A stretch of 64,000 nucleotides of DNA. Origin: Allolobophora icterica (taxonomy: Eukaryota; Annelida; Clitellata; Crassiclitellata; Lumbricidae). Position numbers and translations under genes: made by a program. Numbering within the stretch: the stretch's first letter is position 1; the number at the start of each line of letters is the position of its first letter. The stretch covers positions 36,571,555 through 36,635,554 of the forward strand of contig OY744613.1 of NCBI GenBank assembly GCA_963556255.1, given 5' to 3'. Below the pieces are notes generated by a model. The model did not search any database. It worked only from the letters and a program-made list of their open reading frames with translations, and was not told the DNA's origin. Shown here in pieces: positions 1 through 64,000 of this stretch.

Positions 1-16
1 ATTAACAAGTACTTAC

Positions 17-231
17 CAGTACTGCATTTTAATTTTATTACATTCCGTCACTTGAAATTCTTTACATTTTAGGTTTTGTTCACTTTTTTTATAAGTAGTT
101 GTTTTTTTAGTATTTGATGTGTATATGTCCGATTTTAAGCGCTCAACAAATACTTGGCATGGGGCGGCAGATGTAAACGCGTTAAATCTGCCTCTGGGTG
201 TCTGCTCAATATTGAAACTTTCCTCTTCCAT
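17..231 (-). CDS. Candidate first coding exon of an unidentified gene running off the left edge
   Basis: An open frame starts at an ATG at 231 (context MEEESFNIEQTP) and runs leftward for 71 codons plus two bases. It reaches a strong splice donor, exon...TACTG then GTAAGT, with the GT at 16-15. Such a donor at the end of a frame with ordinary amino-acid composition is why I list it. The predicted segment is hydrophilic, rich in Lys, Thr and Glu, with no signal peptide or membrane segment, and I recognise no domain. The rest of the gene would lie beyond base 1. It could equally be chance; no homology was testable. Confidence 0.3.
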
Positions 232-439
232 GATTTAGCTGATTGGTTTGAGCTCTCGTCTGGCATCGCGGAACATACGGGTTCGATCACACTCTGAAAT
301 AAAACTCCAGTTAACTGATGGGCTATCAATGCAGACCCAAGTTCCAACGCTGGTTGAAATGGTGACGCACCAACAAATGCACTAAGTTTAAGATCTATAT
401 GCTACGCGTAACTGCCTCACAGCTGTGCTCCATCTTATC

Positions 440-705
440 TCAGGGAGTTGTGTGTCTTGGTGCCTTGACGTAGATGTCTTCGTTGTGCTAGACGGGGTGA
501 CCTGGTTGTTCCCTTGGTTCGAACTTCTGTGGTACACTGGGTACAGCATGGCAGCTTCGCTTTGTTCGGTCCAACTTTCTGGAATGGGATATCACATGTT
601 AATTCCATAAGCATCTCGAACCATTCTATTCGATCCGAAACAGGCTAAACTTCTGTCGGTCGAGAGCGAATCTCTCTTGAAGGGGCGCTATCCATCATTA
701 AAAAT
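440..705 (+). pseudogene. L2/CR1-like LINE 3' fragment
   Basis: Broken reading frames contain the C-terminal signature of L2/CR1-like reverse transcriptase proteins (a GPTFWNGIS-like stretch near 565-590). They are followed by the 3' end CTTGAAGGGGCGCTAT at about 678-693, which is shared with the LINE tails near 4620 and 24760. Frameshifts make it non-functional. Confidence 0.45.
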
Positions 706-996
706 TGCAACAGTGTACGGTTGGAAAGACTGTAGTGACAGCTAACAAATGAAACTGACGGAAAGTTTCATACTTTGGCACGTGCAATATTTTCTGTCCA
801 TGGGAGATCTCTTTGTCTGGCTGTAAACCAACTCTGCTGCAGCATGGCCATATCTTCGATGTGACGCAGTGGCACAATATGTTATATCCTGGACTTTTCT
901 CCATGTTGTATAAATGCCGAAATTTAGCTCTGCGAGATTAGCTATTCACGACTGTAGTCGAGATCTTCCTTTATGACTAATCCAAGTAGTCTTAGT
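706..996. other. Intergenic, nothing recognised
   Basis: No coding frame, RNA gene or repeat that I can name. The open frame of 68 codons on the minus strand has no recognisable motif. Confidence 0.4.
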
Positions 997-1265
997 CAGT
1001 GCTTTTTTCAGCCGGAACGCGCCGGAACGGCGTTCCGGCACCTTTTTTCAGGTACTAAAAATAATTTATTTATTTTAATAATAAAAACAATAATTTAGTT
1101 ATTTTAATTTAATTTAAGTTTTTTCTACTGTTTTCAGTGTTTGATGACACCCTCCCAACCCCCAACCCCGTTTTTCTCGGGATTTTAGCTCGCCCATAAT
1201 TATTCCGTTCCGGAACCTATTGTTCCGTTCCGGAACCTTTTTTTTCCAGAAAAAAGCACTGCATG
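997..1265. mobile_element. hAT-like MITE with GTTCCGG-rich ends
   Basis: The ends are inverted, CAGTGCTTTTTTC at 997 and GAAAAAAGCACTG ending at 1261. The same 8 bp, GTCTTAGT, flanks it at 989-996 and 1266-1273, with four extra bases (CATG) before the right copy. The interior is AT-rich with repeated CCGTTCCGGAAC motifs near both ends. There is no coding capacity. An 8-bp TSD with CA...TG ends is typical of hAT elements; the extra four bases make this less certain than the other copies. Confidence 0.6.
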
Positions 1266-1514
1266 GTCTTAGTGAAGTATTTTCTCCATTCCCTCGGGAG
1301 CTTGTTCATGGAGGCCCATATATGGTTCTCCGGTGGCCTTCGTCTTCTCGAACGCAGGCAACATGTCTGAAGAAGCGCAATCTCCGTCTTCGGATTGTGA
1401 CAGTGACCAGTATCATCGCTGTTCTTCCTTTGATCGCGATATTACTCACGTGGGGGCAGTCTTGTTGTCCTCGAGACCAAGGTCTTGGTCTCGAGTGCAC
1501 TCGAGTACGTTTTT

Positions 1515-1652
1515 AAAAGTCTTGGTCTTGGTCTTGGTCTTGAGGTTCAAGGTCTTGGTCTTGGTCTTGAGGTTCAAGGTCTTGGTCTTGGTCTTGGTCT
1601 CGAGGTTCAAAGTCTTGGTCTTGGTTTTGCAAGACCAAGACCAAGACTTTTG
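1515..1652 (+). repeat. CTTGGT minisatellite, left block of copy 1
   Basis: Tandem AAGGTCTTGGTCTTGGT... units joined by TTGAGGTTC linkers. It ends in an inverted stretch, GCAAGACCAAGACC, which can fold back on the array. Confidence 0.85.
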
Positions 1653-2195
1653 ACAATATAAAGAGTCATTTAACAAAACGCAAGGATTTTAATAATTTAT
1701 CCAATAATTACTAATACAATTGCTTTAGTGTTTACACCGTGTGTGAGTGAGGCTGTACTGTTGCTTTTGACATTTATTTTGACTTCCGGTTAGTTTCCAT
1801 GTAATGATTTCAAAACAGACTCACAATTTGTACATTTACATCCGGTACTTGAAAAGCTGCTCTGTGTGCCAGTGAATTCAGCACTGTAGAACGTATTTTT
1901 CACATGGCAGAATTTTTATGAGGACCCACAGGTCACGTCTTGGTCAGAAAATTCTGAGCGAATTGATTTTTATGAAAATGCAACAGGCATATGGAATAAA
2001 ATTTCGCCCGAAGGACTTCTGTAAATACGAATTCGGAATTCTCTGCAGTCTGCATTTGAAATTGTTTTGTTTGAATAAAATAAAAGATTCGTGTTTAAAT
2101 TAAAATAGCGAGCTGTCTGACTTGACAATTTTTTTAGTAAGGAATTGAAATCTGGATATGGTTGTGAGTTTTGGGTATTGTTCTCGGTTTTGGTA

Positions 2196-2380
2196 TTGAG
2201 TTTCAAAGTCTTGGTCTTGGTCTTGGTCTTGAGGTTCAAGGTCTTGGTCTTGGTCTTGGTCTTGAGGTTCAAGGTCTTGGTCTTGGTCTTGGTCTCGAGG
2301 TTCAAGGTCTTGGTCTTGGTCTTGGTCTTGAGGTTCAAGGTCTTGGTCTTGGTCTTGGTCTTGAGGTTTAAGGTCTTGAC
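2196..2380 (+). repeat. CTTGGT minisatellite, right block of copy 1
   Basis: About five units of roughly 33 bp: several CTTGGT hexamers followed by a TTGAGGTTCAAGG linker. It has the same orientation as the left block, so the two blocks are direct, not inverted, repeats. Confidence 0.85.
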
Positions 2381-2399
2381 AACAAGACTGCGTGGGGGT

Positions 2400-2800
2400 G
2401 AAGTAGATGGTCCAGAGGATCCTGCTAAGGCACTACATATTTCTTTCTTTAGTACCTATGATGGATCACAGAGGCCCTAAACAAGATATACGCTGGTGGA
2501 AATGGCAGACGTTTTACTAATGTCGATAAGGGTTATAGCAGGGATGTCAATTTGGAAAAGACCAAGAGCCAAACCACGTCGGAACAGCCATTTGACAAAA
2601 AACTGACAACAGCTGGAGGCAATGAGTTGGAGGTTTTTGAATCCTTTACCTACCATGACAGGCATACAGTGTCCAGTGGGTCAAACGAACAGAGGATCAA
2701 TCATCGAATCGTCATCGCCATGCAGATCCTGCATGGTCTCCCTGGAGTAAAACACCTGGCGCTCTACAGTCGAGCTGAACACTAACCTACAGCTCTATTA
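2400..2800 (+). pseudogene. Probable RTE-like LINE reverse transcriptase remnant
   Basis: A frame at 2552-2785 reads ELEVFESFTY, then SSGSNEQRINHRI and AMQ, then a LYS-like tail. This resembles the region after the reverse transcriptase catalytic core in RTE-like elements, usually of the form V..F.YLGS.....G....I..RI..A. The stretch is short and isolated, so the call is tentative. Confidence 0.35.
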
Positions 2801-2829
2801 TACTGTGCTGTCAGGACTCCTCTACAAAA

Positions 2830-3790
2830 TTATATCTGTTCCTTCTTTCCAATGAAAATACCAGCCACAACATACCTCTTCGCCGCTCGACACTGTTTCG
2901 GGTGAAGCATATATCTTCGCTTGGAGCCTATATATCTTTGTCTTTGCATTCAGTCTGCCTACATTAAGAAATTTAGCTCAGCATTGTCTATTCTTTGGTG
3001 TAGCACAGGACTCTGCACTCGGTCCTCTCCTTTTCACCCGCACCACTTGTGGCTTGCAGGCTCTAGAACTGCCATCTACATGTATTTGCTGACGACACTG
3101 CGCTTCTGATTTCTTTCGAACGCTCCAAGTCTACTACTTTTCTCAAACTGTTCTCATTTGTTTTCGAAGACTTGCGGATTTTTTATGAACACGAGTCATT
3201 CAATAAATTTGTTTTGAACCTTCCAAAGCGAAATCCTTCCTTTGGACAAGCTATTATACTTAAGGCTATAATGAACTATATGAACTTGAGGCATTAAACA
3301 CCAGTGCAGATCTGTGAATGATTGAAGTGACCGATATTGCACTGCAGTACTGATATTGTACAAGTCTACCTAATAACTGTTATTTAACTTTTCTCCAAAA
3401 ACGTGAACAAACACCCGGAACACCGTAAAACAGAAATTTTTTAATCATGAGAAAATAAATAATTAATGCTATAGTTAATAGGAGTTCAGTCTGAAATACA
3501 GTTCATCCAGTTCACCATACTGATGGTACTAACATATTGTCACCTTTTGATGACTTTTAATGCCAACGAAGTCTACAAAACTGTCCTATGAACTTTGCCC
3601 AACCATAATCGAAAACCGCTGGTCAGTATAACAGTTGCTTCATTGCTTTCATAAGCTCTGCGCTTTGTATGACGTGCTCGTTTTTCTTCAAATGCCTCGA
3701 TACAAAAGTTGGCAGCTTCTTGGTGGTTTTGATCAAATCAGCTGTGATGTCAATGACTTTAGTAGTGCTACTGCAGTACAAAGATCCATA
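2830..3790. other. Intergenic, nothing recognised
   Basis: AT-rich sequence without a supported gene or repeat. Short frames on both strands lack recognisable motifs. Confidence 0.4.
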
Positions 3791-3791
3791 G

Positions 3792-3792
3792 T

Positions 3793-3834
<42 letters not shown>
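3792..3834. repeat. (TA)n microsatellite
   Basis: An almost pure TA run with one TG interruption, directly visible. Confidence 0.95.
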
Positions 3835-3837
<3 letters not shown>

Positions 3838-4224
3838 GCGTTGTGCCATATTTGGACAACGTTGGAACAATGCTGGATAACCCTTGACCAACATTAGCCC
3901 AGTACAGGCTGAGTATAACTTGATGACCGACTAGCAGTAGGCCTACCATTGCTAGGATATATAGGCTTATGAATTAGATTGTCTTAAATTCATATTAAGT
4001 AGGCTACTTGATCATTATTATTCGAGACCAAGCTGCATAATTAGTGGGCTTAGTTAATCTGCCGATTGATCATTTAGTTATTTATCCATCTGTCTTCCAG
4101 AGGAAAAATTCTTACGTCTGGCTTCGAATTTCTAGCTTCTTTCTGATCGATGATTTTCGGTTCGAAATGATATTAGAACGAATCAGTCATTGACTGTTGT
4201 GTGCTTTAACCCAGCACACTCCGA

Positions 4225-4647
4225 ACATCGAGATTTGGCCAGGTTTCTCTTTATATGCGGGATGTTCTGCACTGGCTCCATTTCCCGCTGCGGATCGCCT
4301 ATAGGGTATCTGCACTGGTTAGGCGTTGTCTAGAGGGACTTGCCCCCCCATACCTGCGGGAGTTGTGTCGCTCTACATCGGGGGTCTTGCGGCGATCTGC
4401 TCTTCGCTCGGCTGACCAGGCCGAGCTATTGGTCCCCCGCACACGGACAGCCATTATGCAGCGCCGTTCTGTTTCGGTCGCTGGTCCCGCAACCTGGAAT
4501 GGCCTTCCTGTTGCACTCCGCCTGGTCCCTATGACTCGCTCTACCTTGTTTCTTGCAAACTTGAAAACTACTCTCTTTAGCCGTGGTTGGACTAGGAGCG
4601 TTCATGAGTAGATAACCTAGCTTGAAGGGGCGCTATATAAAAGCTCC
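4225..4647 (+). pseudogene. L2/CR1-like LINE 3' end with C-terminal RT region
   Basis: The frame at 4255-4611 carries the usual C-terminal pattern of L2/CR1-like elements: DVLHWL..P.RI, then LAPPYLREL, VPRTRTA, GPATWNGLP and LKTTLFSRGW. It has a near-complete 3' end, CTTGAAGGGGCGCTATATAA, followed directly by an ATA-repeat tail. The copy is 5'-truncated. It matches the fragment at 24115-24785 in protein pattern and tail. Confidence 0.75.
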
Positions 4648-4785
<138 letters not shown>

Positions 4786-4978
4786 GAGTCTGACGTACTT
4801 GGGAAGTATGGACACGGGGAGAGAAACGATAGAGGGCAGATACTGGTGGATTTCTGTGCGAAACACAAACTGGTTATCGCCAACACGCTTTCCAGAATGC
4901 ATAGGCCTAACATGCATAGATATACATGGAAGAGCCCGAATGGAACTACCAGAACCTAAATTGATTACATACTATTAT
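4786..4978 (+). pseudogene. RTE-like LINE endonuclease fragment (part 1 of a split element)
   Basis: Translation gives LGKYGHGERNDRGQILVDFC, then a VIANT motif, then YTWKSPNG and IDYI, the apurinic-like endonuclease pattern of RTE-type LINEs. A TAA interrupts the frame just before IDYI. The element is cut at 4978 by the hAT-like insertion 4979-6487 and resumes at 6488. Confidence 0.7.
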
Positions 4979-6487
4979 CAGTGGCGGATCCAGGATTTCT
5001 TGCGCGGGGGGGCAGGGGTTTCTTCTGATGGGCGCCACGTTCTAGGGTAAATTTGTAATCAACTTTAAATGATAGTACAGGTAGATTTTGAAGTAATGCC
5101 ATTTGTAGTAGACCACTAGTATATACTATCCTATATTAAACTATTTCAAAGTGAAGAAATGTATTCTATGTCCACCGTCAGTGGGAAGATGAGACGGCGA
5201 GGGAGAGGACCCACCCTCATATATCGAGGCTAAGAAAATGAAGTCGCTGGCACTTCATACCCATGGCTGCCTCAGGGCTAGCTTAAGGGACTACTCTTCT
5301 TCTTCTTCTGTTATTTTGCACTTGGCATCGTTCCTGCCTTATTAAATTAGGCATTACAGTTTGATCATTTGAAATCCGAAATTTTGCAAGCAAATGTAAA
5401 ATGTAAATCTTCGACTAAATGAGGTTGCAGATGCTACAAAGAGACTTGGTGCCTACATGTAGGCCCTAATCGATAACATCATCCTGTGGAGTCTGTCTAT
5501 GCGCCTCAAACTTAACCCTGCCAAATCCGAGCTCATCTGGTTTGACCGTTCCTCTAAGCTCCTACAGTGTGCTGAACTCTCACTTTCTACTTCCTCCTCT
5601 CTAAGTTTCAAACATTGTTTGGCATTTGCTTGAAGACTAGCTCGCTTCATAATGTTATGCTTATAGTCGCTTCGCTAAGTTTTCTGCCGGTTTGCGTTTA
5701 GTAGTTTAACGTCAACCATGAGGATACAATTTATAATTATATCAAATATATCACAATTTAAAGCTAATGTTATTTATTTAAGGAACGTGGATTGATATTA
5801 TAAATACCATATATTCTTCGTTTCATGGCAGTTTCATCCAATACGCGGATTGCCAATTAAATCCGAAAGCGACTTGTAGAGAATTGCCATGATAAATATC
5901 CAAAACGCCGCTAGAAATTTGATATACTACACTCTTTAACTGCCGGAATGTGTGCTAGTTTGATGATGCACATCTTTCAGCTTGGCACCGGCGATTTGGG
6001 GTATACAATATCGTATGACTCATATTGAGGATGACTTTGCTTGCCTGTGGGCTGTGTAGGACTCTGTTGTACTTTGGCACTTAGCCTACATCCTGAGACA
6101 CTTACATGGAGAGTGAGGGTCAATTCAGGGTCATGCCAATCTTCCATGTCCTGCCTATATATGTTGTCTGTCTCTCTACCCTCCCTACTACATACGTAAA
6201 GATAGACAGAACAGCAATACTTGGGGAAGCACAGTTGAAATTAGACCTAGCCGACTCAATAGCGATGGGCGTTGTTTATTGGGGTTAAGAAAGTGGGTAC
6301 GATAACCAAGTCCATAGCAAAAATTACGCCTATCACTATGGACATGGCTTTAACGAAACCTCGGTCATGCACGTTCTGGCAGCCCACCATAACAGCCGGG
6401 TCTGGTCTGGAGGGGCGCCGTCAGACAACCAAGAGGGGCGCGGGGGGGCGAACCGCCCCCCCGGGCCTATAGCTAAATCCGCCACTG
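4979..6487. mobile_element. hAT-like non-autonomous element, 1509 bp, inserted in a LINE
   Basis: The ends are CAGTGGCGGAT at 4979 and its inverted match (ATCCGCCACTG) ending at 6487. Perfect 8-bp TSDs ACTATTAT lie at 4971-4978 and 6488-6495. G-rich subterminal runs lie inside both ends. The interior holds a LINE scrap (5425-5610) and otherwise no coding signal. It interrupts the endonuclease region of an RTE-like LINE, so it is younger than that LINE. Confidence 0.9.
5425..5610 (+). pseudogene. LINE reverse-transcriptase scrap inside the hAT-like element
   Basis: Broken frames read ARLGAY, then IDNIILWSLSMRLKLNPAKS, then ELIWFDRSS, the stretch after the FADD box in L2/CR1-like reverse transcriptases. 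It is a second insertion layer within 4979-6487. Confidence 0.55.
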
Positions 6488-7391
6488 ACTATTATCAGTA
6501 GACATTGGAGACAATCGATTAATAACGTACGCACGGACTGCGATTCTGATCGCAATCTAGTATGTGGTACTGACAATGCAGCTAATTGAGGTTCAAAAAG
6601 AAGCGAGGCGACGAACCGCTGCTCCTAGATCTGGAGAAGCTGAGAAACTATAGCAAGACGCACAACAATACCAACTCGAAGTGAAAAACAGATCCCAGGT
6701 ATTAGAAGGAATCGACGAACCATGCACACCAGACGAACTATGGCAACAGCTAAAGGATATATCACCATGGGTGGGGTAAGGTGATACTACAGAAAAATCA
6801 TCAAAAACGTAAGAACTGGATCTCCAATGACACCTTTGACCTAATAAGAAAGAAGCGAGAGATCAAGACGAAATCACCTTCAGAATATAAGAAGCTACGA
6901 ACCGAGGTACAGAAACGATTGCGATAGGACAAACAGGAGGAGTTGGACACATTATGCAACGAGCTTGAGGAAAACGCAAGAAAAGGAAACAGCAGAATTG
7001 TTTTTCAGACGGTTAGGCAACTGACTGGACCATTTCGCCCCCGCACCATGGCTATTAAATACAACACCGGCAAGAAATTAGTCGAACCGGAGAAAGTAAA
7101 CCAGATATGGAAAGAATACTGCGAAGAACTATGCAATGACGAAGATGAAAACATAGCAATCGAAATTGACACACAAGAGAGAGAACCACCACCGTGGATA
7201 GATGAAATCAGACGAGCAGTGTTGAAGTCGGCAACACGTAAAGCACCAGGCCCGGATGATGTAGCCGTAGAATTACTCAGGTTTGGTTGGGGGGGGGGGG
7301 AATGACAATAACCAAAACACTCCACGAGATTTGTGTAGCAATATGGAAGACCGGAGTCTGGCCAGAAGAATGGACGCAATCAACATTTATC
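6488..7391 (+). pseudogene. RTE-like LINE, endonuclease end and start of RT (part 2)
   Basis: Continues the element broken at 4978. Near 6540-6560 is DSDRNLV, where the usual catalytic SDH motif reads SDR. Further on, 6943-7305 encodes the pre-RT linker and the RT entry motif RKAPGPDDV..ELL, followed by a TLHEICVAIWKTGVWPEEW-like stretch to 7380. Frameshifts and stops occur throughout. A 152-bp insertion at 7392 interrupts it again. Confidence 0.7.
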
Positions 7392-7543
7392 CAGGGTGAG
7401 AATTGTCGGGGGGGGGTTTGGGGGGTTCAACCCCCCCTAGTCTTTCTTAGGACCCCATAGTAAAGTCTTCATTTCACACCCCAACTCCACATAAATCAAA
7501 GTCTATAGAACTCCCCAGTCTTTTTTCTACAATTCTCATACTG
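7392..7543. mobile_element. Small hAT-like MITE, 152 bp
   Basis: The inverted ends are CAGGGTGAGAATTGT at 7392 and ACAATTCTCATACTG ending at 7543 (two mismatches). Perfect 8-bp TSDs CATTTATC lie at 7384-7391 and 7544-7551. Removing it restores the LINE coding order across the insertion. Long G and C runs sit inside the left end. Confidence 0.85.
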
Positions 7544-7712
7544 CATTTATCCCACTCCCCAAGAAGGGAGACCCGCTCCAGTACAGCACTGGTCTCGCAT
7601 GCTAGTAAGATAGGCCTACTACTACGCGTTATCTTAGAAACAATGCAGCTCAAACTAGAAGAAGAGACTGCACAGAAACAAGCTGGATTCATGCCAAAAG
7701 GAGGTCAGTTAA
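7544..7712 (+). pseudogene. RTE-like LINE reverse transcriptase (part 3)
   Basis: Resumes with PLPKKGDPLQ and then a KLEEETAQKQAGF stretch, matching the RT fingers region that normally reads PI.KKGD......R.ISL...KI.......QAGFR. The match stops near 7705, so the element is truncated there. AATTGT repeats follow at about 7770-7793. Confidence 0.65.
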
Positions 7713-7769
7713 CTTTATTTTGTTGTTACATTGTATGCATGATAAAAACATATATCAAGCTAGCTTTTT

Positions 7770-8310
7770 GTAATTGTAATTGTAATTGTAATCGAGGATT
7801 TATATAGCGCCACTCATAAACAGAGGCGCTCCCGACCCGTGTCAGTGTCTTCACTGACAAAGAGAAATGTTTTCAGGCGCTTGCGAGACTGGGCAGGAGA
7901 CAGAGAGAGGAGGACAAGTCTAAAGCCCTGAGGGAGGCTGTTCCAACTGGAAGGGCCCACAACCGCAAAACTACGGGACTGGGCAGTAGCAGTGCGCATC
8001 CAAGGGACTAACAAGAGGCCACGGGCAGATGACCGGAGAGAGGCCCGACCAGGCAAACTGGAAACTGGGGTGCAGTAAGCCCTGAGATACAGCGGAGCTG
8101 AGCCAACAAGACAGTTAGGCATGAGGGAAAGGACCTTAAATTGAATGCGTTGGTGAATGGGAAGCCAGTGAAGGGAGTCCCGGATGTAGGAAGAGATATG
8201 GGCAAATTTCATGATGCCCCCTATAAGGCGAGCAGCAGCATTAAGGATGGACTGAAGTTTAGATGTGTTAGTAGAGGACAGGCCAATATAGACAGCATAT
8301 AGACAGCTTT
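7770..8310 (-). pseudogene. L2-like LINE 3' end, minus strand
   Basis: The minus-strand frame 8212-7814 reads SSYIRDSLHWLPIHQRIQFK, then LVGSAPLYLRAY, then RSFAVVGPSSWNSLP, the C-terminal pattern of L2-like elements. Upstream (8220-8290) a SILNAAARLIGGI-like stretch continues the match. The 3' end GGCGCTATATAAA is followed by a TGTAAT-type repeat tail at 7770-7793. Its terminal GGGAGCGCCTCTG segment resembles the tail of the SINE at 29200. Confidence 0.75.
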
Positions 8311-8885
8311 CTTGCTCCTGCCTCGTAGTTTACATAAACGACTGTTGACTTAGCCTATTGAGCATTAGGTTGCGTTGTTGCTCGTACACCATTGTTCATG
8401 GCCACGGCTATTTAGCCTCTATCGTATTTGCAACTTCATCTCTGGGCTTTGTATATTTCACCATCAACTGAAAACTTTTGTCTGCCAGCACATAAAGTTT
8501 TCTGTTGCCAGGCTAATGAACCTTTGTGGATCTATTGTAATAGTGAGCATTGTCAAATGTCGGTTTCCCCCCAGTTGTAGTTTTTAGCTGACGTGAATAA
8601 AGATAAGAAACGGAGAAGAAAGAAGCAGCCTGCAGAAACATCAAACATATACACCCTTAAACTAACTTAGTCAAATAAAAAAACAATTATGGGAAATTTT
8701 CAATTAGATATTTCACAAGGGATATTCTTCAACACGCGTCAACTCAATCATTTACAGTTAGACCTACTTCACATCTTCTGGAGGATTTTGCTTCAGAGCA
8801 TTTGCAAAAACGTAGGCCTACGTCAATCCAATACAGTTTCAGTTAACTCAGACTTAGAATTCATAGCAAATGCTTGCAACAATGG
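8311..8885. other. Intergenic DNA downstream of the neuropeptide gene
   Basis: AT-rich, no supported gene. The segment lies beyond the proposed poly(A) signal of the minus-strand gene at 9097-11087. Confidence 0.4.
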
Positions 8886-8891
8886 TTTATT
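8886..8891 (-). promoter_or_regulatory. Candidate poly(A) signal of the neuropeptide gene
   Basis: TTTATT on the plus strand reads AATAAA on the minus strand, about 205 nt past the stop codon at 9097. Distance and orientation fit a terminal exon; no transcript evidence is available. Confidence 0.5.
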
Positions 8892-9096
8892 AATATGTTA
8901 GCACTTTAATGTAAACAGAAGGAACGTTATTGTGTGAGCTATAACTTTAAACCCTCAACCCATAAGTGTTTCATTGCTAAATGTTCGATTTTAGCACTGA
9001 GTCTTAATTTCTGGTTCTATTCGAGCAGTTCCTTTTATAGTTTTGTTATCGAGCTTTCTAGACGTTGAACACACATAGTACAAGACACAATGACAC

Positions 9097-11087
9097 TCAA
9101 TTATATCTAAGTTTGCGGTATTTTCCCATCATAAAGGACATCACAGGATCTACAGTCTGGTCTTGTTGCCGCCTGAAGTCGTCTCTGTCTTCATCTTCGA
9201 TACCAAATTGCACCTGTGCCTCGCTGTCTTCCGTAGATCGCTTGTCTAATAGTGAACTTCCGATGTGATCTAATCCACGTTTGTCCAGGAGAGAACTTCC
9301 GATGTGATCAAGTCCACGTTTGTCCAAGAGAGAACTTCCGATGTGATCAAGTCCACGTTTGTCCAGGAGAGAACTACCGATGTGATCAAGTCCACGTTTG
9401 TCCAGAAGAGAACTTCCGATGTGGTCAAGTCCACGTTTTTCTTCCAAGAGAAAACTTCCGATGTGATCAAGTCCACGTTTGTCTAGGAGAGAACTTCCGA
9501 TGTGATCAAGTCCACGTTTGTCCAAGAGAGAACTACCGATGTGATCAAGTCCACGTTTTTCTTCCAAGAGAGAACTTCCGATGTGATCAAGTCCACGTTT
9601 TTCTTCCAAGAGAGAACTTCCGATGTGATCAAGTCCACGTTTGTCCAGGAGAGAACTTCCGATGTGATCAAGTCCACGTTTGTCCAAGAGAGAACTTCCG
9701 ATGTGATCAAGTCCGCGTTTGTCCAGGAGAGAACTTCCGATGTGATCAAGTCCACGTTTGTCCAGGAGAGAACTTCCGATGTGATCAAGTCCACGTTTGT
9801 CCAGGAGAGAACTTCCGATGTGATCTAATCCACGTTTGTCCAGGAGAGAACTTCCGATGTGATCAAGTCCACGTTTGTCCAGGAGAGAACTTCCGATGTG
9901 ATCTAATCCACGTTTGTCCAGGAGAGAACTTCCGATGTGATCTAATCCACGTTTGTCCAGGAGAGAACTTCCGATGTGATCAAGTCCACGTTTGTCCAGG
10001 AGAGAACTTCCGATGTGATCAAGTCCACGTTTGTCCAGGAGAGAACTTCCGATGTGATCAAGTCCACGTTTGTCCAAGAGAGAACTTCCAATGTGATCTA
10101 ATCCACGTTTGTCCAGGAGAGAACTTCCGATGTGATCAAGTCCACGTTTGTCCAGGAGAGAACTTCCGATGTGATCAAGTCCACGTTTGTCCAAGAGAGA
10201 ACTACCGATGTGATCAAGTCCACGTTTGTCCAGGAGAGAACTTCCAATGTGATCAAGTCCACGTTTGTCCAAGAGAGAACTTCCAATGTGATCAAGTCCA
10301 CGTTTGTCTAGGAGAGAACTTCCAATGTGATCAAGTCCACGTTTGTCCAGGAGAGAACTTCCAATGTGATCAAGTCCACGTTTGTCCAAGAGAGAACTTC
10401 CGATGTGATCAAGTGCACGTTTGTCTAGGAGAGAACTTCCAATGTGATCCAAACCACGTTTTCTTAAAAGAGAACTTCCGATGTGATCTAGTTCGCGTTT
10501 TTCTTCAAATTCTCGTTTTTCTAGAAGTGAGCTACCGATGTGATCTAAGCCTCTCTTATCTTCGTCGTAGTCAGTGTCATGAAATTCTGCGTGACTAGAA
10601 AGACAATAGAACAGCCTTTATTAGTCACCATACAAACGATCAGTTTACAGTTTTTATCCTTAAATGCCTGCAGATAATCTTGCTTACTTGATGTTCTGGG
10701 TAAAGAAAAACTGCAACTGCAATCTAGAGTGTCCATGGCGGCGGATTGTGGGAATGGAGGTTATATGCGAAATTACTGGGGATAAGCAGTCGCAGACCAA
10801 CAGCAGCATCTTCTTCGACCTGCAGGCTAAAGATACAGTGTTACGTGCTCATAATTTAAGCAACAGAAGAGAATCGGTCAAGAGCTTTCGGATTCGCAGA
10901 AGATTAAATTACATATATGTCTAAGATTATGTCGCCGTTAAGAAGTGGCTGCAAAACTGTAGTAACTTTAATAAATCCCTATGATACAAGTTATTATAAA
11001 TAGTAATTTTGCAAAAACTTACCTATGAGGCATCAGAAAGTGCAAAATTGCCGTTAAGAAAATCATGGAATTCCTCATCTTGAACAT
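9097..11087 (-). CDS. Multi-copy neuropeptide precursor, 33 peptide units, two coding exons
   Basis: Exon 1 (11087-11023) encodes a signal peptide: MFKMRNS, then a hydrophobic core IFLTAILHFLMP. It ends in a GTAAGT donor at 11022. Exon 2 (10594-9097) follows a pyrimidine-rich tract ending TTTCTAG. The phases match exactly (AG joined to T), giving a 520-residue protein with a likely cleavage site after SHA, about residue 24. After an acidic stretch ending DEDKR come 33 units of the type GLDHIGSSLLD-KR, then a 46-residue acidic tail. KR cutting and trimming of basic residues would release GLDHIGSSLLD 27 times, plus ALD- and ELD-headed, LLE, LLEE and SFLLEE variants. The LD.IG pattern recalls orcokinin-B and molluscan pedal peptides, but family membership is inference. 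Expected site: secretory granules of neurons or endocrine cells. A 5' untranslated exon may exist, since an acceptor-like TTGCAG lies 18 nt upstream of the ATG. Confidence 0.85.
9238..10551 (-). repeat. 39-bp coding minisatellite, 33 units
   Basis: 1314 bp equals 33 units of 39 bp, plus three single-codon (GAA) insertions, plus one 18-bp spacer encoding EFEEKR. Units are nearly identical even at silent sites, with recurring variants (GATCTAATCC versus GATCAAGTCC; TTCCAATG versus TTCCGATG) scattered through the array. That pattern points to repeated unequal exchange or gene conversion. Confidence 0.95.
10595..11022 (-). other. Intron of the neuropeptide precursor gene
   Basis: 428 nt, GTAAGT at the 5' end (11022 downward) and TTCTATTGTCTTTCTAG at the 3' end (AG at 10596-10595). 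It interrupts the codon for Ser-22 after two bases, just before the predicted signal-peptide cleavage site. Confidence 0.8.
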
Positions 11088-11105
11088 CTCTGAGGTTGTT
11101 GCAGT

Positions 11106-11650
11106 CTGCAAGTCAGGATCACGAGCAAAAGAAACACAAAATACAATCGTTATTCTTGTTTCGATGCAAATGTTAACACAAATTGCAGTTTTCTTCAACA
11201 GAATATAATTTTGCCACCTGCAACAAGCTCTGGACATTGGCCGATAACATGTGACGCTTTGTAAATCGCCTGCCTTCTGTCAAAACATTATTAATAATGA
11301 ATGCGATTTACTTCCAAGCCAGTATCAGTCAATGCCGTTAAAGTATCTAGATTGGATGTGGCACGCAGAAGGCTTATTATAGAAATAGCCTAGAAGGAAG
11401 CTACGAAGAAACAAAAACAACTGCATGAAACAACAGGGCAGTGAAGTAAAAAGAAACTTTAAAGAGAAATAGAATGCACAAGTCTACAGTAAAATAAAAC
11501 TACTTGTTGATGATTCGAACTCAAAGTTATACAATCAAAGACGTAAAAGTTGAATCACTAGAAACAATGAAAAGGAACTTCGAACATCTAAGAACATAAA
11601 CTGATGTAATAACCTCACAGTTCTAGCAGAGTTGTCCGTTTACAATACGG
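11106..11650. other. Upstream region of the neuropeptide gene
   Basis: AT-rich DNA that should contain the promoter or a 5' untranslated exon of the minus-strand gene. I see no convincing TATA box and no other gene. Confidence 0.35.
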
Positions 11651-11654
11651 ATGA

Positions 11655-12145
11655 ACAGATGCTTAGAGCAGTGTGAGAACTGTAGAAAAAGACTTTGATG
11701 AGTTTAGCCATAAACCCAGACAAGTCTGAGGCAATTTTGTTCGGTTCACGCCAACGCCTGCGTTCTCTCCCTTCACTTTCTAGCATCTCGCCGGCACTGC
11801 CGTGCCACTATAAGACGCTGACAAAACACTTCCTACCATACATAACAAACCTGTCTAAATCTTGTTTCATATAAGGCCAATACGACACATCAGGTCGGCT
11901 CTTACTAAGAATATGTCGCAAACCATAGCCTCTTCACTTGTCTCCTGTCGCCTTAATTATGCTTATTCTGGTTTTGTTGTTCTCTCATGAGACTACGAAC
12001 TCAACAGGCTGCAACGCATCCAAAACTCCTTAGCTCGCGTAGTGCTGCGTGTTCCACTATATATATGTATACGAACAAGCTCCTCAGTCCTACTCCATCA
12101 GCTGCACTGGCTTCCTGTTGAGTTCAGAATAAAGTTTTAATTAGC
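11655..12145 (+). pseudogene. L2/CR1-like LINE reverse-transcriptase fragment
   Basis: Broken frames carry NPDKSEAILFGSRQRL near 11715-11760, then a QTIASSLVSCRLNYAYSGFV-like stretch and LQRIQNSLARVVL near 12010-12050, then LHWLPVEFRIKF near 12105-12140. Their order is that of an L2/CR1 RT from the post-FADD region to the C-terminus. Several frameshifts; dead. Confidence 0.65.
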
Positions 12146-13582
<1,437 letters not shown>

Positions 13583-14600
13583 TCTAACGTAAAATCATAA
13601 ATCTGTTCAGGCTGTGTCAACTTTAAAAGAAAATTCGGGTCTCATTAGGCTATATGATCCAAGTGTATAAAGAAAATATCTATTTGGAAAGTTAACTTGA
13701 AATCTGTGTTGTTCAATTTGGCAGAAAAAATGTTATTTACAACATGACAAAGTAGGCCTAATACTAGGCCTACTGAAGGAACACATTTTGCATTTTGTGA
13801 TTCCCGCAGCAAATGTGCAGTGCCACTCATAAGCAAAACATAACATTTTAAAATTTATGCCAAACAAAACGTTTTGAAGAGTTTTATTGCTAAAATAATT
13901 AAATTTTAAAACCATGTACACAGAGTTCTTAAATTTTCAATATATTAATTATTGTTACTAACATAATTGCATAAAATTTAAAAGTTTTAATGATGACCAA
14001 TTTTAAGCGCAATAGCCCAATTACATACTCAAATCTATTTTTTCCTTCAACTTATATATCGATTTATTTCAGATTGACGTGGATCATCATAAATATGTGA
14101 ATTCAGCGTACTCCAATCTCTTTCGATCAGTTGTATAGCCAATCGAGTTTCAACGCCCTTGGCAGATGAACTCAGGCGCTATATGAATACGTATATGCAT
14201 GAAACCCGCGTCACGTGATGGAGACAAATGAGTCACCACGTAGTAGAAAAGATGGCAATTGGTCACATGATCAGCTGACTAAGAACGATTCGTCGGAAGG
14301 ATGATGTATCCTATGTTTCTGATTATAACACGTCGTCGCATCGTCGGTCAGCGACCATCATGTAGCAACTTCAACTGAGATCGTCTCTACGTCGTCGTCT
14401 CGGCTGCCGACGACGCGAGGACCAGCACCACCCAACGATGACGGTGACGATGCATTGGCTGCACGGTGGCTGCTGCTGCTGCTGCTGCTGCCATGGGGTC
14501 ATGTAATGAGTCTGAATCGTCGACAAACACGAGGCCCTTGTGTATTCGTTTCGTGATGAAATCACCAGCAATTTCGAGTTAGCAGTTCAGCAGATTGATG
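13583..14600. other. Intergenic with a short CAG/CTG run
   Basis: No supported gene. A LINE-like tail (CTCAGGCGCTATATGAATA) lies at about 14172-14190 and an eight-unit CTG repeat at 14469-14491. Confidence 0.4.
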
Positions 14601-15298
14601 ACAAAGAATCAATAGGAAGCATTCAGCAAAGGCAGCGGCGGCGTTAGATCTGCTGTAATTAATGGTCGAATTGCACCCTTCGGACTGCGCTGGTCAAGTG
14701 GCGCCTGATCGGAAACGGCGTCCGTCGGATCCCCAGTGTACATCTCTGACCGTTGGCCTTCCATTAGATCTACATCTAGTATAGGCCTAGAAGACCTCAC
14801 ACTACTGGAGCGTCTAATTCTTAATAAAAGCTATAGGCATAAGTCTGTGTCTAAGATCGTGTAGATCTACAGATTAAGGAGATCTCTTTGTTGGACAAAT
14901 GGGACGTGAGGAACAGAAGGCAAAAGTAGAGAAAGACATGCAAACGGATAAAGAGAAACAGGAGATTTAAGGAGACAAAAAGACGCCATATAAGAAAACA
15001 GGAGATTAAAGGAAACAGAAAGACGCCAAATGAGAAGAGAAACGGGAGGCAACAAAGAACGGAAATAACGCAACGCAAGAGGCCATAGCCTCTTTCGGTT
15101 ATTTAATCCCATTTCTTAGGTAGCAGTGACTTACCGGTACGGCATATTTTAAGCAACAGGGTTCTTCGAATCCTTTAGTCAAACACTGAGGCCAATGACA
15201 GGCTGACTACGGACGATTCTGCCATAGGGCTTACTCGATTCAGAGATAGCCGGACGTGACGCGTATAATCGTGTGTTGCGAATGCTTCATTTGTGCAG
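14601..15298. other. Intergenic, polypurine stretch
   Basis: 14895-15080 is strongly purine-rich on the plus strand, with a loosely repeated GACGCCA(A/T)ATGAGAA-like unit. No gene seen. Confidence 0.4.
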
Positions 15299-15504
15299 CT
15301 GCTGTCATCCATCGACCTCAATGCAATACGGACCTGGAACTCCGAATACGTTGCCTACGGTCAGTCTAGAGGAGAATCTGTTGATTGGGTTCAACGTTCA
15401 CACCAAGGGTTTTCCAGTTGTTTGGGAAAACATTCACTCACCTGCGCCGCATGAACTTGTCGTTCTTAACGAGCTCTTAACATCATTTAGATCGCTTTCG
15501 ACAG
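15299..15504 (+). CDS. Candidate internal exon of an unidentified gene
   Basis: A 206-nt open segment is bounded by an acceptor-like TTCATTTGTGCAG (AG at 15297-15298) and a donor ACAG-GTAGGC (GT at 15505). It encodes ordinary-composition protein: MQYGPGTPNTLP, LEENLLIGFNVHTKGFPVVW, ENIHSPAPHELVVLNELL. Nothing links it to transposons. I do not recognise the family. The flank immediately downstream is a minus-strand LINE, so neighbouring exons are not visible. Confidence 0.35.
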
Positions 15505-15514
15505 GTAGGCTACT

Positions 15515-15965
15515 TAAGTTAAGTATATTCTTTATTAAACGCTAGCAAACGCACAGCGCTTTACATACAATTTTACACAAAGAGGAAAGAAAAATATAAG
15601 AGTAATAATGACGTTAGATTATAAATGAAAAAAATAGCAACAGAGCCTAACTGTACGGCATCCTACCCAGGAAACCTCGTCGGGTAAGGGAGTCAAATCT
15701 AGGGAGAATCAGATTATGAGAACGAGGGCGCAAATCATACCCGGTCTTTAGAACAGAAGGTAGAAGGTCACGGAGGAGGTGACTAGGGTTTTTGAGAATG
15801 TTCTTAAAGAGATCACGATCAGCTTTTTTGCAAAGTTCCTCAAAAGTAGGAAAAGAAGGAGGGAGGTAGCCGAGACAAACCAACTTATGGATAATTGCAC
15901 CCAAATGATCAAGTTCCTGCTTGTTGGCAAAGCCTAACCATACCTGGGAACAGTAGCCTACAGCA
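15515..15965 (-). pseudogene. CR1-like LINE fragment (AWWG family), minus strand
   Basis: Minus-strand frames read LGYLPPSFPTFEELCKKAD, then RNPSHLLRDLLP-like sequence, then GYDLRPRSHNLILPRF, matching the last third of the elements at 58480 and 36930. The 3' end (TTCTTTATTAAACGC on the plus strand, 15526-15540) resembles the tail at 45722. Confidence 0.65.
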
Positions 15966-18069
15966 TACGGTTGACAGTGGTAGCCTGTATTACATCATGA
16001 AGCCTGGGGCCCGAGAGCCCATGAGAAATCAAGATACGATGAGCGTAAAGGGATTGTTTAGCCTGTATGCTTAGTTTTTGGATATAAGGACAGAAGCCAA
16101 ACTTAAAAGTGTGTCGTCAAATTATACAGATTACGGTACACCCGCACATCCTGAATACCGTGTGGGTGTTTACATACATACATACATACATACATGAGCC
16201 TACATGCATGCCTGAAGAATTAATAAAAAAGAATTTAAGGCTCAACCAAACAGAAGTTTCTGTTTTTCAAAAGAGACAATATAAAGGTTAAATGAGAATC
16301 TCCAGCGAATCATGTGTTGTTCTTTAAAGAGACGAAGCTAATTAGTCAGAATCTTCAAGAGATCCTTAGACTCGGTTTGTAGTTCTTCTAGTTCGTCAGA
16401 GTTATCTTTCAGGTGAGTGAGCTGTTGACAGCTTCGTTCTTGATGTCCTTGTCGTGTCAATCCATGCGATGACGTCAGGCTATATTTGGAACGACAATTT
16501 CTGGGTGACGGTTCCATTACTGTCAGGTCGTGTAGAAGACTCGTCCGCTGTCTCTCGACTCCTCGATGGATTTAATGATTACTAGTGCGAATCATTCACG
16601 CCATGACATACGTCTAATGAAACACGTTTTCCGACTGAATTACTTCATCTTCGTTATACTCTCAACACGACTGTCAAGCCGCTTATGAGTGTGCCTCTGC
16701 CTCTGTCCTCCTACTTCTCTTCCTACTTCTCTTCCTTGTCCTACTGCTCGCTCTTCTGCTCCTACTACTTCTCCTTCTCTGTCGAATGATGGGCCAATGA
16801 TACTTTTGGTTGGAGCACGTTCTACGACGAGACGGAGAAATAGAAAGAGGAGGCAGAGGAAGAGGAGAAGGAGGAAGGTGAAGGATACGCAGCAGGAGAT
16901 GGCAGTAAGAGGAGAAGGATAAAGAAGAGGAAGAGCACAGAAGAAAGAAATGTAAGGAGGCAAAAGGGGAAAGGAGAAGACTGGGGAGAAGGAGCAGAAA
17001 GATAAGGAGGGCGGAGGAGTGAACGAAGAGTAAGACTGAGTAAGACTCAGAGCAAATAAGACATAAATTGAGTGCGTCTTAATTCGTCTTTTAAGCGGTC
17101 ATCGTCGTATGAATGTCACTTTGTGGGAAAGCATTTGTCCGATGATGATGATGATGATGATGATGATAATGACGACGACGACAATGATGATGATGATGAG
17201 CTGCTCCTCCTCATTATCTTCGTCGTCACAAACAATGCCAATAACCGTGCTGCAGACGTCGCATTAAAATCGTAACTGTGGTCAGTGGAGAGGATCAGAT
17301 GAGTCGACTGGAGACCGACAGAAAGAGACAACGGAAGGACGATTGACCTGCACCTGCTGCGCTGTCGTGTATGAGGAGGTAATCGAAGCATGAAAGTCAT
17401 CGAAGCATGGAAGTATCGTTGGAGTACATTTTGTCATGGCTGTCGTCATTTACTTATTAACCATGTTTTGTAGGCCTAAGGGAGCAAATGTTTCAAAATG
17501 GCAAGTGGCATTGAATCTCCTCCACAAGGCCAGGGATGCTAACGATCCGCGGGGACACAGTTCACTTGTTCCGACCACCATCAGCAGCCACCGATAGCAG
17601 CAGCGATAGTAGTAGCAGACTGAGCCAGACTTAGAAGCAATCGAACAAGATCTAAGAACTACGGCTCAGAGGTCTAAACCGTCGACAAGTCATTGACGCT
17701 TTATCGACGTCGCATAATATTTCATCCGCATCTGTCAGCGACAGAACGATACGAGCGGAGGATCAGGAACGAGAAAACGACGACGTTTGATCGACGGAAG
17801 GCAACTGAATAGGACTAGGACTATTATGCATGACCGCTTCATCTCTTCTCCTCGTAGACCCTTCAAAATGCGGTCAACATCCATTCCGATTGATCCAAAT
17901 ACGAACAAAATAAATAAGCATCACTCGATTAAAAATCCGTGAAGTTATTATTCACCACCTATTAAGCAAAAAGGTGGCAAGAAGCATTTGAAGATGGAAG
18001 AGTGTCCAGGTGCTGTCTTCTGTTGTGCTAGCACCACTCTGTTATACAAGACAACAATGGTCAATCTCA
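15966..18069. other. Intergenic with low-complexity tracts
   Basis: Contains a short (CATA)n at 16172-16195, a pyrimidine then purine block at about 16690-17000 (GAGGAAGAGGAG type) and a (GATGAT)n/(GACGAC)n repeat at 17141-17202. No supported gene. Confidence 0.45.
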
Positions 18070-18077
18070 GCAGAAGT

Positions 18078-18995
18078 CAGTCTTGTTGTCCTCGAGACCA
18101 AGGTCTTGGTCTCGAGTGCACTCGAGTTCGTTTTTAAAAGTCTTGGTCTTGGTCTTGGTCTTGAGACCAAAGGTCTTGGTCTTGGTCTTGGTCTTGAGGT
18201 TCAAGGTCTTGGTCTTGGTCTTGGTCTTGAGGTTCAAGGTCTTGGTCTTGGTTTTTCAAGACCAAGACCAAGACTTTTGTCAATATGAACAGTCATTAAT
18301 TTTAACAAACGGCAAGAATTTTAAAAATTTATCCAATAATTACTCATACAGTTATTGCTTTAGTATTTACACGGTGTGAATGAGGCTTCACTGTTGTTTT
18401 GGATAATTATTTTGACTTCCGGTTATTTACCATGGAATGATTTCAAAACCGACTCACGATTAATTTGTACATTTACATCCGGTTCTTGAATAGCTGCTTT
18501 GTGTGCTAGCGATTTCAGCACTTGTAGACCGTGTTTTTTCACATGGCAGAATTTTTTGAGGCCCCACAGGTCACGTGTTGGTCAGAAAATTCTGAGCAAA
18601 TTGGTTTTTATAAAAGTCAGCAGGCATTTGGAATAACATTTCGCATGAAGGACTTTTGTAAATACGAATTTACAATTCTCTGCAGTCTCCATTTAGAGTT
18701 GTTTTGCTTGAATAAAAGAAAAAAACTCATGTTTTCATTAAAATAACGAGTATTTCGACTTGACAATTTTTAGTAAGGAATAGAAGTCTGGATACGACTG
18801 TGATTTTTTTGGGTCTTGGTCTCGGTCTTGGTCTTGAGGTTCAAGGTCTTGGTCTTGGTCTTGGTCTCGAGGTTCAAGGTCTTGGTCTTGGTCTTGGTCT
18901 TGAGGTTCAAGGTCTTGGTCTTGGTCTTGGTCTTGAAGTTCAAGGTCTTGGTCTTGGTCTTGGTCTTGAGGTTCAAGGTCTTGACAACAAGACTG
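18078..18995 (+). mobile_element. Minisatellite-bearing hAT-like element, copy 2 (918 bp)
   Basis: Same 13-bp inverted ends as copies 1 and 3, with perfect 8-bp TSDs GCAGAAGT (18070-18077 and 18996-19003). CTTGGT minisatellite blocks lie at about 18135-18255 and 18812-18975. The core between them aligns by eye with copies 1 and 3 (for example CACAGGTCACG and GGAATTCTCTGCAG-like motifs). Confidence 0.9.
18812..18978 (+). repeat. CTTGGT minisatellite, right block of copy 2
   Basis: About five units of CTTGGT hexamers with GAGGTTCAAGG linkers; one linker reads GAAGTTCAAGG. Confidence 0.85.
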
Positions 18996-19350
18996 GCAGA
19001 AGTTGGAAAGCGGTCAGAAGGTCACCGAGGACACCAGTTTCTGCAAAGTGGTGCAGCGATAGATATACTACTAGCAAGTCTATTACACACACGCGTGTGT
19101 AGTAAACTTGCTAGTTTTTTTAAATCCTTAATAAAGGTTTTTATTAAGGCTTACTGTTGAAATCGGTCTACAGTTAGATAAGCCAGAATGATCTCTGCTC
19201 TTATTGTCAACGAAATTTGCAGTTTGTGAGCGAAAGTTATAACGGATACGCAATCGAAATGACACAGTAAAAGCAGCAAATATCTGCCAGCGGAAAATAT
19301 AATTAAAATCTCATCCATCGTGCGGAGCTGAGCATAGCAAGGCACACAAC

Positions 19351-19891
19351 CAGTGGCGGCGATCTTGTCTGAGAGGTGGGTGGGGGACAAAGTCGGCCAT
19401 AGTCTGATCGATGACGTTTTCTAGGGATTCATGTCCCAAAAAAATTTCTCCACAAAAACTTGAAGACTTTTCTACAAATTCGTGTTCCAAAAAAAGCTGA
19501 TGACTTTTTTTTAGTTATTCGCCTTTTTTCTTACTTTTTCTGGGCTCCCAACAAACAATAATATCCACTTATATAGGCCCCCAAAATTTAAATGTTATTA
19601 CCTTTTTTGGGGAATTCATCTAACAAAATTTGATGACTTTTTTTTTAGAAATTCTCCGAGAAAAACTTTTATGACCTTCTTCTTACTTTCTCTGAATTTT
19701 CGGGGGACACTTCTGCTCAAAAAAAGAATTTTTAACTCATCTGGTCAAAAAGGCAGTGAAAACCCTCACACGCAATTACATTTGTTGGCCTTTTTCGTGT
19801 TTCTTCCAAATTTGGGGGGGGGACAAATGTATGGCGTGTCCCCCCACTCTGAAAGGTGGGGGGGCATGTCCTCCCATGATCGCCGCTCATG
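19351..19891. mobile_element. hAT-like MITE, 541 bp (GGCGGCGATC family)
   Basis: The ends are CAGTGGCGGCGATC at 19351 and GATCGCCGCTCATG ending at 19891 (imperfect inverted match). Perfect 8-bp TSDs CACACAAC lie at 19343-19350 and 19892-19899. G-rich GGGGGGACA motifs sit inside the ends. A shorter relative is at 31568. Confidence 0.88.
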
Positions 19892-20364
19892 CACACAACA
19901 GACAAAGAGAAAAGCGCAAGATAGAGGAAAAGTAATGAATAGAAAATGACGCTGAAGATAGCAACAGATGAATGGACGGGAGACGATAAGCCGCAGCATT
20001 CGACATTGCATGATCGACCATAGCTACTGACTAATCTCTAAAGTGGAATATAATGATCAATCATGTAAAATGCAAGACTTGAGAAAGCTAACGAGAGTAC
20101 TGTGTGATAGCTGATGCATCAGAAAGACCGCTAGATTTGAGAACAGGATGTCTATATCAAACCTGCTATTAATATGTGCCATGACATGGCATTCTTGCGG
20201 ATATCTTACACACTGGAAGTGAAATAGAAAATCAGGGCCTTTAAAATTTAATTAGCTATGTAGACATGCTAGCAAACAACAAGCCGAGTTGAGACTTGCA
20301 ACTGGCTACAAGAAAGGAAGGTCAAGGACTGAAGGCAGGTGCCATCAGTAATGCTGACAACAAT

Positions 20365-21263
20365 CAGGTCTGGATTAGCCACGATTCCAGTGGGTCTACA
20401 GATCCAGGTATACTAAACATTTAACAAATAATGGGCCTACCATGGGCATGCTACCTTAAAATTTTTAACTATTATATTATTATTCAGTTGTTACATCGTT
20501 GACATGTAAGACCTGAAATATGTTTAAACACGCTAGTTTTACTGCAAACAAACAGCGATAGTCACTTGCAAATGGTCAGCCAAAACAATTATGAGATAAC
20601 TGTGACCGTTAGGCCCTAGCTCAGTTAGACTTTTAGTGTTTTTACGACAGTTTGCTCTGCTGAGGATGCTTATAGCCTCTTCCGCCCATCACCGTCGGGC
20701 GTCGGCATGTTTGAGTCAATTACCGTCAGTGCCAATTGCTGCTGCAGTTAGACACAGGAAGTGCAAGATTAGGCCTACATAGGCCTACGCAGAGCAATGC
20801 AAACATTCGGATATCCTGATTGAAAATTGCATTCCTTCATTATATTCAACATTTGGAATCTCTAAACGTTGCAAATAATGAAGGAATGCAATTTGCAATC
20901 AGGATATACAAACTATTCATTGCTCTGCGTAGGCCTTCATAGACCTAATCTTACACTTCCTGTTTCTAACTGCAGCGGTGAAAGAAGGTTTAGTCCCTTG
21001 AAGCGCATAAAAATACTTTAAGATCTACGATGGGACAAGATAGACTAAAAAATTTAACACGAACATTGAACGTAAAATTGTACAACGGCCAGATTTTCAA
21101 GATATTGTTTGCAGTTTCTATTATGAAAGCACGTCGTGAAAGTTTTAAATTCATAAATATCTGTTCTATAATTTAAATTTCGTCAGCACTTTTTGGTTGA
21201 ATATATATTAGGGCTTACTATGCAATTTTGGAACGAGGCCTACAAACTGTTAATCCGGCCCTG
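20365..21263. mobile_element. hAT-like element, 899 bp, with a central hairpin
   Basis: The ends are CAGGTCTGGATTA at 20365 and TAATCCGGCCCTG ending at 21263. Perfect 8-bp TSDs ACAACAAT lie at 20357-20364 and 21264-21271. It contains a long inverted repeat at about 20740-20976. No transposase is encoded. Confidence 0.87.
20740..20976. repeat. Long inverted repeat (hairpin) within the hAT-like element
   Basis: Two arms of roughly 110 bp are near-complementary: CTGCAGTTAGACACAGGAAG on the left pairs with the complement of the segment ending in CTTCCTGTTTCTAACTGCAG on the right. The central loop is about 20 bp. It may be a folded-back insertion of its own. Confidence 0.85.
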
Positions 21264-21271
21264 ACAACAAT

Positions 21272-22950
21272 AAGCCTATAAGAGCAGTGCTGAAGTCTCT
21301 AAATGTATACTCTGCCACTATGTGTGCTAGAACCAAGACTGGATAAATAAGCATAGCGACGTAAATCAGCTTTGTTGTGAATCAGCGTCGTTAAACAATA
21401 ACTATCCAAAAGTCTCTCAAGGCTTCTTGTAGCTTGGCTAGCAGTGAGATAAGAAGATGGCCTATCTTTGCGTCAAGTTTCTTTTCATTGAGAAGAGAAG
21501 ACTTGCTGAACTTTGTCGGTCTTCCAATGAAGAGAGACAAACGGCAAGAAAAGGTGAAGATATCAAGCACTATAGTGCGATATAAGTAGAAGCCTTCATG
21601 TTCTATGTTGTCAGGGTGCAAATGGGTCACTATCTATAGCCTATGTTTCGTTAGATGGTCTCGCCTTCTAATCAGGAGATTTCCCCAAATCAGTGACGAG
21701 ATGAATATAAAGGGCATTTGGTCCAGCCCCCCATAGTCGACCCTCGACACTCTGGTGCATGGGTTGCCGAATTACACACCGATGCATGTATGTATGTTTG
21801 TGTATGTATTTATGTATCATGTTGGTAGGTAGGTAGGTAGCAAAGCTAAATATTAAAAATGTTTAGAAATGCATTCTGATAAATGCATTAATCATACATA
21901 CCAATAGCAATCCGTGTATATAGATGGATTCATAGGTACATACGTATGAAGGACGGGACCTAGGGCCGTATTGGGGCCGTGTGGGTCCTAATAAGTTATG
22001 AGGCCTACAGCTGAAGTGACATGAAATGGCGATTACTACTACAACTGAAGACGATCTTTCGCATGACCGGTAAATTGTAAATCCCGCTGAAGGACTTTGC
22101 ATTCGATACGTTTCCCTTAAGATTGCAAGAAGGCGATTTAATGCTGGCAAACGATACGTGGCCTAAATAATTGTGTGGGCGACTGCGTGCAATCTACTTT
22201 GCTATTCATTGCCTTACTAAATTATGCAGAGATGAGCATGACGAACAGCGATCAGAAACGGAAGCTCAGATGTATACGAAGCAAAAGATGGTCAGATGTA
22301 CTTGACAACTATTTAGAAAGCACCGCTTAATCCGTTTCTTCTACAGCTAGGATGGACAGATGCATCAATACGTCTCAGGCATTCTAGATTGAATAGACAG
22401 ATTGAATCATGCCTCTAAACTTAGTCTAAAGCCTTCAGAATACACTGGCCCCACCTGGCATCAGGCATTCTAATTGGACATCTGCATCCGATGTCTTCCA
22501 GACTAGCATGACAAGGAAAAATAAAAACTACACAGTAATGGCAAAATTCGTAATTCCTCCTATTAAGTTTGTAATAGTAATAGCGAATTTTTATGTCGCC
22601 GCCTATTCCTTAAGACAAACTCTTCAGGTCTTCTCGTCGACAAGTTGCGTCGCATTCTTTCAAGATGGCGGCATCTGTCGCTTAGCGCCACAACAACAAC
22701 CCTAGGCCTACTCAATTTCTTTGACCTGGCGTGCATGGACATTTATTCATTGGAAAATTTAATATAGCGCACCTTCAAGAAACCTACTCAAGAAACCTAC
22801 TCCAATTGCAATTCCATTCTTGCACACATACTGCAATTTAGAACCCGTCAGCTTTATTCGGTCTTCAGCGCACAACTAGTTGCCAAACTACCTAAATTCT
22901 CGCATACACATATACATACATACATACGTACATGCCTCGACCATTGCTTG
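21272..22950. other. Intergenic, nothing recognised
   Basis: No supported gene. Short CATG/TATG-rich tracts lie near 21785-21820 and a GGTA run at 21826-21840. Confidence 0.4.
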
Positions 22951-22952
22951 TT

Positions 22953-22956
<4 letters not shown>

Positions 22957-22999
<43 letters not shown>

Positions 23000-23015
23000 G
23001 CATATATATATTGTA
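22957..23015. repeat. (TA)n microsatellite flanked by TTGTTACA and TGTAACAG
   Basis: A TA run whose edges are complementary (TTACAATATA and TATATTGTAA), so the whole can fold. Confidence 0.9.
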
Positions 23016-23024
23016 ACAGCAGGT

Positions 23025-23200
23025 CTCTGTAAGGCACGGTTGCCGATTGGTCAAAGCGTTCGGCCTGTAACGTGGAGAGTACGGATTCGATCCTCGCCCG
23101 AGGCAGTTACTGTTCAGGGACCTTCAGGCTCAGCTAATCCCTCACTCATAATTGCTCATCCGCTTCGGTGCTCTGTCGGGTGGTCGTGTGCCAGAACTTA
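23025..23200 (+). mobile_element. tRNA-headed CORE-type SINE, copy A
   Basis: The head contains a box A-like segment (GTTGCCGATTGGTCAAAGCG) and a box B-like GGATTCGATCC about 40 bp later. A core segment follows, with GACCTTCAGGCTCAGCT, then CCTCACTC and AATTGCTC. The last motifs match the SINE at 29200, so the two share a core. The copy is diverged. Confidence 0.65.
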
Positions 23201-23395
23201 AGTACCAGAGGGTTCAGAACTGTTTGGTTAGAGTCGTAAGAAATGCAACCCCGTACATACCCCCCCCCCACCCGTCCTTAAATTATTGCATTGGTTTCCT
23301 GTTCAGCAGATGATCTCTCAAATTAGGGCTTATCGTTTATAAAACACGGAACTCTGACCAGCCACAGTATTTTAAATCACTAATAATATATATTC
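23200..23395 (+). pseudogene. L2-like LINE scrap
   Basis: Broken frames read QNCLVRVVRNATP, then after a C-run an LHWF-like segment and KHGTLTSHS, the RT C-terminal region of an L2-like element. It directly follows the SINE. Confidence 0.5.
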
Positions 23396-23521
23396 GTGCT
23401 TAATCACAAGGTCACTGACAAACATATGATACAATGTTTTACATACTTAAATATACAAAACAAACATGCATTCATACATATAACTATGCACACATAGGGG
23501 CCTACAAATAACTAAGCATAC

Positions 23522-23605
23522 AGCGCTCGTGAATAAGTTGGTGCCCTGCGTTTAGCTTTGAAGTAGCGCTTTTTAAATTAAGAGTTTGCGATTACGATGC
23601 ATACA
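23522..23605 (+). repeat. LINE 3'-end fragment
   Basis: TTGGTGCCCTGCGTTTAGCTTTGAAGTAGCGCTTTT followed by GCGATTACGAT matches the 3' end of the LINE ending at 39000 (TGGTGCCCTGCGCTTGG). Confidence 0.6.
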
Positions 23606-24114
23606 TACATACTAATTTACGTGCATATTAATACAAAGTGTATGCACACACATACATATATACATTACATACGTACAAATATGTATAGGCCAGACATTCG
23701 TCCACAAACATGCATACATATGTCGCGGAATGGAAACTGTATGTGACGTCATGCTCTTTAACCCAACATGACCTTTAAAAGTCGCTGGATTGCCCTGAGT
23801 TGCAGTCGGTAAGTGAGATGGACAAAATGTAGACGGACACGGACAGATAAGCACAGGAGAGGAAACAGAAGCCAAGTAACGTGTACAAGTTCTCTCTTTA
23901 CTTGATGCTGCATGTTGTAGATTTGTAGAACGCCATACAATCCTTTACTTTTAATGTTAAAGCAGTTTCGACTTAGAATCGATAATCTGTGGAGTCGCTC
24001 TCATCGCCTGTACATCAGTTGTAGTGGCAGTGAATCGAGGTATTAACTACGATAACAACTTCATTGACCACGTGGTCGTCGTCGTCATCATCATCATCAT
24101 CATCATCGTTTCCC
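23606..24114. other. Intergenic, (CATA)-rich then unrecognised
   Basis: Loose CATACATA tracts near 23600-23720, then no recognisable feature. A (TCA)7 run lies at 24086-24107. Confidence 0.4.
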
Positions 24115-24784
24115 AACACTCTACGCTTGTCCATGCTTTTGTTGTTTCTCGATTGGACTACTGCAGTGCCATATATGACGGACTCCGGCCTGCCGGATTG
24201 AGTCCCTGAATAGAATCCTGCGTACTGCTGCCCGCCTTGTAGGCTGCATCCCCAAGTTTGGCAGAGTGTCTGCGTTTATGAGGGATGTCCTCCACTGGCT
24301 CCCCTACCCACCTCATGCTCGCAGCGCCGTTGCTCTCCAGGGCTGTAGTGGCAAAATTAGAGGTGAGTATACGCTACCGGTTAGTTTTCCGAAACAAATT
24401 AGAGGTGAGTATACGCTAATGGTTAATTTCCCGAAACACATTGGAAATTAGTACAAATATTTTGCGAGGTGAGTATACGGTCTCTAGAGGTAAGTATACG
24501 CTGTATACCCGCGTATACCCTCGACTACAGCCCTGTTGCTCTCTCCGCTCAGCTGCGCAAGCTGAACTTATTGTTCCCCGCGCGCGGACAGCCATACGAC
24601 AGCGCCGTGCCTTCTCTGTGGCAGCCCCCATGACCTGGAATGGGCTCCCTACCAAGCTCCGTCAATTACCGATTGGTCATCTCACCCTGTTTCTTACTGT
24701 CCTCAAGACTGCGTTACTTTACCGTGGTTTGGCTGGGAGTGCTCCTGAGTAGGCAATCTTGAAGGGGCGCTATATAAAACTACT

Positions 24785-24785
<1 letters not shown>
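24115..24785 (+). pseudogene. L2/CR1-like LINE 3' end split by a MITE
   Basis: The first part reads VSRLDYCSAIYDGL and VSAFMRDVLHWLP. After the insertion at 24338-24535 it resumes with LRSAAQAELIVPRARTAIRQ, then PMTWNGLP and LKTALLYRGLAG. The 3' end CTTGAAGGGGCGCTATATAA leads into an AAT tail, as at 4225-4785. Frameshifts near 24200 and 24320 make it dead. Confidence 0.75.
24338..24535. mobile_element. hAT-like MITE, 198 bp (GTATACGCT family), copy 1
   Basis: Perfect inverted ends CAGGGCTGTAG and CTACAGCCCTG, with perfect 8-bp TSDs TTGCTCTC (24330-24337 and 24536-24543). The interior repeats GAGGTGAGTATACGCT-like units. It sits inside an L2-like LINE. A second copy is at 47866. Confidence 0.92.

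Positions 24786-24846
<61 letters not shown>
24786..24846. repeat. (AAT)n microsatellite, LINE tail
   Basis: About 20 units directly after the LINE 3' end. Confidence 0.95.
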
Positions 24847-24847
<1 letters not shown>

Positions 24848-25682
24848 TACATAAATGCACTGTTCTACTGCTTCCCTTGGTCCTTCTGTTTCTAGTATCA
24901 ACTTGAACTGTTTATATCTTTCGACTTCAGTTGGAACAGTTAGTCCTCATTATAGGCAACAAAGTTAGTCCTCATTATAGGCAACAAATTGAAGCCCGTC
25001 TATACCAATAAGCCCGACATAACAATATGCTTTTCTACAGAACGAATAAGAAATTTAGGCCTAAAAATGATAAGCTCTTCTAGAGCAATAGCTCTGCAAT
25101 AACGATAATTATCAATATTATAGGCACCTAATATCGACCTCAAGGTTATCTTAAGGCTAACTTATTAGAGCGTCTTTTGCCACCGAAATCTTAGACGACC
25201 TAAATTCATCCATTTGCTCATCATCTTCTTGATGCTCCTTTTCTGCTTCGCCATTTGCTATTCTTCTTCATTCTCGTTCGTTTTCATGGTGGATTTTAAG
25301 CAGTTTCTTTGAGTGAAGGATCTCTGACCAGCAGAACCGGAAGTCCATTCCTTCGACGCAGACTTGGTAATTGCTACGAATGCATTTAAGTTTATTATGG
25401 ATGAGAATTGGCGATTAAACATCTGCAGCTGCATAGGACTTTGTCTCGAAGGACATGGCACTCATCTGCCCAAGCACTGCGATCGAATCAAATCTACAGA
25501 CACCACTGCTGCTGCTGCTGCTGCTGCTGCATCAATCGTCGTCGCTCAGTTGGGTCAAGAGCGTTGATGCTGCTGCTGCTGCTGCTGCTGCTGCATCTGT
25601 TGCTACTGATGTAGAAGGAATGCGCAATGGTCAGCTGCATTACTACCTCGTTCGGTTCCTAAGAATATCCGTAGAGCGACAT
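24847..25682. other. Intergenic with two CTG runs
   Basis: No supported gene. CTG repeats lie at 25505-25531 and 25567-25594, about 35 bp apart. Their translations are low-complexity and not taken as genes. Confidence 0.45.
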
Positions 25683-26015
25683 TGTATTGTATTGTATTCG
25701 GATATTTATAAAGCGTTTTTAGCGGGCGAGACATTCAGAAGCGCTCCCAGTGCGAGAGACCCCGGAGAGCAAGTTTTAAGAAAGGTAAAAGAGGAAGAGA
25801 CATTACCTGAGAGAATAGAAGAACGAACGAACGGAGGAAGCTCATTCCAAGGAGCAGGGCCAATGGAAGCAAAAGATCTAGATTGATCCAGAGAAGTCCT
25901 GACACGGAGAACGAGGAGGTCCAAACGGTCAGAGGAACGAAGAGGACGAAGAGAAGCAGCAGAGTGAGGGCGATGAATTAAGTCAAATAAATAAATTCGG
26001 AGCGAAACCAAGTTG
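25683..26015 (-). pseudogene. L2-like LINE 3' end, minus strand
   Basis: The minus-strand frame reads LRPLRSSDRLDLLVLRVRTS, then SRSFASIGPAPWNELPP, then TFLKT. The 3' end (TTTATAAAGCG on the plus strand) carries an (ATTGT)n tail at 25683-25700. A truncated relative lies at 42566. Confidence 0.7.
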
Positions 26016-27400
26016 CTCTGATGGCCGTGTGTTGAGTGCCTATGCCAGAAGGTGTGCGATAGAAAGCATTACAATTACACATACATACGTACATGCATAC
26101 ACACATACTTTACATAAAATATGCTGGACACAAAAGCTCCCAAGGTCGACCGCGCATCGCTCGCCTAATCGACCCAGCGCGATCGATTTTCAACCCGCCT
26201 ACTATTTTCAAATCAGACGCACTGCCACCAGCAACTACTTTCTAGACTCTGCGAATGCAAACTAGATCACGTTAGAAGCCCGAATGAACGAAAGTTATCC
26301 AGAAAATCCGCCTATGATTTGATCAAAATGCTCGAGAACATGCGACCATTTTGGTCACAACAAGAGGACTGTCAGAATTATCTTCATGCTAACTCACTGA
26401 GAGAATGAAAAAATTTCAGCTTGCAGTTGCGCACGAATCGGGTTCGGGTTTTGGAACCCATGGTCTGCTAATGTAGGCCTATTCCTGTCAGCTGAACTGG
26501 GTGGAAAAATTTATTTATTTTTACGCAGGGCTGGGCGCAGTAACCGCTGTAGTGATGATAGTTTAACTTAGGAGATTTGTGAAAAAATTGAACTGAAGTT
26601 CTTTAAAAGCATCCAGTCACCCCAACACTGTCAGTGTCTTCACCAATTACTGTCTGCAGAGCACCTTCATAAATCAACTGACGAAAAAGGGGACATGCAT
26701 TTGAATTACCGCACTTTAAGACATGCTGCATAAGAAATCCCTCATGTGTACAACTATAAAACCTGGATTAATGCTGGTTCTAGTGGCTGTTCTGTTATCT
26801 AACCATTAATACATGACTTTCTCCTTACAACATCAGAATGCAGCTCAACATTAAATACTAATCAGAATGACAATAAATGTGACTTGCAACATGTTTTATT
26901 ATCAAAATGGAAAATTGGTTTTTGGGGGAGGGGAGAGCTATGTGACGTTATTTTTGAGAGGTCTACTTTTGTGACGACTTGTGGCGAAAGGGTAGGGAGG
27001 AAATCGGCCAAAATCCCGTGACGTCATTGATGGAATTTCCGCCCTTTGAAAGATACCGCTCTACTGCGGCTCTAGGCAGCCGCCTATGGGTCAATTGCCT
27101 ATACCTACAGTCGGCAATGAACCTAATAACCCATCAAATTTCAAGTCAATCGGTGTAAGGATTTTGGCTTAACAGAGGATAAAAATCCTTGTTTCCTACA
27201 GTTGAGTACTGTCACCGCTTAGACTTATTAAGCTGCGCTGCCGTAGCAGTTTGTGATAAATGATGGTAATATGCACATAATAGAATAGACAGGAGGAGTA
27301 TATCTCTTAAACTTAGAAGCACGGCTAATGTCTTTGGAGGAAGCATTCTTTAGTGACAATGGTCTGACTTGGCTCCATTAGGTCAGATTAGAAAAGTAAA
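26016..27400. other. Intergenic, nothing recognised
   Basis: No supported gene or named repeat. A few CATACATA steps lie at 26080-26110. Confidence 0.4.
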
Positions 27401-27629
27401 GGCAGTAGAAAACGAAAAAGAAGAGGAAGAAGAGGAGGAGATGGAGAAGTAGAAGGAGGAGGAGGAGATTCATTTCCTTGCGACTTTTACGGTCGGTTGA
27501 TGGCATTCCTCCCTTAACACTTAGACTTCTGTTATTGCTGCTAAGAGAAACAAAATGAACTGTAAAGTCAGACGAGGAAAGGACTTGACGTACCGTAAAG
27601 TCATTGATACAACCGCCGCCACAGCCAAC

Positions 27630-27860
27630 ACCACGACCACCACCATCTTCATCACCACGACCACCACCATCTTCATCACCACGACCACCACCATCTTCAT
27701 CACCACGACCACCACCATCTTCATCACCACGACCACCATCATCTTCATCACCACGACCACCACCATCATCACCACGACCACGACCACCACCATCTTCATC
27801 ACCACGGCCACTATCACCATCATCACCACGACCACCACCATCACCCACATCACCATCATC
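27630..27860. repeat. 21-bp minisatellite CCACCATCTTCATCACCACGA
   Basis: About eight degenerate units of a 21-bp CAC/ATC-rich repeat. It gives long open frames on several strands (Gly-Arg-Asp-Glu, Thr-rich, Pro-Ser rich), all repeat artefacts. Confidence 0.9.
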
Positions 27861-27949
27861 ACTACCAGTCACCGCTTCGTTTTGAAAATTCACTTAGCGC
27901 TCTGCACCACATTGTGGCAGAGCCATGAGGCAGGTTGCCTCAACTGGAG

Positions 27950-28245
27950 TGAGATAGAGAGAGAGGGAGATAGAAACAGACAGAGAGACAGAGAGAGATG
28001 AAGACACAGAGGTAGAAAGATACAGAAATAGAAATAGACATATAGAAAGAGACAGAGACAGATGGAGAGAGAAAGAAAGAGAAAGAGAGAGTGACAGAAA
28101 AAGAGGTAGAAATGGTAGAAGAGGTAGAAAGAGCGACATATAGGCCTAGATACAGACAGAGATAGAAAGAGACACAGAAAGAAAGAAAAAGAGAGACAGA
28201 GAGAGAGACAGATGCAGATAGAGATAGAAAGAGAGAGAGAGACGG
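27950..28245. repeat. GA-rich low-complexity tract
   Basis: Irregular AGAGACAGAGA and GATAGAAAG units over about 300 bp; purine-rich on the plus strand. Confidence 0.9.
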
Positions 28246-28939
28246 TTGGTGGTGACGGCGGATCGGAAGATAACCAAAGCTTGACAGAGTGGGTCATAAA
28301 TCCCTTGATGAAACCTTATTAGCCCCTCGCGTACAACCTACTTTCTACCCAGAGTCCATGTCCTGCCACTATTCGAAGACTGCATTCATGTCAAACACTG
28401 CAAATCGCTGTTAAATTTTATGCACGTACCTATGAACTGATGTACGTACGTATACGAGTGCATAATGTACGTGTTGTGCAGGTGTACCTTGTACGTGTTG
28501 TGCAGGTGTACATTGTACGTACGTCGTACGTGCGTATTTGTATGTACGTATGTATGCACGTAGGTCGTATATGATGCAAGGAAATTGCTTAGATATTTCG
28601 AAGAAGTCAAGCATTTAATGGTGAATTATTGTAGGAGCAAACAGCAAATGGAAAAAGAAGATCCGTGGTCAAGAATCGTAGCAATGCTAGAATGAAGTTA
28701 GAAACCTTGTTAGTTAAGGCGACCCAAGTCAAGGAGACCTTTGACGAAACTGAAAGCAGGTTCCCGAAGAAAGAAAAAGAACTAATTTAGTCATTTGTAG
28801 ATTGACAGAGTTGCACTGAGACCAGGAGTAAAAGACTAGCATGCAGACAGCCTTCGCACTTGCTTATTGGTGAGAGGTTAAACGGTCATGCATGCGTTCA
28901 AATCTCTGTTAAGAAGAAATCGTAGAATTATAATAGGCT

Positions 28940-28940
<1 letters not shown>
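28246..28940. other. Intergenic with a CGTAC-rich minisatellite
   Basis: 28440-28565 holds repeated GTACGTGTTGTGCAGGTGTAC units with many GTAC palindromes. Otherwise nothing is recognised. Confidence 0.5.

Positions 28941-29035
<95 letters not shown>
28941..29035. repeat. (GT)n microsatellite
   Basis: About 47 uninterrupted GT units. Confidence 0.97.
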
Positions 29036-29038
<3 letters not shown>

Positions 29039-29064
29039 TCAAGGCAGATAATATGTATGTATGT

Positions 29065-29125
29065 ATCAAGACACTTAATATAGCGCCTTTTCAGCATCTA
29101 CAAACGCGCTGCCTATATGGCGTTT
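29065..29125 (-). repeat. LINE 3'-tail fragment
   Basis: GACACTTAATATAGCGCC then TTTCAGCATCTACAAACGCGCTGCC. The same tail type is at 34500 (ACACTTACTATAGCGCCTTT). Confidence 0.5.
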
Positions 29126-29199
29126 TGGGAGTTTGTGAATGTTTGCTGCAGAGAGCCGAATGCAACAGAGCGTAAATGCAATGAGAGACTTCCAGGAGG

Positions 29200-29448
29200 A
29201 TTTATTTATTTATTTATTTATTTATTTATTTCGGATATTTCCATAGCGCCTCTCGAAGTCTACTACTGCTCAGAGGCGCTCCCGACTACAGCATTTGATA
29301 CTGTGCCGGAATTTTCACGCCGAAGCGCCACGAGCAATTGCGAGTGAAGGACTTGTCCAAGGTCCGTACGCAGCGGCTAGAGTGGGATTCGAACCTGCAA
29401 CCCTCCGGTCACAAGGCGCCGAACTTACCACTGAGCCACCAGGCCCCA
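29200..29448 (-). mobile_element. tRNA-headed CORE-type SINE, copy B, with LINE-like tail
   Basis: On the minus strand it begins GGCCTGGTGGCTCAGTGG (box A) and has GGTTCGAATCC (box B). A core follows with GACCTTGGACAAGTCCTTCA and AATTGCTC. The 3' part, GGGAGCGCCTCTGAG then GAGGCGCTATGG, resembles the 3' end of the L2-like LINE at 7795, and it ends in an (AAAT)n tail at 29200-29231. Possible short TSD CCAGGA on both sides. A LINE-like tail is how such SINEs usually borrow the LINE machinery. Confidence 0.8.
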
Positions 29449-30151
29449 GGATGGTCCAATACATGATAAGGCACGACGGGCTCGAGTTTGTGCGAGAGCG
29501 CGGCACCTGCATCTCTCCACAGCTACAATATCGCAACGATCGCCGACCGGGTTGACTTGAAACTGGAACACAGAGTTCCTTGATGTATGCCGAGACATAG
29601 CAAACACTTGAAGTACGTGACCGGAAGGTGATCTCGAAGGAAATGCGCTCGGCAACAGGAAGCCAATGTAGTGTCTCTCACATTATTGCGATATATGCGA
29701 ATATTTTGGCTTGATGGAAAAGACTTGGGCAGCACGATTTAGGATGAACCGGAATTGGTGCAAACGGAATCCTGGGCGTGGGAGGTCCGCATGGACTGAA
29801 TTGCATTAATCCAGGCGCGTTTAGATAAACGAGTGCGTGATAGATTGCGTCGTCTGACCCGACGTATCTGACGCAGCTGATAGAAGAAGCAGGACAGGTC
29901 TGCAAAGGAAGTTCACATGGTCCGCCATCGTCGTCACCGTTCACAAACACACCTAGGTTGCTGAGGATTACAATCAGAGAATTGAACTTTTTATCATACT
30001 TTAGTCAATGTTTGACGACGCCTGGTGAACAAATGAGCGCATTGAACCTGTTGCTGATGGTCGCTATCACTGCAGCGCTTTAATTACTGGTTGGTGATTG
30101 ATCTAGACTGAACACCAAACGCATCCCGCTGTCTGATGGAGCTTAGCGATA
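29449..30151. other. Intergenic, nothing recognised
   Basis: No supported gene. Confidence 0.35.
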
Positions 30152-30153
30152 TA

Positions 30154-30677
30154 CACTGTGTCCCGATGAAAAGTGGACCCCAAGAAAAAGTGTCATAACT
30201 CGGTCAAAACTTTTAACATTTGCCTGAAATTTTAAAAACAGCAAGAGTAGCCATATTGCAACCAAATCCTAACGCCGTTTGGAAATGTTGGTGATTTTGT
30301 CAAGTTTGTGAATGTTTGAGACGCAGCCCTGAAAATGGGAAATTTCCAACATACAAGAGCCATAAGGAAGTGAAGATCAGCTACAGCTGGTGTTCAAAGT
30401 GTCCTTTTTGTTCACGGACACACGACCGTAGACGTGGACGCCACCGTTTTAATGGCCCGATCGATGATCACGTGGTCAAACAGCTGCCACTCTTCAATCA
30501 GACGCGCCCTAAGGTGATCGACGTCACGAATGCGGGAACGATAAACGCGCTCCTCCAGCACACTCCAGGTTTGGATATGGCTACTCTTGCTGTTTTTAAA
30601 ATTTCAGGCAAATGCTAAAAGTTTTGACCGAGTTATAACACTTTTTCTTGGGGTCCACTTTTCATCGGGACACAGTG
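30154..30677. mobile_element. Tc1/mariner-like deletion derivative, 524 bp
   Basis: Inverted ends of about 100 bp (CACTGTGTCCCGATGAAAAG at the left, its complement at the right) are flanked by TA on both sides (30152-30153, 30678-30679). Between about 30400 and 30560 the minus strand reads SRIRDVDHL, then LIEEWQLFDHVIIDRA, a pattern found near the C-terminus of mariner/IS630-type transposases. The catalytic part is missing, so it cannot move by itself. Confidence 0.8.
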
Positions 30678-30679
30678 TA

Positions 30680-31132
30680 GATAGCGCAGAGATATAAGTG
30701 TGGCGTTGGTTATGGTGAGGAGCGATGCCGACCGGTGCTCTGGCGCTATCGAAGACACACGGCGACGGCGTCGTCTGACTCTATGAGGTTCCTCTTCATT
30801 CACATCGTGGCCTTTAATTACTAATTGCAAATTATAAATAAAGACCGTAACTGTAAGTGACGCTGCCTCTCGAAGTACTTACAGATATAAATAGCAGAAA
30901 ATTGTATTGCAACTGTAAGTTTACCCAATGGCCTAATCGCAGTTGTGGGGCACGTGGCCAAGAAGACCGCGTTTTCTGTAGCGTGTCGTTTTGGATCAAT
31001 TAATTAGTTGGCCACATGCGGAATTTTGATCGATAATTTTCGTTCGTTTAGATTTCTAATGTAACCAGGTATGAGTTGTTGGAGTTTTTTGTCTCGTAAT
31101 TGTTTAGGTTTTGAATAGCATTTCAACGCTTT
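30680..31132. other. Intergenic, nothing recognised
   Basis: No supported gene. Confidence 0.35.
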
Positions 31133-31326
31133 CATAGGCGTGATTTGTGGGGGTACAGTACCCCACTTTTTGGACTGGGGCAGGCCTACCGTACCTCCCA
31201 CTTTTTGACCAACGCCAAGCAATAATTATTTTATTATTGTGCCTAACAAGAGATCGCAGTCTCCACCTTGCTTCGTGTATGTAAGAAATTGGTACCCCGA
31301 CTTTTCAGACCAAAGTTACGCCTCTG
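31133..31326. mobile_element. hAT-like MITE, 194 bp (GGGGGTAC family), copy 1
   Basis: The ends are CATAGGCGTGATTT and AAAGTTACGCCTCTG. The flanks AACGCTTT (31125-31132) and AACGCTTG (31327-31334) match at 7 of 8 bases. The interior has GTGGGGGTAC and CCCCACTTTTTGGAC motifs. An inverted copy is at 35237. Confidence 0.8.
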
Positions 31327-31567
31327 AACGCTTGTCATTGGAGTCTCGTATGGTGACAGTTGACTATTCCATTGTGAGGAGTTCAGTTTACTTCCAGATC
31401 AGTCAAGCTCCAGTTGGAAAGGCCAAGAGTGGATGGATTGGCGCTGACCGATCTACGGCTGAGACGTTCTACGACCAACTGGACGGCTGCTGAAGAATGT
31501 CGTCCTCCACTGCAGACCAAGTGGCAGAAGGACATCCGCAAGAAGCGTCTTCTAACATCTGCGAGGG

Positions 31568-31839
31568 CCTGGGCGGCGATCCCGGGGGAGGCCGAGGGGG
31601 ACAAGACCCCCCACGGGACACACCATACATTTGTCCCTCCCAAATTTTAAGAAACACCCAAAAAATCAGCAAATTTTATCGCTCGTGAGCGCCAAAATTT
31701 TGTTATGATGAATTTGATCGCGCGTGAGCGCGGAAAAAAGTTTTGACCTCTTTTTTGACCAGTTCAGGTCAAAACTCTCTTTTTGAAAAGATCATTTCTA
31801 AAGTGTCCCCCCGCGTGTCAAGCAAGATCGCCGCCACTG
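31568..31839. mobile_element. hAT-like MITE, 272 bp (GGCGGCGATC family)
   Basis: The ends are CCTGGGCGGCGATC and GATCGCCGCCACTG, with perfect 8-bp TSDs TGCGAGGG (31560-31567 and 31840-31847). It is related to the 541-bp element at 19351 by its ends and its GGGGGACA-type interior. Confidence 0.87.
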
Positions 31840-31849
31840 TGCGAGGGAC

Positions 31850-32358
31850 AGAAGGTTACTGGAAAATAGTTACTTTCGAAAAAGTAATTAGGAACTGATT
31901 ACAATTACTTTGAAAACTAAGTATGTTTAGTTACTTTAGGTGGGAATGCTAACTTGAATTTTCAGCTTCATACACGATGAAATTAGACTTTGAAATTGAT
32001 GTAAAGACGACAGAGTTCAGAAAGAGGAGAACAAACCGAAATGTCCGGGTTTAATGCACGTCAACCAAATAATTTGCATTTTGATGATAAACACCTTTAA
32101 TAATATTTATAGCGCTATGATGGACCTATAGACGACGACGACGACGACGACATAATTATATGTTGATTTAAAAGTAGCGCAAAGTAGCCTAACTAAATAT
32201 TTTTGCATTAACGTTACCTCACCAAAATAATCAGTTACCGTTGTGCGTTAAATTTGGCAAAAGTAACTTGCTACTTCAAAAGTTACCGCAAAGTAGTAAC
32301 TATAGTTATAGTAACGCGTTACAAATAGCGCAGTAGGCCTAACGCGTACGTAACACTG
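31850..32358. mobile_element. Probable hAT-like element with GTAACGCGTTAC end
   Basis: Repeated GTTACTTT and AAGTAACT motifs in both orientations, a right subterminal GTAACGCGTTAC and a right end ...GTAACACTG. This layout is seen in hAT-type MITEs, but I could not fix the left end or a TSD, so the borders are approximate. Confidence 0.45.
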
Positions 32359-33589
32359 GCGGGGGACTGCTCGGCGTTGTGCCTCGTGTTTTCAGATTTT
32401 CTTCGCCTGTGGTCTCTGCTCTTCTTTGACGCTAAATAGTTCAGGAACTCCGAGCATCGTGTCTATTATCGGCTCTGGATATTCTGGGAATTCGTTGGTT
32501 TGGCTTTTCGTGTCTACGGCTGCTCCCTCGGTCGCGATTTTGGTTCTTATTCGACCACTTTCTGTCGTCGAAACGGACCATTATTTTGAATCACTTATGA
32601 CTTCGATTTCTTTGGACTACGGTTAGGATAGTGTCAAGCCCGGACGTACATGCTTGTTCCGTCTGACAATTGTGATGTGGTGATGGATCGGTGAGTGAAG
32701 CATAGTTTTCGGTCACGAAGAGGTTTCGAGGTCGGCTACTTACGAATGTCCCAGCAGGCACAACGAAAATGCCGAGATTTGATTTAGATTTAACAAAATA
32801 ATGTAGGCTTAGATGTAGGTAGCTAACCAAACAGGAAATATTACTGTAAAAAACTTCGAAGTGAAAGAATTAGCTCTAATGTTCACAAATATAGGCCTAA
32901 TGCTATTTAATATGGCACATGAAACAACAACAAAGAGGAGCCAATATTTTGGAGTTTACAGCTGAGGGGACAACGCACGTAATAGTTTTACATTTTCATG
33001 ACGATAAAAAAATAACATGATTTTTGTTTGCTGAAATGTTTACGAAGTGCCAGGCACAATTTTTTAAATCGGTATACTTGTGTATTTGGTAAAGACAAAA
33101 TAATGTGAGAACTTAAGTCATATAATTTTGTGCAGAGCTCAGTCTGCGTTGGCCAATATGTCGAACAGAGGTGACGTAGAACTTAACGTAACGCTTCCAT
33201 TTTGTCTGTCATCGTTGAACTTCGAATAATAAGACGTCTGCTCAATTAGCTTCAGTAAGAAGTTGCTTCTGTCTCAGTAGATTGACTCTGAAGTTGAGAT
33301 TAAATTGACTTTTGGTTGTAATGCGTCACCAATTTCGGACTAATGTAGACCTATATAATCGCGTGGTCACAGAAATTAGTGTAGGTATTGTTAGGCTGTC
33401 AATTCGTGTCAGCGTCTCTTCGTTACGCCTACAGAATCGGGTGATCTTAAAGAATTAGAAATGTTTAAATAGCGCACAATGCGTTTGTTCAAAATGACTT
33501 ACTTTAAATGAAGAAATGCCTTTGTTCTGTTCGTTCTGCGAACTGACGGAATTCAGATCATCAGCTGCTGAATCTTTTGAGGCTGAGAT
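32359..33589. other. Intergenic, nothing recognised
   Basis: AT-rich, apparently single-copy sequence; no supported gene. Confidence 0.35.
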
Positions 33590-34350
33590 GAAGATGATGC
33601 GAAAATAAGGAACGAAAGAGGACGAGGAATAGGACGTCGACGTCTCTTCTCTTCTTGCATCCGTCCGTCCGTTGTCTCTGTCTTCTGTCGATCGCACTAT
33701 TTATTCGACTGCATCGGCATGTCACTGCGCAGGCGCCATGGCCTGCAGGCTCCGGTCTTCCTCCGCCCTCACCACCTTCTCCTACTCCTCCATCTCCACT
33801 TGGCTGTTTCTGATGCAACGGCAGGTCTTTTGCCGTTTGGCCTTTCTTCCTCTTTCAGTGTTTATTGATGGAGGAGGAGATTGAGGAGGGGAAAGAGAAG
33901 GAGGAGGCGGAGTATAAGGGCGCCTCTTCATCCGACTGGACAGCCGAGCAAACGGTTGCCCAACGACGACGAAGCGCTGACTTCGGCGCTGCTGATGACT
34001 TGTGCAAGACGTCACACACACAGAGGACCGTTCGTGTGTTGTTTCGGGGGAGAAGAGGAAGTTTCCGTTGAGGCACCTGACCGACCGACCGACCGAAAGA
34101 AGAGACAAGCACTCTCCTCTGGACGACGCAACACTTCAACTGCTCGACGTAGAAGCCAAAGCTAAATTGGAGGAATTAAAAGATTCGCTCTCGAGGTTAA
34201 GATGATGTAATTACTGTTTTATAGAAATGGCTGAGTCGGTGGACGGCAGCGACGCCAACCGACACTCGACGACGACGACGACGTCAACTCCTCTGACCAT
34301 CGACCGAGCAACAGAGACGTCACTAACGAATCATCGGACATGCAATAAAC
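33590..34350. promoter_or_regulatory. CpG-rich, promoter-like segment
   Basis: Much richer in CpG than its surroundings. It holds an NRF1-like site TGCGCAGGCGC at 33726-33736 and a TATA-like GAGTATAAGGGCG near 33910 on the plus strand. Several overlapping frames here (for example 34002-34205 ending in KAKLEELKDSLSRLR) are not recognised. It could be a promoter plus a 5' exon, but direction and gene are unknown. Confidence 0.35.
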
Positions 34351-34505
34351 GAAAGAAATTGCGAAATTTTCTGTCTTAGCCACATTCGTCCACCTCACCA
34401 ATGAACACAATATATTATACACATACATGCATATGCATATATTATATATATATATATACATATGCTCTCTATATATGTATATATATGTATATATATATAT
34501 CTGGA
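34351..34505. repeat. (TA)n and (TATG)n tract
   Basis: ATATATAT runs with CATATG and TATGTATA steps at about 34420-34500. Confidence 0.85.
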
Positions 34506-34560
34506 CACTTACTATAGCGCCTTTTAAGTACCTTGCAAAGCGCTGCCTGCGTCAGTCTAC
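34500..34560 (-). repeat. LINE 3'-tail fragment
   Basis: ACACTTACTATAGCGCCTTT and CAAAGCGCTGCCTGCG, matching the tail at 29065. Confidence 0.5.
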
Positions 34561-35236
34561 ATTATGTTAAATGTCATTAAGACATAAATGTCACTAGAAG
34601 CAAAACAGCACAAAAATTAGAAGAGTCGCCAATGCCGCACCCACTCACACACGTAGAGCCCAGCCAACAGATTCACATCTAAAGTTGAGAGATGGCGTCA
34701 GGTGGAGTGACGATAGGCGTTGTCGGCACATAGGCTGCACCCCCCCACCACCCCCCACCACCCCCATCCACCAGTCCCTCATCGGTCGAAGACGACGCAC
34801 GTCCGGCTATTCAGAGAACTTCCGGGTGAACGTAGAAGGCAGGTAATCGTCTCCTGTCGGTCGGTCGATCGAATCACCACCATGCAGTGTCTAACGGTCG
34901 ACGTCATTCAAATACCTACGTCACGTACTCCTCCTCCTTCGCTGAGACATAAATGACCTACGCTGTCTTTTGACCTCGACCGTCATCCAGAAGCCATGCA
35001 TCCCTTCTCATAAAGTCACGTAGGACAAGACGACTCGCGAAGAAAATGCCGTCAGATGTACAAAATACGAAACAGAAACGAGGCAGCTAAAGTCCAATTG
35101 GCAAACTGAGCAACAGTCGCCTACTCCAACGTTTTAGAAATTAAGCCTAATTAGCCACTGAATAAATTCTGCATTTAGACAATCGGCCTAGAAGCCTAAT
35201 CCGCCGAAATGACACAGAAATGTACACGTTTTATAC
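34561..35236. other. Intergenic, nothing recognised
   Basis: A C-rich CCCCCCACCACC tract lies at 34740-34770. No supported gene. Confidence 0.4.
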
Positions 35237-35427
35237 CAGGGGCGTAACTTTGGTCTAAAAAGTAGGGGTACCAATTTAATACACGAAGCAAGGCGGAGAC
35301 TGCGATCTCTGGGAAGGAACAATAATAAAATATTGATTGGCATCGTTCAAAAAGTGGGGGTACGGTACTCCCAGTCCAAAAAGTGGGGGTACGGGTACCC
35401 TTCGTACCCCCACAAATTACGCCTATG
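35237..35427. mobile_element. hAT-like MITE, 191 bp (GGGGGTAC family), copy 2
   Basis: The ends are CAGGGGCGTAACT and AAATTACGCCTATG. Flanks TTTTATAC and TTTTACAC match at 7 of 8 bases. It is inverted relative to the copy at 31133, sharing AAAAAGTGGGGGTAC and ACACGAAGCAAGG motifs. Confidence 0.82.
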
Positions 35428-35435
35428 TTTTACAC

Positions 35436-36338
35436 AGCGATCGTATGGCCTCGACCTGGTCATGTTTCATTGAAGTAATCGGGTGAACGCGAGACCCTTC
35501 AACAGCGCTGCCCTTTTGAATGGGCGCCACTCCATTTTCAAGGTCCCCGAGTGTAAGGACCGTGTTAGGCCGAGATTTAAATCTCTGAAAAAAAGCCACC
35601 ATCGAGCAGAAGTCGAACAACACAGAAACCTATATGTTTTATAAACAGTGTAGTTGTCAAATATCTTGTCCTTTATTATTATTTATAAATAATGTATTAA
35701 TTTTGAATAATACTAGAATAAGCAAGTTAATTTTTAATTTTTAATTTTACGGCACCTGCTACGATAAAATTAAATATTTACATGGGAGGCAAATAAGCAT
35801 ATTATTAATTAATATAACAGCCAATGCAAACAAAGAAACATGCAAATTGAAAAATAATATAGGGCCTAGGTAATCAACGTTGAGAAGTCCCGAGATAGCG
35901 AATGGATGAGTGAAAAGTTGGTTACTATCAACTAAGTCTTATTTTGTTTTAAAATCCGCGAATTTACGCGTCTGAGTGGCGTATAGGCCTATATAGTGTA
36001 TGAGATGGCCTGAGAGCGGCTATCATAGGCCTACGTCATACGGTCATTATCGGAGTCAAAGGAGTTCACGAATAGACGATCAAATATTTGGTTCCGATCG
36101 ACGATTTGTCTAAAAAATCTGCGGATTTAATCGTCTTTTGTAAATTTAAATAACTCGAGATCCTTATTCTGTGGAATTATAGTCTATAAAAAGATTTAAA
36201 AAATCGATATCGTAATCTCCGAACTACTAAGTTTAAAGCGCCAATCGAAGGCCAAGCGCAGGGCATCAGACTATTCACGAGCGCTGCGTCAAATCACAGG
36301 TTTTTTCCAAAGAGTAGTCCAAAGGAGGTCCGAGCCGG
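35436..36338. other. Intergenic, nothing recognised
   Basis: AT-rich; no supported gene. Confidence 0.35.
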
Positions 36339-36735
36339 TTACCAGGGGGTCCGGATCAAGAGAGGAGGCAGAGCAGCTGTTAATGCGGGTGTCGTTAAGG
36401 GCAAGAAGAGATTTGAAGGCGGAGGATCATATGAGTCAGTGAGCGTAGTTCTTGAAAAGGGTAGACTTAAATTTTTAGTGGTAAGCCCGGGGGATGATAA
36501 ATAAAGGAGCATGAGGAGGAGGATGGAGGATGGGTTGGAATGATGATGGCGGAGCCGGGAATCTGCGGAGTTCTGGGGAATCGTTCCAGAGGCGCGGTGA
36601 CGTGTTGGACCTGGCTCGGTTGGAGAACTTGAGATGATCGGGTGGAGCGGGTTACCTGGATGGCCTACTTGGGCTGGGAATAATGTAGGGAACTCTGGGA
36701 ACAGTGTGATTCTACTTACAGAGTTCATTTTAGTT
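36339..36735 (-). pseudogene. L2-like LINE fragment, minus strand
   Basis: The minus-strand frame has HPIISSSPTEPGPTRHRA, SGTIPQNSADSRLRHHHSNP and SSILLLMLLY, closely matching the end of the element at 38570-38720 (VISSSPTEP, HHHCNPSSILLLMLLY). Same family, opposite orientation. Confidence 0.7.
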
Positions 36736-36929
36736 ACAGTTATAGTTAATGGTTTTTCAATTTAGCTATAGTTACAGTTATAGTTATTATTAATTTTTTA
36801 GTTTTAGTTATATAGTTACTGGATTTTAAATTTAGTTAGTTTTAGTCTTTTAGATAGTTCTTAGTTACAACAGGCTCCCAGCGGAGCTCCGTCTGGTCCG
36901 TTTGGATGTATACTGGCTATGAAGCTGAT

Positions 36930-37510
36930 ATTTGCAGTTCTTTCCTCCTGCGGTGCCTCTCTGCATGCTTTAAGGGTCCTGAGATCTCATGGCCTTTCAT
37001 CAGTGCCTTAATTTGCACCGGGTGGCTGTAGCCACCACCATCTCCCGTATGGTGTATGCGTCACCCGCCTGGTGGGGGAGGACCTCTGCAGCGGACCGGG
37101 AGAGGCTGAACAGATTTCTGCGGAGGGCAAAAAGGGCCGGTTTCTTTTGCGACTCCTTACCCAGCGTTGAACAGCTGATGGAGAGGGCAGATAGGAGCCT
37201 GTTGGACTCGGTGACTCGAAACCCATACCACGTGCTTAGAGGTTTATTCCCCCTAAGATAAAACGACATTACAAACTACGTAAGCGAGCGCATGAGTTTG
37301 CTCTCCCTCCCAAGGATGACTCTAACTTTATTCCAAGAGTTCTGTACCTTGCCCTTAAATAGTCGCCTAACTTGAAACTGTTACCAATTTCAGTGGATTA
37401 TGGCTGTCGAGCTAGTCTTTAATTTATTTTGTCACTTAGTCTTGTTCATGTACCTGGTACATTGTACCATGTTGCGGTTTGCCAACGTGTCAATAAACGA
37501 ATAATAATAA
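36930..37510 (+). pseudogene. CR1-like LINE fragment (AWWG family), plus strand
   Basis: The frame at 36989-37261 reads VATTISRMVYASPAWWG, then DRERLNRFLRRAKRAGF, then NPYHVLRGLFP, the same pattern as 58480-59140. The 3' end GTTGCGGTTTGCCAACGTGTCAAT runs into AATAATAA. Confidence 0.75.
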
Positions 37511-37594
37511 TAAGATCCTTACCCACTTAAATAGTAACTCCACGTATTTGGAAGTCACAGAGAATATTCTTAATTCCAAAATATCTTCTCGATA

Positions 37595-39000
37595 TCTCGG
37601 CCGCACTCGACACCATCGATCACAGCCTCCTTCTTCAATGACTATCTTCTTTGTTTGGCGTCTCTGGCATTGATCTACTCTGGTTCCAGTCCTACTTGTC
37701 TTTCCGATCCTTCTCTGTTAAAGCCTCCAGCCGCTACTGGCAACCCCTCCCTCTCTCCTGTGGTGTCCTTCAAGGCTCCGTCCTGGGTCCACTCCTCTTC
37801 ATCTGTATAGTGTATACCACATCTTTAAGCCATCTAATAAATCCTCTTCTGTTGACCACCATCTCTTCGCAGACGACACCCAACTCTACATATCCTTCTC
37901 AACAAGCTCCTTTTCCACCTTCTTGCACAATTACTCAACGTGGTTAACTATAATCTCACAGTGGATATCACCCAATTTCCTCTGCCTTAACCCCTCCAAA
38001 CAGAATTCATCACCCTAGGCCTTCCTGATCAAATCAAGAAAATCCCTGACCCTTCCATACAACTATCGACTGACTCATCGTCTCTTACCTTCACCTGACT
38101 CCCCCGTCAGCAATCTTGGTATTACGTTTGACCCACAACCTCTCTTTCTCTAACCACATCTCAAACCTCTCGCGCTCCTTCTTCGTGCTCATTCGTGACC
38201 TCCGACGCATCCGGCCCATGCTCGACCTTAAAACTGCCTCCACCATTGCTACCTCCATTGTTCATCTAAAGCTTGAATACTGCAATTCCCTCTTATTCAA
38301 CCTTGAATCCACCCAAATCAAGCGTCTTCAACTTATCCAAAACTCACTAGCCCGGGTTGTCACTAGAACCCCCAAACATCATCATATTACTCCAATCTTC
38401 AAATCAGTCCATTGGTTAAAATCCCAAAGCGAATCCACTTCAAAGTCCTATCATTAACCTACAACTCCCTACAATATTCCCAGCCCAAGTACCTCCGTGA
38501 TCTCTTCGTCATTCAGACAACCCGCTCCACTTAATCATCATTCTCTTCTCTTAGTCTTTCTCGACCCCCCAGTCATCTCAAGTTCTCCAACCGAGCCATA
38601 GCCAACACAGCACCACGCCTTTGGAACGATCTCCCCTCTGAATTCCGCAGATTCTCGGTTCCTCCATCATCATTGCAACCCGTCCTCCATCCTCCTCCTC
38701 ATGTTGCTCTATTAGGCCTACCTCTGGGCTTTCCACTCAAAACTGAGGTCTCACCTTTTCAAGTAGCCTACTCCTACTAATCTGATCCTCCGCCTTCCAA
38801 TTCTCGCCCTAAACGACACCCGCCTTAACAGCTGCTCTGAATTCTCCCTTGATTTGGCCCTCTGAAAACCGGACACGGACCTCTTTTGGACAACTCTCTG
38901 GAAATCCCTCTTATTTGACGTAGCGCTCGTCAATAGGCTGGTGCCCTGCGCTTGGCCTTCGAGTGGCGCTTTAGAAGTTTGAAGATTACGATTACGATTA
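37595..39000 (+). pseudogene. L2-like LINE, RT core to 3' end
   Basis: In order: [27 protein letters not shown], a [11 protein letters not shown] box (about 37870-37900), LNPSKTEF, SNHISNLSRSFFVLIRDLRR, LEYCNSLLF, IQNSLARVVTRTPKH and the VHWL box. It ends in CGAGTGGCGCTTTAGAAG and a (GATTAC)n tail at 38984-39001. Stops and frameshifts separate the pieces, but the catalytic box is preserved, so the copy is moderately young. Confidence 0.85.
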
Positions 39001-39103
39001 CCTTGTCTAGCTTCTTCTCCAAGCGTCTGGCCTAAAGCAGAGTTTTTCAAACTGTGGTTCGCGGACCAAGAGGGGTCCGTGAAGGATATGGCAGGGCGTC
39101 AAC

Positions 39104-39352
39104 CCGAATCGCCGAATCCCGAATCGCCGAAAACCCTTAAACTGCAAAATCCGCCGAATCGCCGAAAGCAGTTTTCTACCGAGCGGGCGATTTGCCGAAA
39201 ACCACTGCCGACTCGAATCGCCGAATCCCGAATCGCCGAAAGCCCTTAAACTGCAAAATCGGCCGAATCGCCGAAAGCAGTTTTCTACCAAGCGGGCGAT
39301 TTGCCGAAAACCACTGCCGACTCGAATCGCCGAATCCCGAATCGCCGAAAGT
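39104..39352 (+). repeat. 110-bp minisatellite, left arm
   Basis: 2.3 units beginning CGAATCGCCGAATCCCGAAT at 39104, 39214 and 39323. The unit itself contains repeated GCCGAA and a GCAGTTTTCTACC segment. Confidence 0.9.
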
Positions 39353-39438
39353 GATCAGAGTTCGATATCCCGAAAGCTAGTGCACAGAATCTGGCGGGCG
39401 GAAAGTAAAGATGTTGCGTCCATGCCTACACTGACCCG

Positions 39439-39443
<5 letters not shown>

Positions 39444-39533
<90 letters not shown>
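39444..39533. repeat. (AAT)n microsatellite
   Basis: About 30 units, directly visible. Confidence 0.95.
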
Positions 39534-39650
39534 TTCAACGGGACATTCCCAGAGCCTGCGGACGACGAGGCTTGATTTTCCGGATGTTACATTAATTAAT
39601 ATTGAAGACCCTGAGGGATCCTGTATACCTCGGGGCAAAAAAAAAATAAT
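39534..39650 (+). repeat. Dispersed repeat ending CCCCGGGGCA(A)n(AAT)n, copy 1
   Basis: CCTGAGGGATCCTG, then CTCGGGGCAAAAAAAAAATA, closely matches 45528-45570. Both copies sit between AAT repeats. Confidence 0.65.
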
Positions 39651-39689
39651 AATAATAATATTAATAATATAATATTAATAATAATAATA

Positions 39690-40004
39690 ATAATGAGGCC
39701 GCAAACCGGGCAGCCGCCGCCAAAAGATCCAAATACGACACAATCACCCGAACGCATGCTTTTGTAGCGGTTGCAGTGGAGACGAGTGGTGCATGGAGTT
39801 CCGAAGGATTGGATTTTGTGTTGGAACTAGGACATAGGCTGACGGATTCAACTCAGGACACGCTTGAGACAAGCTACCTGTTTCAGAGACTGTCGATAGC
39901 TGTCCAACGCGGAAATGCCATCTGCTTCTCATCGACATTTTCACGATAAATTGTTCACTGAGTGACGCTGAGATGGCGCTTCAGATTATTTAATCATTAT
40001 TGTT
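39690..40004 (+). pseudogene. LINE C-terminal coding fragment
   Basis: An open frame 39692-39949 reads AAKRSKYDTITRTHAFVAVA, VETSGAWSSEGLDFVLELG, then YLFQRLSIAVQRGNA and a stop. The VETSG.W..E...F...LG and Q.LSIA.QRGNA motifs are typical of the extreme C-terminus of a class of animal LINE reverse transcriptases. An (AAT)n tail follows at 40005. Confidence 0.6.
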
Positions 40005-40005
40005 A

Positions 40006-40057
<52 letters not shown>

Positions 40058-40060
40058 GCA

Positions 40061-40152
<92 letters not shown>
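40005..40152. repeat. (AAT)n microsatellite
   Basis: About 48 units with one AGCAGT interruption near 40060. Confidence 0.95.
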
Positions 40153-40198
40153 CTTTATTAATTCAAACTGACAAGTACGCAGTAAGATTACATCATAT

Positions 40199-40290
40199 AT
40201 ATACTACATATATATGTATAGGTCAGTATATACTATATATATAATATATATAGTATATACTGACCTATACATATATATGTAGTATACGTC
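40199..40290. repeat. Near-perfect AT-rich palindrome, arms about 43 bp
   Basis: ATACTACATATATATGTATA then GGTCAGTATATACT on the left arm is matched by its exact complement on the right; the loop is only a few bases. Confidence 0.92.
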
Positions 40291-40423
40291 ACTCACCAAC
40301 AAAGAATTAGAATTTACTTTAATAAGATTTATTGTGATTATACGCAACGCAACCGCAGCCATTGACGCGGTTCTCATGACGTCTATTAAGAGATCAGTGT
40401 GTATCTATAACCTAGGGCATTGT

Positions 40424-40520
40424 ATGACTGTATGTATATGTACAGCCAGTGTATATCTAGATATACACTGGTCATTGTATGTATATGTACAGCCAGTGTA
40501 TATCTAGATATACACTGGTC
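40424..40520. repeat. Tandem pair of 48-bp units, each with a 26-bp palindrome
   Basis: CCAGTGTATATCTAG with its mirror complement, preceded by GTATGTATATGTACAG, occurs twice in a row. Confidence 0.92.
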
Positions 40521-40524
40521 ATAG

Positions 40525-40682
40525 TTTCGGCGAATCGGCGGCAATACGATTTCGGCGAATCGGGATTCGGCGATTCGCTACGAAGAGCATTTTCGGCGAT
40601 ACGGCCATTCTTCACAAAATAGTTTCGGCGATTCGGCGGCAATACCATTTCGGCGATTCGGGATTCGGCGATTCGCTACGGC
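40525..40682 (-). repeat. Right arm satellite (TTCGGCGATTCG), inverted to the left arm
   Basis: Repeated TTTCGGCGATTCGG and GGGATTCGGCGATTCGC motifs, the complement of the array at 39104. Confidence 0.88.
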
Positions 40683-40769
40683 ACCAACAGGGGTCCGCGA
40701 GAGCGTTCTGAAAATATTAATTAATTATTCCTTCATTATTCATCCAGTCAGTCTTAAATGCTGTTACTG

Positions 40770-41222
40770 GGCTCATAGCCCGCCTAGTAACAACTTTGCT
40801 CATGTCTCCTCATATATGGCTGAAGATCTACACTGGTTCCCGATTACTTCGCGTAGCCTATCCAGTATAAGATCCTCCTTCTGGTTTACAAGGCCCAGCT
40901 ATAGAGCTGGCTCCTAAGTAGCTCTCTGACCTTATGCGGCAACCTCTGTCTGCAGCTTCTGTTCGTCCTTTGCACTCTACTGGCCGTCTTGATCTCTGTC
41001 CCTCGTACTAGGACCACTCTGGCCCAACGTCGAGCTTTTAGCTGTGACATGTCCCTCTGCTTGGAATGGTCTTCCGCCTCCCCTACGGGCTAAACTCATG
41101 GCGGGAATCTCCCTGAGATCTTCTCGCTCGCTCAAGACGTTTCTGTTTCCACAGGGCTCCTGCACTGAAGGCGCCTCTGAATAGTTTATAGTTTATACTG
41201 CGAGAAGCGCCTTATAAATTAG
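40770..41222 (+). pseudogene. L2-like LINE 3' end inside the composite
   Basis: Broken frames hold IARLVTTL, LHW-like and ELAPK-like pieces, SVRPLHSTGRLDL, then a VPSAWNGLPPPL-like and SLKTFLF region. The 3' end is GAGAAGCGCCTTATAAATTAG. Heavily mutated. Confidence 0.6.
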
Positions 41223-41689
41223 GCCTACTAGATACGAAACGATAACTGGTTTTTGGCGAAACTGATAAAGGTCCGTGGTCCAAAAAGTTTGAAAACCTCT
41301 GACCTAAGGAATACGTTTTTAATGATTTACCTCTGCTGACCTTTGTACGAAGGCATTCGGGGTAACTATGGATCCAGTCTATACATATTCAAATATTCGT
41401 CATTTTGCCTTATTTCGCATGTTCCGGTAAGCGCAAGTAGGCCTAATTGTTGTGTAATTATAACCGAGCACTTAGCGCCACTCAGATCAGCTTCGGCTTC
41501 AGGTATGATCATAGTTGCAACTTGCAAACAGGCTTTTACAGAGCATTCCAAAACGTATTTAGGCACCACAAAATGCTGCTTTAATTGGCTTTAAAATGAT
41601 CTAAAACTCAAGTACGAGCATCTACAATGCCCAAAAAATATTCGGGAGTAATGCCTCCGAGGCTCCGATCCCCACAGTTCCCACTTAAA

Positions 41690-41855
41690 GGGGATGGGCT
41701 GGGGAGGGGTGGGAAGGGTTTGGGAAGGGGAGGGGAAGAGGATGGGGACGGAGCGGGACGGGAAGGCAGAGGATGGGAAGGGACACAAAAGGAGGGGAGG
41801 TAAGGATTGGGAAGCAGAGAGGACGGGAGGGCAGGGGACGGGGATGGAAGGGATT
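41690..41855. repeat. G-rich tract (GGGGA/GGGAAGG)
   Basis: Repeated GGGGAGGGG, GGGAAGGG and GGACGGG units over about 160 bp; likely able to form G-quadruplexes. Confidence 0.85.
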
Positions 41856-41930
41856 AGCCTCGTCTTCATGTTGGCTCTGGCTACGGGCCTGCAGATGTAT
41901 ACCGTAATAACCTATTAATTAAGGAAGAAA

Positions 41931-42234
41931 GCAAAAAACCACGTTGCTGCCCACTGAAGATCTTCAATATACATTTCCCAAATGTGTCCATTGCTCTCCG
42001 TATGTACCCTACATGTGCCTGATGGTATCCAACTGCACAGGTGAAAGATCCTCCAGCAAAATGGCATCGCTGAAGAACAAGCTGCGGAGGACGATGACAG
42101 ACAAAAGCCTAACTGCACTGGAACTTCTCAGTGTTCAGAATGATCTCTCAGATAGTTTCGAAATTTCGATGACGTTCTTGACCAGTTTGTCACTGCCAAC
42201 AGTGCCAAGAGTAGAAAAATGTGAACTAGTCTAG
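41931..42234 (+). pseudogene. hAT transposase C-terminal (dimerisation) remnant
   Basis: The frame ends ...NCTGERSSSKMASLKNKLRR, TMTDKSLTALELLSVQNDL, then a stop at 42232-42234. This matches the hAT C-terminal dimerisation pattern (..AERSFSKL..IKN.LRS.M....L..L..LSIE.D). Upstream, a second frame holds NVSIALRMYPTC, so a frameshift separates FPN..ALR from the rest. It is the only hAT-coding trace in the window. It is unrelated by position to any of the MITE borders. Confidence 0.7.
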
Positions 42235-42562
42235 AAGTGTAGAAAACCTTTCAACAAAACAGTATCTGAGGTCTACTGTATTGACGTTTGTTAGCTCACT
42301 TACCTGTAGAGTGAAATGTAGACCACAACATTGCAGTCTGTTACAGTTAAATTTATAATATGAAATTGGATGATAGCTATACTGTCATTCATTTTTAATC
42401 TTTGTTTCGCACCGATATATAGGCCTACTGAGTCACAAACTGCTGGAAAACAGTTAAAGCTAGCACTGCAGCCTGCAGCTCTGTCTTAGAAAGTGATTTT
42501 ATAATAAAGTGCCATTATAACATGTTTTTGGTATTTCACTAAGCTACACATTATTAAGTTTG
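42235..42562. other. Intergenic, nothing recognised
   Basis: No supported gene; possibly the 3' part of the decayed hAT element before it. Confidence 0.35.
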
Positions 42563-42720
42563 TATTGTGCATTGTATTGTATTCTGGCATTTATAAAGCG
42601 CTTCACGCGAGATAAGCCATTGATCAGAAGCGCACCCAGTGCGAGAGACCCCAGGAGAAAAAGCAGAAGTTTGAGAAGTTTGAGTCAGTAATATAGACAT
42701 ACATAAACATTTGGGAGGGA
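42563..42720 (-). pseudogene. L2-like LINE 3' end, minus strand
   Basis: ATTGTATTGTATTCTGGC and TTTATAAAGCGCTTCACGCG, then GCGCACCCAGTGCGAGAGAC, match the 3' end of the element at 25683. Only the tail and a short part of the coding end remain. Confidence 0.65.
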
Positions 42721-43801
42721 GGAAGGAAGGGTATGGCGAGGAAGAGGTAGGGGGATTAAGGGCCCCTGAGAATTTGGTGGGCTTAATCCGGGCCTGGACC
42801 CATATTCCCATTATCGCATCTAATGCCCATGGAAATGCTGGGAGGGCGAAGCGCATGACAGCCTTTAGTCAATCCATTTTTTGTTGTTTTTATCCGGTAG
42901 TCTAGTAAGAACGACAGAATTTGTCTTCCGCACTATGTGGGGGGAGAGGGGGAGAGGCGCCTGAGTCATTTTCCGGTAATATGTCACATTCACTAATTGA
43001 AGGAGCAAATCTTTAATATTTCTATTTTACTAATATATATTTGGTTTTGCACTAATATGTAAAATTATGAAGTTATTAGCAGAAAGAAAATAGCCCTACG
43101 AAAATGTTTGTCCACTCCGTTACTCCGTTACCAAAACAAATATCAGCTATTTATATATAGTAGACAGCTTCCTTCTGCGTAGTTTGACATGCCAATATGT
43201 TTTTAGTATTAATGTTAATAAAATAAATATAAAAGAAATTACAATACAAATGATTATTTAATTCCATCACATTTTAAATTTTGCTAAGAAATTCCACTCC
43301 GTTACCGAAAGAAAAATAGGGAATCTAATCAACGTAAAGTTGACTGTATTTTTTTTTTGCCAAATAACAAAATAAAAATCACTTGAGCCAATCATTACCA
43401 GTGATCAAATGAACAAAAAAACATTAAAATATTTATGATGTTGTCTTAAAAATCTGCTCATAACATCAAAATTACATAAAAAATTACAATAAAAAGTTCC
43501 GCTCCGTTACCATTTGTCGAGAATTGAGCACAGAATGTGAAAAGTGAACTTTAAAAAAAAACAGTCTGCCGAAGCAAAAATTTATTTTAAATGTCATATA
43601 TTGTTATATAAGTTGTATTAGAAATGATAATTTAAGTAAACGACTTATCCTGACAGTGGAATAAATTTTAGTACCTCAAGGGTCACATTTATGGTAACTG
43701 AGTGGACAGTTAACGGAGTGGACAAATTGTGTATCAGCACGGTAAATATCATATTATCTCTCATGCGTCCACATTAATCGTCGGTACACTCATTATATAG
43801 C

Positions 43802-44678
43802 CAGTCTTGTTGTCCTCGAGACCAAGGTCTTGGTCTCGAGTGCACTCGAGTTCGTTTTTAAAAGTCTTGGTCTTGGTCTTGATTTTCAAGGTCTTGGTCT
43901 TGGTCTTGAGGTTCAAGGTCTTGGTCTTGGTCTTGGTCTTGAGGTTCAAAGTCTTGGTCTTGGTTTTGCAAGACCAAGACCAAGACTTTTGTCAAAATGA
44001 ACAGCCATTAATTTTAACAAACGGCAAGAATTTTAAAAATGTATCCAATAATTACTCATACAGTTATTGCTTTAGTATTTACACAGTGTGAATGAGGCTT
44101 CACTGTTGTTTTGGACAATTATTTTTGACTTCCGGTTATTTACCATGAGTTCAAAACAGACTCACGATTTATTTGTACATTTACATCCGGTTCTTGAAGA
44201 GCTGCTTTGTGTGCTAGCGATTTCAGCACTTGTAGACATGGCAGAATTCTTATGAGGCCCCACAGGTCACATCTTGGTCAGAAAATTCTGAGCAAATTGG
44301 CTTTTATAAAATTCGACAGGCATTTGGAATAACATTTCGCATGAAGGACTTTGTAAATACGAATTCGGAATTCTCGGAATTCTCAACAATTAGAGTTGTT
44401 TTGCTTGAAAAAAAGAGAAAACTCATGTTTTCATTAAAATAACGAGTAGTCCGACTGGACAATTTTTAGTAAGGGATAGAAGTCTGGATACGACTGTGAT
44501 TTTTGGGGTCTTGGTCTCGGTCTTGGTCTTGAGGTTCAAGGTCTCGGTCTTGGTCTTGGTCTTGAGGTTCAAGGTCTTGGTCTTGGTCTCGAGGTTCAAG
44601 GTCTTGGTCTTGGTCTTGAGGTTCAAGGTCTTGGTCTTGGTCTTGGTCTTGAGGTTTAAGGTCTTGACAACAAGACTG
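43802..44678 (+). mobile_element. Minisatellite-bearing hAT-like element, copy 3 (877 bp)
   Basis: The same 13-bp ends CAGTCTTGTTGTC, with perfect 8-bp TSDs TATATAGC (43794-43801 and 44679-44686). CTTGGT blocks lie at about 43862-43970 and 44506-44660, shorter than in copy 1. It is nested in the element 42963-45341. Confidence 0.92.
44506..44662 (+). repeat. CTTGGT minisatellite, right block of copy 3
   Basis: About five units with GAGGTTCAAGG linkers; unit lengths vary between two and three CTTGGT hexamers. Confidence 0.85.
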
Positions 44679-45349
44679 TATATAGCTTATAAATGTTATA
44701 TTAAAAATATTATTTAAATTAAATTTATTCATAATCATTGCAAAAATGCAGTAACGGAGTGGATGTATTATGAAAAAACACATGAGGTACGTCATAAATG
44801 AAAATTTGTAAGAAATTTGTCTTAGCATTCAGATCCTGTATTAAGACATACTTACTTACATAGATCTTCACAGAAGAGATGTGTTGAGTTGCGGGACCAA
44901 AGAACTGGAAGGGTTGTGAGATACAAGATAATTTTTACATGTTAACGGAGCGGACATAATTTTCCGGAGACAAGTTAAAATATATATTTTTAAATTATAC
45001 TGAAGTTGTAAGTTTCTAAGTTGTATTTAGAAATATGCAATTATGTTTATTATAAAAGAAACAGTCACATTTTTTGGTTTAATGCAAATCATTTTGAAAT
45101 TGTAGACGAAAGCAATATGTACTATAGCCTAGGGTCGGTAACGGAGTGGAACATTTTAAATTCAAAATAAATTTTAATAAATTATTTTATTGCTCTGAAT
45201 TACTTTCAAATGTCTTAAATTGTTGACTGATCAATAACGTTTTAATCTAATCACTTAGCATGATCAGACTACGTATTGTTTTCTTAGAAATGACCGGGGA
45301 CAGCTGAATTGTCAATTTATGCATTTACCGGAAAATGACTCGCCTACGT

Positions 45350-45351
<2 letters not shown>

Positions 45352-45413
<62 letters not shown>
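45352..45413. repeat. (AAT)n microsatellite
   Basis: About 20 units just right of the 2.4-kb element. Confidence 0.95.
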
Positions 45414-45527
45414 TTAATGCAGTCGCTCACCTATGTTCCTTAACAATATCGCAGCAAAAACTCGCTCGGCCGTTCCAGGAATAATTTTTTATTTTATCAT
45501 AATGTCTCCGGACAATTTTTTTTATCA

Positions 45528-45570
45528 ACCTGGGGGATCCTTGATACCCCGGGGCAAAAAAAAAATAATA
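45528..45570 (+). repeat. Dispersed repeat ending CCCCGGGGCA(A)n(AAT)n, copy 2
   Basis: CCTGGGGGATCCTTGATACC then CCGGGGCAAAAAAAAAATAA, matching 39608-39650. Confidence 0.65.
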
Positions 45571-45644
45571 ATAAACTCTGGATCTTAACGCTTCTAAGAC
45601 AGTTTCAAAGTGTCTGATGGTTCATTTTAAATAATAAAATTTGT

Positions 45645-45645
45645 T

Positions 45646-45676
<31 letters not shown>

Positions 45677-45722
45677 TAAAAAAAAATAATAATAATAATA
45701 ATAATTATTATTATTATTATTC
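45645..45722. repeat. (AAT)n followed by (ATT)n
   Basis: An AAT run turns into its complement, so the block can form a hairpin. Confidence 0.9.
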
Positions 45723-45770
45723 TTTAATTAAGTGCCTGCAAACGCACTGCGCTGTACATGTACATGTTAT
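45722..45770 (-). repeat. CR1-like LINE 3' tail
   Basis: TTCTTTAATTAAGTGCCTGCAAACGCACTGCGCTG resembles the tail at 15526 (AAACGCTAGCAAACGCACAGCGCT). Confidence 0.5.
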
Positions 45771-46382
45771 GCGATAAATCTTAACTACTAACAGAACAGA
45801 CAGCCTGCAATACACTATCGTGAATGCAGGTCACTTTATTTCCACTTGCATTGTAGGCCTGTATACATGCATTGTACATAGCAAACACTTCCTCGCATAA
45901 GTGTACAATTTTTCAAACGTTTCTTTTAAAAACGTTGATATTCAAAAGAATATTTATAAATTCTGCAATTATCATAAACTCACATCAAAAGCAAAATGGC
46001 GCCTCATTGCTTTTGTAATGGACTTCTATAACTCACGGCTCACATACACATTGACGGTTCTATGGGAAACGCCACCTTTCGCTCGGTAAAGCGAGATGGG
46101 GGATGACCCCCATCTGGAAAGCCACAGATGATCATATACCTTCGTTTAGTCCATTACTGGGCCCTAGGGTAGCCATCAGTTGCACAACGCAGACTAATCG
46201 CGAGCCCAAAACACGTCTGTCCCGGCATCTACGCAAGATTCGCTTATTAGCGAGTTGTGTGCACACCACAGAAATTTGGCACCTACAAAATGCCTCTAGG
46301 CCTACTATAATAATGCTGTGGGTGAGATGTAAGCCCAAAGGGTTGGCTGACTGGGTTCTCAATTGATCTGTGCCCTACTGGA
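45771..46382. other. Intergenic, nothing recognised
   Basis: No supported gene. Confidence 0.35.
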
Positions 46383-46385
46383 AAT

Positions 46386-46849
46386 GGGCCATCCATATAT
46401 TACGTACGCATGGAGGGGAGAGGGGGTAACCGAAATGCATGTTTGCGTATGGGTTGGGGGTGGGGTCTACTGATAATGTACGCACGCATAGGAGAGCGGG
46501 CCCTTCAAACTGATTGGCCTTGAGGTGAGCTAGAGGTCAGTCTTTCCAGCTATCCGGGACTACCAGAGGAAGTAGGACTGTGGGAGAGGTGTCACTTGTA
46601 TGCCACCTTACCTCTGAACACTATTATTAAACTAAAAAACAACTCAGCAGCGAGTCCATGGAATACTCATCCTTCAATCTGGCCTATAGTGCAGAAGTCG
46701 CTGTGGTACTGACACATTCTGCAGCTGGTCTTGGGGGGGGGGGTGCGTCAACCGTATGCACGCAGGTGGGGGGGAATACGTGCGCGAACAAGGAGGGGGA
46801 GGTGACCAATTTTCCCGGATTTTTGCGTACGCAACATATGGATGGCCCC
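46386..46849. mobile_element. Harbinger-like MITE, copy 1 (464 bp)
   Basis: The ends are GGGCCATCCATATATTACG and its inverted match ending GGATGGCCCC. The 3-bp TSD is AAT (46383-46385, 46850-46852). It shares interior motifs such as CTACTTCCTCTGGTAGT (in complement) with copies at 47517 and 55556, and is inverted relative to them. A 3-bp TSD with GGGCC ends fits PIF/Harbinger. Confidence 0.82.
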
Positions 46850-46852
46850 AAT

Positions 46853-47297
46853 GGTAAAATATGCCTGTTTATTGTGACATTAATTTCAGCTGTCTTGTAA
46901 TGCAGCATCTCTTCCCAGTTCTGAGTGTCGGTTTGTTCATCGTGCGATAAACGCCTTGGAAAGTCGTCCCTTCTTGGCTGCAATAAAATGTATGGAATGT
47001 AACTGATGCTGCCAACCATGCCTGAGAGGCCGTTGGCCGACCTTGGAAAGTTGGCATCGGGCGAAGGCCGGAGTCAGACAAACAGCGGTTAGCAAGTCTG
47101 TCTCTCCCTCCCTCCCTCCCTCCCTCCCTCCCTCCCTCCCTCCCTCCCTCCCTCCCTCCCTCCCTCCCTCCCTCCCTCCTCTCTCCTCCCTCCCTCCCTC
47201 CCTCCCTCCCTCCCTCCCTCCCTGCACAACCTCATTATGGCACACGATCTGACGGGAGGTTGGGGGGAAGGAGAAAAGACGCGGCGAAGACTGATTA
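46853..47297. other. Intergenic with (CTCC)n
   Basis: Contains a (CTCC)n microsatellite at 47101-47222 and otherwise nothing supported. Confidence 0.5.
47101..47222. repeat. (CTCC)n microsatellite
   Basis: About 30 CTCC units, one interruption near 47178. Long Pro/Ser and Gly/Arg/Glu frames over it are artefacts. Confidence 0.95.
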
Positions 47298-47516
47298 GGA
47301 GTCGTCCACAAAGGACGTCCGCAAAATATAACCTACTTTGGACCCTCCCTGCCCTTGTCCGCATTTGACCTTACCCTCCCTCCCTCCCCTTTGCGGTCGG
47401 CCGCACGCCTAATCCAATTTTTAATGTCATCATCATTATTTTTACAATTATTCCACAGTTCCTGTGAACGTTTAAGTAACAGTTGGGGTTTCATATCGCA
47501 GGATGTGCAATAATAA

Positions 47517-48154
47517 GGGGCTATCCATATATTACGCACGCAAAAATCCTGGAAAATTCGACCCCTCCCTGTACGCACACGTACTCTTTCCACCCTCCCC
47601 CACCTACCATAGGTCCAGGCAGCGACTGTCTGCACTTTAGGCAAGGTTGAAGGATGACTCACTGCTGAGTTGTGTGATAGTTTAATAAGTGTTCAGAGGT
47701 AAGGTGGCATACAAGTGACGCCTCTCCCACAGTCCTACTTCCTCTGGTAGTACCGGATAGCTTGAAAGACTGAACTCCAACTCACTTGAAGGCCAATCAA
47801 TTTGAAGGCCGTTTCCTATGCGTACGTACATTATCAGTAGACTCCCATTATCAGTAGACTCCCACCAGGGCTGTAGTGGTAAAATTAGAGGCGAGTACAT
47901 GCTACCGGTTAGTTTTCCTAAACAAATTAGAGGTGAGTATACGCTACAGTATTTTGTGAATATACGCTATCATATTTTAATATAAATAAATATAAATATT
48001 TTGTGAGGTGAGTATACGGTCTCTAGAGGTGAGTATACGCTGTATACCCGCGTATACGCTCGACTCCCACCCCACCCCATTCGCAAGCATACGCAAGCAC
48101 ATGCATTTCGGTTACCACCTCCCCTCCATGCGTACATAATATATGGATGGCCCC
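47517..48154. mobile_element. Harbinger-like MITE, copy 2 (638 bp), middle layer
   Basis: The ends are GGGGCTATCCATATATTACG and its counterpart ending GGATGGCCCC; the TSD is TAA (47514-47516, 48155-48157). It is interrupted by the hAT-like MITE at 47866; without it the length is about 433 bp. Confidence 0.85.
47866..48062. mobile_element. hAT-like MITE (GTATACGCT family), copy 2, innermost layer
   Basis: The left end CAGGGCTGTAG is intact and the interior matches the copy at 24338. The right terminal 12 bases are missing, yet the 8-bp TSD ACTCCCAC is still present on both sides (47858-47865, 48063-48070). Confidence 0.85.
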
Positions 48155-48391
48155 TAAAAGGCTCTTTAAATTCTCCGTAAAGGTTATACCATGCATGTAG
48201 TTTCAGGCAATCACTTCACTGACCTTTTCGTCTTTTGGGGAAGGTTGAAACTATGTGGTGTTAAAAAAACTATAAAACTTAAAAGTTTAGGTCCGGACGT
48301 CCGTACTGGTCATTAACCTCCCTCCCCTTGTCCGCATTTCGATGACCCCTACCTCCCCTCATTGCGGACGTCCTTTATGGATCACCCCTTA

Positions 48392-48831
48392 GCCTAAACA
48401 TCGATTGGTCTCGGGCAATACAGGGCAAATACCCTATTGTTCGATCCAGGGTGGAATGGAAGCAGGGAGGGAGGTAGAGACACACTTACTAACCACTGTT
48501 TGTCTATCAATCTGTCGGTCTGACTCGCAATGTGACATATAATGAAACATTCCAATAAACAAATTCTTTTCTCTTCCTATCAATCAATTCATTTTCTTTT
48601 TCAATCCGTCATATGAAGGGCAAATACTCTAATGTGAAAATAAAACCTCAGGACCAGTAAGTTTACATAAAAAAGCACTTGCAGTTCACTTAATACAGAA
48701 ACAAGCTCAACTATGGAATCTATTCTATAGCAAGAATTCTTGCAAGAATAGTTTTATATAATCTTGTAACCATTTCTTTCATTTTGTGTAGAGCTCTAAA
48801 ATTCTAACCTAATCTATACATGTAACAGAAC
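48392..48831. other. Intergenic, nothing recognised
   Basis: AT-rich; no supported gene. Confidence 0.35.
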
Positions 48832-49071
48832 CAGGGCATATTTTAACTGTATAACTAGTGGGACAAATGTCCCAGTAGTGTTAGGATTTGTCCCAGTAGT
48901 CAGGGCGATTTGTCCCAGTCAATGCATGTATAAAGTGTACCTAGTGGGACAAATGTTGGAAGAATTCAAAGATTTGTCCCAGTAGTAAAATGAGAAAGGT
49001 ATGACACTGTTGTTAAATGACCCCTTATTAATGGTTGGGAGACCCGAAAAGTCGTGAAAAGAAGGCGATGA

Positions 49072-49108
<37 letters not shown>

Positions 49109-49248
49109 ATCAACTTTTTTTGGAGATGAATTCGAAGAAAAAGTCTAAAAGTTCAAAAGTTTTTGGAAATTTATTCCTAAAAAAGTTCTTCGACCAGACC
49201 CATGGATGATTTTGTCCCAGTAGTCAAAATTCCTTAAAATATGCACTG
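48832..49248. mobile_element. hAT-like MITE, 417 bp (TTTGTCCCAGTAGT family)
   Basis: Inverted ends CAGGGCATATTTTAA and TTAAAATATGCACTG, with perfect 8-bp TSDs AACAGAAC (48824-48831 and 49249-49256). Inside, TTTGTCCCAGTAGT occurs several times in both halves and an A-run lies at 49074-49105. Confidence 0.9.
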
Positions 49249-49256
49249 AACAGAAC

Positions 49257-49637
49257 ACTTGTATAGATAGCACATCTTGAGATGTGCTATACAAGTCTTC
49301 AGCAATCAATCAATCCTGCATAAGACATCAGGATGGTTGGTTGCTTCAGACGAAACTATTGCCAAAACTTGTAATTCGTTGCAGCAGCCCCAGTTGAAAA
49401 GCAATTGGTAAAAAAAAACAGAAGTTAGGCTACAGTCGGTATAAGCAAGATGTGGCTTAGTTTCAGAAACAGCTCTGACAGAATACAAAGAACTCAGAAA
49501 TGAATTCTCAGGCCTTGGACCAGCAAAGAGAATGCTCATGAGACCAACACCATACACGATAATTAATCTAAGAGACTCTGTGCCGTGGCCATTCTCACTC
49601 GGGGAACAAATAAGTCAAGCCGATCAGATGAACAGAG
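49257..49637. other. Intergenic, nothing recognised
   Basis: No supported gene. Confidence 0.35.
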
Positions 49638-50050
49638 ATGATGATATTCGTTTATTGTCTATAAGGTAAACACATGCTGTCAAACCGCAGCATGGAACAA
49701 AGTTAGACAGAGTTTTGAGAAGTAGATAATGTATAGTGTTTGGGAAATAAAGTCTCTATTGTCTTTAACTGGAAGACAGTACTGGTGATTCTTGAGACGT
49801 AATGAATATACAGCTTTATGGACTGGTGGTAAAAGTGGCCAAAGGACCATGATCTTCAGTGTTCTTAATAGATGTAAATAATCGGTAATCAGCAGAATTC
49901 GCAAGTTCAGCTATAGTCAGTTGTTCTTCGCTTACAAACTTCATTCTCCGCAACCTCCTGATAAATCGTTCTAATCTTGCGCGGTCTGATGAGGACCAAG
50001 AGAGCCAGCTGAGGAAGGAAGACACATCGAGTCACAGAGGTATTTAGGAG
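49638..50050 (-). pseudogene. CR1-like LINE fragment (AWWG family), minus strand
   Basis: The minus-strand frame reads SWSSSDRARLERFIRRLRR, then QLTIAELANSADYRLFTSI, parallel to DRERLNRFLRR and MERADRSLLDSV at 37080-37220. The 3' end, with the complement of TTCGTTTATTGTCTATAAGG and GTCAAACCGCAGCATGG, matches the tail near 37455-37500. Confidence 0.65.
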
Positions 50051-50530
50051 CAAGTCTCAGGTAAGATCGGCAAATAAGGATAAGTACCTTTAGTTGGATG
50101 TGGGCAGTAAGAGGAAGCCAGTGAAGATGTTCAAACATGAATGTGGAAATATGGACGAAACGTGGGAGACGGGCGATTAGCCTGGCAGCTGCTTTAAGAA
50201 AAGATTGTAGAGGGGAGAGACGGACTTTGGGGAGGCCAACATAGAGAGTTACAGTAATCTATGCAACAGCAGATGAAGGTGAAGACTGGAGAGGAGACAG
50301 ATCTTCGGATAGCTTTGAGACGTCGGAGATGGTAGTAGCACGAGCGGGGAAGATTACAGATATGGTCAGAAAAGGAAAGGGAACTATCACGAATTACACC
50401 CAAGTAACGGACAGATATGTATGCAGGATGATCCAAAAAGACAACAGGTCCACTGATGAGACTACATGATGCACATGTACCTGGTTGTGCTAAGGCTATG
50501 GAAGGGGTGAAATGCACTTTAATACTAACT
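50051..50530 (-). pseudogene. L2-like LINE fragment, minus strand
   Basis: The frame 50517-50194 contains VRYLGVIRDSSLSFSDHICN, LPRSCYYHLRRLKAIRRSV and CIDYCNSL. The C-terminal continuation at 50190-50060 contains AAARLIARLPRF, FEHLHWLPL and LICRSYLRLAPKYL pieces. Confidence 0.75.
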
Positions 50531-53320
<2,790 letters not shown>

Positions 53321-55552
53321 GGGGGGCAAACACAGAGAGCAACAGATAGAGGAGAAATTAAGTTCACAAAATGCAAAGAATAATTTGAGGCCTTACATTC
53401 CAAAATCACAGATTACAGCAATGTTCAAAGTGCACAGTATGCTCCTCAAAATGATTCTCAAGAGAGCAATCAGTAGCTGCACAGACACCAAAGAATGCAA
53501 GAATTATTTCTGAAGATGGGAACAATTGAAACAAACAATTGGCATAATGGCGTAATTAACTGGCCATTGTGGCCCACAATCGCCACATAACTTGGCAGAA
53601 GAATAGGGAATCAATATCACATCAAACCAAAAATGTAAGGTGAATATATATTTCATTGCACTACACTCGTCTTCAGATTCGATTCTAAATTATACCCATC
53701 TCACAATAATTTGACCTGGACAAGCTGAAACAAGAGAAAACTACAAAATCTGACAATAAATTGCACAAAACATGCATTGGAATTGCAGGCCATTATACAA
53801 ACATCAACTTCTGAAGATACTTCATTAATTAAACTGGTGATGAAAATTCATTTAGTTCAGCTTAGTCCATCAACCGATCTCTTGCATTAGTCTGAAAAAT
53901 ACACCATGTATAGCCAACCATTCACTTCTGTACTCCATAATTTAGCTGCTCTCAAATCATAACAGTCTTCATTCTAATAAAAAAATTAACAAATTCAACA
54001 CAGCGTATTTTGTTCAAAGGCAGAATCCATTCACCTCTGGCTGTGTAAAAAGCAGGAAAACTGTCTACATCATATGAAACCCAAAGACTAGCAACTGGAC
54101 AACCTTCTATAATTCCACAGTCAAACTATTTTCATATAAACTGAACAACAAATTCATCAACAGATGGGTTTTACCCATCATGAAATGCGGTGTGCCATCG
54201 CAATGCATCATACATATGCAGACGTTTAATAGCAACAGACAAGACATCTGCAAGACTTCCAGTAATACTATACAAATACTCAAGTAACTACTGTGAACTC
54301 TTTAACCAACAAATCCATATAAATTAGACAATGCTGTGTTCGTCTAACTAAAATCTAAAAATTGTGGTTATCTGCTACCAAATTTTGCTTCAACATGTTA
54401 TAGGAACAGATGCACCATTGACTTATCGCAAAAGCACGACACTTGGTGAACAAGATATCCAGCACAAGTGATAACCCACCTAGATCTAACCAGCTATCAT
54501 AATTACCTCACCCACTCCACATGTTGGCCAGATACACATGAACAGATAGAACAGCACCTTGACTAGATAGTCTTACAATTCTGCCTCATACACTCCTCTA
54601 TAGCTGACAAGACATTCCACTGCTGCAGCACACATTGTGCACCACAAGATCAAAAGCATGTCCTCAAATGCTCAAATGTTTCCCTGTTGATCGTAAACAC
54701 TTCACATTTGATCTCGTTATATATCAGGTGCTGTCAAAGTTGGCACTTTATGCCTATCAAACCTTAACAGATAATTAATTTGATATCTAGTTCAGCCTAC
54801 AGCGCAAAATCTCTAGCAACACCATGAAACATGCTTTATTCTGCTGCTGAACATAATTGGATTTAAATGTGAGTTAAAAGGAGGCTAAGTTACATGAAAC
54901 TCATGCAATTTATCCGAGATCCAAGATGGCTTTCGCTCCTTGTATTTTTTACTAAAGGCATTCTTTTTGCAATGTGTACTTATTGACAAAAGTGCCAAGA
55001 CACTTGAAATTTAATTTTGTTTGTACTTTTAACAAAGTATCAGAGTGAATTAATTGCAACATCTCACTCAAAATATGCTACCTGGTTCAATAAAAAGTTC
55101 CAAGGAAAACTTTGGCAATTAAGTCTTTACAAAGCATTTGGTACAAACAATGCAAAGGCACAAAAATCTTCAGACCAAAATTATGCACACAGTATCACTT
55201 TGATTTCAAAACCAAAATACAGTTCACAAGCACTGTAATCAGGACAAACTTATTATTCTGCAAAGCTAAGGCTCATGATCATACAGGTGAACATGTCAAC
55301 ACCAGCTAGAATCTCTTGTAAACAACGTCTAAAGTTCAACTGACACTAGACATCAGAAAGCTAGATTTGTAAACCACAGACTGGTCACAGAAGAAAGTTC
55401 CAAATACATCTTATCTGATGCAATTAGAGTAAAGGTACATCAATTATTTGCCAATCAAGACATCTCATTCTTCCTACTCACCTTCCCACTCCAAAGGTTG
55501 ATCTAGACAATGAATGTTATTAATGAATCACACAATCACCTTGTTCTAGAAG
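53321..55552. other. AT-rich, single-copy-looking DNA
   Basis: No supported gene and almost no recognisable repeats over 2.2 kb. Confidence 0.4.
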
Positions 55553-55555
55553 TTA

Positions 55556-56067
55556 GGGCCATCCATATATTACGTATGCAAAAATTAGGGAAAATTGGAC
55601 CCCTCCCTCTCCCTGTACACACACATACTTTTTTCCACCCCGCACCTGCGTAAGTACAGTTGACGCACCCCCCAAGACCAGCTGCAGGTCCAGGCAGCGA
55701 CTGTCTCAACTTTAGGCCAGATTGAAGGATGAGTAATCCATGGAGCCCTTGTAACGGCATGTGCTGTGTTACGGCGCCTTAGAAATTGTCGTCATTATTA
55801 TTATTATGGACTCACTGCCGAGTTGTGTGATAGTTTAATAAGTGTTCAGAGGTAAGGTGGCATACAAGTGACACCTCTCCCACAGTCCTACTTCCTCTGG
55901 TAGTACCGGATAGCTGGAAAGACTGAACTCTAGCTCACTTGAAGGCCAATCAATTTGAAGGCCCCGTTTCCTATGCGTATGTACATCATCAGTAGACCCC
56001 CCATTCACGAGCACATGCATTTCGGTTACCCCCTCCCCCTCCATGCATACATAATATGGATGGCCCC
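55556..56067. mobile_element. Harbinger-like MITE, copy 3 (512 bp)
   Basis: The ends are GGGCCATCCATATATTACG and ...GGATGGCCCC; the TSD is TTA (55553-55555, 56068-56070). A 60-70 bp segment at about 55745-55810 (GTAACGGCATGTGCTGTGTT, then (ATT)n) is absent from copies 1 and 2 and looks like a small LINE/SINE tail insertion flanked by ATGGA. Confidence 0.82.
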
Positions 56068-56070
56068 TTA

Positions 56071-56856
56071 GCTGATGAAAATACTGAAGTGGTACAAAAT
56101 ATGACCTGCCCAACACCAAAATTATTTGACAGGCCTGTGTGCAACTGCCTCATAGAAGTTCATACAGGTCTTTGGTAAAGTCAGGATCAAGATCAGTTGT
56201 TCATCATCATCATCACTTTTATCCAAAAGGCATTCAAAGTTTCAAACAGCTATTTAACTAAATTGACAAAAACATTAAAAAAAAGTACACACTAATGTTA
56301 AAAGACATCTTATTTGGCAAAATTCTAAAATAGGTAAATAACTGAAAGTGCAATGAGATGTGCTACATGGTACAGCATCATGGTGAAAGAGATCACAACG
56401 TTGATAAACTGGTCTTGGTAAGAATGAGGACATGGCAATAAGCACTCACTGGAAGCACAGTGGAATTCTGCTGAGCATGATATTTTATTAAGACAGAAAA
56501 TGGCAACAATTGCCTGGTATGAGTCAAATATGCAACTGTTCAGACAGCCCAACCACAAAACGAGTCTCATGCAACAGCTTTCTATCACATAACTTAACAA
56601 TAACTAATATGCAGTTTAATCCGCAGCCATCGTAGTTCATCTCACGAAGCAAATGACTGTCATCTCCAGCCACATGAAACTGGCTCTCATCTTCTTGGAC
56701 TTAACATTGCCATAACCCTTGTGTATCTTCACTAATTCTTCATCTGCCTCTTTGATGCCTCTTGGTCAAGAAGTGTACCATAACAATTCTGTGTGTGTAC
56801 ACATTCACCACATACACACATACATACGTACATACATACATACATACATACATACA

Positions 56857-56888
<32 letters not shown>

Positions 56889-57507
56889 AAATACAGCTGA
56901 ACTTGAACTTCTGTAGCATTGTTTCAGTGTGACTTATTATGTCCATAGGCAAAGTCACATCAAAACAGTTACTGCAGCAAGACACTGCGTGATGTGTAGC
57001 AGCAGCTCCGAGTGTAGGATTCAGTGATTATGAATAAAACATTTGAAGAGTGCTTGCATTTTTTCAATTGACACACAGACTATGTACATAACATTGAAAG
57101 CATATATATACATTTCTTTAATCATATTAAGAACAAGCTATGTAAACATCTGGTGCCTCAAACAGAAGAACCAACCAAGTGCTAAACATTGCCTATGGAC
57201 TTAGCTGGTTCCCCTGTTTGACGTTTCACATGTATGTCTAAACTTGGTCGATGCAAGATAAGGGTCATATAGTTTTTTTCTGAGGCCAGTGAGGTCAGTC
57301 AGAATGAAAGCAGAAACCAAGACTCATATACAAAAGCAATATATAAGCATCATCATCATCATCATTGGCAGCAGCAGCAGCAGCATAGCACACTATTAGA
57401 TACCTCACATAAAAAGAAGAGCTTCGACCTAAACAAGTCCTTGTAGAGGATTACCATTTAACAGTTATTGAATACTTTGAATAGCAACTAGTCAGTCGGT
57501 TTTCTTG
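56071..57507 (-). other. Probable 3' untranslated region and downstream DNA of the TSC22-domain gene
   Basis: Lies directly after the stop codon at 57508 on the minus strand. Candidate poly(A) signals on that strand are ATTAAA at 57122-57117 and AATAAA at 56489-56484. A (CATA)n microsatellite lies at 56816-56885 and a short CAT/CAG run at 57350-57386. Confidence 0.45.
56816..56885. repeat. (CATA)n microsatellite
   Basis: About 17 units, with one CGTA variant near the start. Confidence 0.95.
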
Positions 57508-57693
57508 TTATGACAGGCCAGTGGACAAAGTAGATCCGTGCAGTTTCTCGAGGGTCTCCTGTGTGGCGGATGCACGTAATACTGTATTTTCGTATTCCAG
57601 CTGTCCTTTCTTAATTGTCAATTCTTTAATCTGCTCTTTAAGGAGTTCAACCTCTTCGTGAACGGCAAACATCAAGTGACTTTTCACCAAGTC
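57508..57693 (-). CDS. TSC22D: Terminal coding exon of a TSC22-domain family gene
   Basis: The exon opens in phase 0 after TTGAATAG (AG at 57695-57694) and encodes 61 residues to a TAA at 57510-57508. It starts [11 protein letters not shown], continues [13 protein letters not shown], then [11 protein letters not shown] and [11 protein letters not shown]. This is the TSC22 box plus leucine zipper, which family members use to dimerise as transcriptional regulators. To my knowledge the family's last exon also begins at DLVK. The zipper is complete, but the tail after it is short (about 10 residues). The small upstream exon that normally ends KIEQAM and the variable first exon were not found between 57694 and 64000, so they are probably outside the window, beyond the LINE-filled stretch to the right. 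Which paralogue this is cannot be told from one exon. Confidence 0.88.
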
Positions 57694-58475
57694 CTATTCA
57701 ACATTCAATCACAAACAGAAGTCAAGACCCATTACCAATAGCAACAGAAATAGTAATCAAGATAAATGCAGCAGCTGAAAGACAATTAATTGTCATATAC
57801 AAAGGTGCTTTTTGAATGCAGTTTTGAAGGTTAACGCAAATTAATTAGGACTCTTAATAAACAAGATCATCATCGACATAAAAAATAACAGGTATTGACA
57901 GAAGTTGACGCATGCTAGCATCATGTGGGAGTATGCAATTACAGATACTAATACATGTACTAGTATGTAGTTCTTTGATCAGCACGTTATGCTAGAAATT
58001 ACTGCACTGCCCGTTTGAGTGCTTTGAGTTTTGGCACATTAACAAATTTCCATATTTTATGAATCTGTGTTGGAAGTGGGAATATCTTTCTTGGATCTAG
58101 TGTATGTCTATGCAATAATCATTTGTTAGTAATTAGCTGGCCTGTCTCATTATGACACCAGACTGACCTATGATCCAAAAGGCTCCTCTCACCCAGCCAA
58201 CAACAAAAAGGGTTTTCATCATAACCAGTTCTTCGCTGAGCAATGATGCAGAAATGCCACAACTGTCATAATGATTTCTCATTCTGAGGCGAAAAATTAA
58301 ACTAAGTGCATCAACAGTCATCTTACAGACAAGGAGGCCTAAATAAAGGATCTGCCGCGATGCAGTGAGCGCCTTTTCGCTTGACTGTACCTATGTTTTT
58401 TAAAACATTGCTACACAATCTAGTGATAAATGCACGATGTTCAATAAATAAAAAAGCTAGTCCAACTTTTTAATA
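57694..58475 (-). other. Intron sequence upstream of the TSC22 exon
   Basis: No further exon recognised. The acceptor side has a weak pyrimidine tract. Confidence 0.45.
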
Positions 58476-58479
58476 CTTT

Positions 58480-59236
58480 TTTTTAACTTTTTGATAAACT
58501 CGGAAATCAGGCACATCGAGATCTGGGCTGCGAGATGTAATCTGAAGCTTAACCAAGCAAAGACCCAGGAAATGGTTGTCCGTAAGCCGAGAAGAAAACT
58601 GAATGAAAACCAGCCGATGGAGATTCCTGGTCTTTCCAGAGTCAGAATCATGAAGATCTTGGGTGTCACGCTCTCCGATGACTTCTGCTTTGACGTGCAT
58701 GTTGACAATCTATGCACTGGTGCAAGACAATCAATGTATGCATTACGGATCCTGACTACTCATAGACTACTTGGCCCCTCAATGTACGAAGTGGTGACAG
58801 CTACCACAGTGGCGAGGATGACGTACGCTGCGTCCGCTTGGTGGGGTTATGTGGGGCACAGGGGACGTGAGAGACTACAGGCAATATTTAGGAGACTGAT
58901 TAAAGCTGGTTATCTTCCTGTGGACTACCCTAGATTCAAACAATTGATCCGTACTGCTGATTCTAAACTTTTCACGACCATCCTTACATGTCCTACACAT
59001 GTGCTTCATGTGCTATTACCTCCTGTTAAGCATACGGGTTATACTTTGCGACCCCGTGTTCATAATCGGGTTCTCCCGACTGCTGATAGTCTAGCTCGTA
59101 AATCTTTCATAATTAGGATGATTTTCACCGGAATATAGGCCTTAGTACTTTAATCTGGACGTGATATACATGTGTAAACCAAAATGCGGTTAGCAGTTGG
59201 ATTAATAAAGGATATACTTACTTACTTACTTACTTA
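58480..59236 (+). pseudogene. CR1-like LINE (AWWG family), RT thumb to 3' end
   Basis: A single open frame (58491-59138) of 215 codons reads IEIWAARCNLKLNQAKTQEM, IMKILGVTLSDDFCFDVHV, VARMTYAASAWWG, RERLQAIFRRLIKAGYLP, then GYTLRPRVHNRVLP. It is truncated at the 5' side just after where the FADD box would be. The tail is (ACTT)n at 59216-59235. The frame is unbroken, so this copy is younger than its relatives at 15515, 36930 and 49638. It lies in, or near, an intron of the TSC22-domain gene in antisense orientation. Confidence 0.85.
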
Positions 59237-59284
59237 ATCATTGATTGCATCATGTCTTTAAAAGAAAACTTACAACAAAGTGCA

Positions 59285-60310
59285 GTTAATCCCTGAGCAC
59301 ATCCACTTTAACCTACAACTCCCTACAATACTCACAGCTAAAGTTCCTTCACGATCTCCACCATCCAGCAACCCCACCCTAATTGGTCATCTTTCCCACC
59401 CTCCAGTCACATTTCATCTCAAGTTCTCCAACCAATTCATATACCACACTGCACCTCTACTCTGCAACGATCATTTGCTGGGATATCATTTCTATGCTGA
59501 AGATACTCCAATCTACATTTCATTTGACATTCTGTCATGAGACTCATCTGCGCAGCTGTTGCCTGCTGTCGTTGATGAGGTGTTCTTGGATGGCAGCTAA
59601 CAAACTCTTCCTTAACCCATCAAACACTGAATGTCTGCTACTAGGCACTCCATAGCAACTTAAAAAATTTGATCTTGAACATAAGTCATTGAAACTGCAT
59701 GATTCAATTGTTGAGCTGGCAGACACTGCTCGTAACTTGGGCATTGTTTCAATTCTACCATGTCTTTCACTGGCCAAGTAAACAGCATTTGTAAGTCATC
59801 ATACAAGTTCATTCGTGATATACACGGAATTAAGCGCTATGTGCCCATGTCTGTAAGAACATCTCTGGCAAATGCATTGTTTTCCAGTTACCTACATTAC
59901 TGTAACTAGTTTCTTACTGGTATCAATACATCAAACATGCTGAAGCTGCAGAGTTCAGAACTCTTTTGGATAGAGCTATAACTAGATTATATCTTTGCAT
60001 TGGCTTCCTGTTCACCAAAATTAGTTTAAAATTGGGGCTCATAGTTTATAAAACTTTTAACTTTGGCCAGACACAATTCTTAAAATCAGTTCTTATCCTC
60101 CAGACTTATCAATGAGGTCATCTGATTATAATTATCTTTGTCTGGTCATACCTAAATTAAGAACTGCTCTTGGTGAACGAGCTTTTTCGGTCACTGGACC
60201 TACCTTTTGGAGCTCTCTCCGCGTGTCTGTCCGCTCTGCTCAGTCGATTGTGTCATTTCGTTCTCAGCTTAAAACTCACCTCTCTCAAATTGCTTATCCA
60301 CCATAGGCCA
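59285..60310 (+). pseudogene. L2-like LINE fragments, two families back to back
   Basis: 59300-59450 (CTACAACTCCCTACAATACT, KFSNQ) matches the 38460-38600 region of the L2-like LINE. 59460-60306 belongs to another copy: a degraded YAEDTPIYISF box, KSSYKFIRDI and IKRYVPMSVRTSLANALFSS pieces, then ALGERAFSVTGPTFWSSL at 60150-60225 and SFRSQLKTHL. Many stops. Confidence 0.65.
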
Positions 60311-60314
60311 TACT

Positions 60315-60370
60315 ATCAAAAAACATTTTCCTATCAAAAAACTTTTTCCTATCAAAAAACTTTTTCCAAG
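60315..60370. repeat. Short tandem repeat CTATCAAAAAACTTTTTC
   Basis: Three copies of an 18-bp unit (CTATCAAAAAACNTTTTC) at 60315-60368. Confidence 0.85.
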
Positions 60371-60815
60371 TTCTTTGCCACAAGGCCACATTGTGGTCTG
60401 GTTTGGTTACAGGCAAAAGTGATTGTGATTTAATACCAGACAATTTATATTTTGCCTACAATAACACCTCTGTTTTCAGACATTCTTTCAAAGTGTAAAA
60501 TGCCTGCAACTGATGTCCAAGTGTATGGTACCCAGCTGTTTTCACCAGAGACAGTAGCTATGTTCCTGCAGATGTTAGTATGCCGGCTGTTGCAGCAAAG
60601 GCTTAAGTAACTAAATTAATCATGGTTACAGCTAAAATTAAGTGTGGATAGTGGAGACATGTACAACTAAGTCACTTGGTTTAAGTAAGTAAGTAGCCTT
60701 TTAATAATGCAAGTCAAACGCTCACATTTTACAAAATAGAAAGTTGATGCAAAATGTAACTGTCACTGGATCAGGAAAAGCCCAGTGCTTCTGACGCTTG
60801 TAAAGTAATGTAATC
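60371..60815. other. Intergenic or intronic, nothing recognised
   Basis: No supported feature. Confidence 0.35.
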
Positions 60816-61300
60816 ACAGATTTATATAGCACCTCTTCAAGAGAAACTCATCAAAGGTATTCTTGACCTGAAGACGGAAAACCAGCATTGAACAAAATGG
60901 TTTTTAAGAGCTTACGAAATAGAGGTAAAGAAAGATTGAGAAGTTCATGCCATAAGACGCTAGGTAACCTAATCCAGAAAGTTGGACCAACTACAGCAAA
61001 GCTTCTGCGCTGTGGATGTGCTGGTTGAGGGAACAACCAGGTCCCACTGCGCAGCAGTGCAAAGAAATCTTCAGTCAGGAATGTATGCGACCAAGACACA
61101 CAACTCCCTACGATAAGATTGAGCTAGCTAGCACACTGTTTGAAGAAAGATGAGTTTGTTGGTAGCCAATGATGCAAACTATACATATTCGAAGTATAGT
61201 GCTCGGTAAGACTGCATCCATGATATTCTTGACAACAGTTTCTGGAATCTAACATGGTACTTGCGTTAAATAGGTAGCATCGGGAGCCATGCAGCAACTG
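60816..61300 (-). pseudogene. L2-like LINE 3' end, minus strand
   Basis: Minus-strand frames read LRSGTWLFPQPAHPQRRSFA, VVGPTFWIRLPS, and LFRKLLKTILFNAG. The 3' end is GAGGTGCTATATAAATCTG (60835-60815). Upstream, VHHWLPTNSS-like and LYSLHHWLP pieces lie at 61140-61190. Confidence 0.7.
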
Positions 61301-61439
61301 CTCATCGTGCAAATTCGTGTGTACCCATAAATGAGACTGCACTGTATATCGATTTTCTTTGTACACATTAAGTGTCCCTTATGTAGACTTACTGACTTCA
61401 TTTTTAAAAGAATATATATTTTCAAATTAGATTTTATTA

Positions 61440-64000
61440 GCAGAGGCTATCTTCTCTTCTTTCTTCTCTTCATCAGTGATCTGACGATGAGGCCTTTACG
61501 AAACTTCTCCAAGTTCTCTATTCTTGATTGTCTCGCCGATTCCGGCTAGGTCGGTGCCTTTCTCCCCTAGTCCTCCTTGATGTTGTCCATCCAGGTCTTC
61601 CTCTGCCCTCCTCTACTTCTCTTCCCCTCCACATGTCCGTGTAATGCAGCATTTGGTAACCTCTTTTCTCCCATCCTGCTTACATGGCCAAACCATCTGA
61701 GTCTCCTCTTCCCGATCTTTTCCACTATTGTTTCTTCTACTCCCAGCTCTTCTCTTGTTTTCTCATTTCTGATCTTCTCTCTTCTGCTTCTGCCTATGAT
61801 TCTTCTTAGCCAGCCCATCTCCGCCACCAGCAGTCTTCGTTCGTCCTCCTTCCTCAAGCACCAGCATTCTGACCCGTATAGTAGCACCGGTTCTACCAAA
61901 GCATGATATAGCTTCATTTTGACTCTGGTGGTGATATTTTTTGCCTTCCACATTTTTCCTAGTCCTCCAAAAGCCGCACAAGCCAGGCCAATTCTTCGTT
62001 TGATGTCCGCCTCACATCTGCCATCTTCTGCTATCAGTCCTCCGAGATAGACGAATCCAGTAACCTGTTCCAGTTCCCTGTTCTCTATTCTTATCTGTAG
62101 CTTCTCCTGTTGTTTTCCGATCACCATTGTCTTTGTTTTCTCCGCGTTTATTTTAAGTCCCATTCTTCTACTACTTTCCTCCACCCTACTCGTTAGATCC
62201 TGCAGCTTCTCCTGTGTGTCTGCCATCAGATCTATGTCGTCTGCGAACCGGAGGTTGTTTAGTGGTCGTCCGTTTAAGCTTACTCTGTCTTCATCCTCCT
62301 ATTCCGCTAGTCTCATCACCATTTCCAGCATCAGATTGAACAAGTCCGGCGACATTTTGCATCCCTGCCTTACTCCTGTCTTGACCCCAAACCATTCTGT
62401 CAGCTCTCCATCCACTCTCACAGCACTTTCAGACTTGTTATATATGTCCTCTATCAGCATCACTAGTTCTTCTGGTATTCCACAGTGTCTCATTGTTCTC
62501 CACAGTCCCTCTTGCCATACACTGTCAAATGCCTGCTTGTAGTCTATGAAGTTATTGTACAGTACTCTATTCTTTTCGATGTATTTTCCGATAGTTGTCT
62601 AATCACAAATATTTGATCTATTGTGCCTCTCTCCTTTCTAAATCCCGCCTGTTCTTCACTCATCGCTTCCTCCACGTATCTCTTCAGTCGGTGTTGTAGT
62701 ACTCCGGTGTATACCTTCCCGGGTATGCTTAACAAGCTAACTGCTCGGTAGTTGCTACATTCCGTTTTGTCTCCCTTCTTATATATTGGCACAATTATGG
62801 CTTTGCACCAGTCTTTGGGGCATTCTCTGCCCTGGTAGATTTTGCTGCACAGTCTGTGTAGCATCTCTATCGAGCAACTCCCTCCTGCCTGTAGCATTTC
62901 TGCTGTGATGTTGTCCTCTCCTGGTGCCTTTTTCCTCTTCAGGTTCCTGACCGCTGTTTCTACTTCTTCCTCCAGTATGTCCAGCATCTGTTCCTGTCTG
63001 TTGCTTTCTGGTAACTCTTCCAGCACCGTTCTGTCCACCGGATTCCCACCGTTATATAATTCCTCGTAGTGTTGCTTCCATCTTTGCTTGATTTCTGTTT
63101 TGTCATCGATTAGTCTCCCTCCTTTATCCCTCACTGTGGCTAATCTTGCGTTGACTGTTCCACATATTTCTCTTGCCACCTGGAAAAGCTTCCCCGTGTT
63201 TAGTGCTCCCGGTGAATTCTCTCTACCTCCTGGCATTTTTCCTCTATCCATTCCTCTTTACATCTTGTTGCTCTTCTTCTTATTTCTTTCGTAATTTCTT
63301 TGTATCTTCTCATGTTTTCCTCGCTGTGTGTTCTCATCTTTCTCACGTCTCTTCTTATATCACTTAAGACCAGTACTTCTCTGGTTATCCATGGTTTTTT
63401 CTTCTTTCCTTTTGTTCGTCCCAAGACCTGTTGTGCCGTCTCAGTAAACGCGTTCTTTATCTCTCCCCACATTTCCTCTACCGTGTTCATCTCCTTCTCA
63501 TTGCTTTGCCTCCATCTGTTCTCCAGTTGTGTGCTTGTTTTGTCATCTCTCAATCCTTCCATATCAAATCTATTATTTGTCCCTCTCTTGTCCATTTTCC
63601 TCAGTTTTATTCTAACTCCTGCCATCACTAATCCCGAGTTGGATGCTATGTCTGGTCCTGCAAAGGTTCGACACTTTGTTATTGCGCTTCTCCACCTGTT
63701 GTTTACCATTATGTAGTCTATCATGTTCTTTGTCTTGCCGTCTGGTGATTCCCATGTCCATTTCCTACTGGCCTTTCTTTGGAAGAACACTGTGTTCATT
63801 ATCCACAGGTCATTGTTCAGACAAAAGCTCAGCAGCCTCTCTCCTCGCTCATTTTCCTCTCCATATCCATGTTTCCCCAATGCTCCTCTCCATGTTTTCC
63901 AATCCCTTCAAACTTTAGCGTTGAAATCGCCCATTACTATGGTTACATCTTGATTCGATATTCCTTGGATCGTCTGCTGCAGGGTCTCATAAAACTTGTC
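61440..64000 (-). pseudogene. Decayed RTE-like LINE, endonuclease plus reverse transcriptase, runs off the right edge
   Basis: Minus-strand order: endonuclease VMGDFNAKV (about 63945-63912), then KHGYGEENERGERLLSFC, YTW-like RKWTWESPDGKT, IDYIMVNNRW and ASNSGLVM in the 63880-63200 frame. Then comes the RT: KRKKAPGEDNITAEML, IVPIYKKGDKTECSNYRAVS, QAGFRKERGTIDQI (63251-62544), FIDYKQAFDSVWQ (about 62555-62517), GVRQGCKMSPDLFNLML, RFADDIDLMA (about 62250-62221), VYLGGLIAEDG and LRWFGHVSRM. Breaks: TGA after FNAKV (63910-63908), frameshifts near 63220 and 62560, TAG at about 62298-62300, and a frameshift at 61567. The endonuclease SDH motif reads SNS. The element is dead, though the RT catalytic box is intact. 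Confidence 0.88.

Follow-up and report, generated by a model that had tools for sequence, protein, structure and literature searches.

The window analysed here, 64,000 nucleotides of Allolobophora icterica DNA (G000:C13:36571555-36635554), carries on its minus strand what we take, with a probability of about 70%, to be an animal gene, seemingly present in a single copy, that encodes a secreted prepropeptide of the pedal peptide/orcokinin (PP/OK) type, nearest to the orcokinin B/FDSIG side. Two exons splice into a product of 520 residues, which comprises a signal peptide, an acidic spacer, 33 units and a tail. By every sequence test applied, the gene is real and complete; it is ordinary in kind and extreme within its kind.

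Gene model and coding constraint

The gene has the following features.

11087-11023, minus strand: coding exon 1, 65 nt, beginning with the start codon and ending at the second base of codon 22; encodes the predicted signal peptide MFKMRNSMIFLTAILHFLMPHS...
11022-10595, minus strand: intron, phase 2, 428 nt, with the borders AG/GTAAGT ... TTTCTAG/T
10594-9097, minus strand: coding exon 2, including the stop codon (9099-9097)
10552-10587, minus strand: acidic N-terminal spacer EFHDTDYDEDKR; the equivalent in the database protein P0001 is EFHEIDYDEDKR
10551-9238, minus strand: array of 33 units, 1314 bp (30 units of 39 bp, three of 42 bp and one 18-bp insert)
10512-10495, minus strand: EFEEKR insert, 6 residues, 18 bp, after unit 1
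9100-9237, minus strand: C-terminal tail STEDSEAQVQFGIEDEDRDDFRRQQDQTVDPVMSFMMGKYRKLRYN, 46 residues
8886-8891, minus strand: AATAAA polyadenylation-like signal downstream of the gene, a consensus match alone; ATTAAA is also found at 8910

Exon 2 is open (498 residues) only with an intron of phase 2, the other frames reaching a stop after 5 and 15 residues, and exon 1 supplies this phase. The N-terminus is hydrophobic, with a hydropathy peak of 2.35 within residues 8-19. A predicted signal-peptidase site fits after ...MPHSHA, the signal peptide being called from hydropathy and by eye. The first Met is replaced by Thr in P0001, which suggests that the true start may be Met4 (MRN...). A possible splice acceptor in the 5´ UTR, spotted by eye, lies at approximately 11106. 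Twenty-seven of the 33 units are exactly GLDHIGSSLLDKR (GLDHIGSSLLD-KR); the variants are GLDHIGSSLLEEKR (two units) and GLDHIGSSLLEKR, ELDHIGSSLLRKR, ALDHIGSSLLDKR and GLDHIGSFLLEEKR (one unit each), and LDHIG is present in all 33. Tandem Repeats Finder gives the array a score of 2054, and it is therefore not a chance feature. An Rfam scan of the window returned no match at gathering scores. Pfam found no family above cut-off in a precursor shortened to fewer units; the sole match, Csx12 (E 0.038), lies below the cut-off and was taken as chance.

A near-ortholog is P0001, which the shortened precursor retrieved in a protein search with an E-value of 2.9e-87 (six of the 8000 scored candidates had an E-value of 10 or below). 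This protein of 170 residues is encoded on a 969-bp JGI contig and reads MAAETFKMRNFLIFFTAILHFLMPHSHAEFHEIDYDEDKR, followed by six units that include the EFEEKR insert and a tail resembling that of the window product. In BLASTP, it is identical to the shortened window product at 132 of 165 aligned positions. P0001 reads MPHSHAEFH unbroken across the position of the window's intron, and JGI gene callers are not known to splice; because the protein crosses this point, its contig is most likely a spliced cDNA. Searched back against the genome, residues 3-26 of P0001 match window positions 11022-11093 in exon 1 (75%, E 0.005), and the protein also matches both ends of exon 2. Sharing the junction and both ends but having 6 units versus 33, P0001 supports the gene model and shows that the unit number has changed. 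A second relative, P0011, has two units and a tail identical to the window tail at 17 of 42 aligned residues; its N-terminus may be missing. The tail motif RRQ.Q.V.P....MG.YRK.RY, sought in these two relatives, is common to both and to the window product. A scan of viral_contigs with P0001 gave six pattern matches and no relatives.

Variation among the units follows the sense reading frame. Thirty 39-bp units contain 22 distinct single-base changes relative to their consensus. Read in the sense frame, 16 of these leave the amino acid unaltered; the expected share is 24.8% (29 of 117 possible changes; binomial p 3e-6). In the remaining five frames, 2, 1, 3, 10 and 3 of the 22 are synonymous, the best antisense frame reaching 10. 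The change CTT to TTT, scored as one of the six replacements, is confined to units whose Leu codon is TTA or TTG, and the true synonymous share is therefore above 16/22. Across the 33 units (36 aligned columns), the minor-letter cells number 19, 3 and 38 at the first, second and third codon positions, and all 19 first-position cells fall in two Leu codons (CTN/TTR). Nineteen distinct DNA versions of the unit encode six protein versions, and no unit contains a stop or a frame break.

These results agree with the original prediction, which had proposed a GTAAGT donor and a TTTCTAG acceptor joined in phase, a 520-residue layout of signal peptide, spacer, 33 KR-separated units (27 identical) and tail, an array of 1314 bp and coding in the sense direction. 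Only phase 2 keeps exon 2 open and P0001 reads through the junction; hydropathy fits the signal peptide; the span 10551-9238 reproduces the arithmetic; and the preponderance of synonymous changes in the sense frame is joined by the conservation of the sense-frame ends in P0001.

Relatives and family assignment

The original prediction had left it to a protein search whether the spliced product has relatives. Relatives do exist: 15 proteins in the databases (P0001-P0015) contain units of this kind. A profile of seven sequences recovered P0001-P0014 (14 of the 8000 scored candidates had an E-value of 1 or below), the weakest being P0014 with an E-value of 0.0035, and the 520-residue query recovered P0015 and P0010 (7999 scored, two with E up to 1). 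Only two of the 15 records name an organism, namely P0005 (a hypothetical protein of Pomacea canaliculata) and P0010 (an uncharacterized protein of Ostrinia furnacalis). The match to P0010 has an E-value of 2.8e-4 with the full-length query and 2.8e-11 with the seven-sequence profile, both made optimistic by the repetitive sequence. P0010 carries NLDSIGGGNFV-type and NFDEID-type units, which we take to represent the orcokinin B and orcokinin A patterns, respectively. Its five best windows sum to 61.5 versus a maximum of 40.5 in 2000 shuffles, a flattering comparison since shuffling also breaks the repeats of P0010; the score of its single best window was reached by 9 of 2000 shuffles. NCBIfam returned nothing near a cut-off for P0001, P0007, P0010 and P0015.

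Fifteen sequences (the window product, P0001-P0009 and P0011-P0015, with P0010 omitted) supplied 54 distinct units, and a shared core was derived from these. It reads x-(L/F)-D-x-(I/V)-G-S-(S/G)-L-(L/I), with D in 52 of the 54 units, I/V at position 5 in 51 and G at position 6 in 53. The units were chosen by a loose pattern that requires D/H/N and G/E/A at core positions, and their conservation is in part by construction.

With moderate confidence, we assign the window gene to the PP/OK superfamily, on its orcokinin B/FDSIG side, and do not count it as a classical pedal peptide. Its product has a hydrophobic start, as judged by hydropathy, followed by 33 KR-bounded related units; all 33 contain the (F/L)D-x-I/L-(G) core; and it is similar in sequence to P0010, which also bears NFDEID-type units. 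The C-terminal SGFx motif that marks classical pedal peptides in the excerpted text of PMC5860471 is absent from the units, which end in SSLLD.

Comparison of published peptides with the LDxIG profile points in the same direction. The score of the Bugula FDSIG peptide SFDSIGNGPIGL over six positions was reached by 10 of 5000 shuffles; over ten positions, the scores of the Bugula FDSIG peptides P1 and P2 were reached by 0 and 2 of 2000, and those of two Bugula PEP peptides by 9 and 3 of 2000. For Tribolium SLDGIGGGNLVG, 3 of 2000 shuffles reached the score. Of two Locusta peptides quoted in print, neither matches more than weakly (70/2000 for NLDGLGGGHLLRQT and 155/2000 for the other). The Aplysia pedal peptide shows no match to the ten-position profile (1336/5000) and a weak one over six (241/5000), and starfish SMP does not match (624/2000; 3183/5000 over six positions). 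Likeness across 5-10 residues can, of course, reflect convergence.

Each known system shares part of the design of the window gene. Insect orcokinin B (Ostrinia P0010 and Tribolium SLDGIGGGNLVG) has the xLDxIG core and tandem copies but ends in GGN(L/F)V, whereas the window units end in SSLLD. Arthropod orcokinin genes give rise to alternative A and B transcripts; the insect gene also yields, from the A form, NFDEID-type (orcokinin A) peptides, and the units of P0010 are fewer and more varied than the 33 of the window. B-orcokinins are described in excerpts of PMC4237046, where SLDGIGGGNLVG and NLDGLGGGHLLRQT are quoted and the Tribolium peptide is said to resemble orcomyotropins and orcokinin B. 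The BnFDSIG-like precursor of Bugula neritina, as excerpted from PMC4990251, resembles the window gene in that it has a signal peptide and repeated units that end in KR and share an SxDxIGxG core; it encodes eight peptides of 12 residues in four variants with a GPIGL end, in contrast to 33 near-identical units. The classical pedal peptide of Aplysia, PLDSVYGTHGMSGFA, is likewise multi-copy (17 copies) with D-x-(V/I) near the N-terminus, but the peptide quoted in PMC5860471 lacks the IG core and has the SGFx end, the opposite of the window units.

The peptide had been called apparently undescribed, which is only partly true. Neither the peptide nor its core was found in print: the complete 11-mer, like 18 strings taken from the core, returned no relevant paper among PMC open-access main texts, as judged by titles and abstract starts. 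On the other hand, 15 database proteins carry related units, and the (L/F)DxIG core is found among described orcokinin B/FDSIG-type peptides. Pedal peptide groups 1-3 appear in nemerteans and others in the excerpt of PMC8557429. The window gene is an extreme and apparently unnamed member of a known neuropeptide type, 'unnamed' being provisional since most precursor lists sit in supplements, outside the scope of a main-text search.

Related arrays and repeats in the genome

The genome searched comprises 1.118 Gb in 328 contigs. The Chitin_bind_4 and molluscan haemocyanin families gave no match in it, nor in any of 14 control genomes, a result that does not show either family to be absent. A four-unit query gave 12 matches; 11 lie inside the array, and the twelfth, at C13:36688312-36688386, is on the opposite strand. 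With P0002 as query there were 16 matches, of which 14 fall inside the array, one crosses it on the opposite strand (E 0.24) and one is located at C14:26754099 (E 0.59). This second search scored only eight candidates and overlooked both loci listed below; it was insensitive, and single-copy status is therefore provisional.

G000:C13:36683400-36693300 (L009), at 4911-5001 and 5304-5332 of this interval, strand opposite to the gene: array relic, approximately 107 kb from the gene
G000:C1:34242152-34243792, minus strand: second precursor (L026, C1:34240500-34246500, array at 1675-3257), 601-residue open frame

The relic spans 91 bp and is 85.7% like units 2-4; other stretches of the array match it too, up to 87.2% over 86 bp. 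It is out of frame and interrupted by a dispersed repeat, past which a further 28-bp piece is found. The same dispersed repeat occurs in the window at 16531-16746 (94.6%).

The second precursor was detected with the Aplysia pedal peptide as query, which gave 22 genome matches at an E-value of 1 or below; this interval contains 14 of the 22 (E 0.0016-0.33). Like the window gene, it has 33 dibasic-bounded units (32 by pattern plus a first variant, ALDSISYRSSFGKPH) and varies mainly at third codon positions (17, 18 and 114 by position in 32 units). Its unit differs, with 15 residues and an internal FGG; most units read (A/S)FDSIGG...GL(D/E), 23 are AFDSIGGASAFGGLD, and KK or KR follows each. The score of AFDSIGGASAFGGLD against the LDxIG profile was reached by 7 of 5000 shuffles over six positions and, weakly, by 95 of 5000 over ten; two variants of the unit do not match the ten-position profile (1689/5000 and 668/5000). 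No convincing start exon was found within 12.4 kb upstream. Two nested frames 9.7 kb away were considered as first exons and not accepted, their phase 1 fitting neither reading of the acceptor. As read from sequence, the genome of Allolobophora icterica contains two amplified PP/OK-like precursors with different units.

Of the other pedal-peptide-query matches, two on C11 (approximately 24787600-24788000) belong to a low-complexity repeat that is open in three frames of one strand and were set aside; six further weak matches are located at C11:46647257, at C11:13784817, on C14, on C4 and, twice, on C7. Weak genome matches of P0001, two on C20 and one on C1 (E 0.002-0.009), proved to be satellites with 39-bp and 20/39-bp periods and without dibasic units. 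The 39-bp tandem satellites at G000:C20:43303000-43306500 and G000:C1:43908000-43911000 are unrelated to the gene. The one on C20 has approximately 69 copies, and almost all of them are interrupted by a stop in the matched frame, in contrast to the open 39-bp array of the window.

Several other repeats were observed. A dispersed repeat of approximately 0.92 kb with two blocks of a 33-bp GGTCTT-rich minisatellite occurs at window positions 1457-2390, 18075-18995 and 43799-44678 (85-91% alike) and at 2764-3665 of L009 (78-81%). Reverse transcriptase fragments from non-LTR elements lie at window 61567-63907 on the minus strand, with Pfam RVT_1 at 61567-62298 and 62544-63257. Window segments 58461-59138 (plus strand) and 7814-8329 and 15650-15994 (minus strand) look LINE-like by eye, with no Pfam match over the cut-off. 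A CCACCA-rich array at 27378-28001, with long open frames on both strands, is probably a simple repeat.

Proposed processing, alternatives and array growth

Prohormones are cut by convertases at Lys-Arg and trimmed by carboxypeptidases. The signal peptide of the window product would route it into the secretory pathway, where prohormone convertases would cleave after Lys-Arg and a carboxypeptidase would then remove KR. Each precursor would yield approximately 33 peptides, chiefly GLDHIGSSLLD with a monoisotopic [M+H]+ of 1126.574 and an [M+2H]2+ of 563.791, alongside minor forms that end in EE or begin with ALDH or ELDH; they are expected to be free acids without amidation, because no Gly precedes KR. 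We infer a neuropeptide role; less certainly, the peptides may be released from neurons or neuroendocrine cells and act on a G-protein-coupled receptor.

A precursor of like layout could instead serve an exocrine product (a salivary, mucus, skin or defence peptide) and encode no neuropeptide, which we consider quite unlikely. The case for it is Lom-SG-SASP of Locusta, which resembles the window gene in its two coding exons and identical KR-separated copies (excerpts of PMC5533153 and PMC4237046). It has a signal peptide, yet immunostaining marks the acini of the salivary gland, where RT-PCR also detects its transcript, whereas no ganglion is RT-PCR-positive; it proved not to be a typical neuropeptide (excerpt of PMC5533153). 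A very high and uniform copy number would also suit bulk secretion. However, PMC4237046, as excerpted, gives Lom-SG-SASP no homolog in other species, whereas units related to those of the window gene occur in the 15 database proteins, two from named animals, and Ostrinia P0010 adds NFDEID-type units. A pseudogene, a tandem-repeat assembly artefact or transcription of the other strand is very improbable. A broken piece of the array lies approximately 107 kb away, short tandem units may collapse or expand in assembly, and a 453-residue antisense frame is open; but the reading frame runs through all 33 units uninterrupted by a stop, and P0001 keeps the sense-frame N-terminus and tail. Antisense coding was rejected on this conservation and on the better fit of the changes to the sense frame (16/22 synonymous versus 10/22).

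It is unlikely, if somewhat less so than the exocrine reading, that the window gene belongs to a separate neuropeptide family (LDxIGSSL, with its own receptor) whose likeness to orcokinin B/FDSIG is convergence on a short motif. The C-terminal half SSLL(D) is unlike classical PP/OK peptides, and LDxIGxxL-like cores occur in units, chosen by pattern, of each of P0001-P0009 and P0011-P0015. Common descent nevertheless accounts better for the core at the N-terminus, for the dibasic layout and for the matches to an orcokinin-like precursor, and the FDSIG precursor on C1 bridges both groups in the first half of its unit. A further reading, also rather unlikely, is that GLDHIGSSLLD and its relatives form a subfamily of animal neuropeptides that has yet to be named and has a receptor to itself, apart from pedal peptide and orcokinin A. 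In this lineage, two such precursors would have expanded independently to 33 near-identical copies each, raising the dose of a peptide without gene duplication, with P0001 (6 units) and P0011 (2 units, perhaps incomplete) as low-copy relatives.

The array bears marks of its growth. Adjacent units differ less than random pairs (2.50 versus 3.05 differences; 18 of 5000 shuffles were as low), and the end units are the most divergent (mean differences of 8.97 for the first and 7.59 for the last versus 1.9-5.5 for the others). Such a pattern is what unequal exchange usually leaves behind when it acts on the central part of an array. Exchange of this kind inside the gene would have enlarged the array and would keep its units uniform; growth would have raised the dose of one peptide per transcript, and selection would hold the peptide sequence. 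The exact count of 33 could be off through assembler miscount.

The original prediction placed this precursor at the high end of copy numbers and its peptide at very high stoichiometry, and both descriptions are fair: 33 units per precursor compare with printed figures, in excerpts, of 21 copies in a sea urchin PP-type precursor (PMC5860471), up to 28 in Lottia FCAP (PMC6425005), 36 in Renilla Antho-RFamide (PMC4346854) and 50 in Stylophora GPRGamide (PMC7523074). With 36 and 50 already in print, 33 copies is high, yet no record.

The window gene connects scattered, mostly unnamed database proteins that carry LDxIGSxL units. GLDHIGSSLLD is one defined, easily made ligand at very high stoichiometry, and together with the low-copy relatives it would be practical in the search for a PP/OK receptor, which a 2017 paper, in the excerpt of PMC5656890, calls imperative yet unmet. 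The near-orthologs, with 6 units in P0001 versus 33 in the window, offer a clean case of copy-number growth inside a neuropeptide gene.
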